Positions 1-58,309 of a stretch of DNA of 58,309 nucleotides are shown here, piece after piece. Position 1 is the first letter of the stretch. Every line of letters starts with the position of its first letter. Position numbers and translations under genes: made by a program. Origin of the DNA: Candidatus Dormiibacterota bacterium (GTDB taxonomy: Bacteria; Chloroflexota; Dormibacteria; Dormibacterales; Dormibacteraceae); the NCBI GenBank assembly GCA_003151935.1, contig PLYZ01000078.1:1-58309 (forward strand), read 5' to 3'. A model generated the notes under the pieces. It was not told the origin of the DNA. It saw only the letters and a program-made list of their open reading frames with translations, and did no database searches.

Positions 1-1621
1 GGTAGCGGAGCACCATGCCGTCGACAGTCAGCTCGTCGGCGATGGCAAGCACTGTGGCGCGCACGCGCGGATCGTCCGGCGGCAGGAAGCGCACCAGCGG
101 GATGAGCAGCACGGATGCGTCGAGCGCCCTGGTGCCATAGTGTTGCACGAAGACTCCCCGCTGGTCGACGCCGTGCTCGCACAGGTCCGCCTTGATCTCA
201 TCGGCCATCGCCTGCCAGCTCGTCGCCAGGCCGGCGTCACCGTGCAGCTCCGCGAGCCGCGCGCCCCGGTCGCAGGCCACCCAGCACATGAGCTTGGAGG
301 ACGTGAAGTGCTTGGGCTCGCCCCTCACCTCCCAGATCCCGCGATCCGGCTTCCTCCAGTTCTCGATCGCGCATTCGACGGCGCGCTTGAGGATCGGCCA
401 CACCACCTCCGGCAGGTAGTCGCGAGATTTCGTGTGCAGGTACACCGAGTCGAGCACCGCTCCCCACACGTCATGCTGCACCTGCTGGTACGCGGCGTTC
501 CCGACACGAACAGGTCGCGAGCCGTCATACCCGCTGAGATGATCGAGCGTCTTCTCGGTCAGATCGGGCTCGCCGCCGATGCCGTACATGATCTGCAGGT
601 CCTTCTTGCCCTTTGCCACGTCGGCAATGAAGTAGAAGAAGTCGTTCGCCTCGCGATCGAAGCCCAGCGTGTACAGGCCCCACAGCATGAAGGTCCCGTC
701 GCGGATCCACGTGTAGCGATAGTCCCAGTTGCGCTCGCCGCCGATCGTCTCCGGCAGCGAGGTCGTCGGTGCGGCGAGCAGGGCGCCGGTGGGGCTATAG
801 GTCAGCCCCTTCAGCGTCAGCGCGCTGCGCTGGAGATAGCTCTGCCACGGGTGCTCAGGGAACTCGCCGCGATTGATCCATTCGCGCCAGTAGTCGGCCG
901 TTCGCTCGACGCGTTGAAACGCCTCCTCGGCCGTGGCCGGAGCTGGATGCTCCTCCCAGTACTCCTTGGCGGTCGAGTGGCGGGACCGGGGCCAGACCAT
1001 CGCCACGTAGGCCTTCTCGCCCTGGCGCAGCGTCTTCGAGGCGTGGGCGCCGGGTCCTTCGAAGCCCATCCTGAGGTCGGTGACAAGCCTCACAGGCACG
1101 TCCATCTCACCACCGCTCGCGATCGCCTCGTTGTACCCCGGTCCGGCGTATTCCCACTTCGCCGCGGTGCGCCCGTAATCGAAGACGGGCTGGCAGTCGA
1201 GGCTGACCTCGACATCGCCCACGACGCACCGCGCGGTGCGAAGAAGGATGTGCTCCGCCTCGTAGTCGGTCGGGGGCCGGCGGTTGGTCCCGGAACGCCG
1301 CTGGCTGTGGTACCAGGGGCCGATGCACAGGGCGTCGCGGACGATCATCCAGCCCGTCCTGGTCCGCCAGGTCGTCTCCAGGACCAGCGTGCCGGGCAGG
1401 TAGCGCCGGCCGGCGGGAACCTGGGCTCCTGTCGGGCCGAACCTGAAGCTGCCCGCGGCGCGGTCGAGCATGGCTGCGAAGACGCTGGGGCTGTCGGGCC
1501 TGGGGAGGCACATCCACTCCAGCCGCCCGCTGGGAGCGATGAGGGCGTTCACCTCGCAGTCGGACAGGAACGCGTAGTCGGCGATGGGCGGGAAAGCGCT
1601 TGCGATCCCGCGTTGCGGCAT
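1..1621 (-). CDS. Glycoside hydrolase family 15 (glucoamylase/trehalase-like), 3' end outside window
   Basis: The reverse strand is open from an ATG at 1621 to the window edge, so about 540 N-terminal residues are visible and the C-terminus is missing. The N-terminus carries the GH15 opening (FPPIADYAFLSDCEVNALI, then GRLEWMCLPRPDSPSVF), and around residues 270-300 there is the hallmark run GLTYSPTGALLAAPTTSLPE followed by GGERNWDYRYTWIRD. The family hydrolyses alpha-glucosidic bonds (glucoamylase, or trehalase in bacterial relatives); the exact substrate cannot be told. Frames upstream of 1621 offer no better in-frame ATG. The gene lies 119 bases downstream of adk on the same strand. The catalytic acid/base pair lies partly in the missing portion and was not checked. 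Confidence 0.9.
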   Translation of the reverse strand, partial: MPQRGIASAFPPIADYAFLSDCEVNALIAPSGRLEWMCLPRPDSPSVFAAMLDRAAGSFRFGPTGAQVPAGRRYLPGTLVLETTWRTRTGWMIVRDALCIGPWYHSQRRSGTNRRPPTDYEAEHILLRTARCVVGDVEVSLDCQPVFDYGRTAAKWEYAGPGYNEAIASGGEMDVPVRLVTDLRMGFEGPGAHASKTLRQGEKAYVAMVWPRSRHSTAKEYWEEHPAPATAEEAFQRVERTADYWREWINRGEFPEHPWQSYLQRSALTLKGLTYSPTGALLAAPTTSLPETIGGERNWDYRYTWIRDGTFMLWGLYTLGFDREANDFFYFIADVAKGKKDLQIMYGIGGEPDLTEKTLDHLSGYDGSRPVRVGNAAYQQVQHDVWGAVLDSVYLHTKSRDYLPEVVWPILKRAVECAIENWRKPDRGIWEVRGEPKHFTSSKLMCWVACDRGARLAELHGDAGLATSWQAMADEIKADLCEHGVDQRGVFVQHYGTRALDASVLLIPLVRFLPPDDPRVRATVLAIADELTVDGMVLRY

Positions 1622-1740
1622 TCCAGGCCGCGGCTCGGCCTCATCCCCTGCCTGGGGGTGCGCGCGATCACCGTTTACGGCCGTCTTGACCGACTGGCCC
1701 AGGTCGCGCTCATCGGCTTTTCTTGCCACCGTTTCCCCAG

Positions 1741-2316
1741 CTACCGAGAGGATATGCCGATGGCCCGACGGATGCGCTCGAATACCTCGTCGACGTTTCC
1801 CACCCCGTCGACGACCTCGACCCGCACCCCCCGCTTGCGGTAGTGGTCGAGCACAGCGGCGGTGAGCTTGTGGTATTCGTGCATCCGCTCGGCGATCGCC
1901 TCTCGAGTGTCGTCGGCACGGCCTTCGACGGCGGCGCGATGGAGGATGCGATCGACCAGCGCGCTTTCAGGCACCTCGAGGGCGATCACGAAGTCCACGC
2001 GATGACCCTCCTCTGCCAGCATCCGGTCCAGGGCCATGGCCTGCTGGAGCGTGCGGGGAAACCCGTCGATCAGAACGTCCGAGCTACCGTCCGGGTCGCG
2101 CAGGATGCGCTGGACGATGCGGATGATCAGGTCGTCGGGGACGAGGTCCCCGGCGGCCATGACCCTGGCGACCTCCTTGCCGATCTCCGTGCCGCGCGCA
2201 ACCTCGGAGCGGAGGATGTCGCCCGTCGACAGGTGCGTCAGGCGGAACTCAGTCTCGATCCGGGCCGCCTGAGTGCCCTTCCCGCTGCCAGGTGGACCGA
2301 AGATGATGCCAATCAT
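1741..2316 (-). CDS. adk: Adenylate kinase
   Basis: This 191-residue protein interconverts ATP + AMP and 2 ADP in the cytoplasm. It opens with MIGIIFGPPGSGKGTQAARI (P-loop GPPGSGKGT), followed by the AMP-binding segment HLSTGDILR and the signature VLIDGFPRTLQQA. The LID region (about residues 120-150) is the short type with no zinc-binding cysteines. The reading frame stays open upstream, but the ATG at 2316 gives the canonical start; the extra 20 upstream residues are charged and unlike any Adk. Its ATG overlaps the stop of the ParB-like gene by four bases (ATGA), so the two are probably translationally coupled. This is not the usual ribosomal-protein operon setting of adk, so it may be a second copy. 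Confidence 0.95.
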   Translation of the reverse strand: MIGIIFGPPGSGKGTQAARIETEFRLTHLSTGDILRSEVARGTEIGKEVARVMAAGDLVPDDLIIRIVQRILRDPDGSSDVLIDGFPRTLQQAMALDRMLAEEGHRVDFVIALEVPESALVDRILHRAAVEGRADDTREAIAERMHEYHKLTAAVLDHYRKRGVRVEVVDGVGNVDEVFERIRRAIGISSR

Positions 2317-3224
2317 GGTTCGGCGCGATCTTTGGACCGCCGGTCGGGGATCTGGATCGCGTGGCGGCGCCGCCACCAGTTGCTGGCGTGCTCCTCAAGC
2401 AGAGCCAGCACGGCGGGATCGGGACCGGCAGCTTCGCCCACCTGGCTCAGCTTGAGCCATCGATGGGTGATCTCCACGTAGAGGTCCGCCTCCGTCCATC
2501 CGGGAAGCTGCTCCAGGACGTGGTGCTTGCGGATCGCCTCCGCCACCGGCTTGTAGACGTGGTCGTACCAGCTCGCGGCAGCCTCGGGCAGCGGAACCGC
2601 GCGGCCGAGCTCGAGGCCGAGAAAGTAGCCATGCCCGAGGATATGCTTGAGGATCTCGTCGTACCGGCCGAGGCGGCTGCACTCGAGCCGCGCGTCCGGG
2701 CGGGTGCGATGAAGCTGCGTCGTCTCGAGAAATGCGGCATATTCGGCCGCCCTGAGCAGCGCGCCCGCGTCGCGCTTGCGTCCCAGCGGTGCGCGCGTCT
2801 TGACCTCGACCACGCGCGCGTTGATCGTGGCGCGTCCGAGGCTCCGGGCGACCGACACGCGGTGGTGCCCGTCGATCACGTAATAGTCGTCGCCCACCTT
2901 GTACACGTCGATTGGAGGCAGCTCATCGCCTTCCACCATCGCCTGGTAGATTCGCGTCCAGCGGTCGCGCAAGCGCCTGTTGACCGGCAGAAAGGCAGGG
3001 TCGAAGTCGCCGGTCTTGGAAGCAGGCGCGGCCGAGCCCACGATCCTGTCCAGCGGGATCTCCTGAATGCCGCCGTAGGCCCTGCCCTCGAGGCCCGCCG
3101 CCTCCAGCACCGGCTCGATCGACTGCAGGCTGCGAGCCCGCCTGGTCAGAATCGAGCCAACGGTGCGTCTGAAGGCGCGAAAGCGGGCGGCGTCGAAGTC
3201 CTCGAGCGCCCGGATCCGCTCCAA
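2313..3224 (-). CDS. ParB/Srx-fold protein of unknown role
   Basis: A 303-residue protein with a ParB-like core at about residues 55-150: a substrate loop (LPPIDVYKVGDDYYVIDGHH) with the conserved DGHHRVSVAR that in ParB-type domains binds nucleotide. The N-terminal 50 residues are helical and basic. The C-terminal half has no recognised DNA-binding HTH, so it is not a classical Spo0J/ParB, and there is no parA or origin nearby. It is co-transcribed with adk through a four-base overlap. Function unknown; a nucleotide-binding or regulatory role is an inference from the fold only. Confidence 0.75.
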   Translation of the reverse strand: MERIRALEDFDAARFRAFRRTVGSILTRRARSLQSIEPVLEAAGLEGRAYGGIQEIPLDRIVGSAAPASKTGDFDPAFLPVNRRLRDRWTRIYQAMVEGDELPPIDVYKVGDDYYVIDGHHRVSVARSLGRATINARVVEVKTRAPLGRKRDAGALLRAAEYAAFLETTQLHRTRPDARLECSRLGRYDEILKHILGHGYFLGLELGRAVPLPEAAASWYDHVYKPVAEAIRKHHVLEQLPGWTEADLYVEITHRWLKLSQVGEAAGPDPAVLALLEEHASNWWRRRHAIQIPDRRSKDRAEP

Positions 3225-3414
3225 ACCTAGCAGCCCATTGGAGGCCGGCCGACGGATCTTCGTCGCCCATGCGGCCGCATTGCGTCGTTGCCGCCTGCGC
3301 TCCTCACGACGCGTATTGACGCATACGCTTGTTGTGCTGCTCGGCGGCGCCTAGCACTGCAGCCACCTGGGCAACGAATCTCTCGCCGTCCGACCTCCAA
3401 CGGGCTGCCGGCCC

Positions 3415-4473
3415 TTAGATGAGGGCCTTTTCGCTCTCCGCGTCGAAGAAGTGCATGCTGCGGGTGTCCAGGCCCAGCCGGACCGTGTCGCCCGGATCCA
3501 CCTTCATCCGCGGATCGACGCGCGCTGTGACCTGGTCCGAGCCGACCTGTCCGTACAGGAACTGGTCGGAGCCGAGCCGCTCCACCACGTCGACCTTCAT
3601 CTGCATCGACGGGCCGCCGTCGACCACCCGGTCGGTGACCGCCTCGGGCCGGAACCCGAGCGTGCCCTTGGTCGCGCCGACCGGCTTCGGCAGCGTGACC
3701 TCCAGGCCGGAAGCCTTCGCCGTGCCGTTGTCCACGGTCGCCGGCACGAAGTTCATCGTTGGGCTCCCGATGAAGCCCGCCACGAAGAGGTTGGCCGGGT
3801 GGTCGTAGATTTCGCCCGGCGTGCCGACCTGCTGCAGGATGCCGGCGTTCATGATCGCGATCCGGTCCCCCATCGTCATCGCCTCGACCTGGTCGTGCGT
3901 GACATAGATGAAGGTGGTTTCGAGGTCGCGGTGCAGCTTCTGCAGCTCGATCCGGGTCTGGCCTCGCAGCTTGGCGTCCAGGTTGGAGAGCGGCTCGTCG
4001 AGGAGGAAGACCTTGGGGCTGCGCACGATGGCGCGCCCCAGGGCGACCCGCTGCCGCTGGCCGCCTGAGAGGGCGCGTGGCTTGCGCTTCAGGAAGTTGT
4101 CGAGGCCGAGGATCCGAGACGCGTTCTTGACCCGCTTGTCGATGTCGTCCTTCTTCATGTGCTGCATCTGCAGCGGGAAGGCCATGTTGTCGTACACGCT
4201 CATGTGCGGGTAGAGGGCGTAGGACTGGAACACCATCGCGATGTCGCGGTCCTTCGCCGCCACGTTGTTCACGACGCGGTCGCCGATCCGGATCTCACCT
4301 TCGCTGATCGCCTCGAGCCCAGCGAGCATGCGCAGCGCCGTGGACTTGCCACAGCCGGATGGGCCGACCAGCACCATGAACTCCTTGTCTTTGATCTCGA
4401 CGTTGAAATCCTTGACCACGGTGAGGTCCGCGGTGTAGCGCTTCACTACATGGTCGTAGGTGACTGATGCCAT
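3415..4473 (-). CDS. ugpC: Carbohydrate ABC transporter ATP-binding protein (UgpC/MsmK type)
   Basis: A 352-residue ATPase that powers sugar import with the two permeases just upstream. Walker A is GPSGCGKST (about residue 37), the ABC signature is LSGGQRQRVALGRA, and Walker B is VFLLDEPLSNLDAKLRGQTR; the switch histidine is in YVTHDQVEAM. The C-terminal 110 residues form the TOBE/OB regulatory domain typical of MalK/UgpC proteins. It lies six bases after the MalG-type permease, as the last gene of the four-gene operon. UgpC-type ATPases often serve several importers, so its presence does not define the sugar. Confidence 0.93.
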   Translation of the reverse strand: MASVTYDHVVKRYTADLTVVKDFNVEIKDKEFMVLVGPSGCGKSTALRMLAGLEAISEGEIRIGDRVVNNVAAKDRDIAMVFQSYALYPHMSVYDNMAFPLQMQHMKKDDIDKRVKNASRILGLDNFLKRKPRALSGGQRQRVALGRAIVRSPKVFLLDEPLSNLDAKLRGQTRIELQKLHRDLETTFIYVTHDQVEAMTMGDRIAIMNAGILQQVGTPGEIYDHPANLFVAGFIGSPTMNFVPATVDNGTAKASGLEVTLPKPVGATKGTLGFRPEAVTDRVVDGGPSMQMKVDVVERLGSDQFLYGQVGSDQVTARVDPRMKVDPGDTVRLGLDTRSMHFFDAESEKALI

Positions 4474-4479
4474 CTTTAT

Positions 4480-5406
4480 CTATCCCTTCACAGAACCGGC
4501 GAGGATGCCGCGGACGAAGTAGCGCTGGAGGCTGAGGAACACGACCAGGGGCACGATCATCGAGAAAAATGCCGCCGCGGTCAACAGCTGGTAGTTCTGG
4601 CCGTACGAGCCGACCAGGTTGACGAGGGTAACCGTGACCGGAGCCACCGTCGCCACCCCGCCCACGTAGATGAGGGCGACGAGCAGGTCATTCCAGACCC
4701 AGAGGAACTGGAAGATCACGAGCGATGCGATCGCCGGCACGGAAAGCGGCAGCACGATGCGGAAGAAAACGGTCAGCGTTCCCGCTCCATCGATCTCCGC
4801 CGACTCGAAGAGGTCACTGGGGAGGGCGCGGAAGAAGTTCGAAAGCAGATAGATCGAGAACGGCAGTCCGTAGCCGGCGTGCGCGAGCCACAGAGGGATG
4901 AAAGGCGGCAGTCCAATCGCGGTGAGGTGTTGGGGAGTGAGGCCGAGCTTGACGAATTCCGTGGTCACCGGGATGAAGGTGAGCTGCAGGGGCACGGCCA
5001 GCAGCCCCACGAGGGCCAGGAAGATCCAGTCGCGCCCGGGGAACTTCATCCAGGCGAAGGCATAAGCGGCAAACGCCGCCAGGGTGACCGGGATGACGGT
5101 GGCCGGGATCGAGATCATGAAGCTGTTGAACAAGCTCTGCCCGAGGTTGCTCGCGGCGAACATCTGCGAGTAGTTGTCCAGCGTGAACTTGAACGGCGGC
5201 GACAGGGCCGTCCACCAGCCGCTGTTTGAGATGTCTGCCGGCAGGCGGAAGGATGTGATCAGGAGGCCGATCGTGGGCACCATCCAGGCGACCGTCAGGC
5301 CGATCACCACGACGTGCAGGACGAAGCCGCCGAGGCGGTCGGAGAGCCATCGCGGGGAGAACCTGGCTGTGGTCGAAGAGGTCGGGGACGCGACCGCGAT
5401 TGTCAT
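4480..5406 (-). CDS. Carbohydrate ABC transporter permease, MalG type
   Basis: A 308-residue inner-membrane permease with about six predicted transmembrane segments, the first at residues 30-52. The cytoplasmic coupling (EAA) loop is visible as ESAEIDGAGTLTVFFRIVLP in the second half. The N-terminal 25 residues are Ser/Thr-rich and cytoplasmic. Its start overlaps the stop of the MalF-type permease by four bases (ATGA), and the ATPase follows after six bases. It forms the heterodimeric channel with the 5403-6419 product. Confidence 0.9.
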   Translation of the reverse strand: MTIAVASPTSSTTARFSPRWLSDRLGGFVLHVVVIGLTVAWMVPTIGLLITSFRLPADISNSGWWTALSPPFKFTLDNYSQMFAASNLGQSLFNSFMISIPATVIPVTLAAFAAYAFAWMKFPGRDWIFLALVGLLAVPLQLTFIPVTTEFVKLGLTPQHLTAIGLPPFIPLWLAHAGYGLPFSIYLLSNFFRALPSDLFESAEIDGAGTLTVFFRIVLPLSVPAIASLVIFQFLWVWNDLLVALIYVGGVATVAPVTVTLVNLVGSYGQNYQLLTAAAFFSMIVPLVVFLSLQRYFVRGILAGSVKG

Positions 5407-6419
5407 CGCCTGGCCTCCACCGCCCTGAACTGACGCAGGTTGAAGATCAAAACGGGTATGACTGTTAAGAGCAGGATCACCGCCACCGCGCTGGCGCCTC
5501 CAAAGTCGTGAGAGTTATAGAGCAGCTGGTACATGCGGTTGGCGAGCACGTCCGTGTTGTAGTTGCCGTTGGTCATTGCGTAAACCACATCGAACGCCTT
5601 GAGGGCGAAGATCACGAGCGTCGTGCCAACGACCACGACCGTGGGCATCATCAGGGGAAAGATCACGCGGCGGAAGATCGTGATCTCACCCGCGCCGTCC
5701 ACGCGAGCCGCTTCTAGCAGGTCGCCGGGTATGCCCTTGAGCGCAGCCGACAAGATCACCAGTGAAAATCCGACGATTCCCCACACCGCGGCCCCGATTA
5801 GGGCCAGGTCGTTGAGCGGGAACAGCCCGAGCAGCGGCGTTTCGTCCTGGATCCAGGTCCTCGGGTCCTGGTGGAACACGGTGTTGAGGATGAAGTTGAG
5901 CGTGCCTGTCTGCGGCTGCCCCGGCGGTTGGTATGCGTACATGAACTTCCAGATCACCACGAGGGCGACGGACGAGATCGCCATGGGCATGAAGATCAGC
6001 GACTTGACGACGCTCTCGTACGGCACCCGGTCGAACAGCACCGCAAGCAGCAAGCCGAACGCGAGCACGAAAAGCGTGTAGAAGATCAGCCAGAAGAGGT
6101 TGTTCCGGATCGCGATCCAGGCGCCCCCGGTCGGGAATCCGGCCAGCTGGGCGGCGAAGTTCTGAAATCCGATGAAGACGCCGTTCTTGTCCTGAAAGCT
6201 CTGGAACACGGTGCCGATCGCCGGGGCCACCAGAAAGCCGGTGACAAGCACGAGCGCCGGCGCGACCCAGATCCACGGCCGGACAGCCGGTCGAGACTTA
6301 TCGGGCAGCCGCCGGACCAGGTACTCGCCGCCCACGATGTAGGCGGCGAGCACCAGCGGTACGCCGATGATCACGACGACCAGCGTCGGCAGATCCGTAA
6401 GAAGGACGCTGAAGTCCAA
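5403..6419 (-). CDS. Carbohydrate ABC transporter permease, MalF type
   Basis: A 338-residue permease with hydrophobic segments near residues 10-30 and 48-70 and at least four more downstream. The EAA coupling loop reads LLEAARVDGAGEITIFRRVI. The first hydrophobic stretch followed by a short charged loop (RRLPDKSRPAVRPW) matches the N-terminal extra helix of MalF-like subunits. It follows the binding-protein gene by 17 bases and overlaps the MalG-type gene, so all four importer genes form one transcription unit. Confidence 0.9.
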   Translation of the reverse strand: MDFSVLLTDLPTLVVVIIGVPLVLAAYIVGGEYLVRRLPDKSRPAVRPWIWVAPALVLVTGFLVAPAIGTVFQSFQDKNGVFIGFQNFAAQLAGFPTGGAWIAIRNNLFWLIFYTLFVLAFGLLLAVLFDRVPYESVVKSLIFMPMAISSVALVVIWKFMYAYQPPGQPQTGTLNFILNTVFHQDPRTWIQDETPLLGLFPLNDLALIGAAVWGIVGFSLVILSAALKGIPGDLLEAARVDGAGEITIFRRVIFPLMMPTVVVVGTTLVIFALKAFDVVYAMTNGNYNTDVLANRMYQLLYNSHDFGGASAVAVILLLTVIPVLIFNLRQFRAVEARR

Positions 6420-6436
6420 CTCTTTCGATTATTTGA

Positions 6437-7738
6437 TTACGACGTATACGCCTTGGCCTGGACCGCGTCCAGGTTCGCAAGGATCGAGTTGAGATTCCCC
6501 TGGTTCTGCGCGAACTGGAGCACTGCCGACCAGTACGCGTTCCTCATGTCAGACGGCATCTGGTCGCCCGCGTCGTACTTGGCGATCTTGGTCGCGACCA
6601 GGATCTGGGCGGTCGACTTCGACAGAGCGTCCGGGTAGTCGGTCAGAGGCACCTGGTTGTTCGGCGAGATCTTGCCGCCGCGCTTGACCCAGATGGCCTG
6701 GGCGTCAGCGGTCATGAGGTACTTGAGCATCTTCTCGGCCTGGGGTGTGTCGTTGAACATCGACCACGCGTCTCCGGCGACGACGTGCGCGCCGGCGTAC
6801 TGAGAGGTGATGTCCGGGAGTGAGAAGAAGTTGTAGTCAGTTCCGGCCTGCAGCGATGCGTTTGCGCTCTGGAAGAAGCTGGTGATGAACGACGCCTGGT
6901 TGTGCATGTAGCACTTGGGCGGGCTCTGGAACATCGGTGTGCCGGCGTCGCCGAAGTTGGTGGCGGACATGTTCTTGGCTCCGCCATACACGTTGCTGTC
7001 ATTGGACCCGAGGATCTGGCCCCAGGTCTGCCAGGCCAGCTTGATCTCAGGAGAGGTCCACTTCAGCTTGCCCTGCCACCAGTTGTCGTAGACGGTCGGC
7101 CCCGACTGGCTGAGGACGATTTCCTTGACCCAGTCGCTGCCCGGCCATCCAGAGGCCGCGCCACTCTCGAGACCGATACACCACGGGGTGGTCCCGCTGC
7201 TCTTGATCGTCTGCTGTAGGTCGAGCAGGGACTGCCAGCTGTTGGGGACGTTGTAACCCTTGGCCTGGAAGTTCTTTGGGTCGTACCAGATCAGGCCCTT
7301 GAGCGAGACCCACGAGTAAACCTGGTAGAGCTTGCCGTCGCCCAGCGGCTCCCCGAGCGTGACCCAGCCCGGCGAGTACTGCGACTGCAGCGCGGTCATG
7401 TCCACGATGTTGTTGAGGGCTTTGACCTTGCCCCCTTTGGCAAACGTGGTGAGCAGTGCTGGGCTCGGTGCTGCCGCCAGATCGGGCGGGTTGCCCGCCG
7501 CCACGCGCGTGGTCAGGAGCGCGTCCTGGTCGCGGCTGGCCTCATAGTTGATGGTGATTCCCGTTTGGTCCGTGAAAGGCTTCATCACGGCGAAGAACGA
7601 GGCTTGCTCGGCCCCCGTCCAGGTCGCCATCACGTTTACGGACCCGGCGGCCGGTGTCGAGCTCGTCCCACACGCCACGGCCGTGACGACGGCCGCGAGC
7701 GACAGGAGAAGGCTACGTTTCAACCACAAACGACGCAT
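6437..7738 (-). CDS. Extracellular sugar-binding lipoprotein of the ABC importer
   Basis: A 433-residue solute-binding protein. It starts with a lipoprotein signal (MRRLWLKRSLLLSLAAVVTA, then VAC) so Cys23 is the likely lipidated residue. The mature part begins with a Ser/Thr/Pro linker and then the family-1 sugar-binding fold: VMATWTGAEQASFFAVMKPF, and FNDTPQAEKMLKYLMTADAQ near the C-terminus. Its size and the downstream MalF/MalG/UgpC genes fit a carbohydrate importer. A strong Shine-Dalgarno (AGGGGG) precedes the ATG by about ten bases. The sugar is unknown; a beta-glucoside or oligosaccharide is plausible because a GH1 gene sits beyond the LacI regulator. Confidence 0.92.
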   Translation of the reverse strand: MRRLWLKRSLLLSLAAVVTAVACGTSSTPAAGSVNVMATWTGAEQASFFAVMKPFTDQTGITINYEASRDQDALLTTRVAAGNPPDLAAAPSPALLTTFAKGGKVKALNNIVDMTALQSQYSPGWVTLGEPLGDGKLYQVYSWVSLKGLIWYDPKNFQAKGYNVPNSWQSLLDLQQTIKSSGTTPWCIGLESGAASGWPGSDWVKEIVLSQSGPTVYDNWWQGKLKWTSPEIKLAWQTWGQILGSNDSNVYGGAKNMSATNFGDAGTPMFQSPPKCYMHNQASFITSFFQSANASLQAGTDYNFFSLPDITSQYAGAHVVAGDAWSMFNDTPQAEKMLKYLMTADAQAIWVKRGGKISPNNQVPLTDYPDALSKSTAQILVATKIAKYDAGDQMPSDMRNAYWSAVLQFAQNQGNLNSILANLDAVQAKAYTS

Positions 7739-7877
7739 TTCTCAAATCCCCCTTTGAGTTGATTGCGCTGGTAAACCCCTACTTGGCGAATCATTCTATG
7801 TCCTCTCATGACTTACGTATTTGTCGCTTTGTATCAAGCTGCCAATGCAAAGCACATCGCGAATCTCGCTTGGTGAG

Positions 7878-8921
7878 CTACGAGCTGCGGCCGCTCACCT
7901 CCTTTGACTCGAATGGACGTGAGGTGGAGCCTCGGACCACGAGGCTCGTCCCGAGCGGCGCGGGCGACTCGACAGTCCTGCCCTTCATCCGCTGGATCAG
8001 CAGGCGTGCCGCGAGGCGCCCCTTCTCGACGATCGGCTGCCGGACCGTCGTCAGCGCGGGATTGGTCCACGCCGCCATCGGCAGGTCGTCGTAACCCACG
8101 ATCGACAGGTCGTCCGGAATCTTCAGCCCGGCTGTACGCGCGGCCGCCATCAGGCCGATGGCCGCCATGTCGCTCATGGCGAGGACGGCGGTCGGTCTGC
8201 GCCTGCCTTTGGGCAGAGCATCGAACGCGCGCGCTCCAGCCGCCATCGTCACTCCGGCGGTCACCGTGAACGGCTCGGGGGCGCCGGCGCGATCCAGGGC
8301 CGCGCGGTAGCCGGCGAGCCTTCTGGATGCCGCCGGCGTGTGCCCGACCTGCGCCCGAGTCGGCGGCAGCACGATGATCGCGACCTCACGGTGCCCGAGG
8401 TCCAGGACGTGCTGCGCCGCGGCCTCCGCGCCTCCCGCGTCGTCGACGTTGACCGCCGGGTGGTTGGGTGACGCGTCGGAGTCAACCAGCACGGCGGGGA
8501 TGCCGATCCGGTCGAGCATCTCCAGCGCCCGGTCGTCGGGGCTCAGGCCAAGGCTGATGAATCCGTCGACCGACGCCTGGCGGATCGCGCCTTCGAGCGA
8601 GCCGTCCAGGGGCGGGACGAGCAGTATCGTGAGGTCGTGCTCCTCGCAAAGCTCCCCCAGGCCCTGCATGAGCTCGCTCAGGAACGGGTTGGCGAAAACA
8701 GTGGACAGGCGCTGCGGGATGAGCACCCCGATCGTCCCGCTGCGACGCATCGAGAGCGCGCGGGCCGCGGGGTGCGGCGCGTAGCCGAGCTCATGCGCGA
8801 CGCCGAGCACGCGCTCGAGCGTCGCCTGGCCGAGCTTCTCGGGATTGTTGAAGGCGAAGGAAACCGCGGTCTTCGAGACGCCCGCTGCGCTCGCCACGTC
8901 AGCGATGTTGACCCGAGACAC
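7878..8921 (-). CDS. LacI-family transcriptional regulator
   Basis: A 347-residue repressor with the LacI helix-turn-helix at the N-terminus (VNIADVASAAGVSKTAVSFA, hinge helix NPEKLGQATLERVL) and a periplasmic-binding-protein-like effector domain from about residue 60 (GTIGVLIPQRLSTVFANPFL; SIVGYDDLPMAAWTNPALTT near the end). The start is a GTG. It lies between the importer operon (same strand, downstream) and a divergent GH1 gene, so it probably controls both; a perfect palindrome in the 162-base divergent region is the likely operator. The effector is presumably a sugar handled by these genes. Confidence 0.93.
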   Translation of the reverse strand: MSRVNIADVASAAGVSKTAVSFAFNNPEKLGQATLERVLGVAHELGYAPHPAARALSMRRSGTIGVLIPQRLSTVFANPFLSELMQGLGELCEEHDLTILLVPPLDGSLEGAIRQASVDGFISLGLSPDDRALEMLDRIGIPAVLVDSDASPNHPAVNVDDAGGAEAAAQHVLDLGHREVAIIVLPPTRAQVGHTPAASRRLAGYRAALDRAGAPEPFTVTAGVTMAAGARAFDALPKGRRRPTAVLAMSDMAAIGLMAAARTAGLKIPDDLSIVGYDDLPMAAWTNPALTTVRQPIVEKGRLAARLLIQRMKGRTVESPAPLGTSLVVRGSTSRPFESKEVSGRSS

Positions 8922-8971
8922 CCAGGCTTGACCTCAAATGACATCCCCCTAGAAGGTTCGAATCGATCGGA

Positions 8972-8996
8972 TAAACCGCTTTACTAAAGCGGTTTA
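8972..8996. promoter_or_regulatory. Perfect palindrome, likely LacI-family operator
   Basis: Two perfect 12-base arms (TAAACCGCTTTA and TAAAGCGGTTTA) flank one central C in the region between the divergent LacI-regulator and GH1 genes. LacI-family operators are palindromes of this size, and the TTTACTAAA core is common in them. A weak partial match lies upstream of the binding-protein gene (near 7770-7782, about 8 of 12 positions of one arm). Assignment to this regulator is inference from position. Confidence 0.7.
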
Positions 8997-9083
8997 GGTG
9001 CGATCCTATGTCGCCCACGGCCTGCTGTCAAGAAGCAACCTGGCCGGCCCACCGGACACCCGGTCTGTGGAACACTCCGCCGG

Positions 9084-10301
9084 ATGATCGATACGAACCG
9101 GTTTCCCGAGGGCTTCCTGTTTGGCGCCGCGGTTTCCGCCCACCAGGTCGAAGGCGGCAACGTCAACAGCGACTGGTGGTGGTGGGAGCACCTCGAGTCG
9201 ACGCCATGCCACGAGCCGTCAGGCGACGCCTGTGATTTCTACCACCGCTACCGCGAGGACATCTCGCTGCTCGCGGGCTTCGGGCTGAACGCCTTCCGGT
9301 TCAGCATCGAGTGGGCGCGCATCGAGCCGGCGGAGGGCGAGTTCTCGCGGGCGGCGCTGGAGCACTACCGGCGCGTGCTCGAGGCGTGTCGAGAACAGCG
9401 AGTGATGCCGATCGTGACGTTCCACCACTTCACGCTTCCTCGGTGGCTGCAGGACGCGGGCGGCCTCGCATCCGAACGATTTCCCGCGCTGTTCGAACGA
9501 TATTGCGACCGCGCCGCCGCGGCGCTCGGCGACCTGATCGGATGCGCGTGCACCATCAACGAACCGCAGGGCCTGGGCTCGAGCGGCTACCTGCTGGGCA
9601 TCAACCCGCCCGGCCACACTGACGACCGCGAAGGGGCCCAGCGCGCGGTCGACAACCTGCTCGAGGCGCACAGGGCCGGCGCCGCGGCGATCCGCTCGCG
9701 CTACAGCATTCCGGTCGGCGTGACGCTCGCCATGCCGGACATCCAGTACGAGGACGGCGCGCAGCCGGGCAGCTCGTCGCTGGAGGTCGAATCGCGCGTC
9801 AATGACTGGTTCCTCGAGCTGGCGCGAAAGGACGACTTCATCGGCGTCCAGACCTACACGCGTTTCCGCATCGGGCCCGATGGCCCGCGCAGCTCCGGCT
9901 ACGACTGGAGTGACCTCACGCGCGAGATGACCGAGACCGACCTGACGACTCAGATGGGGTACGAGGACTACCCGCAGGCGCTCGGCGCCGCGATCCGCCG
10001 GGCGGCGAAGAGCTGCCCGGGCATTCCCATTCTTGTCACCGAGAGCGGGATCGCAACCGCGCACGACGAGCGGCGCATCGCGTACATGGACGCGGCCCTC
10101 CGCGAGGTCCAGGCGTGCCTGTCCGAAGGCATCGACGTGCGCAGCTATCTGTACTGGTCGTGGCTGGACAACTTCGAGTGGGCGCTCGGCTACGCGCCCA
10201 CGTTCGGGCTGGTCGGAGTAGACCGGCAGACGTTTGCCCGGCAACCAAAGCCGAGCGCGGCGTGGCTGGGGAATGTCGCTAGGAATCAGGCTCTCACGTA
10301 G
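9084..10301 (+). CDS. Glycoside hydrolase family 1 beta-glucosidase/beta-glycosidase
   Basis: A 405-residue cytoplasmic retaining beta-glycosidase (no signal peptide). The family start FPEGFLFGAAVSAHQVEGG is at residues 5-23. The acid/base glutamate is in TINEP (E160) and the nucleophile in VTESG (E320), with the C-terminal sugar-binding stretch YWSWLDNFEWALGY. It is slightly shorter than the usual 440-460 residues. It is transcribed away from the LacI regulator, with the palindromic operator about 90 bases upstream, so it is probably induced together with the sugar importer and cleaves the imported glycoside. Confidence 0.93.
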   Translation: MIDTNRFPEGFLFGAAVSAHQVEGGNVNSDWWWWEHLESTPCHEPSGDACDFYHRYREDISLLAGFGLNAFRFSIEWARIEPAEGEFSRAALEHYRRVLEACREQRVMPIVTFHHFTLPRWLQDAGGLASERFPALFERYCDRAAAALGDLIGCACTINEPQGLGSSGYLLGINPPGHTDDREGAQRAVDNLLEAHRAGAAAIRSRYSIPVGVTLAMPDIQYEDGAQPGSSSLEVESRVNDWFLELARKDDFIGVQTYTRFRIGPDGPRSSGYDWSDLTREMTETDLTTQMGYEDYPQALGAAIRRAAKSCPGIPILVTESGIATAHDERRIAYMDAALREVQACLSEGIDVRSYLYWSWLDNFEWALGYAPTFGLVGVDRQTFARQPKPSAAWLGNVARNQALT

Positions 10302-10369
10302 CAGCCCGATTCCGCTCCTTTGAACTTGGTGGGGAGGTGAATGGCAACCTATGATCGGCGGGAGAATTC

Positions 10370-13300
10370 ATGCGCCCACCAGTTGAGACGAACTCTGGTC
10401 TGTCAGCTGTGCTTCGCGGCGTGGTCGCCGACTTGCAGCACGCCTCGGGCGCGGACATCGTGTCCATCTTCCTTTACGAGGAGGCCACCCACACCTACTA
10501 CGCTCCTTTCGCCACGGGGCAGCCGCAGGAGAGCCTCCTCGACTCCCTCACCGACATGCGCGAGCAGCTGGCCCGCTACCTGACCGACGCGGAGCAGGGG
10601 AAGGTGCCCGATGAGCTGGGCGTCCACCAGTACGGTTCGACGGTCTGGCTGACCGTGACCCGCCAGCGGCTGATCGCGCGCGACGCGCCCTCGGAGATCG
10701 ACAGCACCTTCATCCGCCGCTACCAGGTCCAGTCCACTTTCGGACTTCCACTCGTTGCGGGCGACCGCCTCCTCGGGCTCGTCTACCTCAACTACCGCTC
10801 GCGCGACAAGGCGCCAGACGACTCCCGCCTGGAAGAGCTGGAGCGGCGCGCGTCGGCCGCCGCCGCGGTGGTCCGGTCCGTGCTCGAGGGCGCGGAGCGA
10901 ACGGCGCTCGAGGGTCTCGCACGCCTCACCGGCCTGCTGACCACGCCGGTGGGAGATTCGAGCACCAACGTCAAGGAGCTGCGCCGGCTGCTTTCCATCG
11001 CGCTCGCCGACCTGCTGATGGCCAGCAACCTGGACGGCGCGGCGATCTATCAGTTCGGGTCCCAGCGCACGAGCCTGGAGCTCGTCACCGCGCATCTGCG
11101 CGTCGCCGCCCCAGTGCGCATCGACCGGCTCGACCATTCCATCAGCTGGGAGGAGGCCCTGAGCAAGACGGTCGCGACCGCCACCGTGGAGGCTGACCTC
11201 CATCCGGTCGCGACCTACGCGCTGGGCCACCCGCACGAACCCCACGGCTACCTCGTCCTGCTCAGCCGCGACCGGCTCGCGACCGTGCGCCGCGCACCGC
11301 CGACCGACATGATGCTGAAGGCGGGAGCCGAGCTGATCGGCGGCGCGCTGGCGAGCCAGCGTCTCATCGCCGACCTCGAGAACAGCAACCGCCTGCTCGG
11401 CGCCCTCGGCGACATGACGAGCGCCATGCTGAAGCCCGGCTCCACCCGCCACGAGGTGATCGATGCGGTCGTCGGCCACCTTACGGACGCCGACGTGCCC
11501 GAGTTCGACTTCAACTTCGCCACCGTTTATCTCCTCGAAGAGGGTGAGGGCGACGCCCTGGTCATGCGGATGGCCGCCGGGGCCGCGGCCACAGCAGCCA
11601 TTAACGCCGCCGAGACTTCAAAGCCAGGGGCGGGTTCGCGGCAATCTCACTCCCGCGTCCCGCGCTGGGCGCTCGAGGAAGACAGGCCCCTTGCGGGCGA
11701 CGACGTGCTGGTGCACGTCGCGCGCACCTGGCAGCCGGCGATCGTTGGACCGTTTCCGGCCGGCGAGCGGTCGGACGTCATCACCGGCGTAATCCCTGTG
11801 GCGGCAACGTGGGTTGAGGTGCCCGTCGTGCGCGCCGACGGCTCGGTGCTGGGCCACGTGCTGGCATGCATGATTGGCGAGCAAGAGCACGGGCACAGCG
11901 ACAGCCCCCCTCCTTTCACGCTGGCCGGCGAGATCTTTGAGCGCGGCGGGCACAAGGACCTGATCCGCATCTTTCTTCCGTTCGGCGCCGACCAGAGCCG
12001 GCGAGCGAGCGGCGTGCTGGAGGTCGGTTACCACCGGTCGTTCGAGCGGCGGCCGGACTGGGGCCAGGTGGAGGCGCTTCGCGCGGCAGCGGCGCAGATC
12101 GCGGTCGCAGTCGAGACGGCCCGCCTGTACGAGGACGCACAGCGGCACGCCGAGCAGCTGGAGCTCGTGGCCGAGATCAGCAAGGCGATCGCGAGCTCGA
12201 TCGACCTGGACCAGACGTTGAGGCTCGTCGCGCAGAACCTCGCGAGGCTCGTGAACGCGTCGCTGTGCCAGATCGCGCTCCTCGAGGAGGACCGCGAGGG
12301 TTGGTACGGCGCCGCGGCCTCGGACCTCGAGGAGCCGTGGCGCCGCCAGCACGCGGAGCGAACGCAGCCGTCGTTCGTGTTCGACGTGCTCGACCGCGGC
12401 GAGCCGGTGGTCATCGACGACACCGCGGCGTCGAGCCACGTCGACCCGGCGTACGTGCGGGCGTTCGGTGTGCGATCGCTCATGGCGTTGCCGCTCGTCG
12501 CGGACGGCCAGCCCATCGGGGCCGCCATCCTGGGCGAGCGCGAGCGCCATCGCACTTTCACGCCCGATGAGGTGCATGGCGCCCAATCGCTCGCGCTCCA
12601 GGCGGCCGTCGCGATCAAGAACGCACGCCTCCATGCGCTGGCCGAGGAAGAGCGGCACCTGCAGAAAGACTTCGTGCTCATCGGCTTCGGCCAGTGGGGA
12701 CAGAAGGCGTACCAGCACCTGCTGACGCTCAAGCAGTTCTTCAACTTCCGCACTCACGTCGTAGAGCAGGACGCGCCGGGCGCGCGCGACCGCCTCGGAG
12801 CCAAAGAAGAAGAGGTTCGGTCGCACGGCGATTCCTTCTATTGGGACAGCCATGGATCCCCGGCCCACGACCAGCTCGAACGCGAGCTCGAGTCGAGCTC
12901 GTACGTCATCACCTACATCGCGACGCCGGCGGCCACGCACCTGCCGATGCTCAAGCTCTTCTACGACCTGAGTGACGTGGTCTTGATCGAAAAGCCGCTG
13001 GGCGCCCCGCCCGAGGCGTATCGAGAGTTCCTCGAGACCGCGACGGGCGGAGTCGAGATCGTGGCCGCCGACCACTATTACTTCAAGCTCGAGGTCAGGC
13101 TGCTGCAGCTCCTGCTGACCGAGGAGCGGACGCTCCGGAACTTCCTGGACAGCGTGGAAGAGATAAGGATCGAGATCCTCGAGGAGCAGCCGCTGGTGGG
13201 CGCCGCGGCGGACATCGGCGTGATCGCGGACCTCATACCGCACGCCTTCGCGATCATCTCTCTGCTGACCGCGATCGACCGGATCAAGCTCGACGATGAG

Positions 13301-13813
13301 TCACCCCTGATGGTGGGCCGCCACGAAGGTCTAACCGGTCAGCGCGAGAGCTACGCCCGGGTGAACGCGAGCTTCCACCACCAGGGCCGGCCGGTCAAGC
13401 TCGTGATCGACGTCGGCAAGGGGGCGGACAACGCCAAGTGGATCAAGCTGAGCGGCGAACGGCGGGCCGCCGGCCGGAGCCCGAGCTACAAGTTCGACTT
13501 CGGCAAGGGCGAGGCGATCGACGCCACGCAGGCAACGGTGCGGGCGGCCGTGCGGAGGATTCGCGAGCCCGGGGTGCCCGACAACGCACACCTGAACATG
13601 CTCCGCCACGTGATCGAGAAGCGCCACCCGGCAGTTGGGATTCTTTCGATCCGCGAGGCGATCCGCGCCAACCAGCGGGTGCGCGAGCTGGAGGCCATGG
13701 CCGTCGAGCTGCTGGCGCGCGGCGAGTGGACCAGCTACGCGGTGGGCACGCGCCCTGCCTTCGAAGCCGGGTCATCGCTGCCGGCGCAGCAAGCCATCGG
13801 AACGACGAGCTGA
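10370..13813 (+). CDS. Multi-GAF sensor fused to a Gfo/Idh/MocA-like NAD(P) oxidoreductase
   Basis: A 1147-residue soluble protein of unusual build. Residues 1-180 are a GAF domain, residues about 190-340 and 340-590 look like further, divergent GAF-type modules, and residues 595-755 are a clear GAF (AEISKAIASSIDLDQTLRLV ... VRSLMALPLVADGQPIGAAI). After a short helix the chain switches at about residue 765 to a dinucleotide-binding fold: VLIGFGQWGQKAY (GxGxxG), then YIATPAATHLPML, the family signature VLIEKPLG at about residue 872, and AADHYYFK near 900, which resembles the DHYLGK motif of glucose-6-phosphate dehydrogenase. There are no kinase, GGDEF or HTH output domains. A good Shine-Dalgarno (GGGAGA) precedes the ATG. 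The debranching-enzyme gene overlaps its stop. I infer a small-molecule-sensing sugar dehydrogenase; the reaction is unknown. Confidence 0.85.
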   Translation: MRPPVETNSGLSAVLRGVVADLQHASGADIVSIFLYEEATHTYYAPFATGQPQESLLDSLTDMREQLARYLTDAEQGKVPDELGVHQYGSTVWLTVTRQRLIARDAPSEIDSTFIRRYQVQSTFGLPLVAGDRLLGLVYLNYRSRDKAPDDSRLEELERRASAAAAVVRSVLEGAERTALEGLARLTGLLTTPVGDSSTNVKELRRLLSIALADLLMASNLDGAAIYQFGSQRTSLELVTAHLRVAAPVRIDRLDHSISWEEALSKTVATATVEADLHPVATYALGHPHEPHGYLVLLSRDRLATVRRAPPTDMMLKAGAELIGGALASQRLIADLENSNRLLGALGDMTSAMLKPGSTRHEVIDAVVGHLTDADVPEFDFNFATVYLLEEGEGDALVMRMAAGAAATAAINAAETSKPGAGSRQSHSRVPRWALEEDRPLAGDDVLVHVARTWQPAIVGPFPAGERSDVITGVIPVAATWVEVPVVRADGSVLGHVLACMIGEQEHGHSDSPPPFTLAGEIFERGGHKDLIRIFLPFGADQSRRASGVLEVGYHRSFERRPDWGQVEALRAAAAQIAVAVETARLYEDAQRHAEQLELVAEISKAIASSIDLDQTLRLVAQNLARLVNASLCQIALLEEDREGWYGAAASDLEEPWRRQHAERTQPSFVFDVLDRGEPVVIDDTAASSHVDPAYVRAFGVRSLMALPLVADGQPIGAAILGERERHRTFTPDEVHGAQSLALQAAVAIKNARLHALAEEERHLQKDFVLIGFGQWGQKAYQHLLTLKQFFNFRTHVVEQDAPGARDRLGAKEEEVRSHGDSFYWDSHGSPAHDQLERELESSSYVITYIATPAATHLPMLKLFYDLSDVVLIEKPLGAPPEAYREFLETATGGVEIVAADHYYFKLEVRLLQLLLTEERTLRNFLDSVEEIRIEILEEQPLVGAAADIGVIADLIPHAFAIISLLTAIDRIKLDDESPLMVGRHEGLTGQRESYARVNASFHHQGRPVKLVIDVGKGADNAKWIKLSGERRAAGRSPSYKFDFGKGEAIDATQATVRAAVRRIREPGVPDNAHLNMLRHVIEKRHPAVGILSIREAIRANQRVRELEAMAVELLARGEWTSYAVGTRPAFEAGSSLPAQQAIGTTS

Positions 13814-15789
13814 GCGCAACCGGCACCACGGAGCGCGTCGTCGTCAAGCACGACCGCTTCTTCGCGGTCTCGGCCGCGGACGGTTCGATGCGCGCCGACG
13901 GTCCCGACGGGCATGGGCTCTGGCTGGGCGACACGCGCTTTCTTTCCGAGTACCACCTGCTCATCGATGGGCACGAGCCAGAGCCGGTGGACGTGCAAGT
14001 GGAGGCGGGATGGGTGGTGTTGGAGCTGGCCGCCGGGACCTTGCGGGTCCGCCGCGAGCGGTACGTGGACATGGGGCTGCACGAGCGAATCACGATCACC
14101 AACTCGGGACCTAGGAAGGCCGTCGCCGACGTTGAGCTCGTTTATGGAGCGGACTTTGCGGCCATGCTCGCCATTCGCGGCATCGTGCCGCTGCCCTTGC
14201 CGCCGCCGGCTGCGCGCGCCGAGACCATCCGGGGAATCGAGCTTCGCGATTCGAACGGCTCATCTCGCGTAACAAAAGTGATCCTCCGGCCGCCCGGCAA
14301 CCACCACCGGTTGGAGCTCGGGCCGGGCGAAACCTTCGAGCTTGCCGTCGACGTGTTGACTGACGCAAGTCTCGAGGTTCCGAGTTTCGAGGTGGGCCTG
14401 AACCGGATCCGCCAGGTGTACAGCCAGTGGTCGGCAGAGTGCGCCACCTACGAGACCGACAACCCCGCCCTCAACGAATTGCTGCGGCAGAGCCGCGACG
14501 ACATGCGCATGCTGTGCGACCGATACCCGACAGGAATCTATCCAACCGGTGGGCTGCCCTGGTATGCGGTCCCATTCGGACGCGACGCGCAGTTCACATC
14601 CATGTTCGCTCTGCCCATGAACCCGCTGGTCGCCCGCGGGGCGCTTCGCTACCAGGCCGCGCACCAGGGCAAGCAGGTGGACCTCGATACCGAGGAGCAG
14701 CCGGGCAAGATCCTGCACGAAGTTCGCACCGGGGACCTCGTCGACCGCGGCCTCTGGCCGGGCATCCTCTACGGCACGGTAGACGCCACGCCGCTGTACA
14801 TCTGCGCGCTGGCCAACGCGCTCGACTGGACCGCGGATACCGGGCTCTTCGATGAGCTGTGGCCGGCCGCTGAGGCTGCGCTGGAGTGGTGCGCCACCTA
14901 TGGCGATCCCGACCAGGACGGGTATGTCGAATACTCGGGCGGCCGCGCGCGCAACCAGGGCTGGAAAGACTCCGACGATGCGCTCACCCATGTCGACGGC
15001 ACGCCCGCGCCCCTGCCGGCCGCCATCTGCGAGGTTCAGGGTTACCTGTATCAAGCGCTGCTCGCCATGGCCCGCAAGCGACCGGAGCTCAAGGCTGCCG
15101 CGGCGGACCTGCGGCGAAAGTTCAACCGCGACTTCTGGATGGCGCGCGAGCGCTTTATCGCGCAAGGCCTCGACGGAAGCAAGCGGCAGGTCGAAGCCCT
15201 GACCTCAAATCCCGGGCACTGCCTCTGGACCGGAATCCTCCCGCCGGCTCGCGCGCGCGCAATCGCATCTCGGCTGGTTTCCCCCGAATTCTTCACGGGC
15301 TGGGGGATTCGCACGCTCTCGAGCCGCGCCGTCAATTACGACCCTTGCAGCTACCACGACGGTTCCGTATGGCCGCACGATTGCGCGATCGCCGCGGCGG
15401 GCCTCCGGCGTTACGGATTGGCTCGAGAGGCCGAGTTGATCGCGCGGTCGGTCCTCGAGGCGGGTATGGCCTTCCCAGACCGGCGCATGCCGGAGCTCTG
15501 GTGCGGCTCGGACAGGGCGCCGGGCGAGATGCCGGACGACTATCGGAACAGCTGCAGCCCCCAGAACTGGGGGGCGGGGTCCACGTTCTCGTTGGTCACC
15601 ACTCTGTTGGGGCTCGAAGCAGATGCGACGCGCGGACGCCTGCGGATCGCTCCGATCGAGACTCCCCTGTGGAGGCGGGTCGAGGTGACCGGACTGCACT
15701 TCGCGGGCCACCGCATCGACTTCGCGGTGGACGGCACGAAGGTCAAGGTGGGCCGGCTGCCGAAGGGAATCAGGGTCGAAACGGCCTAA
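13810..15789 (+). CDS. Glycogen-debranching / amylo-alpha-1,6-glucosidase-like protein
   Basis: About 659 residues. The N-terminal domain (KHDRFFAVSAADGSMRADG, then GLWLGDTRFLSEYHLLIDG) is the GDE N-terminal-bis type, and the rest is an alpha/alpha-barrel hydrolase: GGLPWYAVPFGRDAQFTSMF, LWPGILYGTVDATPLYICAL, NQGWKDSDDALTH and YHDGSVWPHDCAIAA. The conserved N-terminal domain begins before the first in-frame ATG (13888), and the only near start is CTG at 13810, whose last two bases form the TGA stop of the upstream fusion gene; a GTG at 13726 would give a long overlap. The start is therefore uncertain. It is coupled to the GAF-oxidoreductase gene and probably acts on alpha-glucans or compatible-solute glycosides. 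Confidence 0.88.
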   Translation: MSATGTTERVVVKHDRFFAVSAADGSMRADGPDGHGLWLGDTRFLSEYHLLIDGHEPEPVDVQVEAGWVVLELAAGTLRVRRERYVDMGLHERITITNSGPRKAVADVELVYGADFAAMLAIRGIVPLPLPPPAARAETIRGIELRDSNGSSRVTKVILRPPGNHHRLELGPGETFELAVDVLTDASLEVPSFEVGLNRIRQVYSQWSAECATYETDNPALNELLRQSRDDMRMLCDRYPTGIYPTGGLPWYAVPFGRDAQFTSMFALPMNPLVARGALRYQAAHQGKQVDLDTEEQPGKILHEVRTGDLVDRGLWPGILYGTVDATPLYICALANALDWTADTGLFDELWPAAEAALEWCATYGDPDQDGYVEYSGGRARNQGWKDSDDALTHVDGTPAPLPAAICEVQGYLYQALLAMARKRPELKAAAADLRRKFNRDFWMARERFIAQGLDGSKRQVEALTSNPGHCLWTGILPPARARAIASRLVSPEFFTGWGIRTLSSRAVNYDPCSYHDGSVWPHDCAIAAAGLRRYGLAREAELIARSVLEAGMAFPDRRMPELWCGSDRAPGEMPDDYRNSCSPQNWGAGSTFSLVTTLLGLEADATRGRLRIAPIETPLWRRVEVTGLHFAGHRIDFAVDGTKVKVGRLPKGIRVETA

Positions 15790-15931
15790 CGAGAAACCGT
15801 TCGCGCCGACGGAGTGCCTGCAAATCAGCGCATAAGAACGTTGACAGGGGACTGGTTGGCGATACGATTCAAATCAACGAAGAGGCAGGGGTCCGCGGCA
15901 AATCGTCCGGTCCCGTTTTGAGGGGATGTCG

Positions 15932-17368
15932 ATGAAGGTGAGCTCGTTTTCGGTGCGTTTCCGCGCGTCCGCCATTGCCGCCGGCCTTTCTGTGTTCGCA
16001 CTCGCCGCCATCGCGACCCCGGCCCAGGCGGCCGGGCCGCACATGTCGCCGCGTCTCACGTATGTCCAGGGCCCGGGTATCAGTACCCTGGCCTCCAGCG
16101 CCGTCCCGCATCCCTGTCTCTTCCAGGGAGCCTCTTGCTACGGGCCTTATGACCTGGGCAAGATTTATAACTTCCCGTCCAAGCTCGATGGGCGCGGCCA
16201 GACGATCATCGTTGTCGATGCGTACGGCAGCCCGACGATCGCCGCCGACCTCGCTACATTTGATCGATACTTCCGGGTCCCGGCGCCGCGCTCTCTCAAG
16301 ATCATCCACGCGGCCGGCATCCCAGGAGTGACGGGATCCGGGGACTTGGTCGGCTGGGGAGTCGAGACATCACTGGACGTCGAGTACGCCCACGCCATGG
16401 CGCCTGGGGCAAACATCGTGCTCGCCGTTGCGGCGACTGACAACAACTACGACATCAATGCCGCGGAAGCACAGGTCTTCCCACGCTATCCCGGAGCGAT
16501 CGTGTCGCAAAGCTTTGGAGACTGGGAGACCGACGCCACGGCCGGAACATCGTTCGCCGACGAGCACAAGATCTTCCAGGCGGCGACGAGGTTAGGCGAT
16601 ACCCTGATTGCTTCGGCAGGCGACTTGGGCGCCACGTGGACCCGAGCCACCGGCAAGACCTCGCCAGCCGTCGCCTCCTACCCGGCCTCTGATCCCCTGG
16701 TCACCAGCGTCGGTGGCACCCAGGGGAACCCCTACCCCGGCGGCCTGGAGGTAAAGGGGGCCTACGGCGGAGAGGCGACGTGGAACGAGCCGAAGCCAAT
16801 CGACGGGGCGACGGGCGGAGCGCCAAGCGTCCTCTTTAAGGCCCCTTCCTGGCAGCGGGGGGTCACCGGCTACAGCACCCGGACCATCCCTGATGTCGCC
16901 TACGACGCCGCGGTGAACGGTGGCGTCGAGGTCATCGCGTCGCCTTACATCTGGCTGGTCGGCGGCACCAGCGTCGGATCGCCGCAGTGGGCCGCGATCT
17001 TTGCCCTCGTGAACCAAGCTCGTGCATCGGCGGAACACGACTCGATCGGGTTCGCGAATGCGGCGCTCTACAAACTCGGCACGCAGGGAGCGAGATCCGA
17101 TCGCAGTGCGCAAGGGGATGAAAGATCCTCGTCAGCCGTGTTCCATGACATCACGGTCGGCAACAATGCGCTCGACTCGACGGTTGGCTTCTCCGCCAAG
17201 CGCGGCTATGACCTGACAACGGGTTGGGGGACGCCAAATGTCGCCAACCTGGTTGCCGCCCTCGCAGGAGAAGGCTCGGACCGCAATCCTGAAGCCAATG
17301 ACCCTGCGTCCGGTCATGGCTCGTCATCCAGCAACGGGCACGCACCCAACACGATGTCGCCCGGATAG
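15932..17368 (+). CDS. Secreted S53 (sedolisin/kumamolisin-like) serine-carboxyl protease
   Basis: A 478-residue protein with a signal peptide (basic start, hydrophobic core AAGLSVFALAAI, cleavage near AQAA). The catalytic domain starts almost at once. The S53 Glu/Asp pair is in VETSLDVEYAHA (E145, D149) and the serine in GGTSVGSPQWAA (S347); the calcium-site end reads GYDLTTGWGTPN. The usual 150-200-residue activation prodomain is missing; only about 60 residues of linker separate signal and protease. ATG 15932 is chosen over 15926 because AGGGG at 15921-15925 is six bases upstream. The C-terminal tail is Ser/Asn-rich. Sedolisins digest proteins at acidic pH outside the cell. Confidence 0.9.
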   Translation: MKVSSFSVRFRASAIAAGLSVFALAAIATPAQAAGPHMSPRLTYVQGPGISTLASSAVPHPCLFQGASCYGPYDLGKIYNFPSKLDGRGQTIIVVDAYGSPTIAADLATFDRYFRVPAPRSLKIIHAAGIPGVTGSGDLVGWGVETSLDVEYAHAMAPGANIVLAVAATDNNYDINAAEAQVFPRYPGAIVSQSFGDWETDATAGTSFADEHKIFQAATRLGDTLIASAGDLGATWTRATGKTSPAVASYPASDPLVTSVGGTQGNPYPGGLEVKGAYGGEATWNEPKPIDGATGGAPSVLFKAPSWQRGVTGYSTRTIPDVAYDAAVNGGVEVIASPYIWLVGGTSVGSPQWAAIFALVNQARASAEHDSIGFANAALYKLGTQGARSDRSAQGDERSSSAVFHDITVGNNALDSTVGFSAKRGYDLTTGWGTPNVANLVAALAGEGSDRNPEANDPASGHGSSSSNGHAPNTMSPG

Positions 17369-17385
17369 ACGGGGACCGCAACTCT

Positions 17386-17415
17386 CAGGAGAGGGCCGCC
17401 GGGGCCCCTCTCCTG
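17386..17415. terminator. Stem-loop between convergent genes
   Basis: Perfect 10-base arms (CAGGAGAGGG and CCCTCTCCTG) with a ten-base loop lie between the protease stop and the stop of the convergent small secreted gene. There is no U-run on either side, so it may be a bidirectional factor-assisted terminator. Confidence 0.6.
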
Positions 17416-17427
17416 GGTCCAACCGGC

Positions 17428-17808
17428 TCAGCCGCCGATAGGAGCCTGAGCGCCGGTCACGCACGCCGGATGCATCGTTGGTCCCGGCCCGATGGTGGTG
17501 CAGCCGTTCGTCGAGGGCGCCGGATCGGGGACCCCGAGTCCGCGCGGTGGTTGCTGGGTGACAGCTTTCGCCGCAGGGGCTGCGGCGGCTGGTTTCGACG
17601 CGCTTACGGTCCCTTGCGAAGCTGAGCTCGAACCGGCGATTGAGCTCGCCGGCGGGCTGATGGCACCTGGAGCAGTCGAGGTTGCCGGCAGCAGAATCGT
17701 GGCTGGGGCGAAAACGGGACGGGCCTGACCCAGCAGCGCGAGCATGAGAACGGCCGCGACGAGGAGAACCCAAAGCGGCCCCGCAAGCGCCGTCCTTGTT
17801 CTAATCAT
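17428..17808 (-). CDS. Small secreted Ala/Pro/Ser-rich protein, unknown
   Basis: A 126-residue product starting MIRTRTALAGPLWVLLVAAV with a clear hydrophobic signal or anchor (WVLLVAAVLMLALLG), followed by a low-complexity Ala/Ser/Pro region and a C-terminal part with two cysteines (NGCTTIG and HPACVTG) that could form a disulfide. The ATG at 17808 is preferred to an upstream TTG because GGA is spaced correctly. No family is recognised. It converges on the protease gene. Confidence 0.55.
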   Translation of the reverse strand: MIRTRTALAGPLWVLLVAAVLMLALLGQARPVFAPATILLPATSTAPGAISPPASSIAGSSSASQGTVSASKPAAAAPAAKAVTQQPPRGLGVPDPAPSTNGCTTIGPGPTMHPACVTGAQAPIGG

Positions 17809-17873
17809 GGTGTCCAATCTAGCGCTTCGGCAGCCCGGCCAACTGGGAGGGTTCTCGTGCTGGGCGAGTCTGC

Positions 17874-18995
17874 TTATTTCGACTCGCCGGCGGCAGCTTT
17901 GCGCCGTCGGGATGAGCGTGATCCTCTTTTCACACGATGCGGTAGGTAAGAGCGGTCACCGATCCACTGGGCGGGCGGGATCACGAGCCAGTGCGCCATC
18001 TGGTTGAGCGGAGTCGCGTACTTCGATCGCAGCTCGGCAAACTGCTTCCACCCTGCCTCACCGTCCGCCACGTGATAGCCCGCCTTGACCAGCCGCTCCA
18101 CAGCGACCTGGTATTCGGCGCGCTCGACGATCACGTCATCCGTGCCCTTCAAACGGAAGACCCAGCTCATGTCCTCGACGAGGTGAGTGCCGATCGTGAA
18201 CATGAGCTGTGCCGGGCCTTCAGAGTCGTCCTCGACAGTGCTGATGATCAGGACCGCCGCGTCCATCACCGCCCCGAAGGAGTTGATCCAGGCTTCGTTG
18301 TCGTGGCTGGACCGGAAATAGACGAGCAGCGGATACGCGAGGTGGCTTTCCAGCACCATGGCCGACCACCGGCGCCATTCGTCGAACGTCTCCTTGAGCT
18401 CCGGGCGCATTCCGTGCTTGGCAGACGTCTCGAGGATTTGAACGCCGGAGGGCGGCGCGCCCGCGAGCGCGTCCAGCGAGACGACCAGCTCCTCGCGTGC
18501 CCGAAATGACTCATAGAGCGAGAAGAGCAGCGTGATCGCGAGGGCGGCGAGAGCGACGCCGGTCGCGCTCTCGGCGATGATCACCAGGCGGGCCACGCCC
18601 CCCTCCGGGACATAGTCGCCGTACGCCAGGGGCACCAGGGTGCTGGCCGAGATGTAGATCGACGTGATGAAGTCCGGCGGCGGGGGGCGGATCTGTCCGG
18701 CCAGCGCGTCCAGCAGCAGGCCATAGCCCAGGATCAGCACGGCCGCCCAGACCAGGAACAGCGAGAGGAGCGCGATCGGGGCGAATGCCGCGAGACGGGC
18801 CTCGCTGCGCTCGAGGCGTGAGGTGCGCTGGCTCACCCAACGCCAGATGTGCCACATCGGCCGCACGATTGCCCGGGCCAGCTGCACCTTCCGCACAGCA
18901 GGCCGAGGCAGCACGACCGCCTGGAAAAGGTCATAGAAGACGACGACGATCAGAATCAGCCCGACTACGAACCAGACGATCTGCACCGCTATCAC
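17874..18995 (-). CDS. Two-transmembrane ion-channel-like protein with unusual filter
   Basis: A 373-residue membrane protein. After an N-terminal helix (VWFVVGLILIVVVFYDLFQA) come two transmembrane helices (about residues 85-115 and 150-175) flanking a pore loop, SIYISASTLVPLAYGDYVPE. The position and the YGD match the potassium-channel filter (T-V-G-Y-G-D), but Val-Pro-Leu-Ala replaces the start and the first glycine of the filter is lost. The 190-residue C-terminal part is cytoplasmic and helical (VVSLDALAGAPPSG, EWRRWSAMVLESHLAYPLLV) and I do not recognise it. The start is GTG 18995, 27 bases from the divergent nitroreductase; upstream codons in the open frame have no membrane-protein character. 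Confidence 0.75.
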   Translation of the reverse strand: MIAVQIVWFVVGLILIVVVFYDLFQAVVLPRPAVRKVQLARAIVRPMWHIWRWVSQRTSRLERSEARLAAFAPIALLSLFLVWAAVLILGYGLLLDALAGQIRPPPPDFITSIYISASTLVPLAYGDYVPEGGVARLVIIAESATGVALAALAITLLFSLYESFRAREELVVSLDALAGAPPSGVQILETSAKHGMRPELKETFDEWRRWSAMVLESHLAYPLLVYFRSSHDNEAWINSFGAVMDAAVLIISTVEDDSEGPAQLMFTIGTHLVEDMSWVFRLKGTDDVIVERAEYQVAVERLVKAGYHVADGEAGWKQFAELRSKYATPLNQMAHWLVIPPAQWIGDRSYLPHRVKRGSRSSRRRKAAAGESK

Positions 18996-19022
18996 ATCCG
19001 GGATCGTAGGAGAATCAGAGCA

Positions 19023-19541
19023 ATGAGCAATCCAGTCTTCGAAACAGTACGCACCGTACTTGCGGTCCGCGAGTACCAGGACAAGCCCATCCCAAATGAC
19101 GTGCTGGGGCGCATCGTGGAGGCCGGCCACCTGTCCGCGAGCGCGAGCAACGTCCAGCCATGGCACTTTGTGGTCGTGACAGATCGCACGGGGCTGCGGG
19201 AGCTCGGCGGTCTCGTCGCGCACGGTCCGTACATCGCGGGCGCAGGCGCAGCGATCGTGGTCGCCTACGAGAAGGCGAACCACCTGGGCATCTCCGACGT
19301 CAGCCGTGCCATTCAGTCGATGATCCTGGTGGCCTGGGGCGACGGGGTCGGATCCAACTGGACGGGCTTCGGCGAGCTCGAGGGCGTACGCAAGAAGGTG
19401 GGCCTTCCGGACAAGTACGAGGTGCTGGCGGTCGTCCCGTTCGGCTATCCAAAGCGCGCGATCGGAAAGGGCAAGAAGAAGAGGAAGCCGCTGGCCGAGG
19501 TGGCGTCAGCCGAACAGTACGGCACTCCGTTCAAACTGTGA
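19023..19541 (+). CDS. Nitroreductase-family FMN oxidoreductase
   Basis: A 172-residue protein with the FMN-binding N-terminus of the family (TVLAVREYQDKPIPNDVLGR and SASASNVQPWHFVVVTDRTG), the mid-domain SRAIQSMILVAWGDGVGSNW, and the C-terminal VLAVVPFGYPKRAIGKGKKK. It is short for the family (usually about 190-220). Members reduce nitro compounds, quinones or flavins with NAD(P)H. TAGGAG precedes the ATG by 10 bases. Its stop overlaps the next small gene (TGATG). Confidence 0.85.
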   Translation: MSNPVFETVRTVLAVREYQDKPIPNDVLGRIVEAGHLSASASNVQPWHFVVVTDRTGLRELGGLVAHGPYIAGAGAAIVVAYEKANHLGISDVSRAIQSMILVAWGDGVGSNWTGFGELEGVRKKVGLPDKYEVLAVVPFGYPKRAIGKGKKKRKPLAEVASAEQYGTPFKL

Positions 19542-19555
19542 TGGAGGCTGAGGAC

Positions 19556-19966
19556 ATGCAAGAACGAAGCGAAGAACAGATCATCAGCCGCCTCTTCGAG
19601 CTGGAGAACAGCGGCCAGACGGAGCGGCGGACCGAGCTGAGCGATGAGCGATACCTATCCCTGATCCACGATCCGGATCGCGCCCGTGCTTACGTCTTCC
19701 AGCACGGCACGGACGAAACCGAAGGCGCGGAGGTGCCGCCGGGCACCGAGTTCTGGGAGTACCCCACGCTGGACGAGGCCACTCGGGCTTACGACCAGCA
19801 GCTGGCGGAGTCGGGCCGGGCAGGCGAGGTGGTCGAAGAAGATTCAGACGAAGGCATCGGAGATTCGGAGACCGACGGAGCCGAGGTCCGCGACCGGTAC
19901 TCGGCCAGCGACGAGGATCTCCAGATCGATGTCCAGGAGGTCCAGGACTCGGGCGAGGTCTCCTGA
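19556..19966 (+). CDS. Acidic small protein of unknown function
   Basis: A 136-residue, strongly acidic, soluble protein (MQERSEEQIISRLFELENSG ...), ending in an Asp/Glu-rich tail. The central piece (RARAYVFQHGTDETEGAEVP, then PTLDEATRAYDQQL) looks like a small folded domain. ATG 19556 has GGAGG well placed upstream; an alternative ATG at 19541 overlaps the nitroreductase stop and would add five residues. No family is recognised. Same operon as the nitroreductase. Confidence 0.6.
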   Translation: MQERSEEQIISRLFELENSGQTERRTELSDERYLSLIHDPDRARAYVFQHGTDETEGAEVPPGTEFWEYPTLDEATRAYDQQLAESGRAGEVVEEDSDEGIGDSETDGAEVRDRYSASDEDLQIDVQEVQDSGEVS

Positions 19967-19989
19967 CGCCCTGGTGCGATGTGTCGAAA

Positions 19990-20691
19990 CTATGTCGTCT
20001 CGCGCAGCTCCGGACGGAAGCGATAGCCGACGCCCCAAACCGCCTCGATGCAAACTCCGAGATCGCCCAGCTTGCGACGCAGCCGGACCATCTGGGTGTC
20101 GACGGCTCGGTCGAGGCCGTCGAAGTCGGCGCCCCAGAGGCGCTCCAGCAGGAAGTCGCGCGAGAACGTACGACCGGGGTGGCGAAGCAGGACCTCGAGC
20201 AGGTCCATCTCGCGACGCGTGAGGTCAAGCGACGATCCGGCGAGCGTGGCCCGATGGCCGGCCAGGTCGAGAACGAGGGTCGCGAACGTGATCGGCCGAG
20301 AGTCGTCCTCGGCCGCCGATGCGGTGTCGAGCGCAACGCGGCGCAACAGCGAAGCCACCCGCGCGGAAAGCTCGACGATGGAGAACGGCTTGCCGAGATA
20401 GTCGTCGGCACCGACCTCCAGGCCGGTGACACGGTCTGCCACGTCGCCGCGCGCCGTGAGCATGAGGATCGGCATCAGGTGCTTGCGGCGCAGCTCCTTG
20501 CAGACGGTGAGCCCGTCCAGGCCGGGCAGCATCCAGTCGAGGATCACCAGGTTGGGACGCGCGCGATCGGCGGTCACCAGCGCCTCGTGGCCCTCGAATG
20601 CCTGGTCCACGGCGTGCCCTTCCTTCTCCAGGTGCGACCGGACGAGGTCGGAAAGAGATACTTCGTCTTCAACGATCAGAATCCTGGCCAT
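19990..20691 (-). CDS. OmpR-family response regulator
   Basis: A 233-residue two-component regulator. The receiver domain shows the acidic pair (VEDE), the phosphoacceptor D52 in VILDWMLPG, and the lysine in GKPFS. The C-terminal winged helix carries LTRREMDLLEVLLRHPGRTF and VDTQMVRLRRKLGDLG. It is encoded directly after its histidine kinase with a TGATG junction, so the pair is co-translated. It converges on the nitroreductase operon. The signal and targets are unknown. Confidence 0.93.
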   Translation of the reverse strand: MARILIVEDEVSLSDLVRSHLEKEGHAVDQAFEGHEALVTADRARPNLVILDWMLPGLDGLTVCKELRRKHLMPILMLTARGDVADRVTGLEVGADDYLGKPFSIVELSARVASLLRRVALDTASAAEDDSRPITFATLVLDLAGHRATLAGSSLDLTRREMDLLEVLLRHPGRTFSRDFLLERLWGADFDGLDRAVDTQMVRLRRKLGDLGVCIEAVWGVGYRFRPELRETT

Positions 20692-22076
20692 CAGCGCTGG
20701 GCGCGGCGAAGGCTGATCCAGAACGTGCTGCCGAGACCGGGTTGGGACGTGGCGGACAGGCTGCCGCCCATCGCCTCGAGCAGCTCCCGCGCGATCGACA
20801 GGCCGAGACCGAACCCGCCCGTGTTCCGGGCACGCGAGGTGTCGGCGCGGTAGAACCGCTCGAAGATGTGCTCGAGATCCGCCTCCGAGATTCCGGGTCC
20901 GGTGTCGGACACGGCAATCTGAACATGCTCGGCGCTGCCCTCGGCCAGCCTGACCGATACCACGCCGCCTTCGGGCGTGTAGTTGATCGCATTGCGCACA
21001 AGGTTGGTGAGCACCTGCGCGAGGCGGTCGCTGTCACCCACGGCCCAGACATCGGCCGGGAGGTCTTCGACGCTCACGGTCACCATTCGCTCGGCGCGGG
21101 CGAGCGGCGCCAGCGCCAGGCCGACCTGCCGGACGATCGGCGCCAGCTCGATCGCGCGGTTGCTGACCTTGAGCTCGTGCGAGTCGGCGCGGGCGAGCAT
21201 CAAGAGATCCTCGATGAGGTCGGCCAAGCGGCGCGTCTCCGAAGCGGTGACCCGCAGGCGTCGCTCCGACTCTTCCGCACCCGGCCGCTCCGCCTCGGGC
21301 AGGAGGAGGGAGTCGACGTGAGCCTGGATGCTCGCGATCGGTGTCCGCAGCTCGTGCGACACGTTCATGATCAGCTCGCGCCGGCTGCGGTCGGCCGCCT
21401 CGGCCTTGCGCCGGGCCTCCCACACCTGGCGCTGCTCCTCGCCAACACCAAGCATGTCGGCGGCAAATCGCCCCCACGCCCGGGCCACCGCGTTGAGCAC
21501 GTGCAGGGAGAGCGCGAGACCGGCCACGGCGAACACGCCGGGGAAGACCAGGTTTCCGATCGCCTGCGGGCTCAGACCGTCGACGTTGAGGCGCACGAGC
21601 GGGAAGATGATCCCGGTGAAGGACGCGCCCAGGAGAATCCCAGACAGCAGGGACGCAAAGATGCCGAACGGAAGCTTGAGGAACAGATAGACGAGGGATT
21701 TCCAGGTTGCGGGCTGCCGCATGTGGCGGACGAGCATGCGCCAGGGTGAGACGAGCTCGGCGTCGGGAAGCGAGAGCGGCGGAACGTTGACGCCCAGCAG
21801 GCCGATCGCCAGCTCGCGCTCGAAAAGGGCGAATCCCCACGCCGCGACGATCGTCGCAAGCAGGATCAGGAGGCCGACGACCAGGATCGAGAGGAAAGCG
21901 CCCGAGATCATTCCGGCGGTCAGCACGAAAAAGTACGTCAGGCCGAGCGGAAACGCGATCAGCAGGTAGAGCGCGTTGAGGTAGGAGCGAGGCTCGACGA
22001 GCACACGCAGGAATTGTTTGACGCGATCCGCCGCGAGCGTCGTCGGCACCGGGATCTGGGGGGCGGTTGTCTCCAC
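20691..22076 (-). CDS. Membrane sensor histidine kinase
   Basis: About 461 residues. Two pairs of transmembrane helices in the first 220 residues (LYLLIAFPLGLTYFFVLTAG; LLILLATIVAAWGFALFE; FGIFASLLSGILLGASFTGI; VFPGVFAVAGLALSLHVLNA) resemble the actinobacterial Sensor domain. The kinase core has the H-box VSHELRTPIA, N-box LTNLVRNAINYTPEGG, G1 VSDTGPGIS and G2 GGFGLGLSIA. The frame is open upstream through the tRNA-Tyr gene, so the true start lies below 22158; GTG 22076 is chosen, TTG 22115 is possible. It phosphorylates the regulator encoded next. Confidence 0.88.
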   Translation of the reverse strand: METTAPQIPVPTTLAADRVKQFLRVLVEPRSYLNALYLLIAFPLGLTYFFVLTAGMISGAFLSILVVGLLILLATIVAAWGFALFERELAIGLLGVNVPPLSLPDAELVSPWRMLVRHMRQPATWKSLVYLFLKLPFGIFASLLSGILLGASFTGIIFPLVRLNVDGLSPQAIGNLVFPGVFAVAGLALSLHVLNAVARAWGRFAADMLGVGEEQRQVWEARRKAEAADRSRRELIMNVSHELRTPIASIQAHVDSLLLPEAERPGAEESERRLRVTASETRRLADLIEDLLMLARADSHELKVSNRAIELAPIVRQVGLALAPLARAERMVTVSVEDLPADVWAVGDSDRLAQVLTNLVRNAINYTPEGGVVSVRLAEGSAEHVQIAVSDTGPGISEADLEHIFERFYRADTSRARNTGGFGLGLSIARELLEAMGGSLSATSQPGLGSTFWISLRRAQR

Positions 22077-22157
22077 AGGCTTCTGGTCGGAGACGGTAGA
22101 GCAGAGGTGTGTCAAAAGGATGTCGTCGGCCTTCGGGGCCCGATGTGCGGCAAGGGT

Positions 22158-22240
22158 TGGTGGGCCGGGCAGGATTTGAACCTGCACAGCTTTCGCGGGT
22201 GGTTTACAGCCACTTGAGCTCGCCAATGCCCAGCCGACCC
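22158..22240 (-). tRNA. tRNA-Tyr (GTA)
   Basis: Acceptor arms GGGTCGG and CCGGCCC pair (one G-U), the anticodon stem GTGG/CCAC encloses CTGTAAA (anticodon GTA), and the T arm is GCAGGTTCAAATCCTGC. A medium-long variable arm fits class II bacterial tRNA-Tyr. The CCA end is encoded (22160-22158). Confidence 0.95.
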
Positions 22241-22308
22241 ACTTGGGAGCAGTAATCGTACGCAATCCCATCTTGGCGCTTTGCGGTGCCGACGGCATAA
22301 TTGCGCCC

Positions 22309-23595
22309 GTGGCGCGAGGCTATGCGCGATACGTCCTTGCGGTTATGGTCGGCATCAACTTCCTCAACTACATGGACCGGTATGTCGGCGCAGCGGCCTC
22401 GCCGCTGATCCAGAAAGAGTTCCACCTCAGCGATTCCCAGGTCGGACTCCTGGGCTCGGCCTTCCTCCTCGTGTACGCCCTGGCCGCTCTGCCTTTCGGC
22501 TACTGGGCGGACCGAGGCGTCCGGCGAACGGTGGTCGCTGCCGGGGTCGCCATCTGGAGCCTTGCCACACTCTTCACCGGTTTTGCTCGCAGCTTCCCCC
22601 AGCTCTTCGTTAGCCGCGCCGTGCTCGGAATCGGCGAAGCCGGCTACTACCCCGCCGGCACCTCTCTCCTGTCCGACTACTTCCCCAAGGAACAGAGGGG
22701 CCGGACCATGTCGATCTGGGGCGCGGGCAGCACCTTCGGGATCGCCGTCGGATTTGCCGGCGGCGGTTACATCGCCGACAAGTTCGGCTGGCGCAGCGCT
22801 TTCTTCTTCGCCGCCGTCCCTGGAATCCTTTTTGCCCTGCTTGCCTTCGGCCTGCGTGAGCCACTCCGAGGAAGCGCCGAGAACATCGGCCGCGCCGTGG
22901 AGAGGATCCATGAGGCAAGCCTCCGCAACTTCCTCGACCTCATGCGGATTCGCACTCTCCGCGCCACCATCCTGTCCCAGACCCTTCTCTACTTCGTGCT
23001 CGCCTCCAACGCGTTCTGGCTGCCGATCCTTCTCACCCGCCGCTTCAACCTCTCCGTCAGCAAGGCCGGCCTTCTGGCAGGGGTGGTGCTGGTCGTGGGA
23101 GGCCTGATCGGGACGCTGGCGGGCGGCTGGATCGCCGACCGCCGGTCCGTCAAGAACCCTGCCGCGCATCTCGAGGTCGGGATCGTCGGGTTTCTGCTCG
23201 GCGCAGTCTTCATCACGCTCGCCCTGGTCGCCCCGCTGAACGTTGGACCGATACCCGTGTTCGTGCCCGCCTTCGTGCTCGCGGTCGTGTGCCTGTACCT
23301 GTACTCCGGCCCGTTCACGGCCGTGGCGCAAAACGTCGTTTCGCCCGGCTTGCGCGCCAGCGCGGTGACCATGCTGCTCTTCGTCTCCCACGTCTTCGGC
23401 GACTCGCACTCGACCTTTGACGTGGGCGTCATCTCACAGCATGTCGGCAGCCTTCAGACCGCGCTGTTGATCACCTCACCCACGCTCCTGATCCTGGCTG
23501 CGATCATCGCGGCGACGGGTTTGCGGACGGTGCGTAGCGACGTACAGACCATGGAACACGAATGGGCGGCGCGAGCCACCACGCCGGTCTCTTAG
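22309..23595 (+). CDS. MFS transporter, Spinster-like
   Basis: A 428-residue transporter with about 12 membrane helices. Helix 1 contains VGINFLNYMDRYVGAAASPL (the NYxDR motif of Spinster-type MFS proteins), the loop 2-3 motif is GYWADRGVRRTVV, and helix 5 has GAGSTFGIAVGFAGGG. GTG 22309 is chosen; TTG codons upstream (22243, 22273) would add residues without clear support and would run up to the tRNA-Tyr start. The substrate is unknown. The stop codon overlaps the stop of the convergent LysM-CHAP gene. Confidence 0.87.
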   Translation: MARGYARYVLAVMVGINFLNYMDRYVGAAASPLIQKEFHLSDSQVGLLGSAFLLVYALAALPFGYWADRGVRRTVVAAGVAIWSLATLFTGFARSFPQLFVSRAVLGIGEAGYYPAGTSLLSDYFPKEQRGRTMSIWGAGSTFGIAVGFAGGGYIADKFGWRSAFFFAAVPGILFALLAFGLREPLRGSAENIGRAVERIHEASLRNFLDLMRIRTLRATILSQTLLYFVLASNAFWLPILLTRRFNLSVSKAGLLAGVVLVVGGLIGTLAGGWIADRRSVKNPAAHLEVGIVGFLLGAVFITLALVAPLNVGPIPVFVPAFVLAVVCLYLYSGPFTAVAQNVVSPGLRASAVTMLLFVSHVFGDSHSTFDVGVISQHVGSLQTALLITSPTLLILAAIIAATGLRTVRSDVQTMEHEWAARATTPVS

Positions 23596-24548
23596 TAGAT
23601 GAACCCCACGAGCTTGCCACCCAGCTGGCCGGGCTTGATGGTCCGCTCATCGATCACGTCGAACGCAAGAAAGTTCATCTCCGAGACCACCCACGAGCCG
23701 TCCGGATTGACAGATTCGACGTAGGCCACGTGGCCGGCCCAGCTCTCCCAGGTCACCATGATCGCGCCCACCTTGGGCGTCGCTCCGACCGGGTAGCCCT
23801 GCGCCGAGGCATTGGCGTACCAGTAGCCGGCGTCGCCGCGCCAGGTGACGTTCCGCTTGGTCGCGACGTACCAGGTGCACCAGCCGGCAGGGAAACCGGT
23901 CGCCGGGTATGAACCGAGGCAGCACCCGACAACATGGGCGTTGAACGACCCGCCGGTGCCGGAGCGCGCGAGCAGCACGTACAGAGCCGGCGGGGGCGGG
24001 AACGCGCCGCCGACGCCACCCGGGATCACCAGCACGGTGCCCGCCGTCAGCTGGGTGCTGCGCAGGCGGTTGAAGTCGATGATCGTCTGCGGGTCGACCT
24101 GGTACTTGGCGCCCAGGTTGACGAACGTGTCGCTTGCCGTGGTCGTGACGACGATGCCGGGAACCGGCGGGATGATCACCTGCTGACCGGTGGCGACCGA
24201 GTCGGATGCGATCAGGTTCGTGTTCGACCAGCGAATCTGGCTCACGGTCACGCCGTACCTGGCCGCGATCGTGGTCAGGCTTTCGCCGGGTGCGACCGCG
24301 TACGTGAACGCCTTGCGGTTGATGGGAACCGAGGTTGGGATCGAAACCGGCTTGATGATCGTGCTGTACCGGCCGAGGGAAACGTCTCCGACCGTGCCGC
24401 CTTCGCTCATGACCACCGCTTCGGCGTTCACGGCGCCAAGGCGGGCGCTCAGACTGGCGGGAAACTGGCGGTCCACCGTGGCATAGCTCGAGATCGCGAC
24501 CGCCACTGCGAGCACGACGGCATGCGTCAAATAACGATGAACTCGCAA
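23592..24548 (-). CDS. Exported LysM-CHAP cell-wall hydrolase
   Basis: A 318-residue protein with an N-terminal signal/anchor (LTHAVVLAVAVAISSYATV). Two LysM-type repeats follow (FTYAVAPGESLTTIAARYGV ... QVIIPP and VTTTASDTFVNLGAKYQVDP ... LVIPGG), then a CHAP domain with the cysteine in FPAGWCTWYVATKR and the histidine in WESWAGHVAYVESVNPDG. It probably binds peptidoglycan and cleaves its peptides. The start is a TTG preceded by AGGGG. Expression is probably driven by the promoter at 24609-24638. Confidence 0.88.
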   Translation of the reverse strand: MRVHRYLTHAVVLAVAVAISSYATVDRQFPASLSARLGAVNAEAVVMSEGGTVGDVSLGRYSTIIKPVSIPTSVPINRKAFTYAVAPGESLTTIAARYGVTVSQIRWSNTNLIASDSVATGQQVIIPPVPGIVVTTTASDTFVNLGAKYQVDPQTIIDFNRLRSTQLTAGTVLVIPGGVGGAFPPPPALYVLLARSGTGGSFNAHVVGCCLGSYPATGFPAGWCTWYVATKRNVTWRGDAGYWYANASAQGYPVGATPKVGAIMVTWESWAGHVAYVESVNPDGSWVVSEMNFLAFDVIDERTIKPGQLGGKLVGFIY

Positions 24549-24608
24549 TTCCTACCCCTAAGAGTGCGAACCCGCCCCGGATTGGGCGACTCCCCTGAGA
24601 CGGCCGCC

Positions 24609-24638
24609 ACCGTACCAGATGTCCGGCGAGGGCGTCAA
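24609..24638 (-). promoter_or_regulatory. Predicted sigma-70-type promoter of the LysM-CHAP gene
   Basis: On the minus strand TTGACG (24638-24633) is followed after 18 bases by TACGGT (24614-24609). The implied leader is about 55 bases long. I looked for a c-di-AMP riboswitch, common before such genes, and could not support one. Confidence 0.5.
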
Positions 24639-24879
24639 CCCTATAACCTCGGGCACGGGGATCCAAAGCTGCCCCGAGGCGCTGGAGGCGCCGAACTCGA
24701 TCCGAATACGTGGTGCCGGGCGCCACGGGCCCCGCCGGCGAACAGTAGTTCGTGCGGCCAGGCGCTGCCGGACGCGACCCAGAAGTCGGTTCACAAAGCT
24801 GAAGAACGCTGGACCTGTCCCGTACTTGCCATTCGGAGGGCGCGAGGCGGGATAAGGGATATTAAGAGACGCGCGCGCA
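24639..24879. other. Intergenic region without recognisable gene
   Basis: Together with the promoter and leader this fills the 331 bases between the LysM-CHAP gene and the divergent nitronate-monooxygenase-like gene. Open frames here have no protein-like character. The right end presumably holds the promoter of the 24880 gene, but I see no clear hexamers. Confidence 0.4.
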
Positions 24880-25842
24880 ATGACAGCTCTTCACACGCCC
24901 ACCTGCGACCTCCTCGGAATCGATGTTCCCGTCCTCCAGGCCGGGATGTCGACTTACACGTCTCCAGAGCTCGTGGCGGCCGTGAGCAATGCCGGCGGCC
25001 TGGGCATCATCGGAGGCCTCGGGCGCTCGCCGGACGAGCTGCGCGCCGAGATCCGGAAGGTGCGCGAGCTGACCTCGCGACCGTTCGGCGTCAACCACGT
25101 CATGTGCCGGCTGGACCCAACAGCCGTCCAGGTGACGCTCGCCCAGCGCGTTCCGGTCCTGTCTCTGGCCTGGGGTCGTTCGGAGGAGCTCACCTATCAG
25201 GCCCACGAGGCGGGCATCAAAGTCATCCACCAGGTTGTCACGGCGGAGGAGGCCGGCCTGGTCGCGAGCGATGGAGCCGACGTCATCGTCGCGCAGGGCA
25301 CCGAGGGCGGCGGGCACGTCGGGATGATGTCCACCCTGTCGCTCGTCCCGCAGGTGGTCGACGTGGTCGGCGCGGTGCCGGTGCTGGCCGCGGGTGGGAT
25401 CGCCGATGGACGAGGCCTCGCGGCGGTCATGATGCTCGGCGCCCAGGGCGCCCTCATCGGCACTCGGTTCCTCGCCACCCCCGAGGCGCACGGAAGAGGC
25501 CACTCGAAGGACGTGATCCTCAACGCGCTCGGCAGTCAAACCTTGGCGAGCAGGTTCTTCGACGATGTCACGAAGCAAGTCTGGCCTGGCGCGACGGTGC
25601 GGAGCATCAAGTCGCCTCTGCTCGAAGAGTGGGCGGAACGCCAGCAGGAATGGGCTCTGGCGGCGGAGCAGCTGCGACCGTCTCTGGAGGCCGCCCTCGC
25701 CGCAGGGGACTTCGTGCTCGCGGGCGAGTCAGCCGGCCTCGTCCACGACATCGTGCCGGCCGGCGAACTGGTCAGCCGGATCGCTCACCAGGCCAAGGAG
25801 CTGCTCAATATGAGAAGGAACCCAGATGGTTCCTTCTCATGA
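24880..25842 (+). CDS. Nitronate monooxygenase / FabK-like flavin oxidoreductase
   Basis: A 320-residue FMN TIM-barrel enzyme. Family motifs are VPVLQAGMSTYTSPELVAAV, AGGLGIIGGLG, RPFGVNHVM, the VAQGTEGGGHVG loop with the conserved histidine, and PVLAAGGIADGRGLAAVMMLGAQ. Close families are 2-nitropropane dioxygenase (nitronate oxidation) and enoyl-ACP reductase FabK; sequence alone does not separate them. The last ten residues (MRRNPDGSFS) and the stop are encoded by a perfect palindrome that recurs elsewhere in the window, so the C-terminus appears to be altered by that element. Confidence 0.87.
   Translation: MTALHTPTCDLLGIDVPVLQAGMSTYTSPELVAAVSNAGGLGIIGGLGRSPDELRAEIRKVRELTSRPFGVNHVMCRLDPTAVQVTLAQRVPVLSLAWGRSEELTYQAHEAGIKVIHQVVTAEEAGLVASDGADVIVAQGTEGGGHVGMMSTLSLVPQVVDVVGAVPVLAAGGIADGRGLAAVMMLGAQGALIGTRFLATPEAHGRGHSKDVILNALGSQTLASRFFDDVTKQVWPGATVRSIKSPLLEEWAERQQEWALAAEQLRPSLEAALAAGDFVLAGESAGLVHDIVPAGELVSRIAHQAKELLNMRRNPDGSFS
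25810..25840. repeat. Palindromic repeat P, copy 1
   Basis: Perfect 13-base arms (ATGAGAAGGAACC and GGTTCCTTCTCAT) around the loop CAGAT. It forms the end of the reading frame of the upstream enzyme; its final AT plus the next GA give the TGA-containing end. Other copies are at 39956 and 56063, and a half copy at 28347. Confidence 0.85.
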
Positions 25843-25922
25843 CTCATCCTCCGAAACGGATTGGATTACCGAATTAGTCACTCCTCGCGACGCTCGGAGT
25901 TTGTTATGCACGCATGGGGGGC

Positions 25923-25941
25923 GGCCGGAATGAATCCGGCC
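25923..25941. repeat. Hairpin Q with ATGAA loop, copy 1
   Basis: Seven-base arms (GGCCGGA and TCCGGCC) with loop ATGAA, 82 bases after repeat P copy 1 and just beyond the stop of the SDR gene. The same loop and core occur in the hairpin at 40083. It could serve as a terminator for the minus-strand operon, though no U-run follows. Confidence 0.65.
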
Positions 25942-25962
25942 TAGGGGCCACGTGTATTGGGG

Positions 25963-26700
25963 TTAGGGGCCGCCCCTCACGTAGATCGTTTGGCCGGACA
26001 CGAAGCCCGACTCGTCGCTGCACAGGAATGCGATGACCGACGCGATGTCCTCTGGCTGCCCCACGCGCTGGAGCGGTATCTGCGACGCCGCGCCGATCTT
26101 GAACGCCTCGAAGTCGACGCCCATGCGTTCGGCGGTCGCCCGCGTCATTCGCGTCTCGACAAACCCGGGCGCCACCGAGTTGACGTTGACGTTGAACGGC
26201 CCGAGCTCGATGGCCAGCGTCCGCGCCATGCCCTGGAGGCCGGCCTTCGCCGCCGAGTAGTTGGTCTGGCCGCGATTCCCCAGCGCCGACGTGGACGACA
26301 GAAAGACCATCTTTCCGTACTTCTGGTCGACCATGTGCTTCTGCGCCGCCCTGGCGCAGAGAAACGTGCCCTTCAGGTGGGTGTCGATGACGGCATCCCA
26401 GTCGTCGTCGGTCATCTTGTAGAGCAGGTTGTCGCGCGTGATTCCCGCGCACGTGACCAGGATGTCGAGCCGGCCGAGCTCCTTCACGGTTCGCTCGACC
26501 ATGGCCTCGACCTGGCCGCGATCGGTGACGTCGCACGCGATCGCGATGCCCTGAATCGGACCGGCCACCTCCGCCGCCGGTGCGACGTCCATGTCCGACA
26601 CGGCCACCTTCGCGCCCTCTCGCGCCATCAGCTGTGCGGTTGCCGCACCGATCCCGCGGCCGCCGCCCGTGACCAGCGCGACCTTGCCCTGAAACCTCAT
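25963..26700 (-). CDS. fabG: FabG-type short-chain dehydrogenase/reductase
   Basis: A 245-residue SDR. The NAD(P)-binding motif is VTGGGRGIGAATA, followed by the DVTD pocket, the NAG-equivalent VTCAGITRDNLLYKM, the catalytic serine in FLSSTSALGN, the YSAAKAG tyrosine/lysine, and the C-terminal GFVSGQTIYVRGG. Length and motifs fit 3-oxoacyl-ACP reductase, but without fatty-acid synthesis neighbours it may act on another ketone or alcohol. Its ATG overlaps the gamma-glutamyltransferase stop (ATGA), so both are in one operon. Confidence 0.88.
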   Translation of the reverse strand: MRFQGKVALVTGGGRGIGAATAQLMAREGAKVAVSDMDVAPAAEVAGPIQGIAIACDVTDRGQVEAMVERTVKELGRLDILVTCAGITRDNLLYKMTDDDWDAVIDTHLKGTFLCARAAQKHMVDQKYGKMVFLSSTSALGNRGQTNYSAAKAGLQGMARTLAIELGPFNVNVNSVAPGFVETRMTRATAERMGVDFEAFKIGAASQIPLQRVGQPEDIASVIAFLCSDESGFVSGQTIYVRGGP

Positions 26701-28289
26701 GCGGTCTCCGTGTCCAGCGGGGTGCCGCCATCCTTGCGCGGGTCGGAGGCGCCGTGGAGGAAACCATCCGGCTCGGCGACGATCAGCTGCGGTCGGGCGA
26801 AGTACGAGTCGTAGTTCAGCGTGCGCCGGTTCACTCGGTAGCCCCGTTTCTCGAGTGCCTGGCAGACGACGCCCGGAATCCGCGCCTCGGCCTGGACCAG
26901 GTCGCCCTGGAAGTCGATCCGCGGGGCGCTCACAGCCTCCACCGGAGACATCCGGTGGTCGATCACATTGACCAGCACCTGGAGGATCGCTGTGACGATC
27001 TTCGTGCCGCCCGGTGCGCCGACCACCGCTCCGAGCTTGCCCTTATCGAACACGAAGGTCGGGGTCATCATGGTCACGCGGGTCTTGCCCGGCCGGACCG
27101 AGTTGGGGTGTCCAGGACGCGGGTCGAAGCAGTTCATGTAGTCGTTGTAGCCGAATCCGAGCCCAGGGGTCACGACGCCGCTGGCCGAACCAAGGGTGTG
27201 AGTCAGCGACACAGCGTTGCCGGCGTCGTCGACGACGCATACGTGCGTCGTGTCGGCGCGATCGTGTGCCCGAGCCCCCGCCGCCACCACCTCCCGGGCT
27301 TTGGCCGCGTACTTCTTGTCGGCGAGCGCGCCGGTCGGAATGTCGATGAACCTCGGGTCGGCGATGTGAAGCTCGCGGTCTGCCATCGCCCAGGCCATGG
27401 CCTCCACGAGGACGCCCGCCGCCTTGCTGCTCGGCCAACCGTAAGCGCCCAGGTCGTAGCCCTCGAGGAAGTTGAGCATCTGGAGCAGCGTCAGGCCGCC
27501 CGCCGGGGGCCCCGCGGCCACCACCTGGCGGCCGCGATAGGTGCCTCGCAGCGGCTCTGTCACGTTGACTTTGTACCCGGCCAGGTCCTCTTTCGTGATG
27601 AACCCCCCGTTGGCTGCGAAGTCGGCGGCGATCTGGTCCGCGATCTCGCCCTTATAGAAAACATCCGGGCCTTCGCGCGCCAGCCGTTCCAGAGTGCGCG
27701 CGTAATCCGCCTGCACCATCCGCTCGCCGACGGAGTAAAGCGCGCCGTCGTGGGTGTAGATGGCCCTCGCCGCGGGAGTGGCCTGGATGCGGTGCTGGTT
27801 CGGCACCACATCCGGTCCGTAGTCGGTGGTCCAGTAGCCGTGCATGAACCCGGTCACCGGAAAGCCGTCGAGCGCGAGCGGGATGGCCGGCTCGATCGCC
27901 TGCTCCCACGAGATGGAGCCGAACCGGGTCAGCGCCTCGTGCAGCCCCGCCACCGTTCCCGGCACACCGACCGACTGGTAGCCGACGTCGTTGACCCACC
28001 CTTCGAGGACATAGCCGTACCTGTCGGCCGCCTCGCGGACGAAGAGATGCTCCCATTGGTCCTCGCGCGCACGCGCGCCCGCAGTGGAGTAGAACTCGAG
28101 GAGGGCATCGCCGCCCGCCGCGCTGTGCACCAGCATCACGCCGCAGCCGCCGATACCGCACATCTGGGGATCGATCACGCCCTGCACGAACGCGCACGTG
28201 ACCGCGGCGTCGACCGCGTTTCCGCCGCGCCGCATGACCTCGAGCCCGATCTCCGCGGCCTGCGGCTGGGGGCACACGATGATGGCCAT
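26697..28289 (-). CDS. ggt: Gamma-glutamyltransferase family protein
   Basis: A 530-residue Ntn-hydrolase. The large-subunit start RGGNAVDAAVTCAFVQGVID and GIGGCGVMLVHSAAGG are family hallmarks, and the autocleavage site with the nucleophilic threonine is in ADTTHVCVVDDAGNAVSLTH at about residue 347. Near the C-terminus lies VGAPGGTKIVTAILQVLVNV. Family members cleave gamma-glutamyl bonds of glutathione and related peptides, and some act as cephalosporin acylases. No signal peptide is seen, unlike periplasmic Ggt, so it is probably cytoplasmic. It overlaps the SDR gene by four bases. Confidence 0.9.
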   Translation of the reverse strand: MAIIVCPQPQAAEIGLEVMRRGGNAVDAAVTCAFVQGVIDPQMCGIGGCGVMLVHSAAGGDALLEFYSTAGARAREDQWEHLFVREAADRYGYVLEGWVNDVGYQSVGVPGTVAGLHEALTRFGSISWEQAIEPAIPLALDGFPVTGFMHGYWTTDYGPDVVPNQHRIQATPAARAIYTHDGALYSVGERMVQADYARTLERLAREGPDVFYKGEIADQIAADFAANGGFITKEDLAGYKVNVTEPLRGTYRGRQVVAAGPPAGGLTLLQMLNFLEGYDLGAYGWPSSKAAGVLVEAMAWAMADRELHIADPRFIDIPTGALADKKYAAKAREVVAAGARAHDRADTTHVCVVDDAGNAVSLTHTLGSASGVVTPGLGFGYNDYMNCFDPRPGHPNSVRPGKTRVTMMTPTFVFDKGKLGAVVGAPGGTKIVTAILQVLVNVIDHRMSPVEAVSAPRIDFQGDLVQAEARIPGVVCQALEKRGYRVNRRTLNYDSYFARPQLIVAEPDGFLHGASDPRKDGGTPLDTETA

Positions 28290-28312
28290 CGAGACGTAAG
28301 TTAAATCAACGC

Positions 28313-28359
28313 GTCACCGGTGGTGACGGTGCTCGTGGTTACTCCAGGTTCCTTCTCAT
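28313..28359. repeat. Small palindrome and half copy of repeat P
   Basis: Bases 28313-28327 form GTCACC-GGT-GGTGAC. Bases 28347-28359 are GGTTCCTTCTCAT, identical over 13 bases to the right arm of repeat P copy 1, but the left arm is absent. The region lies between the ggt start and the stop of the upstream histidine kinase, so the half copy may be a decayed element. Confidence 0.6.
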
Positions 28360-28361
28360 AT

Positions 28362-29723
28362 TTAACTCGCATCTGGTAGCTCGATCGTGAACGTGCTGCC
28401 CTCGCCGCGAGCCGTCTGCACGTGGATGGTGCCGCCATGCCGCTCGACGACCCGGCGCGCGATGGCGAGCCCGAGGCCGCTGCCCGAGTCGCTGCGCTGA
28501 AAGCGCTCGAACAGGCGCGGCAGGCGATCCTCCTCGATTCCAGGCCCGCTGTCGATCACATCGATCGAGGGCCCGGCGGCGCCGCGCGCCACGCGCAGCC
28601 TGACGTCGGCGCCGCGCGGGCTGAAGCGGACGGCGTTGTCGACCAGGTTGGCCACCGCTTCGCGCAGCAGGTCCTTGTCGGCGCTGATCGACGCGGGGAC
28701 CATCACCTCGGTCACGAGCCCGACCCCGGAGGTGCCGGCCTGCGCCGCATACGCGCGCACCACGTCGGCGGTCAGCTCGGCGAGGTCGACGAGCTCGCGG
28801 CGCAACGGCACGTCCTCATCCGCGTGAGCCAGAGAGCGCAGGCGCCCGAGCATCCGCTTCATGCGCTCGGCCTCCGCGACGCTGTCTTCGATCGCCTGTC
28901 CGGACGTGCCGCTGCGGCTTGCCCGCCGCAGGATCGAGAGGTTGGTCATGATCGTCGCGAGCGGCGTTGCCACCTGGTGCGAAACATCGGTCAGGAAGCG
29001 GCGCTGCGCCGCGAGCACGCCGGCCAGCTGCTCATTGGCGTTCGCCTGGGCCAGGATGGCGAGGTTCATGCGGTAGATCAGTGGCAGCACGATCAGCGGA
29101 AGCACCGCCACAATGGGAGCCTCGATCGAGAGCACGGCGATGCTGACCGCACAGGCGGCAAGGGTCAGCGATGCGGGCCACGACGCGGAAGCGGCTTGCT
29201 TGACGAGCGCGATGTAGGGGCGCCCGCTGTGCAGCGCCGCGGGCGCCACCGCCACGAGCAGGTTCACCACCACATAGATGAGGGCCGCGGCCGCGGCTCG
29301 GGCGTCCTGGGCAGTGCCCAGGTCCGTGCCGATGGCGCCCACAAGCGCGGCAAGCGACGCGGCCGCCAGAACGTTGCCGGCGTTGAAAGCGCTCTCCCAC
29401 CATGACCGCCGCACCATCCGGTTGCCGGCCAGCACGCTCACCGCAGCGGTCGCAGGCCCAACTCCGGGCGGAAGCAGGAGCACCGCCAACAGCGATGGCA
29501 GGGCACCAAGGTTGACCTTCTGCTCGGGCCCGATCTTGACCGGGTATCTCTCGGCCAGCAGCCCGCCGGCAAGACAGACCGGGACCAGGAGCCAGCGCCA
29601 GGACTGCGCGGCCGCGAAGCCACCTTGCGCTGCCGCAACACCGGCCAGCACGATCCCGATCAGCGGCACTCCCACGATGACCGCCTTCAGCCGCGTCCGG
29701 AAAGTGGCGAAGGCGGGGACCAC
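28362..29723 (-). CDS. Membrane sensor histidine kinase
   Basis: A 453-residue kinase. The N-terminal 220 residues hold about six hydrophobic helices (for example VIVGVPLIGIVLAGVAAAQG and ALIYVVVNLLVAVAPAAL) with no large external domain, suggesting an intramembrane sensor. The H-box is atypical: DVSHQVATPLATI instead of SHELRTP, but the histidine and proline are kept. The N-box is VANLVDNAVRFSP, G1 VIDSGPGIEEDRLPRLFERF and G2 SGLGLAIARRV. It starts with GTG. It is encoded downstream of its response regulator with a decayed small gene between them. Confidence 0.88.
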   Translation of the reverse strand: MVPAFATFRTRLKAVIVGVPLIGIVLAGVAAAQGGFAAAQSWRWLLVPVCLAGGLLAERYPVKIGPEQKVNLGALPSLLAVLLLPPGVGPATAAVSVLAGNRMVRRSWWESAFNAGNVLAAASLAALVGAIGTDLGTAQDARAAAAALIYVVVNLLVAVAPAALHSGRPYIALVKQAASASWPASLTLAACAVSIAVLSIEAPIVAVLPLIVLPLIYRMNLAILAQANANEQLAGVLAAQRRFLTDVSHQVATPLATIMTNLSILRRASRSGTSGQAIEDSVAEAERMKRMLGRLRSLAHADEDVPLRRELVDLAELTADVVRAYAAQAGTSGVGLVTEVMVPASISADKDLLREAVANLVDNAVRFSPRGADVRLRVARGAAGPSIDVIDSGPGIEEDRLPRLFERFQRSDSGSGLGLAIARRVVERHGGTIHVQTARGEGSTFTIELPDAS

Positions 29724-29731
29724 CGGATCGA

Positions 29732-29987
29732 TCAGTTGGTTGGCACGTCGAGCTTGAGGGTAAGGACCGTTCCACCATTCGGCGTACCGTCCACGTCGCT
29801 CACCCGATAACGGTAATTGTTCGAAACCACCGGCGATAGGTAGACCATGTTGTTGACCGACAGGTTGTGCCCGTTCGGCGTGACAACCTAGATAGGCGGA
29901 TCAGAGGCACCACATCACGTTGGCCGAGGCGGCCACCTGACCGCCCGCGACCAGCAGACACCCCGACGCCAACGCACCCACCACCAC
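29732..29987 (-). pseudogene. Decayed small secreted protein gene between regulator and kinase
   Basis: Twelve bases after the response-regulator stop, with AAGGA upstream, a GTG at 29987 opens a 28-codon frame encoding a signal-like sequence (VVVGALASGCLLVAGGQVAA) that stops at 29901. From about 29887 a shifted frame encodes VVTPNGHNLSVNNMVYL ... TVLTLKLDVPTN and ends at 29732. Together they look like one exported protein of about 85 residues broken by a frameshift and stop. Two independent peptides are possible but less likely. Confidence 0.45.
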
Positions 29988-29998
29988 CGCTCTTGTCC

Positions 29999-30700
29999 TT
30001 ATTTCGAGACCTCTTCTTTTGATTCCGCGACGAACCGGTAACCGATGCTGCGAACAGTCTGTATCAGGCGAGGCTCGCCGCCGGCCTCGAGCTTCTGCCG
30101 GATCCGCGACACATGAACTTCGAGCGAGTTCGATTCAGGGCCCGTGGTCACCGCCCAGACGGCTTCCGCCAGCTGCTCGTACGTGACGAGCTGGCCCCGG
30201 CTGCGCATCAGCGCGGCCAGGATCCTGAACTCGATTCCCGTCAGGCCGAGCTGCCGGCCGCCTCGCGTCGCCAGCCCCTCGCTCAGATCCAGGATCACGT
30301 CGCCCACCACGAGGCGCGAGCCGCCCTTGCCGCGGTGCCGGCGGATGACCGCCTCGACGCGAGCCATGAGCTCCTCCAGCGCGAACGGTTTGGCGATATA
30401 GTCGTCAGCCCCAAGCTTCAGGCCCGCGATCCGGTCGCTCACCGATGACCGGGCGCTGATGCCGACCAGCGCCGCGTCGGTTTCCGCCCGGAACGCCTCG
30501 AAGAGCTCGGGTCCGTCGTTGTCGGGAAGCATGAGGTCCAGGAGCACGACGTCCGGGTTCCACTGGCGGACCAGTTCGATGCCCCGGCCTGCCGTGTCGA
30601 CGGCGCGGACGGTGTAGCCCTCCTCTCCCAGGCCGGCCGAAACCGCCCGGGCGAGCCGGCGATCATCCTCGACCAACGCTACCTTCCAGCGAATTGTCAT
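29999..30700 (-). CDS. OmpR-family response regulator
   Basis: A 233-residue regulator with the acidic residues VEDD, phosphoacceptor D55 in VVLLDLMLPDNDG, the conserved serine and lysine (ISARS, IAKPFALEE), and a C-terminal winged helix (LTGIEFRILAALMRSRGQLV; SNSLEVHVSRIRQKLEAGG). It is the first gene of the unit that also carries the histidine kinase 28362-29723. A divergent transglycosylase gene starts 144 bases away, with a palindrome at 30781-30795 between them, and is a candidate target. Confidence 0.93.
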   Translation of the reverse strand: MTIRWKVALVEDDRRLARAVSAGLGEEGYTVRAVDTAGRGIELVRQWNPDVVLLDLMLPDNDGPELFEAFRAETDAALVGISARSSVSDRIAGLKLGADDYIAKPFALEELMARVEAVIRRHRGKGGSRLVVGDVILDLSEGLATRGGRQLGLTGIEFRILAALMRSRGQLVTYEQLAEAVWAVTTGPESNSLEVHVSRIRQKLEAGGEPRLIQTVRSIGYRFVAESKEEVSK

Positions 30701-30780
30701 CCCAGTTGCGACGGCATTCTCCCACGGAACCTACGGAACTCGGCGGCAGTACCGATGTGCGGGACTCAAGTCACACCCAC

Positions 30781-30795
30781 CGAGGGGCCCCCTCG
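30781..30795. promoter_or_regulatory. Palindrome in the divergent region before the GT51 gene
   Basis: CGAGGGG and CCCCTCG flank one C. It lies in the 144-base region between the divergent response-regulator and transglycosylase genes, so it may be an operator; no binding protein can be assigned. Confidence 0.35.
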
Positions 30796-30844
30796 TAACT
30801 TGGAGCTCCGATCGTCCGTTGCTACTCGGCGTGGGCGCGACCGT

Positions 30845-31576
30845 ATGAGCTCGTGGGCGCCGGTGCCGCTGCGACGCCTCGCGCTGACGCTGGCCGCCAT
30901 CGTGGCCGTGCTGGTTCCGAGCCTGGTCACCTCCTGGGTCCTGACTCCGTCCGGCGCGGACGTCCAGCAGCGCGTCGGCGAGCGGACTGCCAGCCTGGGC
31001 GTTGTGATGCTCAAGGAGGACCAGGTTCCCCCCGTGCTGGCGCAGGCGGTGGTGGCCACCGAAGACGAGAGTTTTTACTCCCACCACGGCATCGACTCGA
31101 TCGGCCTCGCCCGGGCGCTTCTGTATGACGCCGCCAACCTTTGCCTGTGCCAGGGCGGCTCCACCATCACGGAGCAGCTCGCCAAGGACGTCTACCTTGG
31201 AGGCTCGGACCGGGGCTACAACAAGCTGGAGGACCTTGTCCTCGCGCTGAAGGTCGAGCGCGTGATCGGCAAGAGCCAGATCATGGCGGACTACCTGAGC
31301 GTCATCCCGACGGGCCTCAATCGGTACGGTGTGGCCGCCGCGGCCTGCGCCTACTTCCACGCGCCCCTGAGCCACCTGACGCTCGGCCAGTACGCCCTGC
31401 TCGCGGGCGTCACGCAAGCGCCATCGCTCTACGACCCGACGGTCGACCCCGAAGCCGCGGCGGCACGCCGAAGCCACGTCCTGTCGGCCATGCTCGCGGA
31501 CGGGATGATCTCGAAGGGGCAGGCAGAAGCAGCCGGCTCGGAGCAAGTGCTGACGGCGACTGGCCCGGGCTGCTAG
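30845..31576 (+). CDS. Monofunctional peptidoglycan glycosyltransferase (GT51)
   Basis: A 243-residue protein with an N-terminal membrane anchor (LRRLALTLAAIVAVLVPSLV) and a GT51 domain that polymerises lipid II: VVATEDESFYSHHGID with the catalytic glutamate, GGSTITEQLAKDVYL, and LEDLVLALKVERVIGKSQIM. No transpeptidase domain follows, so it is the monofunctional (MtgA-like) form. ATG 30845 is chosen because the anchor follows directly; the frame is open to 30755. It converges on the beta-propeller gene with four bases between the stops. Confidence 0.87.
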   Translation: MSSWAPVPLRRLALTLAAIVAVLVPSLVTSWVLTPSGADVQQRVGERTASLGVVMLKEDQVPPVLAQAVVATEDESFYSHHGIDSIGLARALLYDAANLCLCQGGSTITEQLAKDVYLGGSDRGYNKLEDLVLALKVERVIGKSQIMADYLSVIPTGLNRYGVAAAACAYFHAPLSHLTLGQYALLAGVTQAPSLYDPTVDPEAAAARRSHVLSAMLADGMISKGQAEAAGSEQVLTATGPGC

Positions 31577-31580
31577 GGCG

Positions 31581-32726
31581 CTATCCCGACCAGGCCAATG
31601 GTGAGGTGGCGTCGAAGCCGAGGTTGGCCGTGATCTGGATCGGCTTCACCACCGGCGCAACGGGCGCAGCCGACGGAGTGGGAGTGGGAAGCGGCCCGTT
31701 ATGCGGGCCGCCGGGCGTCGGGGATGGCGTCGGAATCGGGCTGGGAGCGGGCGGCGCGTAGGCGTTCCTGGGCAGCCACCACAACTGGAATGGAGCGGCC
31801 GGGCCGCCAGGCGCCAGATACGCGATGCCGCTTCCATCGGGCGCCCAGATCGGCTCTGCGACCAGCTGGTCTTTGACCACGGTCTGGAGAGGGCCAAGGC
31901 TCGCGCCGCTCCACGACGCGATCGTGAGATACGACACCTGCTTCTGGTAGGTGCAAATCATCGCCACCGTGTTGCCATCCGGAGAGATAGAGGGTTCGAG
32001 GCAGCCGGCCGACGTATCTGTCAGCGCCCTGCCCGCCGCTCCCGCCCGGTTCGTGAACCAGAGCTGGCCGACCCGGTTGCCATTCTGGTCATAGCTGAAT
32101 TTCGTGTACATGATCCCGCCCGAAACAGGCACCGGCTGCATGTCGCCGCCGGTGTAGCTGTTGGCGACGGTCCATGCCTTGCCCTGGCGGATCGAGGCGC
32201 CCAGAGGCAGCGCCCATACCGCCAGGTCTACGTCGAAGTAGTTGGCGCCCACGATCTTGGGCCCGTCGTAGCTCATCCAGAGCGTGCGCTGGTCGGGGCT
32301 AAGCCTCGGATAGAACGACCAGTCGTTCGCGCCGGTGTCCCAGGCGTTGCGGGCTGAAGCCGCGTTGTCGGTGAGCTGGGCCGTCACGGCGCCGTACGGT
32401 GTCATCGCATACACGTCGGAGTACGACGCGAAGCGCCTGACTACGACCAGGTGGCTGCCGTCAGGATACAGAGCCGGCTGCATCCAGCCGGCCTCCGAAG
32501 TGAGCTGGTGAAAGCGCCCGGCGCTGAAGCTGTACAGCGCTCCGGCCTGCGCCAGGTAGATGGTGCCCGGCAGTACGAAAGCCTGGGCGCGCGGAGTGGC
32601 GGCGGTGGGCTTCTGCACCGGCGCGGCGACCTTCGACTGGCGGGAGCCCAGATAGACATAGGAGGACACGCTGGTGGCCACCATCACGACGGCGAGGCCG
32701 ACGGCGAGCAGGAACTTGGAGATCAT
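31581..32726 (-). CDS. Exported TolB/WD40-like beta-propeller protein
   Basis: A 381-residue protein with an N-terminal signal anchor (FLLAVGLAVVMVATSVSSYV) and repeated propeller blades of the PD40 type: YPDGSHLVVVRR, LSPDQRTLWMSYDG, ISPDGNTVAMICTY and APDGSGIAYLAPGG. The C-terminal tail is Pro/Thr-rich (PSPIPTPSPTPGG). It probably binds ligands or proteins outside the cell. Its start overlaps the stop of the LCP gene by four bases (ATGA), suggesting a joint envelope role. Confidence 0.8.
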   Translation of the reverse strand: MISKFLLAVGLAVVMVATSVSSYVYLGSRQSKVAAPVQKPTAATPRAQAFVLPGTIYLAQAGALYSFSAGRFHQLTSEAGWMQPALYPDGSHLVVVRRFASYSDVYAMTPYGAVTAQLTDNAASARNAWDTGANDWSFYPRLSPDQRTLWMSYDGPKIVGANYFDVDLAVWALPLGASIRQGKAWTVANSYTGGDMQPVPVSGGIMYTKFSYDQNGNRVGQLWFTNRAGAAGRALTDTSAGCLEPSISPDGNTVAMICTYQKQVSYLTIASWSGASLGPLQTVVKDQLVAEPIWAPDGSGIAYLAPGGPAAPFQLWWLPRNAYAPPAPSPIPTPSPTPGGPHNGPLPTPTPSAAPVAPVVKPIQITANLGFDATSPLAWSG

Positions 32727-33748
32727 GGGAAGGTCTGGTGCACCAGTCGAGAGATCAGGCCCCAGTTCGGCGTGAGGCTGCCGCCGGGAGCTCCCGGCTC
32801 TACGTATGGCGGGAGAAGAAGGACCTGGTGGATGGCGTCCGGGTTGTCGAAGCTCGCCGCCAGCGGCACGAGCTGTGCGACTTTGTCGAGGCCGAAGTTG
32901 GTCTTGAGCTCGCCGCCGATCGCGGTGGCGAGGGCCGGGAGGTCGGAGGGAGCGAGCTGCTTGGCTTTCAGGCGGATCGCCTGGAGCACCTGCTGCTGCC
33001 GTTTCGAGCGGCCGAAGTCACTTTGAATGTCGCTGTGCCGGGAGCGGACGTACTGCATGGCGTGGATGCCGTCCAGGTGCTGCGGACCGGCGAGCACGGC
33101 TACGCGCTGATAGTCATATGGCCAGCTGCCGTAGACGTCGGCAGGGTAGTAGTCGTCCATGACAGGACTGTTGGTGACGATGTCGATGCCGCCGATCGCA
33201 TCGATCACCTTGACGAGCCCGAGCAAACCCACCCAGATGTAATCGTCGACGTGGACGCCGAAGTCCTGCTCGACAGTGGCGATGGCGGCGCCCGCCGCTC
33301 CGTACGAGTAAGCGCCGTCGATCTTTCCGTAGCCACCCGTGGACAGGTGCACGTAGAGGTCACGTGGGATCGACAGCATGGTGACCTCTTTGGTCGCCGG
33401 CTGCACCCGCATCAGGATCATCGACTGCGTGAGGACGTGATCCGCGCTGAACTTGGAGTCATCGTCCGAGCCAAGCAGCAGGACGGTGAACGCGCCGGGC
33501 TGCGCGACCGGGCTTGGGGACGGCGAAGGCGAGAAGAGAATTTCAGCTGGAGATGGCGATGGAACCTGGACTGCCTGGGCGGTCGAGTTCCAGGCCACGA
33601 GGGCGGCCGGCATGAAGTAGGCGAAACCGCCCGCCACCGCCGACATCGCGATGGCAAGCACAACCAGAGTGAGTGTGGTGAAAGGGCTCAGGCGTCCGCG
33701 TGATTTGCGGGCCCGGTGCCCCGGCTTGATACCGAGCGGCACGGGCAA
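32723..33748 (-). CDS. LytR-CpsA-Psr (LCP) family protein
   Basis: A 341-residue membrane-anchored enzyme of the family that attaches polymers to peptidoglycan. The anchor is at residues 25-50 (LTLVVLAIAMSAVAGGFAYF), followed by a Ser/Pro linker. LCP motifs: FTVLLLGSDDD, SQSMILMRVQPATKEVTMLS-type core (here MILMRVQPATKEVTML), SIPRDLYVHL with the lipid-phosphate-binding arginine, KIDGAYSYGA, and YVRSRHSDIQSDFGRSKRQQ. The listed start is TTG; a GTG six bases inward (33742) lies close to the expected transcription start of a TACAAT box at 33756-33751, so leaderless translation is possible. Confidence 0.9.
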   Translation of the reverse strand: MPVPLGIKPGHRARKSRGRLSPFTTLTLVVLAIAMSAVAGGFAYFMPAALVAWNSTAQAVQVPSPSPAEILFSPSPSPSPVAQPGAFTVLLLGSDDDSKFSADHVLTQSMILMRVQPATKEVTMLSIPRDLYVHLSTGGYGKIDGAYSYGAAGAAIATVEQDFGVHVDDYIWVGLLGLVKVIDAIGGIDIVTNSPVMDDYYPADVYGSWPYDYQRVAVLAGPQHLDGIHAMQYVRSRHSDIQSDFGRSKRQQQVLQAIRLKAKQLAPSDLPALATAIGGELKTNFGLDKVAQLVPLAASFDNPDAIHQVLLLPPYVEPGAPGGSLTPNWGLISRLVHQTFP

Positions 33749-33750
33749 GG

Positions 33751-33756
33751 ATTGTA
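33751..33756 (-). promoter_or_regulatory. Possible -10 box of the LCP operon
   Basis: TACAAT on the minus strand lies just before the LCP start codon. No good -35 hexamer is seen 16-18 bases upstream. If used, the transcript would begin at or near the GTG at 33742. Confidence 0.3.
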
Positions 33757-33808
33757 CCCCGAGGGCCGGTTCAGCTTTGTAAGCGAGTTGTTAACGTTGA
33801 AAGCGTTG

Positions 33809-35458
33809 CTAGTGCCTGGCGATCGCCAGCTCGACCGCCTTGACCGCAAGCAGGATGATCGCCACCACCAGGTAGCCGCTGAGCGTGAGCATCGCGATCC
33901 TGCGCGCGAGCGACCAGGTGGGACGTTCGAGGAGGGCGAGTGCCGGCATCCGCCAGTTCTCGCGTTCGGCGCGAGGCACCTGTGGCACGAGCGCGGCACC
34001 CCTTTGGGACAGCCACAGCCACAGCCCGCCGCCAACCAGCGCGACACCCATCACCGACGAGAGGACGACGACCAGCTGGGTGACGTCGATCGACGGGATG
34101 ACCGTGGTGACCACCAGGACCAGCGAGAGCACGAGCAGCACGCTGACGATCAAGCCCGCGACCGCGTTCAACCATGCCTTGTTGACCCACGGGCCCAGCA
34201 CCGCCCGGTCGTTGCACAGAAGGACGAGGAACACGGTCGCGCTGGGAAGCAGGATTCCCGCCAGCGCCTGCACGGCGGTCGTGATGACCCCGAGTGGCGC
34301 ATTGGGGATGAGGACGATTGCAGCCGCCAGCGCCACCATCCCGGTGTAAGAGCCATAGAAGAGCTTGGCTTCGCGGAATCCCCGGTGAAGCGAATGTCGC
34401 AGGCCAAAAATGTCGCCGAACGCGTATGACGTCGCAAGGGTCACTGCGGAGGCGCCGACGATTGACGCGTCGAACAGCAGCAGGGCGAAGATGGAACCCA
34501 CCAGTGGCGAGATGTGGTTGTGCAGCCCCCGCGCGATCGTTAGCGCACTATCGAACTTTCCGAAGTCGGCCGTGCCGGTGAAGGCGGAGGCGGACGCCAT
34601 CATGATGCAGGCGGCGCCGATGACGACCACGAATGCGCCGATGATCGTGTCCGCCTTTTCGTAGTCGAGCCAGCGCGGCGTGATGCGTTTGTCGATCACG
34701 TTGGACTGCTGAAAGAAAAGCTGCCAGGGCGCCACGGTTGTGCCGACGATGGCGATGACCAGGAGCGCGGCATTTGACGTGAAGCCTCCCTGCACGCTTG
34801 GAATGACGAAGCCCTTCATCGCGGCGCCGGGGTCCGGGTGGCTCAACAGCACGAGCGGGAAGACAAGCAGGCTGGCGCCAACGAAGACGAACATCGCGCG
34901 CTCCCAGCGCCTGAAGTTTCCCGTGACCGTGATCCCGATCAGGATGAGGGCGGCGAGCGGCACCACCCAGTTCGCGCTGAAACCGAAGTACTCGCCCGCG
35001 AACTTGATCCCTATGAACTCGGTGGCGATGGTCAGGAAGTTCAAGAGGAAAAGGTCTCCGACCGAGAACCACGCCCAGAACCTTCCGAACCGTTCCTTGA
35101 TGAGCCTCGCGTGCCCCACCCCGGTGACCGCTCCGAGCCGAACCACCATCTCCTGGTTGACGATGAGAACCGGGATCAGCAGGACCAGCGTCCACAGGAG
35201 CGAGTAGCCGTAGTCCTGTCCGGCCTGCGCGTAGGTCGAGACGCCGCCGGCGTCGTTGTCGCCGACCATGACGATGATGCCGGGACCGACGATCGCCGCC
35301 AGCGTGAGCAGGCGGCGGCGCCATGTGCGTCGCGGCGCCACGTCGCTGAGGCGGATCGTGCCGAAGGCCCCGTGGATGTCGCCGAGGTGCGCCTCGTCCA
35401 GAACCGCTGACGTAGGGGTCAAGCGCGAGTCCTTCTCAAGCGGCTCGCGCTCAGACAC
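33809..35458 (-). CDS. Nramp-family divalent metal transporter, divergent
   Basis: A 549-residue protein with about 11-12 transmembrane helices and a 45-residue cytoplasmic N-terminus. The Nramp fold is evident (helix 1 GPGIIVMVGDNDAGGVSTYA, then NQEMVVRLGAVTGVGHARLI), but the metal-binding motifs differ: DPGN of helix 1 reads DNDAG, and the helix 6 MPHN-type motif reads APWQLFFQQ. Loss of the methionine and asparagine is typical of Nramp-related proteins that carry Mg2+ or other hard metals rather than Mn/Fe. Its partner, six bases upstream, is a soluble protein with MgtE-N and CBS domains, which supports a magnesium role. Confidence 0.88.
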   Translation of the reverse strand: MSEREPLEKDSRLTPTSAVLDEAHLGDIHGAFGTIRLSDVAPRRTWRRRLLTLAAIVGPGIIVMVGDNDAGGVSTYAQAGQDYGYSLLWTLVLLIPVLIVNQEMVVRLGAVTGVGHARLIKERFGRFWAWFSVGDLFLLNFLTIATEFIGIKFAGEYFGFSANWVVPLAALILIGITVTGNFRRWERAMFVFVGASLLVFPLVLLSHPDPGAAMKGFVIPSVQGGFTSNAALLVIAIVGTTVAPWQLFFQQSNVIDKRITPRWLDYEKADTIIGAFVVVIGAACIMMASASAFTGTADFGKFDSALTIARGLHNHISPLVGSIFALLLFDASIVGASAVTLATSYAFGDIFGLRHSLHRGFREAKLFYGSYTGMVALAAAIVLIPNAPLGVITTAVQALAGILLPSATVFLVLLCNDRAVLGPWVNKAWLNAVAGLIVSVLLVLSLVLVVTTVIPSIDVTQLVVVLSSVMGVALVGGGLWLWLSQRGAALVPQVPRAERENWRMPALALLERPTWSLARRIAMLTLSGYLVVAIILLAVKAVELAIARH

Positions 35459-35464
35459 TCCTTT

Positions 35465-36772
35465 CTATACCCCGCTGCTCGCTTCGACCCGATTGCGCCA
35501 GTCCTCGGGGACGAGCGCCTCCATCAGGTCGTCTACGGAGATGGCGCCGATCAGGTTGCCGGCCGTGTCGACCACTCCCAGGGCGATGAGGTTGTAGTCG
35601 GCCATCATCAACACCACGTCTGCAAAGTCAGCTCCGGCGCCGATGGAGCAGTCGATCAGCTGCAGCTCTTCGACCTTGCGCGACACATCGGCCCGAAGGA
35701 GGTCGGCGAGCGAGACGCTGCCGAGAAATTTCCCACCCCCCGGTTCGGTGACGAACACGGTGTTGAGCAGCTGATGCGGGGACTTGTCATCGATCCGCAC
35801 GGCTTCGATCGCCATCGCGACGCTCGAACCGCGGTCGACCCAGACGTAGTCCGGGCTCATGATTCCGCCGGCGGTGGTGGGGTGGTACTGGAGGAGCTTG
35901 CGCAGCTTGTGCTGCTGGCTCGCCGACATGAGGTTCAGCACGGGCAGCCGCCGCTCCTGGTCGAGGTGGCCGATGAGGTCTGCGGCGTCGTCAGGGGCCA
36001 TCCGGTCGAGCACCCGCGCCGCCTCCTCGTTCGATCGCGCCTTGATGAACTCCTCCTGGTGCTCCGGGTCGAGCTCCTCGAACACGTCGGCCGTCAGCTC
36101 CACGTCGCCCTCGACCGCTTTTATGATCTCCTCGCCTTCGGCGTGCGAAACCCCTTCGACGATGTCGGCGATCTGTGCTGGGTGGAGCCGACGCAAGCGC
36201 TGCAGCGGCATGAGCAGCTTGGCGGTCGGGACGTGGCCGACGAAGGGCTGCACGTCCCTCCAGTCGAGAATCGCGTGACGGCGCAGGTCAGGTCTGCCGC
36301 GCCTTGGCACCAGGCGCCGCAGCATCGCCTGCGGGCTGCGATCGATGCCCTGGAGCTGCCAGCCCTCCTCACCATGCGCAAGCACCAGGTCGTGGGCCTG
36401 CACGATGCGGCCACGTGCGACGTCGACGAGATGGCGGCCGAGGACGTCGGCGGACAGCAGCACCTCGCCCGGCCGGCGCTGGAAAGGCAACGTTTGAAGG
36501 GTGTGCGTGTTGAGGCGCACAGCGCCCGGCTCGAGCTTCTCGATCAAATCCTTGCCCACGAAAACGTCCTGCGCACCGACGCGCACCTTCAGGCCGGTGA
36601 TCGGTGGATACCCGCCTTCGGCGAGCTTGACGATGAAGTCCTCGACCCGCCCGACCTCTGCGCCGGCCGGGTTCAACACCCGGCTGCGCAGCACCTGCGT
36701 CAGCATCAGCCTGCGTTTGTCCCGCACTTTGCCCGCGTGGTCCACGTGTCCGTTCTGCTCTTTTTCAGTCAT
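35465..36772 (-). CDS. PRC-barrel / MgtE N-domain / CBS-domain protein
   Basis: A 435-residue soluble protein. Residues 20-105 hold a PRC-barrel-like domain (SRVLNPAGAEVGRVEDFIVK), residues about 195-290 an MgtE intracellular N-domain (LRRLHPAQIADIVEGVSHAE; LDRMAPDDAADLIGHLDQER; LLQYHPTTAGGIMSPDYVWV), and the rest a CBS pair (LLNTVFVTEPGGGKFLGSVS; ALGVVDTAGNLIGAISVDDL). The membrane pore of MgtE is absent. In MgtE these domains sense Mg2+ and gate the channel, so this protein probably gates or reports for the Nramp transporter that follows in the same operon. Confidence 0.87.
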   Translation of the reverse strand: MTEKEQNGHVDHAGKVRDKRRLMLTQVLRSRVLNPAGAEVGRVEDFIVKLAEGGYPPITGLKVRVGAQDVFVGKDLIEKLEPGAVRLNTHTLQTLPFQRRPGEVLLSADVLGRHLVDVARGRIVQAHDLVLAHGEEGWQLQGIDRSPQAMLRRLVPRRGRPDLRRHAILDWRDVQPFVGHVPTAKLLMPLQRLRRLHPAQIADIVEGVSHAEGEEIIKAVEGDVELTADVFEELDPEHQEEFIKARSNEEAARVLDRMAPDDAADLIGHLDQERRLPVLNLMSASQQHKLRKLLQYHPTTAGGIMSPDYVWVDRGSSVAMAIEAVRIDDKSPHQLLNTVFVTEPGGGKFLGSVSLADLLRADVSRKVEELQLIDCSIGAGADFADVVLMMADYNLIALGVVDTAGNLIGAISVDDLMEALVPEDWRNRVEASSGV

Positions 36773-36897
36773 AGAGTCCCCTATCCCTCGACCATCTCAT
36801 GGCCGGTGCCTGCCCATTATCCCGCCGCGTCCGGCTTGATCGCGGCCGCATCACCCCCGAGGCGAAAGTGACTCGTGGCTTAGGATCGAAGCGAGAC

Positions 36898-37596
36898 ATG
36901 GGAGCACGCGTCGATGGGTACCGCGCGGAGCTGAGGGCGCTCCAGGACTGGGAGCCGTACTTGAAGAAGCACTCCGGTCTGCCCGGCGCGCGCGCGAACC
37001 TCGAGCTGGTTGAAGCTGTCGGCGACGAGGCCGACGCCGACCGGCTTTGGCGGCTGTCCGCTTCCAGCGACGAGTTCCTCGCGCTGTGCGGCACGGCGGG
37101 ACTCGGCAAGGTGGCGCTGATGGAGCCTGCGACCGTGATGACATGGCTCCGGGAGCTGGCCTCCGACCCTCGCTGGCGCGTGCGCGAGGGCGTCGCGATC
37201 GCGCTGCAGCGCATCGGCCGCGAGAGCATGCCCCACCTCCTGGCGGAGATGCAAGCGTGGTCGGGCGAGGGCCCTTACGTGCAGCGCGCCGCGGCCGCCG
37301 GGCTCTCCGAACCGGCCCTGCTGAAGGAAAGCGAGCACGCCGTGCAGGTGCTGGTCATCCTGGATCAGATCACGACCTCGCTTGCCGCAAGCCGCGATCG
37401 TAAGCAGGATGGGTTCCGAGTCCTGCGCCAGGCGCTCGGCTACTGCTGGAGCGTCGCCGGTGCCGCGGCCCCGGACAACGCCCGGCCGTATTTCGAGAAG
37501 TGGATGCAATCTAAGGACAAGGACGTGGCCTGGATCATGAAGACCAACCTCAGCAAGGCGCGCCTCGCCGGACTTCGCAAGGACCTCGCGAAATGA
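36898..37596 (+). CDS. HEAT-repeat-like helical protein, unknown function
   Basis: A 232-residue all-helical protein. Pieces such as [20 protein letters not shown] followed by [16 protein letters not shown] look like HEAT or DNA-glycosylase-ALK repeats, and the C-terminus is lysine-rich ([14 protein letters not shown]). ATG 36898 is chosen because the helical fold begins there; upstream codons are basic and unstructured. Its stop overlaps the phosphoketolase start by four bases (ATGA). The link to phosphoketolase is unexplained. Confidence 0.7.
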
Positions 37597-39953
37597 CGGC
37601 GCGGCACCCCCTCGGATTGGAAGAGCTGCGCCTGATCCACGCCTACTGGCGCGCGGCCAACTACCTGTCGGTCGGTCAGATCTATCTGCTCAGCAACCCC
37701 CTGCTGACGGAGCCTCTGAAGCTGGCGGACATCAAGCCGCGGCTGCTCGGCCACTGGGGCACGTCGCCCGGCCTCAACCTCATCTACGCCCACGCCAACC
37801 GCGTGATCAAGAATCGCGACCTGGACGCGATCTACATCATGGGCCCTGGTCATGGCGGCCCGGCGGCGGTCGCGAACGCGTATCTCGAAGGCACCTACAG
37901 CGAGGTGTACACGGATATCACGGGCGACGCCGCCGGCATGAAGAAGCTGTTGCGGCAGTTCTCGTTTCCCGGCGGGATCCCGAGCCACGTCGCGCCCGAG
38001 ACGCCGGGATCGATACACGAAGGCGGCGAGCTCGGCTACGCGCTCGTCCACGCGTACGGCGCGGCATTCGACAACCCGGGCCTCACCGTCTTCTGCATCG
38101 TCGGCGACGGCGAGGCCGAGACCGGCCCGCTGGCGGCAAGCTGGCACTCGAACAAGTTCCTCAATCCGCGGCGCGATGGCGCCGTGCTGCCCATCCTGCA
38201 CCTGAACGGATACAAGATCGCCAACCCGACCGTGCTTGCCCGGATCCCGGAGCCTGAGCTGCGCGAGCTGCTCGAGGGTTACGGGCACGCGCCGATCTTT
38301 GTCACGGGCGACGAGCCGGATTCGGTTCACCAGCAGCTGGCCGCGGCCTTAGACCACGCGACAGAACAAATAGCCCGCATCCAGGAAGCCGCGCGCACGC
38401 GAGGCGAGACATCGCGCCCTCGCTGGCCGATGATCGTGCTCCGCACGCCCAAGGGGTGGACGGGCCCGAAGATCGTGGACGGGCAGCAGATCGAGGGCAC
38501 GTTCCGCGCGCACCAGGTGCCGGTAACCGATTTCGCGGCCAAGCCAGACCACGTGCGGATCCTTGAGGACTGGATGCGCAGCTACCATCCCGAGGAGCTG
38601 TTCGACACGGTCGGCCGCCTGGTGCCAGAGCTGGCGGCGCTGCCTCCGCGCGGCGCGCGACGCATGAGCGCGAACCCTCACGCCAACGGCGGAGAGCTGC
38701 TGAAGGACCTCCGCCTCCCCGACTTCCGGTCGTACGCCGTGCCGGTGGACAAGCCAGGAACCTCAACCGGCGAGGCGACACGCGTCCTGGGCGCCTACCT
38801 GCGCGACGTCATCCGAGACAACCCCGACAACTTCCGGATCATGGGCCCGGACGAGACCGCGTCGAACCGGCTCCAGACCGTGTTCGAGGTGACCAACCGC
38901 GCCTGGGACGCTGAGCTCGAGCCGAACGACGACCACCTCGGCCCGGATGGACGCGTGATGGAGGTGCTGAGCGAGCACCTGTGCGAAGGGTGGCTCGAGG
39001 GTTATCTGCTGACGGGGCGGCACGGGCTGTTCAACTGCTACGAGGCGTTCATCCACATCATCGACTCGATGTTCAACCAGCACGCGAAATGGTTGAAGGT
39101 GACGCGACATATCCCATGGCGCAGGCCGATCGCGTCGCTCAACTACCTCCTGTCATCGCATGTCTGGCGGCAGGACAACAACGGGTTCTCTCACCAGGAT
39201 CCCGGGTTCATCGACCACGTCATGAACAAGAAGGCGGAGGTGATCCGGGTTTACCTGGCGCCCGATGCCAACACCCTGCTGTCGATCGCGGACCACTGCC
39301 TGCGCAGCCGGAACTATGTGAACGTGATCGTCGCGGGCAAGCAGCCCGCCCTCAACTACCTCGCGATGGACGACGCGATCGCGCACTGCACGCGGGGACT
39401 CGGCATCTGGGATTGGGCCAGCAGCGACGCCGGAAGCGAGACCGATGTCGTGCTGGCGTGCGCCGGCGACGTGCCGACGCTCGAGGTCCTTGCCGCCGCG
39501 GATCTGATCCGGCAGCACCTGCCGGCGCTGAAGGTTCGGGTCGTGAACGTGGTCGACCTCATGCGCCTGCAGCCTCCAAGCGAACACCCACACGGGTTGT
39601 CGGATGCGGAGTTCGACGACATCTTCACAGGGGACAAGCCGGTGATCTTCGCGTATCACGGCTACCCATGGCTCGTGCACCGTCTCACGTATCGCCGGAC
39701 CAACCACACCAACATTCACGTCCGCGGATATAAGGAAGAGGGCACGACCACCACCCCGTTCGACATGGTCATGCTCAACGACCTGGACCGCTTCCACCTG
39801 GTGATGGACGTGATCGACAGGGTGCCCGGCCTGGGTTCGCGGGCGGCGCACACCCGCCAGCTCATGGTCGACCAGCGGCTGAAGCACCGCCAGTACACGC
39901 GCGACCACGGAGAGGACTCGCCGGACATCGCCAACTGGGTCTGGCCCTATTAA
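37593..39953 (+). CDS. xfp: Phosphoketolase (xylulose-5-phosphate/fructose-6-phosphate)
   Basis: A 786-residue thiamine-diphosphate enzyme that splits xylulose-5-P or fructose-6-P with phosphate to acetyl-phosphate plus glyceraldehyde-3-P or erythrose-4-P. Family motifs: [50 protein letters not shown], ThDP motif [30 protein letters not shown], and [20 protein letters not shown]. Length is normal (about 790-820). It is coupled to the helical protein upstream and followed by acetate kinase 172 bases downstream, which turns acetyl-phosphate into acetate and ATP. Repeat P copy 2 begins two bases after the stop. Confidence 0.96.
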
Positions 39954-39955
39954 GG

Positions 39956-39985
39956 ATGAGAAGGAACCGGACTGTTCCTTCTCAT
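39956..39985. repeat. Palindromic repeat P, copy 2
   Basis: Twelve-base perfect arms (ATGAGAAGGAAC and GTTCCTTCTCAT) around CGGACT, two bases after the phosphoketolase stop. Here it is positioned like a terminator, but no U-run follows. Confidence 0.85.
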
Positions 39986-39986
39986 C

Positions 39987-40011
39987 GGCCGGTCGGCTTC
40001 GCCGACGGGCC
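39987..40011. terminator. GC-rich stem-loop after phosphoketolase
   Basis: GGCC-G-GTCGGC pairs with GCCGAC-G-GGCC around a TTC loop, with one G/G mismatch. It stands directly behind repeat P copy 2 and may form a joint termination or mRNA-protection structure. Confidence 0.45.
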
Positions 40012-40082
40012 TGCTCATCTTCCCGGGATCAGATTTACAGAAGGACTCTCCAAGCGACACATGAGACGAAAAGAACAAAGTT

Positions 40083-40105
40083 GCGGCCGGGATGAACCCG
40101 GCCGC
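40083..40105. repeat. Hairpin Q with ATGAA loop, copy 2
   Basis: Nine-base arms (GCGGCCGGG and CCCGGCCGC) with loop ATGAA, 97 bases after repeat P copy 2 and 20 bases before the acetate kinase ATG. It shares core and loop with the hairpin at 25923. Being in the acetate kinase leader, it could affect expression of that gene. Confidence 0.65.
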
Positions 40106-40125
40106 CATGCCACGCTAGCGACACC

Positions 40126-41229
40126 ATGAGGGTTCTCGTCGTCAATGCCGGGTCGAGCTCGCTCAAGGTGAGCCTCGTCGGCGCGGACGACCAGGTGAGC
40201 TCTGAGCAGGAATTCGAGATGTCCGGCGGTCAGCTCGACGACTCCAGGCTCGACTCGGCCGTCCGGGCCATGGGCGAGGTCGATGCGGTCGGCCACCGAG
40301 TCGTGCACGGCGGGCCCCGATACCCTCAGTCGGTTCGCATCGACGCCGAGGTGATCCGCTATCTCATCACCATCTCGGACCTCGCACCCCTCCACATCCC
40401 GGCGTCGCTTGCGGGCATCGCCGCGATCCGCGAGCTGATGCCGCGCACGGCCGCCATCGCCTGCTTCGACACGGCCTTTCATGCGCGGATGCCGGCTGCG
40501 GCTTCGACCTATGCGATCCCGCTGGAATGGCGGCAGCGATTCGGCGTCCGCCGCTACGGTTTCCACGGCTTTTCGCACGCTTATGCGGCGCGGCGCGCGG
40601 CACAGCTGTTGAGCAGTCCGGGGACAGGTCTCAAGGTGGTCACCTGCCACCTGGGCTCCGGCGCGTCGGTCGCTGCGGTCTGGGGCGGACGTTCGATGGA
40701 CACGTCGATGGGATTCACGCCGCTGGAAGGCCTCGTCATGGCCACGCGCTCGGGGAGCATCGACCCCGGCCTCATCCTCTGGCTGCAAAAGCATGCCGGC
40801 GTAACCGCGGCGGAGATGATGGAGACGCTCGACCGCCACTCGGGTCTAGAGGCGCTGGCCGGCACAGGTGACATGAGGGAGGTGCTGAAGAAGCTGTCGG
40901 CGGGCGACGACGAGGCTCGCCTGGCGTTCGATGTCTACGTCCACCGGCTGCGCGCTTGCATCGCGTCGATGGCCGCGGCTATGGGTGGGCTCGACGTGCT
41001 CGTGTTCACCGGCGGTGTGGGAGAGAACGCGGCCCCGGTCCGGGCGGCGACCGTGTCAGGTTTGAGGTTTCTCGGCCTTGAGATCGACCACGAGCTCAAC
41101 GCTAACTTGGTCGCCGACACCGACATCAGCTCTCGGTCCGCCGCGGTCCCGACGCTCGTCGTCAAAGCTCACGAAGACATCGAGGTCGCGCGCGAAGTGC
41201 GCCGGGTGATCGCTTCGAAAGAAAGCTAG
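40126..41229 (+). CDS. ackA: Acetate kinase
   Basis: A 367-residue kinase converting acetyl-phosphate + ADP to acetate + ATP. It opens with the ASKHA phosphate-1 motif VLVVNAGSSSLKVSLVG; further motifs are AVGHRVVHGG, ACFDTAFHARMP, RRYGFHGFSHAYAARRA, HLGSGASVAAVWGGRSMDTS and VFTGGVGENA. It is slightly short (usually about 400). It completes the phosphoketolase bypass encoded upstream. No clear Shine-Dalgarno is visible and a strong hairpin sits in the leader. Confidence 0.95.
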   Translation: MRVLVVNAGSSSLKVSLVGADDQVSSEQEFEMSGGQLDDSRLDSAVRAMGEVDAVGHRVVHGGPRYPQSVRIDAEVIRYLITISDLAPLHIPASLAGIAAIRELMPRTAAIACFDTAFHARMPAAASTYAIPLEWRQRFGVRRYGFHGFSHAYAARRAAQLLSSPGTGLKVVTCHLGSGASVAAVWGGRSMDTSMGFTPLEGLVMATRSGSIDPGLILWLQKHAGVTAAEMMETLDRHSGLEALAGTGDMREVLKKLSAGDDEARLAFDVYVHRLRACIASMAAAMGGLDVLVFTGGVGENAAPVRAATVSGLRFLGLEIDHELNANLVADTDISSRSAAVPTLVVKAHEDIEVAREVRRVIASKES

Positions 41230-41264
41230 ACGCGCTCGAAGAGGACTTATACCGCGACGGGGAA

Positions 41265-41341
41265 TGGTGCCCCGCGAGGGACTCGAACCCCCGACCCTCT
41301 GCTTAGAAGGCAGATGCTCTATCCAACTGAGCTAGCGGGGC
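41265..41341 (-). tRNA. tRNA-Arg (TCT)
   Basis: Acceptor arms GCCCCGC/GCGGGGC, anticodon stem TCTGC/GCAGA around CTTCTAA (anticodon TCT), T arm with GGTTCGAGTCC. Discriminator A and CCA are encoded (41268-41265). Confidence 0.96.
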
Positions 41342-41382
41342 ATTGCCGCCATTCGGGAGAATACCCGGGGGGCCGAGGAAGT

Positions 41383-42903
41383 ATGAGTGACTCGCTCGAG
41401 CAGCTGAAAGCGATCCTGGCTGAGGTCACGGACCTGAGCCGGGCCGCCGCCATGCTCGAATGGGACCAGGAGACGTACATGCCGCCTGGCGGCGTGGCGG
41501 CTCGGTCCGACCAGCTGTCCACGCTGCATCGCCTTTCCCACATCCGCTTCACTGGCGACGAGGTCGGCCGCCTGCTCGAAGAGCTCGAGGACGAAACCTC
41601 CGGAAAGCCATTCGACTCTTATGAGGCGAGCCTGGTTCGGGTCACGCGCCGGGACTACGAGCAGGAGCGCAAGCTGTCGCCCGAGCTCGTATCCGAGGCG
41701 GCTCGGGCCAGTTCGGCCGCACGGCCCGTTTGGGAGCAGGCACGCCGGGAGGCCGACTTCAAGATCTTCGCGCCGGCCCTGGAGAAGAACGTAGAGCTCA
41801 ACCGGCAGATCGCAGACGCGATCGGGTATCAAGATCGCCGATACGACGCTCTGCTCGATCGATACGAACCCGGCCTGACCACCGGCGAGCTCGAGACGAT
41901 CTTCGCCGAGCTGAAGAAGGCGATCGTGCCGCTGGTCGCTGACATTGCCCGGCACACCGATGCGGTCGACGACCGGGTGCTCTATCTCGGGTACGACCCG
42001 GCGGCGCAGGTCAGGTACGCGCTCGACCTGGTCACGAAGCTCGGCTACGACCTGGAACGAGGCCGCCAGGACATCTCGACCCATCCGTTCTCCACGTCTT
42101 TTGGACCGGGTGACGTCCGCATCACGACGCGTGTGTCGCGCGACTTCTTCAACGAGTGCCTCTTCGGGTCCATTCACGAATCGGGACACGCGATGTACAA
42201 CCAGGGCATCGGCGACGACATCGATCGCACGCCGCTGTGGGCCGGAGCGTCGCCGGGCGTGCACGAGTCGCAGTCGCGGCTTTGGGAAAACCTGGTCGGG
42301 CGCAGCCCGGCGTTCTGGAAGCACTTTTTTCCGAGCCTTCGGAGCACCTTTCCCGACCAGCTGCGCGGCGTGGATGATGAGGCGTTCTTCCGGGCGGTCA
42401 ACAGGTCTTACCCGTCGTTGATTCGAGTCGAGGCGGATGAGGTGACGTACAACCTTCACGTCCTGCTCCGGTTCGAGCTGGAGAACGAGATGCTCGAGGG
42501 CACGCTCAAGGTCAAAGACCTGCCCGAGGCATGGAATTCGCGCGTGAAGTCCTACCTCGGCATCGACGTGCCCAACGACCGCGAAGGTGTGCTGCAGGAC
42601 ATTCACTGGTCCTATGTCGGGTTCGGGGTCTTCCCGGGCTACACGCTCGGCAATTTGATCGGCGCGCAGCTGATGGAGAAGATCCGGGCGGACATCCCGG
42701 ACCTGGATGCCCAGATCGAGGCGGGCCAATTCGCGGCCCTGCTGGGCTGGTTGAGGAAGAACGTGCACCGCCACGGCCGGAAGTTCACACCGAACGAGCT
42801 CCTCGAGAGGGCGACGGGGAAGCCGCTGGAGGCCGGGCCGTGGATCGCCTATGTGCAGAAGAAGTTCGGGGCTCTGTACGGGATCAAAGCGGCCCGGGTT
42901 TAG
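41383..42903 (+). CDS. Carboxypeptidase M32 (Taq-type metallocarboxypeptidase)
   Basis: A 506-residue cytoplasmic zinc carboxypeptidase that trims C-terminal residues from peptides. The zinc motif is HESGH (residues 265-269) in FGSIHESGHAMYNQGIG. Other signatures are AAMLEWDQETYMPPGG near the N-terminus, DVRITTRVSRDFFNECLFGS, GVHESQSRLWENLVGRSPAF and DIHWSYVGFGVFPGYTLGNL. ATG 41383 follows GAGGAAG; the frame is open upstream only through tRNA-Arg. Length is typical of the family. Confidence 0.94.
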   Translation: MSDSLEQLKAILAEVTDLSRAAAMLEWDQETYMPPGGVAARSDQLSTLHRLSHIRFTGDEVGRLLEELEDETSGKPFDSYEASLVRVTRRDYEQERKLSPELVSEAARASSAARPVWEQARREADFKIFAPALEKNVELNRQIADAIGYQDRRYDALLDRYEPGLTTGELETIFAELKKAIVPLVADIARHTDAVDDRVLYLGYDPAAQVRYALDLVTKLGYDLERGRQDISTHPFSTSFGPGDVRITTRVSRDFFNECLFGSIHESGHAMYNQGIGDDIDRTPLWAGASPGVHESQSRLWENLVGRSPAFWKHFFPSLRSTFPDQLRGVDDEAFFRAVNRSYPSLIRVEADEVTYNLHVLLRFELENEMLEGTLKVKDLPEAWNSRVKSYLGIDVPNDREGVLQDIHWSYVGFGVFPGYTLGNLIGAQLMEKIRADIPDLDAQIEAGQFAALLGWLRKNVHRHGRKFTPNELLERATGKPLEAGPWIAYVQKKFGALYGIKAARV

Positions 42904-42977
42904 TCCGGTCCGCACCCTCGTCGCGGTCCTTTTCTAAGCATCGTTCCCCGCTCCAGGCCCCGCCGTCACACCCCCCT

Positions 42978-43982
42978 TCAGCCCTTTTCCCGCCCGTCGA
43001 CCGCCTTCCCGAAGTCGATCGGTGCGAGGACTTCGCGGTTGACCTCGAGCTTGAAGATGTCCGGGCGGCCGTAGTGCCCCGCCACGTCCAGCGTCCGTTT
43101 GGCCGCTGATGCAACCACCGGGTCGCACTCCGCGTAGAGAATGCCGTGCTCTTCGTGCAGTGGGCCGGCCACGATCCTTCCACCCGGGCTGACGATCACC
43201 GAATCGCCCGGGTTATACCACTCCTCCAGGTCGGGGAAGACTTGCGCGCGCTTCGGAAAATCTTTCGGGAAGTCCTTGCCCCGCATCGCGGTTCCGTTGC
43301 CTAGCACCCAGCACCTCCCCTCGGCCGCAATGTGGCGCATGGTCGAGATCCACGTGCTGCCCTCGTCCCACGTGGGCGCGACGTAGATCTCGCAGCCCTG
43401 GGCAAAGATTGCAAACCTCGCCAGCGGCATGTAGTTCTCCCAGCAGATCAGGCCTCCGACCCGCCCCATCGGGGTATCGCTCACGCGCAGCCCGCTGGCA
43501 TCACCGGTCCCCCACACCATCCTCTCCGGGTTGGTCGGCATGAGCTTGCGGTGCCGGTTGAGGATCTCGCCGTCCGGCCCGATCAGGACGACCGTGTTGT
43601 AGAGCGTTCCGCGGCTGAACAACCCATCGCGCTCGTGGATGCCGATCGACACCGTCACCTTGAGCCGCCGCGCGGCAGCCTGCATCGGCTTCAGGTCCCC
43701 CGCCTTCAGGTCGACGGCGTTCTCGATCAGCCGGCCGTGGATCTCGCCCGTCAGCTCGAAGTCCGCGCCCGGCCGCAAGCGCCACAGCCACTCCGGATAG
43801 CCCGGCAGCCACGTCTCGGGAAAAGACACGAGCCGGGCGCCGGCGGCGGCGGCTTCCTCGAGCAGCGCGACCCCTCGTTCAAGGGTCTTCTGCCGGTGCA
43901 GCGTGACGGGCGGATGCTGCACGACCGCGACGCGGTGCGGGCTCGCCGCCGTCTTCACCGCTTTTTTGGGCATGGCGCACAT
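42978..43982 (-). CDS. Nitrilase-type carbon-nitrogen hydrolase
   Basis: A 334-residue enzyme of the nitrilase superfamily with the catalytic glutamate in LVSFPETWLPGYPEW, lysine in NRHRKLMPTNPER and cysteine in GGLICWENYMPLAR. The CWENYMPLAR stretch and length are characteristic of true nitrilases (nitrile to acid and ammonia) rather than amidases. GAGGG precedes the ATG. It begins 15 bases after the HMG-CoA-lyase-like gene, so the two form an operon. Confidence 0.9.
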   Translation of the reverse strand: MCAMPKKAVKTAASPHRVAVVQHPPVTLHRQKTLERGVALLEEAAAAGARLVSFPETWLPGYPEWLWRLRPGADFELTGEIHGRLIENAVDLKAGDLKPMQAAARRLKVTVSIGIHERDGLFSRGTLYNTVVLIGPDGEILNRHRKLMPTNPERMVWGTGDASGLRVSDTPMGRVGGLICWENYMPLARFAIFAQGCEIYVAPTWDEGSTWISTMRHIAAEGRCWVLGNGTAMRGKDFPKDFPKRAQVFPDLEEWYNPGDSVIVSPGGRIVAGPLHEEHGILYAECDPVVASAAKRTLDVAGHYGRPDIFKLEVNREVLAPIDFGKAVDGREKG

Positions 43983-43997
43983 GTTGCGCCCTCGCGG

Positions 43998-44888
43998 TCA
44001 GGGTTTGGGCGGAAAGTCCCCGGCGCGCGCGACCATCCCCGGGAGCTCCTTGCCGAGCTGACCCGCCAGCCACTGCGAGGTCTGAATCAGCGCGTCGAGG
44101 TTGAGACCGGTGTCGATTTCAAGGCCGCGCAGGAGATAGGCGAGGTCCTCGGTGGCGATGTTGCCCGTCGCCTTCGGCGCAAATGGACACCCACCCGCAC
44201 CGCCGATCGAAGCGTCCAGCGAGACGGCGCCCTCCTCCAACGCCGCCACCGCGTTGGCGTAGCCGGTGTTGCGCGTGTTGTGGAAGTGGGCGCCTACGGT
44301 CGCCCCGAGCCGGCGCGCACCGCCCACCAGCTCTTTCACCTGCGACGGCACGCCCACCCCGATCGTGTCCGCGAGGCAGATCTCATCAGGAGGCACGGCC
44401 ATCAAGTGCTCGACGATCTGGAGCACGCGCTCGGCCGGCACCGGGCCCTCGAATGGGCAGCCGAAAGCGACGCTCAGGGTCACCGTGATTGGCATCCGCT
44501 CACTCCGTGCCCGCGCAACGAGAGCCAGCGCCGTTTTCAGTCCCTCGTCGGTGGTGGCGTTCTGGTTGCGACGCCCGAACTCGTCGGTGACGGCAAACGC
44601 GTAGTGCACCTCGTCGACCCCCGCCGCCACTGCGCGTTCGTAACCCTTGTCGTTGAGGACGAGGCCGGCGTACGAGGTGCCGGGCTTGCGATGGATGGCC
44701 GCCATCACTTCCTCGGCGCCGGCCATCTGGGGCACGAGCTTCGGGTTGACGAAGCTCGCCGCCTCGATGCGGTTCAGGCCCGCCGAAGCGAGCCGGTCGC
44801 ACAGCTCTGCGCGAACGATCGGGTCGAGCAGCCGGCTCTCATTCTGCAGGCCGTCCCTCGGACCGACGTCGCAGACGATCACGGTCAC
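43998..44888 (-). CDS. Hydroxymethylglutaryl-CoA lyase family enzyme
   Basis: A 296-residue TIM-barrel enzyme of the HMGL-like family. The active-site entry is VCDVGPRDGLQNES, then FVNPKLVPQMAGAEEV, HFHNTRNTGYANAVAALEEG, and the glycine-rich loop GGAGGCPFAPKATGNIATED with the catalytic cysteine. The likely reaction is HMG-CoA to acetoacetate and acetyl-CoA (leucine breakdown), although related lyases act on other 3-hydroxy acyl-CoAs. No leucine-pathway genes are adjacent; the neighbour is a nitrilase. Confidence 0.92.
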   Translation of the reverse strand: MTVIVCDVGPRDGLQNESRLLDPIVRAELCDRLASAGLNRIEAASFVNPKLVPQMAGAEEVMAAIHRKPGTSYAGLVLNDKGYERAVAAGVDEVHYAFAVTDEFGRRNQNATTDEGLKTALALVARARSERMPITVTLSVAFGCPFEGPVPAERVLQIVEHLMAVPPDEICLADTIGVGVPSQVKELVGGARRLGATVGAHFHNTRNTGYANAVAALEEGAVSLDASIGGAGGCPFAPKATGNIATEDLAYLLRGLEIDTGLNLDALIQTSQWLAGQLGKELPGMVARAGDFPPKP

Positions 44889-44914
44889 ATGGATAAAGGT
44901 AGACCGGAGACGAA

Positions 44915-44943
44915 ATCAGGGGCTGGACGTTCCAGCCCCTGAT
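44915..44943 (-). terminator. Intrinsic terminator
   Basis: Perfect 13-base arms (ATCAGGGGCTGGA and TCCAGCCCCTGAT) with a three-base loop. Read on the minus strand it follows the secreted-protein stop at 44958 and is followed by TTTCGTCT, so it ends that transcript before the HMG-CoA-lyase-like gene. Confidence 0.75.
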
Positions 44944-44957
44944 TGGTTGGTTGTTAG

Positions 44958-46700
44958 TTAGCTTGCGTTGATCGAGCCGATCCACGTACCCCAGTTGCGG
45001 CCGTGGTTGTCAGCGGTGACCTTGTTGGCGTATTCGCCGGCGAACCAGATATGGCCCGCAAGGTCGGTGGAGGCGGCCTCGAAGTCACCCCACCTGCAAA
45101 TGACTGGTCCGGGAGGAGGAGGAGTTAGGTTTGGTTTTCCGCACAGGGTCGGCCTGTATGACGACTCCCCTGCCTTGAGCAGGACTCCGGGACCCTTGAA
45201 GTTGTCCTGGCCTGCTTTTCGCACGATGTACCGAGTCTCTGGGAACACGGTGTGGCTCATGTGCTCGAACAGCATCACAAGGTTGCCCTGGGCGTCTGGC
45301 ATGACGGTGCCAAACGTGGCTGCCGCGTCGCCAGAGAAGTTGTAGTAGCCGGTTTGGGAGTTGTTCGAGTTGTCCGAATTATTCCGTTCGCCCCCGCCGT
45401 TGGACAGGTTGACCTGCGCCCACTCGATGCCGGGCACCGTCTGTGAGCCGTTGTTGATCGCGGTGTCAAATGTCCCGTAGACGACGCCGTTGCGCACCAC
45501 CGGCGTGCCGGTGAAGCGGAGGTCGAGGGCGTCGATGCACAGGTTGCAGCTGGGCTGGTTGGCCGGAGGAGAGAACGCGAATGGCTTGCTCGGGACGTAG
45601 GTGCCGCTCAGGGTGGGTGCGGGCCCTCCCTGGTCGTGCGCGGTTGGGTTGGTCATCTTCCACACCCCGAGGCCACTGCACGAATCCACAAGGCTGCTGC
45701 AGAAGTGGCTGTTGATGGGATCGGGACCGTCCATCGTGCTGAGGAAGATTTCCGCCCCCCCGGCGCTTCCGTCGAGGTTCAACGCCGGATTCACCGTATC
45801 GGCGAGGAACGGCCCGGTCGCCGCTGTTATGCCCGGACCATGGACCTGCAGGTTGATGAAGCCGTCGGCGGTGAAGCCGCCCTTGCCGGCCTGCATCTTG
45901 GCCTTGTTGGCCTCGAACAGCTCGGCGTAGAAACCACCGTTGAGCCCGGTTCGGGGCCCGAACATGTTGGAGGAGAAGTACACGGCCTGCCCGTTGATGC
46001 CGAGCTGCGTGTAGTCAGCCGAAAACCCCGCCTGCGTCGACATGTCGAACTCGTAGACGTTCCACTTGCCGTTGGGGTTGCTCGTCTGGCTGACAGCAAC
46101 GTAGTAGACGGACTTGAACGGGCAGCCAGTGGTAACGAGGCCCAGGCTGGGCGCGCTTTCCGCCTGCAGCATCGCGGCCCAGAAGCGGCCACCGACCGGG
46201 TCGTAGAGCGCCCTCGGGTCGCTCAAGAACGGTTGGCTGTTGTGCGCGGTGTCACACGGGGTGGTGCCGTCGGCTGCGGTTACGTTCGGCACACCGAAGA
46301 AGCTCTGGGCGCTCACCGGCCATCCCGATTGGACGTGGCCTGACGTGTCGAGGACCTCCCACTGCGTGTTGACGCCCTGGAGAACGAATTGGGACGATGC
46401 GCCCAAAGCCATGTCGGGCGGGTTGCAGCCCATGCCGACGAAGTAAGAGCAGGTGGTGGCCGAAGCCTGCTGGCCGATGAAGCTCGCTTTCGCCGACGGT
46501 GTGTTCGTGTTGTCTGACTGGTGGGTGTCCTGCACGGTGTTGCTGCTAACGACTCCGGACGTGGCGGTCTGGCTCGACCGGTTGCGATCTCCCTTCGGTG
46601 AGAGGGTGATCGACCGGTTCTCTTCGGCCGACGTCGACGTCGGCGCGGCCTCGCGATGCCCGGCCGGCGAAACGACGTAATGCTTGACCAGCGTGGCCAC
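44958..46700 (-). CDS. Large secreted protein of unknown function (main frame)
   Basis: The intact frame encodes 580 residues from a GTG, reading MATLVKHYVVSPAGHREAAP. The chain is rich in Asn, Gly, Ser and Thr with scattered cysteines (TTCSYFVGMGCNPP; FCSSLVDSCSGLGVW; QPSCNLCIDALDLRFTG), as in secreted beta-rich proteins. I do not recognise a family. This start is not the natural one: a signal peptide lies just upstream in another frame (see 46701-46843), and codons preceding 46700 in the same frame (GITFSSQPG) read as normal protein. The terminator at 44915 ends the transcript. Confidence 0.7.
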   Translation of the reverse strand: MATLVKHYVVSPAGHREAAPTSTSAEENRSITLSPKGDRNRSSQTATSGVVSSNTVQDTHQSDNTNTPSAKASFIGQQASATTCSYFVGMGCNPPDMALGASSQFVLQGVNTQWEVLDTSGHVQSGWPVSAQSFFGVPNVTAADGTTPCDTAHNSQPFLSDPRALYDPVGGRFWAAMLQAESAPSLGLVTTGCPFKSVYYVAVSQTSNPNGKWNVYEFDMSTQAGFSADYTQLGINGQAVYFSSNMFGPRTGLNGGFYAELFEANKAKMQAGKGGFTADGFINLQVHGPGITAATGPFLADTVNPALNLDGSAGGAEIFLSTMDGPDPINSHFCSSLVDSCSGLGVWKMTNPTAHDQGGPAPTLSGTYVPSKPFAFSPPANQPSCNLCIDALDLRFTGTPVVRNGVVYGTFDTAINNGSQTVPGIEWAQVNLSNGGGERNNSDNSNNSQTGYYNFSGDAAATFGTVMPDAQGNLVMLFEHMSHTVFPETRYIVRKAGQDNFKGPGVLLKAGESSYRPTLCGKPNLTPPPPGPVICRWGDFEAASTDLAGHIWFAGEYANKVTADNHGRNWGTWIGSINAS

Positions 46701-46843
46701 GCCCGGCTGCGATGAGAACGTAATGCCGCCCCGGGCGAGGAGTCTGACGACGCTGCGACCGTGGGTACGGTCACGACCAGGGCGCCAAACAACGCGGCGA
46801 CCGAGGCGGCTGCGACTACACGTCTTCGAGCTTCAACTACCAC
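46701..46843 (-). pseudogene. Out-of-frame signal-peptide exon of the 44958 gene
   Basis: A GTG at 46843 with a strong Shine-Dalgarno (GGGGGA) opens a signal peptide (EARRRVVAAASVAALFGALV, then VTVPTVAASSDSSPGA) in a frame one base off the main protein. Adding one base in the C-run at 46729-46732 (G-run on the coding strand) would join ...SSPGG to ITFSSQPGVATLVKHY. This is either a single-base deletion in the strain or a sequencing error. A good promoter lies upstream. Confidence 0.65.
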
Positions 46844-46921
46844 ACCTGTTCCCCCATGTGTGCAACTGGTTGAGTGGTCGGCGATTGACCGCGATGGCCT
46901 CTGCCGCCTCCGAATCAAGCG

Positions 46922-46950
46922 ATCGTAGCTGCCACCAGCCGCCCTTGCAA
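46922..46950 (-). promoter_or_regulatory. Predicted sigma-70-type promoter of the secreted-protein gene
   Basis: On the minus strand TTGCAA (46950-46945) and TACGAT (46927-46922) are separated by 17 bases, about 80 bases upstream of the GTG at 46843. Confidence 0.55.
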
Positions 46951-47008
46951 CTAACAATTGCGATGGCTCAACAGGCTGGGGGGTGTTAGCTCCGCCAAAG
47001 GCGCAGGG

Positions 47009-47857
47009 CTATGTCTGCACGAGGTCGGTCATCGCCTTGGCACCGGCGGCCTTGCCGAGGCGACCGACACCGAGCAGGTCCTCGATGGTCGCCAGCAGCG
47101 AGTAATGGTTGTACGCCTGGTTGCTGACGCGATGGCTCTGATGCGGCGCGACGACCAGGCTCAAGACGCGATTCTCGGCGCTGCCGTCGTCCTCGTCCCA
47201 GACGATGAACAGGACCCCATTCGCGGTCCACGCATTCGACTTCGTGATCATGCCGACGGTCTGGCGCAGCCAGCTGTCACCCACGGATACATCGCAGCTG
47301 TGCTCGTCGTGGCACATGTCGGGTGTGATCCAGCTGAAGAGCGGGGTGTTGCCGCCGAGGTCGGCTGCCAGCGAAGTGAACGGCACCACGTTGGAAGGGC
47401 AGCCGCCACCGTAGAACGCGAACGGGTTGTGACCCGGGTCGTAGGGAACCGGGCTGTCAAGGCAGCCGCCGCTCCCGAGTCCATCCATGTATGCGCGCCA
47501 GCTCACACCGGCTTTGGTCAGCTGGTCGCCGATGTCTTGCTTCGGCAGCACGTGGTAGCTGTCATCGCTAATACCCCACGTGCTTCCTGAGGTCAGGGCG
47601 AGGTAATTCGGGACGCTCGGGTGCGACACGGCGCTGTAGTTCGCCGCCTCCCCGTAGGACGACGCCAGCGACGCGGTGAATGGCCCGGACAGCGCTTCCG
47701 CCGGCGTTTTGTTCTCCATCACGATCACGAAGACGTGGCGGGGAACGGGCTGCGGCGCCGCCGCCGAGCCTGCGCAGCCCGAAACAAGAATCGCCAGGGC
47801 AGTAGCAACGATGGGTAGATGAAACCTCGCCCTTGCGCCTGACATCACCATCCTCAT
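47009..47857 (-). CDS. Phosphoesterase-family lipoprotein (acid phosphatase/phospholipase C-like)
   Basis: About 282 residues. A lipoprotein signal (PIVATALAILVSGCAGSAAA) is followed by the phosphoesterase family pattern: HVFVIVMENKTPAEALSG, YSAVSHPSVPNYLALTSGST, then LFSWITPDMCHDEHSCDV and GVLFIVWDEDDGSAENRV. Members remove phosphate from esters outside the cytoplasm. The ATG at 47857 is used; ATG codons at 47851 and 47845 are alternatives. The frame is open farther upstream, but there it overlaps the preceding gene and lacks a signal. Confidence 0.82.
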   Translation of the reverse strand: MRMVMSGARARFHLPIVATALAILVSGCAGSAAAPQPVPRHVFVIVMENKTPAEALSGPFTASLASSYGEAANYSAVSHPSVPNYLALTSGSTWGISDDSYHVLPKQDIGDQLTKAGVSWRAYMDGLGSGGCLDSPVPYDPGHNPFAFYGGGCPSNVVPFTSLAADLGGNTPLFSWITPDMCHDEHSCDVSVGDSWLRQTVGMITKSNAWTANGVLFIVWDEDDGSAENRVLSLVVAPHQSHRVSNQAYNHYSLLATIEDLLGVGRLGKAAGAKAMTDLVQT

Positions 47858-47900
47858 AACGTCACCGCCTGCAGTTTCGGCGAAGTTGCTGCCTCGCGCC

Positions 47901-48887
47901 TCAGGCGCGGCCGGGATTGTCTGCCGCCGCCGTGACCACCGCGGCGTTGTGGTCGACGCCATTGACATTGATGGTGCAGGACACATTCGTCGCTGCGCTG
48001 TGGACGACGTCGGGCTGCACCGTGACCGTGCAGGTGCCGATCACGGCGTTCGTCTGCGGGTCGGTCATCGTGAACGTCACCGTCGAGGGTCCGCGGGCGC
48101 CGCTTCTTCCCCCGAGATTCTTCAGCGAGGCGGCGACCACGCACGGGGAACCGCAACCGGACGTGTCGACCGAGACGACCGTATACACCGGAGGCAGCGT
48201 CGAAAGGTCGGAGAAGTTGACGGCGCCGCTGGGCGCGACGATCGCGAAATCGCGGTTGAAGTCGCCGTACGTCAGATCGGCATTGGAGATTCCATCGACG
48301 ACGGCCCCCTTCTTCATGTGGATCCGCAGGACCTGATAGGGAGGCGCCGCGCCTACGTACACATCCGCGCGCGGCCCCGACAGCTCGACCGCCGGCACGG
48401 CGCCCACCGAGACGTGATCCGTGCGCGAGGTCGCCGCGGTGCCCAGGAAGGTCGAAGCCAGGCTGCTGCCCTTGATGAAATCGGGGAAGTCGAGCGCAGT
48501 CGCCGACAACCCCGTCCACCACGCGTCGCCGGTTGCCTGGACGAGGCTGCGTGAAAGGGGGTCGGAGCCCATGTGGTTGGAGAGGAACTTCTGGCCGCGG
48601 AAGTACGAGCCCTGGACGGTGATGATCGCCTCGAGGTCGTCGTTCGGGCCGGTCAACAGCGCGTGCTCCGTCGCGGGCCGGACCAGCTCCAGATCGATCG
48701 TCCAGGCAACGCCCGATTCCGTGTAGGAGCCCGTGATCCTGAAGCTCCTGGCCGCGTCCAGGCTGGCGGCGGCGCCGGCGTTGAGCGCCCGTATGCTCGG
48801 CTGCCCCAGGCCGAATGGAAGGTCGCACGCCGCGAGCATCACGAGGACGGCGGCCGCGACCGCCACCTTACTGAAGGCTTTCAACAC
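47901..48887 (-). CDS. LppX/LprG-like lipoprotein
   Basis: About 328 residues from a GTG with AAGGGCGA upstream. The signal VAVAAAVLVMLAACDLPFG has a lipobox (LAAC). The mature chain begins SLDAARSFRITGSYTESGVA and continues EAIITVQGSYFRGQKFLSNH, with PPYQVLRIHMKKGAVVDGIS farther on, a pattern of the LppX/LprAFG fold that carries lipids or acts as a surface lipoprotein. The C-terminus adds a domain with two Cys pairs (TSGCGSPCVV; GTCTVTV ... VSCTINV). It is divergent from the RnfD-like gene with 42 bases between the starts. Confidence 0.75.
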   Translation of the reverse strand: MLKAFSKVAVAAAVLVMLAACDLPFGLGQPSIRALNAGAAASLDAARSFRITGSYTESGVAWTIDLELVRPATEHALLTGPNDDLEAIITVQGSYFRGQKFLSNHMGSDPLSRSLVQATGDAWWTGLSATALDFPDFIKGSSLASTFLGTAATSRTDHVSVGAVPAVELSGPRADVYVGAAPPYQVLRIHMKKGAVVDGISNADLTYGDFNRDFAIVAPSGAVNFSDLSTLPPVYTVVSVDTSGCGSPCVVAASLKNLGGRSGARGPSTVTFTMTDPQTNAVIGTCTVTVQPDVVHSAATNVSCTINVNGVDHNAAVVTAAADNPGRA

Positions 48888-48929
48888 TCGCCCTTGTAAC
48901 GGCCGGAGTATCCTCCCCGTTACCCCACC

Positions 48930-50693
48930 GTGGACCAGCCCAGCGCGGCGGTCGGTCTCCCCCAGCAGGTGAGCGTGCCAGGGGGCACGGGACCATCTGC
49001 GTCCGGGCGGAGCAAGCCCCGAACCGTGCGCATTCGGGGTCGCGAGTACCCCGTGATTCTGCCCAGCATCCGCGACCCGAGGCTGCACGTGGCCGCGGTG
49101 CTTCTGACCCTCCAGGTGCTTGGGCAGACCGTGCTCGGCTTCAGGCTGTCTGTGGCCCAGATCCTCGTCTGCCTGGCCGTGGGAGCGCTGATCGAGCTCG
49201 TGGTCGCCTTCTTCAAGGATCACCTCATCCTGTGGCCGGCCAGCGGGTTGCTCACCGGCAACAGCACGGCCTTCATCCTGAGGGTGCCTGGGACACTTCA
49301 CGGCCAGTGGTGGAGCCTTCACGGGATCGACATCTTCATCGGCGTCGTGGCGCTGGGGATGGCGACGAAGTACCTGATCCGGTGGCGCGGAAGGCACATC
49401 TTCAACCCCTCCAACGTCGCCCTGGTGATCGCGTTCATCGCGCTCGGCCCGCAACGCACCGAGCCGCTCGACCTGTGGTGGATACCCATGGGCCCGTGGA
49501 TGATCGTGACCTACGCCATCCTGATCGGCGGGGGCGTCTTGATCGGCTGGCGCCTCGGCCTCCTGGGCATGGAGCTGGCCTTCATGGCGTCTTTTGCGAT
49601 CTTCGTCGCCATCGCTCTGGCCCCGGTTCCCGACCACTGCATGGTCGCCAGCTGGCACCTGTCCCCGCTCTGCGGGAGCTCGCTCTGGCAGATCCTCGTG
49701 ACCTCTCCCGAAATCCTGATCTTCGCCCTGTTCATGATCCCCGACCCGAGAACCGTCCCGGAGGGCGCGCTGGCCCGAGTCATTTTCGGTGTGATCGTGG
49801 CGCTGTTCGCGGTTCTGCTGCTGGGTCCGACGACGCTGGAATTCTGGACCAAGACGGCGATCCTGGCCAGCCTGGTGCTGGCCTGTGCGCTGAGATTTGC
49901 GCTGACCAGCTTCCTCGCTTCGCTCCAAGCGGCGATGCACCGTGCCTCTTCCTTCTTGATCCCGGGCTGGAGGGTGCCGGCCGCCATCGCCGTCGCCTGC
50001 ATCCTCGTGGGGTGCCTGCCCGTAGCATCGGAGCTGTCCACCTACAGCCCTCAGCCGGTGGCCGGCCTCTCGGACGGCACGACTCCCGCCATCCCGCTCA
50101 TCGTGAGCTCCGGGCCGGCGCTCGCCGCGTGGCTGGACTCGTCGGCGAGCGATGCGCTGCCTCCGCCTGGGGATTCACAACCGGTCGCCAGCGCCGGGTC
50201 GGGGCGCGTCTGGGTGGTGCCCGCCCTGCCGGCGGTGGCGATTCCCTCGAATGTCAGCGACTTCAACTCCGCGATGACACAGCAGGTCGCGACACATATG
50301 GGCCACGATGCCGCGCTTGACCTCATCATCGAGGCCGAGGCTCGCCGAGCCCACGACACGAAATTGGCTGAGAGCGGCGCCGCCGCCGATGGGCTCGCGG
50401 AGTTCGTGGGCGTCATCAACCAGGACGTCGCTTCCGGCACATTCGTCTTGAAGGTCTACAAGTTCGACAGCGCCACGCTGAACCTGTTCCTGCCCAAGTT
50501 CGCCACTCAGGCCTCGAGGTTGATCGGCCTCACGCTAAACGGTACGGCCACCCTGATCACCAGGGAGCAGTCCGGGCGCGTGCTCTCGCAAACCACCTCG
50601 GCCTACTCGAAGAGCTGGAGCGTGGCGGCGGTCGCCCCGGACGGCCATCTGCTCATCGACCAGGACTACTCCGACCTCAGGCTCGCCCCCTGA
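48930..50693 (+). CDS. RnfD/NqrB-like membrane protein with C-terminal exported domain
   Basis: A 587-residue protein starting at GTG. The first 370 residues contain about 9-10 membrane helices with the RnfD/NqrB-like segments WPASGLLTGNSTAFILRVPG and GRHIFNPSNVALVIAFIALG; this variant, without the other Rnf/Nqr subunits, resembles UnbU-type proteins known near enediyne genes. After the last helix (AAIAVACILVGCLPVASEL) about 200 residues form a soluble, Ala/Ser-rich domain (VNQDVASGTFVLKVYKF-like; actual GVINQDVASGTFVLKVYKFD). It is divergent from an LppX-like lipoprotein. A role in flavin-linked electron transfer is possible but unproven. Confidence 0.75.
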   Translation: MDQPSAAVGLPQQVSVPGGTGPSASGRSKPRTVRIRGREYPVILPSIRDPRLHVAAVLLTLQVLGQTVLGFRLSVAQILVCLAVGALIELVVAFFKDHLILWPASGLLTGNSTAFILRVPGTLHGQWWSLHGIDIFIGVVALGMATKYLIRWRGRHIFNPSNVALVIAFIALGPQRTEPLDLWWIPMGPWMIVTYAILIGGGVLIGWRLGLLGMELAFMASFAIFVAIALAPVPDHCMVASWHLSPLCGSSLWQILVTSPEILIFALFMIPDPRTVPEGALARVIFGVIVALFAVLLLGPTTLEFWTKTAILASLVLACALRFALTSFLASLQAAMHRASSFLIPGWRVPAAIAVACILVGCLPVASELSTYSPQPVAGLSDGTTPAIPLIVSSGPALAAWLDSSASDALPPPGDSQPVASAGSGRVWVVPALPAVAIPSNVSDFNSAMTQQVATHMGHDAALDLIIEAEARRAHDTKLAESGAAADGLAEFVGVINQDVASGTFVLKVYKFDSATLNLFLPKFATQASRLIGLTLNGTATLITREQSGRVLSQTTSAYSKSWSVAAVAPDGHLLIDQDYSDLRLAP

Positions 50694-50699
50694 AGCTGA

Positions 50700-51287
50700 T
50701 TACCGGTCGCGCGTGATCGCGCCGGGTATGCCGGTCGGCTCGTAGATGGCCGGCGGCTCGATGCCGAATGTGTCGGCCAGGCGGACGAACAGGCTGAACA
50801 GCGCCGCCACGTAAGCCGCCTCCGCGATCTGCTCATCGGTCCAGCCTGCTTCGCGCAGGCCCTCGACCTGCTCGTCGGTGACGCGGTGGGCAGCGCGCGC
50901 TATGGTGCCAGCGAATTCCAGGAGCAGGTGCTCGCGGGGAGGCAGTCCAGCCGCCTCGAGATCACCGTTGCGGAGAGCTTCCGCCGCCACTTCGAACTCT
51001 GCGCCCTGCAACTGCAGGAACCACGTGTGAGAGCTGAGTCAATACCTGCAGCGGTTGATCGCCGAGACGTACGAGGCGATCATCTCGTGCTGGGCGCGGG
51101 TGAGCGCCCCGTCGGTGAAGTGCATGCGCGAGGCAGCCTGGATGGCGGCCAGGAAATCAGGCCGCAGGCTCATGGTCTGGAGGATCGGCGCCACGATGCC
51201 GATCGGGCTCTGCGCCTTTGCGGTCGCGTAAACCTCGGCCAGCGGCCCCGTGGCCTCTGACTCGTCGACCATCTTGATGCGCGCCAC
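50700..51287 (-). CDS. AhpD-like (carboxymuconolactone-decarboxylase family) protein with in-frame TGA, probable selenoprotein
   Basis: Read as one frame with a single internal TGA (51041-51039, codon 83) this gives 195 residues of the AhpD/CMD peroxidase-related family. The TGA falls in INRCRY-U-LSSHTWFL, exactly where the family has the second cysteine of C-x-x-C-x-x-x-H. The remaining frame (GAEFEVAAEALRNGDLEAAG; LLEFAGTIARAAHRVTDEQV; AAYVAALFSLFVRLADTFGI) is fully family-like, with no decay. A hairpin begins at the right distance for a bacterial SECIS (see 51005-51036). AhpD proteins reduce peroxides or keep thiol partners reduced. It starts at GTG 30 bases after the truncated-globin gene. 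Alternative: a nonsense mutation. Confidence 0.75.
51005..51036 (-). promoter_or_regulatory. Candidate bacterial SECIS hairpin
   Basis: Downstream of the in-frame UGA the mRNA can form CCUGC-AGUU-GCAGG (51018-51005), its loop starting 26 bases after the UGA with a G at loop position 2. A lower helix AGCUCU with AGAGUU (just outside) may extend it across an internal loop. Distance and loop G fit the described bacterial SECIS consensus; folding was done by eye. Confidence 0.55.
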
Positions 51288-51317
51288 GAAACCTATAACG
51301 GCGCAGAGCTGGAAAGG

Positions 51318-51767
51318 CTACTCGGGACCGTTCCACCCCCAGCGGGGCACGGGCAGCTCCTTCGGAACCTGTGACTCGGCGGGCGTGTACGACATGACCT
51401 CTTCCGTCGCCCATTCCATGTAGGCGCGAAGCGCGTCCCTGAACTCGGACTCTTTGGGCAGGCCGGCGTCATCCTGCGCCTGCACGAAGCACGCGGCGAA
51501 CCGCTGCCCCCAGTCATCCGCCGCCCCCGTGCGAGCGTGCATTTCGAGCATCGCCGAGTGACCGCCGTGCAGCTCCGAGTACCGTGGCGGGCCGCCAAAC
51601 ACCTCGGCCCAGTAGAAGGCGAGGTTGTCTATATGCGCTGGATTGAATCCATGGGAGAACGCATGGCTGATCTCCGGTTCCTGGAGGCAGCGCTCGTGAT
51701 GAGCGGCCGCCAACGCGAGGAAGGCGGGATCACCGCCGGCGAACTCATAGATAGAAGGTCGGGCCAT
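51318..51767 (-). CDS. Truncated hemoglobin (group II-like)
   Basis: A 149-residue protein of the 2/2 globin family that binds haem and O2 or NO. It starts MARPSIYEFAGGDPAFLALA (group II opening IYEFAGG), has the distal pocket segment HHERCLQEPEISHAFSHGFN, and the proximal-helix region LHGGHSAMLEMHARTG with a candidate proximal histidine. The ATG at 51767 is preferred over an adjacent TTG. It lies 30 bases upstream of the AhpD-like gene, so the two are probably expressed together in peroxide or NO defence. Confidence 0.87.
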   Translation of the reverse strand: MARPSIYEFAGGDPAFLALAAAHHERCLQEPEISHAFSHGFNPAHIDNLAFYWAEVFGGPPRYSELHGGHSAMLEMHARTGAADDWGQRFAACFVQAQDDAGLPKESEFRDALRAYMEWATEEVMSYTPAESQVPKELPVPRWGWNGPE

Positions 51768-51877
51768 CAACAGTAGTTTCGCCCAATCGCTTGCTAGACT
51801 GCCGCCGCTCCAAGTGCTAACACCTACTCAGCGCGGAACGATGACCACACCGATGTCACAGCCGGCAGGCTTCCGCC

Positions 51878-54163
51878 TTAGCGACGCCTGCGAGCGCTCG
51901 AAACCTCATCGTCGGCGCGCTGGATCAGATCATCTGCCAAGTCGCCGGCCTGGAGCCGGGCAAGACCGACCGTGATGGAGGCGCCGGAGCGACCTGCGGC
52001 CAACATCGTGCTGACGGCCTCAAAGCGTCGACGCGCGTTTTCGACGGCGATGCCTGGCAGCACGCATACGAACTCATCGCCGCCGACGCGAGTGATCACG
52101 TCGTAGGAGCGCAAGCAGGTTCGCAGGGAGTCGGCGACGGCGATGAGCAGCGCGTCCCCCGCGGCATGACCTCTGGTGTCGTTCGTGGCTTTGAGCCCGT
52201 CTACGTCGACGTAAGCAGCTACGAGCTCTCCGCTGACGCGCTGGGCTCGATTGATCTCCCGCACAATGGCAGCCAGCCCGGCGCCGCGGCGGCTCACTCC
52301 TGTCAATTCATCGGTCCCGGAGTCTTCACGGTCCTTGGCGGCCTGCGCGCGATCTTCCGCTGCAATCTGGCGGTCGTGGCTGCCTTGTGCGCGATCGTCC
52401 GCTGCAACCTTGCGGTCGTTGACGGCCCGTACGCGGCTGTCCGCGGCATCAGCGCGTTCCGAGGCGGCGCGGGCTCCAGCGTCCTCCGCGCGCTGACGGT
52501 TGCTCGCCGCGCGATCCCCTGCAGTTCGATCGGACTCACCGGCCGCGTCGTCACGCGCTTCGGCCTCTCGGTCACGCAGCCCTGCCGCGACGTCACGGTC
52601 CCGCGCGGCCAGCCCAGCCTCGCGACGGCGCACGGCCGTCAGCTCGTCAGTCCCGGAATCCTCGCGGTCCTTCGCCGCCTGTGCGCGATCGTCCGCCGCA
52701 ACTTTGCGGTCGTTGATGGCTCGCACGCGGCTATCCGCGGCATCGGCGCGCCCCGAGTCGGCTCGAGCGCCTTCGTCTGCCGCGCGCTGACGGTTGCTGG
52801 CCGCGCTATCCCCTGCGCTTCGGTCGCGATCACCGGCCGCGTCGTCACGCGCCTCGGCCTCTCGGTCACGCAACCCCGCCGCGACGTCGCGGTCCCGCGC
52901 AGCGAGCCCGGCCTCCCGACGGCGTACCGCCGTCAACTCGTCCGTCCCGGAATCCTCGCGGTCCTTCGCCGCCTGGGCGCGATCGTCTGCTGCAACTTTG
53001 CGGTCGTTAATGGCTCGTTCGCGGCTGTCCGCGGCATCAGCGCGGCCCGAGTCGGCCCGGGCGCCCTCGTCTGCCGCGCGCCGGCGATTGCTCGCCGCGC
53101 GATCCCCGGCGGTCCGGTCGAACTCACCGGCCGCGTCGTCACGCGCTTCGGCTTCTCGGTCACGCTGCTCGGCGGCGAGGTCACGCGCCCGCGCAGCGAG
53201 CCCCGAAGTCTCGCGATCCTTCGCCGCCTGCGCGCGATCTTCGGCTGCAAGTCTGCGGTCGTTGATGGCCTGGGCACGGTAATCCGCAGCTTCAGCTCGC
53301 CCCGAGGCGGCCTGAGCACCTTCATCTGCCGCGCGCCGGCGATTGCTCGCGGCACGATCTCCTTCAGTTCGGTCAAGATCACCGGCTGCGTCATCACGAG
53401 CTTCGGCCTCTCGGTCACGCAGCCCGGCCGCGACATCCCGGTCCTGCGCAGCCAGCCCCGCGACCCGACGGCGCGCGCCGGTCAGCTCGTCGGTCCCGGA
53501 ATCTTCGCGATCCTTGGCGGCCTGGGCACGATCTTCGGCCGCCACCTTGCGGTCCTGGATGGCCTGGGCGCGGTTGTCCGCAGCCCCAGCGCGCCGCGAG
53601 GCGGCCTGGTCACGTTCGTCTGCCGCATGCTGCCGGTCGGTCGCCGCGCGATCTCCTGCGGTTCGGTCAAGATCGCCGGCCGCGTCATCGCGCGCCTTGG
53701 CCTCTCGGTCGCGCAGCCCGGCCGCGACGTCACGGTCCTGCGCAGCAAGGCCGGCCTCCCGGCGGCGCACTCCTGTCAGCTCGTCGGCCCCGGAATCTTC
53801 GCGATCCTTGGCGGCCTGGGCGCGATCCTCGGCCGCAACCTTGCGGTCATTGACAGCCTGGGCGCGGTTATCCGCGGCCTCAGTGCGACCCCATGGAGGT
53901 CTGGTACCGTCGCCTGCCGCCCGTTCACTCTCACTCGCCGCGCGATCCCCTGCGGTTCGGTCGAGGTTTCCCGCCGCGTCATCACGCGCTTCCGCCTCTC
54001 GGTCACGCTGCTCCGCCTCTCGGTCACGCACGTCCGCAGCCAGATCGCGGTCGCGCCCTTCTAAGTCGCGCTCGCCTGCCTTTGCCAGGGCGTCATGGCC
54101 TTCATCAGCTCCACTGGGGTCCTGATCTGGGAGGGTTGTGCCGCGCGTCCGTCCTTCGGGCAT
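51878..54163 (-). CDS. Diguanylate cyclase with long tandem-repeat N-terminus
   Basis: A 761-residue soluble protein. About the last 150 residues are a GGDEF domain that makes c-di-GMP: AYVDVDGLKATNDTRGHAAG, active site RVGGDEFVCVLPG, and an inhibitory-site RSYD exactly five residues before GGDEF. Residues about 50-600 are tandem repeats of roughly 95 residues, extremely rich in Arg, Asp and Ala, likely coiled coil, with units such as RDREAEARDDAAG, DRTAGDRAAS, DRKVAADDRAQAAKDREDSG and DELTxVRRR. Four repeats carry DELT(G/A)xRRR, the motif that also opens the real GGDEF domain (DELTGVSRRG). No membrane helix is seen. ATG 54163 is chosen; the frame is open upstream through tRNA-His. Confidence 0.85.
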   Translation of the reverse strand: MPEGRTRGTTLPDQDPSGADEGHDALAKAGERDLEGRDRDLAADVRDREAEQRDREAEARDDAAGNLDRTAGDRAASESERAAGDGTRPPWGRTEAADNRAQAVNDRKVAAEDRAQAAKDREDSGADELTGVRRREAGLAAQDRDVAAGLRDREAKARDDAAGDLDRTAGDRAATDRQHAADERDQAASRRAGAADNRAQAIQDRKVAAEDRAQAAKDREDSGTDELTGARRRVAGLAAQDRDVAAGLRDREAEARDDAAGDLDRTEGDRAASNRRRAADEGAQAASGRAEAADYRAQAINDRRLAAEDRAQAAKDRETSGLAARARDLAAEQRDREAEARDDAAGEFDRTAGDRAASNRRRAADEGARADSGRADAADSRERAINDRKVAADDRAQAAKDREDSGTDELTAVRRREAGLAARDRDVAAGLRDREAEARDDAAGDRDRSAGDSAASNRQRAADEGARADSGRADAADSRVRAINDRKVAADDRAQAAKDREDSGTDELTAVRRREAGLAARDRDVAAGLRDREAEARDDAAGESDRTAGDRAASNRQRAEDAGARAASERADAADSRVRAVNDRKVAADDRAQGSHDRQIAAEDRAQAAKDREDSGTDELTGVSRRGAGLAAIVREINRAQRVSGELVAAYVDVDGLKATNDTRGHAAGDALLIAVADSLRTCLRSYDVITRVGGDEFVCVLPGIAVENARRRFEAVSTMLAAGRSGASITVGLARLQAGDLADDLIQRADDEVSSARRRR
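52290..54000 (-). repeat. Tandem coding repeats in the diguanylate cyclase gene
   Basis: Several imperfect copies of a unit of about 285 bases encode the Arg/Asp/Ala-rich repeats. Neighbouring copies are nearly identical at protein level (for example the two DSGTDELTAVRRREAGLAAR copies), which points to recent unequal recombination. One central copy is shortened and lacks the DELT motif (RETSGLAARARDLAAEQRDR). Confidence 0.8.
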
Positions 54164-54259
54164 ATAAGTGGGTCCCGGCGCTGGCAGCGCGAATGGCCCT
54201 CCAACATCGGACCTTCGCCATAACAATTGCAGCAACCGTCGCGGGAAATCGGAGGAAAT

Positions 54260-54337
54260 TGGGGTGGCTAGCGGGATTTGAACCCGCGACAGCCAGATCC
54301 ACAATCTGGTGCTCTGCCATGCTGAGCTATAGCCACC
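54260..54337 (-). tRNA. tRNA-His (GTG)
   Basis: Acceptor arms GTGGCTA/TAGCCAC with the extra G at -1 opposite discriminator C, as required for tRNA-His. Anticodon stem CCAGA/TCTGG encloses TTGTGGA (anticodon GTG); T arm GCGGGTTCAAATCCCGC. CCA is encoded (54262-54260). Confidence 0.96.
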
Positions 54338-54413
54338 ACGGTGCGGGCCAGGAGCCGCCGGCTCTGTAGGAATCACGATTCTACCCGCCCCGGTTGTCAG
54401 AGAATGGAGGGCG

Positions 54414-55364
54414 ATGGCAACTCAGGCCGAGTTCGACCAGATGATCAAGTCCGGGGAGCTGATCGAGTCTCCGAAGGAGATGACCCCCGACTACCTGAAA
54501 GAGCTCAAGCACACCCTCATCGTCTCCGGTGACACCGAGCTCATCTCCGCCCCGGCCTACTACCTCGCCGCCAAGCGCGCCCCGTCGATCAACGCGTTCA
54601 TGACCGGGATCGCGATCATCCAGGACGAGCTGGCCCACGCCCACATCGCGTACCACATCCTCGAGGAGCTCGGCGAGGACCAGGAGAAGCTGATCTTCAG
54701 CCGCGACCCCAAGAGCTTCCGCTACCCCTACGCCTTCGACGTACCCCTGGACAGCTGGACGGAGCTCGTCGTCGCCAACGGCATGTACGACCAGGCGGGC
54801 TTCTGCCTCCTCGGCGACATCCACGACAAGTGCTCCTACGGACCCTGGAAGCGCGGGCTCAACAAGGTCATGGCCGAGGAGAACTTCCACCTGCGCAACG
54901 GGCGCACCTGGATGAAACGAATCAGCGCGGCAGGCGGCTCGGCGAAAGACGAGCTCCAGCGCGCGGTCGACTGGATGTTCCCGCTGAGCGTCGAGTGGTT
55001 CGGCCTTCCCGATTCAATGAAGATGCATTCCACTCAGCTCGAGTACCGCTTGAAAGGACTGACCAACGACCAGCTCCGCCAGTGGTGGCTCTCGACGGTC
55101 GTTCCCTACTGCGAGCAGATCGGCATCAAGGTGCCCGCGCACAAAGAGGTGCGCGACGGCAAGGACGTTTGGGAGCTCGACTATCCGTTTCCGTGCGAGT
55201 TCGACGCGGAAGAGAAGCGCTGGGATTTCAAGCAGCCGAGCTCCTGGGACGACGTGCTAGTCCGCTGGCGTGCGCGCGGCCCTCGCAACATCGAGATGGT
55301 CGCCATGTTCCAGGAGGAGTTCCACAAGTTCCGCAAGACGCACCACAAGAACGGGGCCGGGTGA
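54414..55364 (+). CDS. paaA: Phenylacetyl-CoA epoxidase subunit A
   Basis: A 316-residue ferritin-like di-iron protein, the catalytic subunit of the 1,2-phenylacetyl-CoA epoxidase. Di-iron ligands are visible in GIAIIQDELAHAHIAYHILE (E..H) and in KVMAEENFHLRNGRTWM (EExxH). The C-terminus ends RGPRNIEMVAMFQEEFHKFR as in PaaA. Shine-Dalgarno GGAGG at 54406-54410 sets the start. It heads the paaA-paaD-paaB-paaC cluster. Confidence 0.92.
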   Translation: MATQAEFDQMIKSGELIESPKEMTPDYLKELKHTLIVSGDTELISAPAYYLAAKRAPSINAFMTGIAIIQDELAHAHIAYHILEELGEDQEKLIFSRDPKSFRYPYAFDVPLDSWTELVVANGMYDQAGFCLLGDIHDKCSYGPWKRGLNKVMAEENFHLRNGRTWMKRISAAGGSAKDELQRAVDWMFPLSVEWFGLPDSMKMHSTQLEYRLKGLTNDQLRQWWLSTVVPYCEQIGIKVPAHKEVRDGKDVWELDYPFPCEFDAEEKRWDFKQPSSWDDVLVRWRARGPRNIEMVAMFQEEFHKFRKTHHKNGAG

Positions 55365-55449
55365 TGCGGCGGGGCGACGAGGGATTCGGTGATCCAGGTG
55401 GCCCAGATCCGGGCGAAACTCCGAGCAACGCAGCGCGCGCATCACGTTG
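55363..55449 (+). other. Possible 28-codon coupling ORF between paaA and paaD
   Basis: An ATG overlapping the paaA stop (TGATG) opens a short frame (MRRGDEGFGDPGGPDPGETP ...) that ends at TGA inside TTGATG at the paaD start. The junctions on both sides suggest translational coupling rather than a functional peptide. Confidence 0.25.
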
Positions 55450-55845
55450 ATGCGTAAGCGAGTAGCGCAGGAGTTGAGCCCGGAGATGGGCCGCATGGGC
55501 GCCGAAGATCCGTCGATCCCGCCGCAGCTCCCGGCCCTCATGACGCAACGTTTGTGGGCTGCGCTCTCCGAGGTCCAGGACCCCGAGATGCCCGTGAACC
55601 TGGTCGACCTCGGCGTCATCTACGGCATCACCGAGCAAGACGGTGTCGTCGAGGTCGACCTCACGTTCACGGCGATGGGCTGCCCGGCGTCCGAGTTCAT
55701 CCTCGACGACGTGCGTGAGCGGTTGATGCGTGAGGCCGGAGTAACCGAGGTGCGCGTCAACATTGTGTGGGACCCACCATGGACGGTCGCGCGCATGACC
55801 GAGGCCGGGCGCGACGCGCTGGAATCCTGGGGCCTGGCGGTTTGA
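55450..55845 (+). CDS. paaD: PaaD-like MIP18-family protein lacking the zinc ribbon
   Basis: About 131 residues. The MIP18/DUF59 core is clear: LSEVQDPEMPVNLVDLGVIY, LTFTAMGCPASEFILDDVRE with the conserved cysteine, and VNIVWDPPWTVARMTEAGRD. PaaD helps assemble or maintain metal centres of the epoxidase system. Typical PaaD carries a C-terminal four-cysteine zinc ribbon; here the chain stops before it and the ribbon is encoded separately at 56781-56957. The start could also be ATG 55486 or 55495. The stop overlaps the paaB start. Confidence 0.85.
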   Translation: MRKRVAQELSPEMGRMGAEDPSIPPQLPALMTQRLWAALSEVQDPEMPVNLVDLGVIYGITEQDGVVEVDLTFTAMGCPASEFILDDVRERLMREAGVTEVRVNIVWDPPWTVARMTEAGRDALESWGLAV

Positions 55846-56066
55846 CGACCCACTACAAGCGCGTGAGCGGGGACGCGGTCGAGTACGAGGTCTTCGCCCG
55901 CAAGACCCGGGCGGAGCCCCTGCACCAGGTGGGCAGCGTGGTTGCCCCCGACGACGACCTCGCCATGGCGTACGCGCGCGCGACGTATGACGAAGAGCGC
56001 TGGTGCGAGATGGCGATCGTGCGCAAAGAGCACGTGATCGAGCTCTGGCAACCGGGGGAAGTATGA
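55842..56066 (+). CDS. paaB: Phenylacetyl-CoA epoxidase subunit B
   Basis: A 74-residue protein with the PaaB pattern YEVFARKTRAEPLHQVGSVV, APDDDLAMAYARATYDEERW and MAIVRKEHVIEL. It is the small structural subunit that bridges PaaA-PaaC. The start is TTG 55842 overlapping the paaD TGA (GTG 55863 is an alternative). Its stop codon TGA lies inside repeat P copy 3, whose first ATG is the start of paaC. Confidence 0.85.
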   Translation: MTTHYKRVSGDAVEYEVFARKTRAEPLHQVGSVVAPDDDLAMAYARATYDEERWCEMAIVRKEHVIELWQPGEV

Positions 56067-56092
56067 GAGGGAACCTGCCGGTTCCCTCTCAT
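56063..56092. repeat. Palindromic repeat P, copy 3, at the paaB/paaC junction
   Basis: Perfect 13-base arms (ATGAGAGGGAACC and GGTTCCCTCTCAT) around TGCC. The element supplies the paaB stop, the paaC start codon and the first ten residues of PaaC. Both arms share the same base change relative to copies 1 and 2 (A to G, T to C), so pairing is conserved. Confidence 0.85.
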
Positions 56093-56803
56093 CGCCTGTC
56101 CGATCTCGTCCTCAGCATCGCCGACAACAAGCAGATGCTCGGTCTGCGCTACGCCGAGTGGGCAACGCGCGCTCCTTCCCTCGAAGCCGATATCGCCGCG
56201 GCCGCGATGGGGCTGGACGATCTTGGACACAGCCGCGTCCTGTATGGCTGTCTCGAACCGCTAGGCGCCGATCCGCGAGGACTTGAGCGCGAGTCGGATC
56301 CGGCGAGCTTACGAGCCCTCCCCTACTTCGACGAACCCTGGACCGAGTGGGCACAGTTCGTGGCCGCGAATGCGGTCCTGGACACCGCTTTCACAGTGAT
56401 GATCGAGGCCTGCGTCAATGGCGAGGTGGAGGTGCTGCAGCACCGGCTGCGCAAGATGCTGCTGGAGGAGCGCTATCACTTCCTGCACGGCCGGAGCTGG
56501 CTCAAGTCAAGGATCGACGCGGAGCCGTTGAACCGCGCCTGGACCGAAGCCATCGAATGGTTTGGGCCGCCGGACGGTGAGGTCGCGAAGCTCCATCGCG
56601 ATGGCAAGCTCAGCATGGGGCCGCGTGAGCTGCTGGCCAGGCTTGAAGAGCGGCTCGAGAGCAAGTCGCCGAACGCTCGAGTCGACTGGAAGGGGTGGGA
56701 TCCCGTGCGCCGGAGGAGCCGGCCCGGCGCGATCGATGAGCAGACCTTTGGCATGCTGCGCGGGCTCGAAGAAAAGAAATTTGCCGCCACGAAAGAAGGC
56801 TGA
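56063..56803 (+). CDS. paaC: Phenylacetyl-CoA epoxidase subunit C
   Basis: A 246-residue ferritin-like subunit that stabilises PaaA. Family features: LSIADNKQMLGLRYAEWATR, AAMGLDDLGHSRVLYGCLEP, LDTAFTVMIEACVNGEVEVL and MLLEERYHFLHGRSWLK. The N-terminal residues MRGNLPVPSH come from palindromic repeat P and are not family-like, so the gene start was probably remodelled. The hairpin would enclose the start codon, which could limit initiation unless paaB is being translated. The stop overlaps the zinc-ribbon ORF. Confidence 0.9.
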   Translation: MRGNLPVPSHRLSDLVLSIADNKQMLGLRYAEWATRAPSLEADIAAAAMGLDDLGHSRVLYGCLEPLGADPRGLERESDPASLRALPYFDEPWTEWAQFVAANAVLDTAFTVMIEACVNGEVEVLQHRLRKMLLEERYHFLHGRSWLKSRIDAEPLNRAWTEAIEWFGPPDGEVAKLHRDGKLSMGPRELLARLEERLESKSPNARVDWKGWDPVRRRSRPGAIDEQTFGMLRGLEEKKFAATKEG

Positions 56804-56957
56804 ACCTCCGCCGTCAGATCCTCGCTCGCGCCCGCGATGCCCTCACTGCCACGCTCGTGACGCCGAGGTCATCTCCCTTTTCGGCACTCAGGCGATGACG
56901 CTTCAATACCGCTGCCGCAAGTGCCGCACGCTTTTCGAAGCGATCAAGTACGACTAG
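56781..56957 (+). CDS. Stand-alone PaaD-type zinc ribbon
   Basis: About 58 residues from a TTG inside the end of paaC. The C-terminal 40 residues match the PaaD zinc ribbon: CPHCHARDAEVISLFGTQAM followed by YRCRKCRTLFEAIKYD, with two CxxC pairs. It is thus the piece missing from the PaaD-like protein at 55450. The start is not certain (no ATG in frame). Its stop overlaps the stop of the convergent surface-protein gene. Confidence 0.7.
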   Translation: MPPRKKAEPPPSDPRSRPRCPHCHARDAEVISLFGTQAMTLQYRCRKCRTLFEAIKYD

Positions 56958-57664
56958 ACGTCGCCCTCTTCTTCCGCCTCGCCGTGCGATTGGCGGCGGC
57001 GAAGGATTGCGAGCGGAATGCCGGCCAGCACTACCAGGCCGATGAGCACCGCCACGACGATCGGCAGCGTCTGGCCGCCGCCGACGCTCACAGCTCCAGG
57101 CGGCGAAGAGGCTGATGCATACCCGGCGGCGAAATAGCCGAAGAGCTTGGTCGTCGTGACGATGGTGAAGGGCTGCGCCTGCTGCGCGGCGCCAATCGAC
57201 TTCCACGGACCTGCGGGGTCGCTGGCGAAGTACACGTCCGTCGGGGCGGGTTCGAGGTTGGAGTAGCGCAGCACCAGGTTTGCGGACTTCACGAGCGGAG
57301 CGGAGGCGGTGATCTGATACACGTTGGTCACGAACCGGATGCCCGCGGGCTGTGGGCAGGTTGGCAGCGGCGTGACGTCGACCGAGATCGTGGTTTTGCC
57401 TGTCGAGTCGAAAGCGCCGGGCAGGAACCCGATCACCACCTGACCGTCGTTGCTGAACGCTGAGTTGGCGTCGCTCACGCCGCCGATCACCTTGATGTCC
57501 AGGTGGCCGGAGCTCGGCTTGAGGTTGGCGCCGGCCTGCGGCGGCGGACATGTCCAGTTGTAAGGCTGCACCGGGCCGAACCCGTCGTAGAAACCCGGGG
57601 CGACCATCCAGGCCGCGACCATGTACGCCGTCACGGCCACGGCCAGAAGTGCGGCTCGCCTCAC
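56954..57664 (-). CDS. Exported protein with C-terminal membrane anchor
   Basis: A 236-residue protein with signal peptide (RRAALLAVAVTAYMVAAWMV), an extracellular beta-rich domain containing two cysteines (NWTCPPP; PLPTCPQP), and a C-terminal transmembrane helix (LPIVVAVLIGLVVLAGIPLA) followed by a basic/acidic tail RRRQSHGEAEEEGDV. No family is recognised. The start overlaps the stop of the CPBP gene, so both are in one operon. Confidence 0.7.
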   Translation of the reverse strand: MRRAALLAVAVTAYMVAAWMVAPGFYDGFGPVQPYNWTCPPPQAGANLKPSSGHLDIKVIGGVSDANSAFSNDGQVVIGFLPGAFDSTGKTTISVDVTPLPTCPQPAGIRFVTNVYQITASAPLVKSANLVLRYSNLEPAPTDVYFASDPAGPWKSIGAAQQAQPFTIVTTTKLFGYFAAGYASASSPPGAVSVGGGQTLPIVVAVLIGLVVLAGIPLAILRRRQSHGEAEEEGDV

Positions 57665-58224
57665 AGCGCCAGGTCGGCGATCACGTGGCCGATGACGGGC
57701 CCCACCAGGTCACGGCAGGCCCAGCGCCAGAGGGCGAGCAGCAGGCCGGCGGCGGCCACTGCGCCAAGGAAGGCGGGTGGATGTGAGAGCGCGTGGGCCG
57801 CGGTCCACAGCGCCGTGCTGCCGATGATGGCGAGCGGCGCCCCGCCGACCTCGTGGAGCGCCGCATACAGGGCGCCGCGGAACGCCAGCTCCTCCCCGAT
57901 TGAGACGGCGACGGCAGCGAACGCAAGGCCGGCAGGCAAGATGGGCACGGAGCCCGACCGCACCGCGGCGGGAAACAGCAGCACGGCGCCAAGCGCCATG
58001 CCCCCGAGGATCCTCAAACCGAGCCTCGACGTGCCGAGACCGAGACGGTCGGCCGGCGTGCCCAGCGCCACGGCCCCCAGAGCTGCGCCTCCGACCACAA
58101 GGGCGGGAATCGCCATATACGGCTGCGCTTGGATCGAGGCGCGCGCCCATTCGATGCACAGCACCAGAGTCCCGACGAGCGCCGCCCGCACGCCAGGGTG
58201 GGTGCGCCTCAGGACAAGGCTCAC
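57661..58224 (-). CDS. CPBP-family intramembrane metalloprotease
   Basis: A 187-residue membrane protein with about six helices and the CPBP (Abi/CAAX-protease) motifs: SIGEELAFRGALYAAL (EExxxR), LWTAAHALSHPPAF with a metal-site histidine, and GPVIGHVIADLAL (HxxxD/N). The family cleaves prenylated or other membrane substrates; many bacterial members have unknown targets. The start is GTG, overlapping the stop of the preceding gene (GTGA). Confidence 0.85.
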   Translation of the reverse strand: MSLVLRRTHPGVRAALVGTLVLCIEWARASIQAQPYMAIPALVVGGAALGAVALGTPADRLGLGTSRLGLRILGGMALGAVLLFPAAVRSGSVPILPAGLAFAAVAVSIGEELAFRGALYAALHEVGGAPLAIIGSTALWTAAHALSHPPAFLGAVAAAGLLLALWRWACRDLVGPVIGHVIADLAL

Positions 58225-58309
58225 CGGGTCAAGCGTTCAGGTGCGGCGTAGACATTGAAGCGATCGCCGCGGAGGAACCCGACGAGAGTCTGGTTGAACT
58301 CGCGCGCCA
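58221..58309 (-). CDS. C-terminal fragment of an alpha/beta-hydrolase-like protein, cut by window edge
   Basis: The visible 28 residues, AREFNQTLVGFLRGDRFNVY and on, ending PERLTR, resemble the last helix of alpha/beta hydrolases (PxxFN..L..FL). Its stop overlaps the GTG of the CPBP gene. The rest lies outside the window. Confidence 0.5.
   Translation of the reverse strand, partial: AREFNQTLVGFLRGDRFNVYAAPERLTR

Follow-up and report, generated by a model that had tools for sequence, protein, structure and literature searches.

Enzymes of the AhpD fold use the second Cys of a CxxC motif and a His four residues further on in peroxide reduction, together with a Glu-based proton relay. In mycobacterial AhpD, a Glu lies 12 residues ahead of the first Cys, the same spacing as in the gene described here. 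AhpD-like selenoproteins with a CxxU motif were found in the Sargasso Sea survey of 2005, which gave 27 sequences under COG2128 (PMC1088965), and in the Global Ocean Sampling survey of 2008, which gave 299 sequences named "AhpD-like 1" (PMC2398784); the family is also entered in a 2026 review as "AhpD-like protein, TIGR01926, CxxU" (PMC13188914). Another AhpD-related family, NF041238 (AhpD_rel_CFYUT), likewise carries selenocysteine (Sec), in a C-x-Y-U motif. In the present study, we analyzed the window, a stretch of 58,309 nucleotides from Candidatus Dormibacterota, and found an ahpD-like gene in which an in-frame TGA at the active site is almost certainly read as Sec. The features of the locus are listed in Table 1.

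Table 1. Features of the ahpD-like locus, with positions in the window.
Feature	Position	Strand	Details and basis
ahpD-like selenoprotein gene (TIGR01926/CMD)	51287–50700	minus	195 codons, GTG start, TAA stop; frame, profile matches and homologues
In-frame TGA, codon 83, predicted Sec, second position of CxxU in C-x-x-U-x-x-x-H	51041–51039	minus	all 43 distinct close homologues carry TGA; distant homologues carry TGA or Cys
Predicted bacterial SECIS hairpin UCCUGC-AGUU-GCAGGG	51019–51004 (loop 51013–51010)	minus	conserved at the nucleotide level, with one stem pair that switches from C-G to U-A on both sides together
Truncated haemoglobin gene (PF01152)	51770–51318	minus	30 nt upstream of the ahpD-like gene, same strand

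The minus-strand frame was re-read, and its coordinates, the CRY-U-LSSH motif and the 112 codons after the TGA agreed with the preliminary description. Exactly one internal stop was present in the frame, the TGA at codon 83, which, as had been claimed, stands where CxxCxxxH has its second Cys. With this TGA read as Sec, the surrounding residues are HEMIASYVSAINRCRYULSSHTWFLQLQG, and the peptide that follows it is LSSHTWFLQLQG. The read-through product scored 52.5 bits against CMD (PF02627; cut-off 23) and 98.7 bits against TIGR01926 (peroxid_rel; cut-off 81.8), the latter a cut-off that some close relatives miss slightly, and it carried the active-site pattern E-x(11)-C-x-x-[CU]-x-x-x-H. The scores were 30.7 bits against the AhpD orthologue profile TIGR00777 (cut-off 191.95) and 78.1 bits against NF041238 (cut-off 175), both far below the cut-offs. 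By these profile matches, the product is an AhpD-like protein of the peroxidase-related subfamily TIGR01926 and not an AhpD orthologue, so the earlier name "AhpD" holds as a likeness but not as a statement of orthology. Mycobacterium tuberculosis AhpD (TIGR00777) shares the CxxCxxxH active site and differs in having Cys instead of Sec. The closest solved relatives were the peroxidase-related or antioxidant defence proteins of PDB entries 2PRR, 2OYO, 2PFX and 3C1L (E-values from 4e-23 to 9e-14); in the two with alignments shown, 2PRR (CLYC) and 3C1L (CYYC), the residue at the site is Cys. On the plus strand, a 587-aa membrane-protein-like ORF (48930–50693) is convergent with the ahpD-like gene and had no Pfam or NCBIfam match at an E-value of 0.001.

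As had been anticipated, gene calling reports this gene as two truncated proteins: the table-11 ORF listing gave pieces of 82 aa (51287–51039) and 103 aa (51011–50700). Both have start codons, as would be expected if the TGA were a true stop, whether the locus was a pseudogene, encoded two short proteins separately or reflected a fault in the assembly. Homologues were collected by scanning the genome contigs, which gave 36 loci, and by scanning 200 relatives together with the own genome, in which 46 genomes matched. After duplicates were removed, 43 distinct genes were left including our own, to which the other 42 were 49–90% identical at the protein level. Their hosts were Dormibacterota, other Chloroflexota, and metagenome-assembled genomes labelled Acidobacteria, Proteobacteria and Planctomycetota. 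Every one of the 43 genes carried TGA at the position of codon 83. Of the more distant TIGR01926 members read in the relatives, eight had TGA at the same site and 18 had Cys, and nothing else was found there. Glu68, Cys80, Cys/Sec83 and His87 were invariant in 73/73 rows of the alignment. In a tree built from these rows, 55 with Sec and 18 with Cys, at least four changes between the two states were required; its deep order is unsure because of long branches. Among Dormibacterota relatives, another TIGR01926-like gene with one TGA, which is not the studied orthologue, was observed in several cases, such as G016:C205, G020:C98, G021:C10, G023:C92 and G034:C373.

The selective constraint on the two sides of the TGA was compared against seven relatives. 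The dN/dS ratio was 0.08–0.27 upstream and 0.11–0.26 downstream, indicating that purifying selection acts equally on the two parts of the frame, in agreement with the earlier claim that the downstream part was undecayed. One downstream value (L054; 1.39 at 43% nucleotide identity) was set aside; since the protein is 90% identical, the ungapped comparison was judged to be out of register, presumably through an in-frame indel. A true stop would also cut CxxUxxxH between its Cys and its His. The same TGA in 43 distinct genes and eight more distant ones, together with equal selection on both sides of it, refuted the true-stop reading, which we rejected as having next to no chance of being correct.

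The source assembly comprises 2.94 Mb and is 99.6% complete, and a search of it recovered all four genes of the Sec machinery, selA, selB, selC and selD. SelA was matched on contig C47 with 404 bits, with the C-terminal domain of SelB close downstream on the same strand, and SelD on C87 with 357 bits. The tRNA-Sec on C85 exceeded the gathering score of 47 with 69.7 bits and was called tRNA-SeC with anticodon TCA by ARAGORN. Near the tRNA-Sec gene, a thioredoxin gene (L004:590-600) contains NN within its WCGPC codons and is off frame by two, which is probably an assembly gap or masking and not biology. Two textbook selenoprotein genes serve as positive controls in the same genome. One is selD itself (L013:1531), with an in-frame TGA at the classical Sec site (SHGAGUACKLSP); the other is a formate dehydrogenase-like gene (L114, a 650-codon open frame), in which TGA stands at the classical site (CNRTUHAPS) and a hairpin whose loop is GGU comes after it. 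SelA was found in 153 of the 201 genomes (relatives and own), so its co-occurrence with the TGA-bearing gene was as expected but gave weak support. Six relatives had a TGA-bearing gene of this kind without a SelA match, five of them 59–80% complete. All of the six except the 59%-complete one showed a match to tRNA-Sec or to SelB, the SelB-like matches being below the curated cut-off.

The frame would be equally open if a general change of the genetic code, or a suppressor tRNA, made UGA a codon for some other amino acid (Trp or Cys). Ordinary genes in this genome end in TGA, selA among them, which bears out the earlier statement that TGA is a normal stop elsewhere. The site is Cys and never Trp in homologues, tRNA-Sec with anticodon TCA is present alongside SelA, SelB and SelD, and a fixed hairpin sequence follows the UGA. 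On these grounds, we rejected a general reassignment of TGA and regard decoding as another amino acid as very improbable. The preliminary description had named the results that would overturn a selenoprotein (a genome lacking selA, selB or selC, close relatives with a sense codon other than Cys at the site, or decay after it), and none of these was observed.

Bacterial SECIS elements are described as having a stem of 4–16 bp and a loop of 3–9 nt at 16–37 nt from the UGA, with a G within the first two loop positions and a minimum free energy of -7.5 kcal/mol or lower (PMC13188914). The hairpin after codon 83 has a 6-bp stem, the loop AGUU with G at position 2, a spacer of 25 nt (the loop starts at nt +26 past the UGA) and a free energy of -10.4 kcal/mol in a 39-nt piece. 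Thus, the earlier claim of a hairpin with its loop at +26 that fits the bacterial rule was correct, but the hairpin was unconvincing when judged from its own sequence. It was no more stable than shuffled sequences (z = +1.37), for which reason single-sequence folding was not used as evidence, and 44% of random synonymous recodings gave a rule-fitting hairpin of at least 6 bp. An Rfam scan of the region at E-values up to 10 returned no match.

Comparison among the 43 genes was more informative. The core U-G-C-A-G-U-U-G-C-A was identical in all of them, and the Leu codon at +10 was always TTG, a codon used for 77 of 714 Leu residues (11%) elsewhere in these genes. At the pair 25–36, 37 genes had C-G and six had U-A; both sides switched jointly, CTG becoming TTG and CAG becoming CAA, and both codon changes are synonymous. 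In the tree, L079 stands apart from the other five U-A genes, the L040–L044 group, so that the six do not represent six independent events. A search of the own genome for copies with up to two mismatches found the hairpin in this gene only, indicating that the exact hairpin is not common to the other selenoprotein genes. In the distant Sec homologues, hairpin positions were determined by simple perfect-stem matching. The best-fitting hairpin lay at 17 nt in five of the eight (L098, L102, L103, L107 and L109; ACGGAGAG...CTCCGT type), although L103 also permits a longer one at 28 nt. In L097 the hairpin was again at 17 nt, its stem being weaker, and L104 and L105 had theirs at 28–29 nt. Most of the distant relatives therefore have their loop at about 17 nt from the UGA, about 8 nt nearer to it than the 25 nt of the close group, and the hairpin seems to have shifted position within the TIGR01926 family.

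Taken together, the sequence evidence leaves us highly confident that a single gene at this locus encodes an AhpD-like (TIGR01926) thiol/selenol oxidoreductase, with UGA codon 83 decoded as Sec, a function most likely in hydroperoxide or disulfide reduction, and probable co-expression with a globin. In the proposed mechanism, SelA and SelD would make Sec-tRNA, and SelB would recognize the hairpin with its loop 25 nt downstream of the UGA and deliver tRNA-Sec, placing Sec as the second residue of CxxC. With Sec in this place, a faster nucleophile (the selenolate) and a selenenylsulfide intermediate between Cys80 and Sec83 would be expected, and it is through this intermediate that hydroperoxides, or a disulfide partner, would most likely be reduced. 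Glu68 and His87 would form the proton relay of the AhpD fold.

Among solved structures, the product of the upstream truncated haemoglobin gene is closest to bacterial truncated haemoglobins and globins. A homologous globin gene lies upstream on the same strand in 20 of 23 close loci from the clade of the window (L017–L038 and L049), within 100 nt in 16; one of the three loci lacking it has merely 26 nt of upstream sequence. None of 13 loci outside the clade has the globin neighbour, two of these holding little upstream sequence. From this gene order, the truncated haemoglobin gene is a probable operon partner, co-expressed with the ahpD-like gene. Also on the minus strand, an 832-aa ORF (51878–54376) has a C-terminal GGDEF domain (PF00990; 87.8 bits; residues 688–830) preceded by a long stretch of Arg/Asp/Ala-rich tandem repeats, with a DNA period of 294 bp over about 52336–54037.

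The globin also bears on the function of the enzyme. Sec might be inserted while the physiological task is not peroxide reduction but that of a disulfide or selenenylsulfide reductase, or one in which the enzyme and the truncated haemoglobin act jointly on reactive nitrogen species; this alternative competes with the functional part of the preferred explanation only. To our knowledge, TIGR01926 has no established substrate, and this favours the alternative, as does the globin gene that immediately precedes the ahpD-like gene here and in most close relatives. Against it, the globin neighbour is missing in relatives outside the Dormibacterota clade. We regard a non-peroxide task as a real possibility, though somewhat short of an even chance. 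More tentatively still, the truncated haemoglobin and the AhpD-like selenoenzyme of Dormibacterota might form a conserved two-gene redox unit of haem and selenium for peroxide or reactive-nitrogen detoxification. By title and abstract, the open-access literature held no report of a truncated haemoglobin paired with AhpD or with a selenoprotein.

Compared with known systems, the gene resembles the AhpD-like TIGR01926/COG2128 CxxU family in exceeding the cut-off of the same profile, in the position of CxxU and in having a bacterial SECIS just past the UGA. It differs in its host, Candidatus Dormibacterota from soil, in the motif tail ULSSHxWFLQLQ and in the globin gene upstream. No joint report of Dormibacterota and selenocysteine was found in the open-access literature. 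The TIGR01926 CxxU selenoproteins have been known since 2005, and what is new, and well supported, is a member in Candidatus Dormibacterota; because selenium forms of the family were already known, the gene is unsurprising, though a good new example. Its modest additions are the adjacent truncated haemoglobin gene in most close relatives, a lead towards the substrate of the subfamily, and the displaced SECIS loop. This hairpin, near-frozen across phyla and placed unlike that of most distant members, provides a natural test of bacterial SECIS mobility. The gene shows that Sec use is firmly rooted in a soil lineage that is little studied and largely uncultured, and that routine gene finding would break this antioxidant gene into two pieces across the whole of that lineage.
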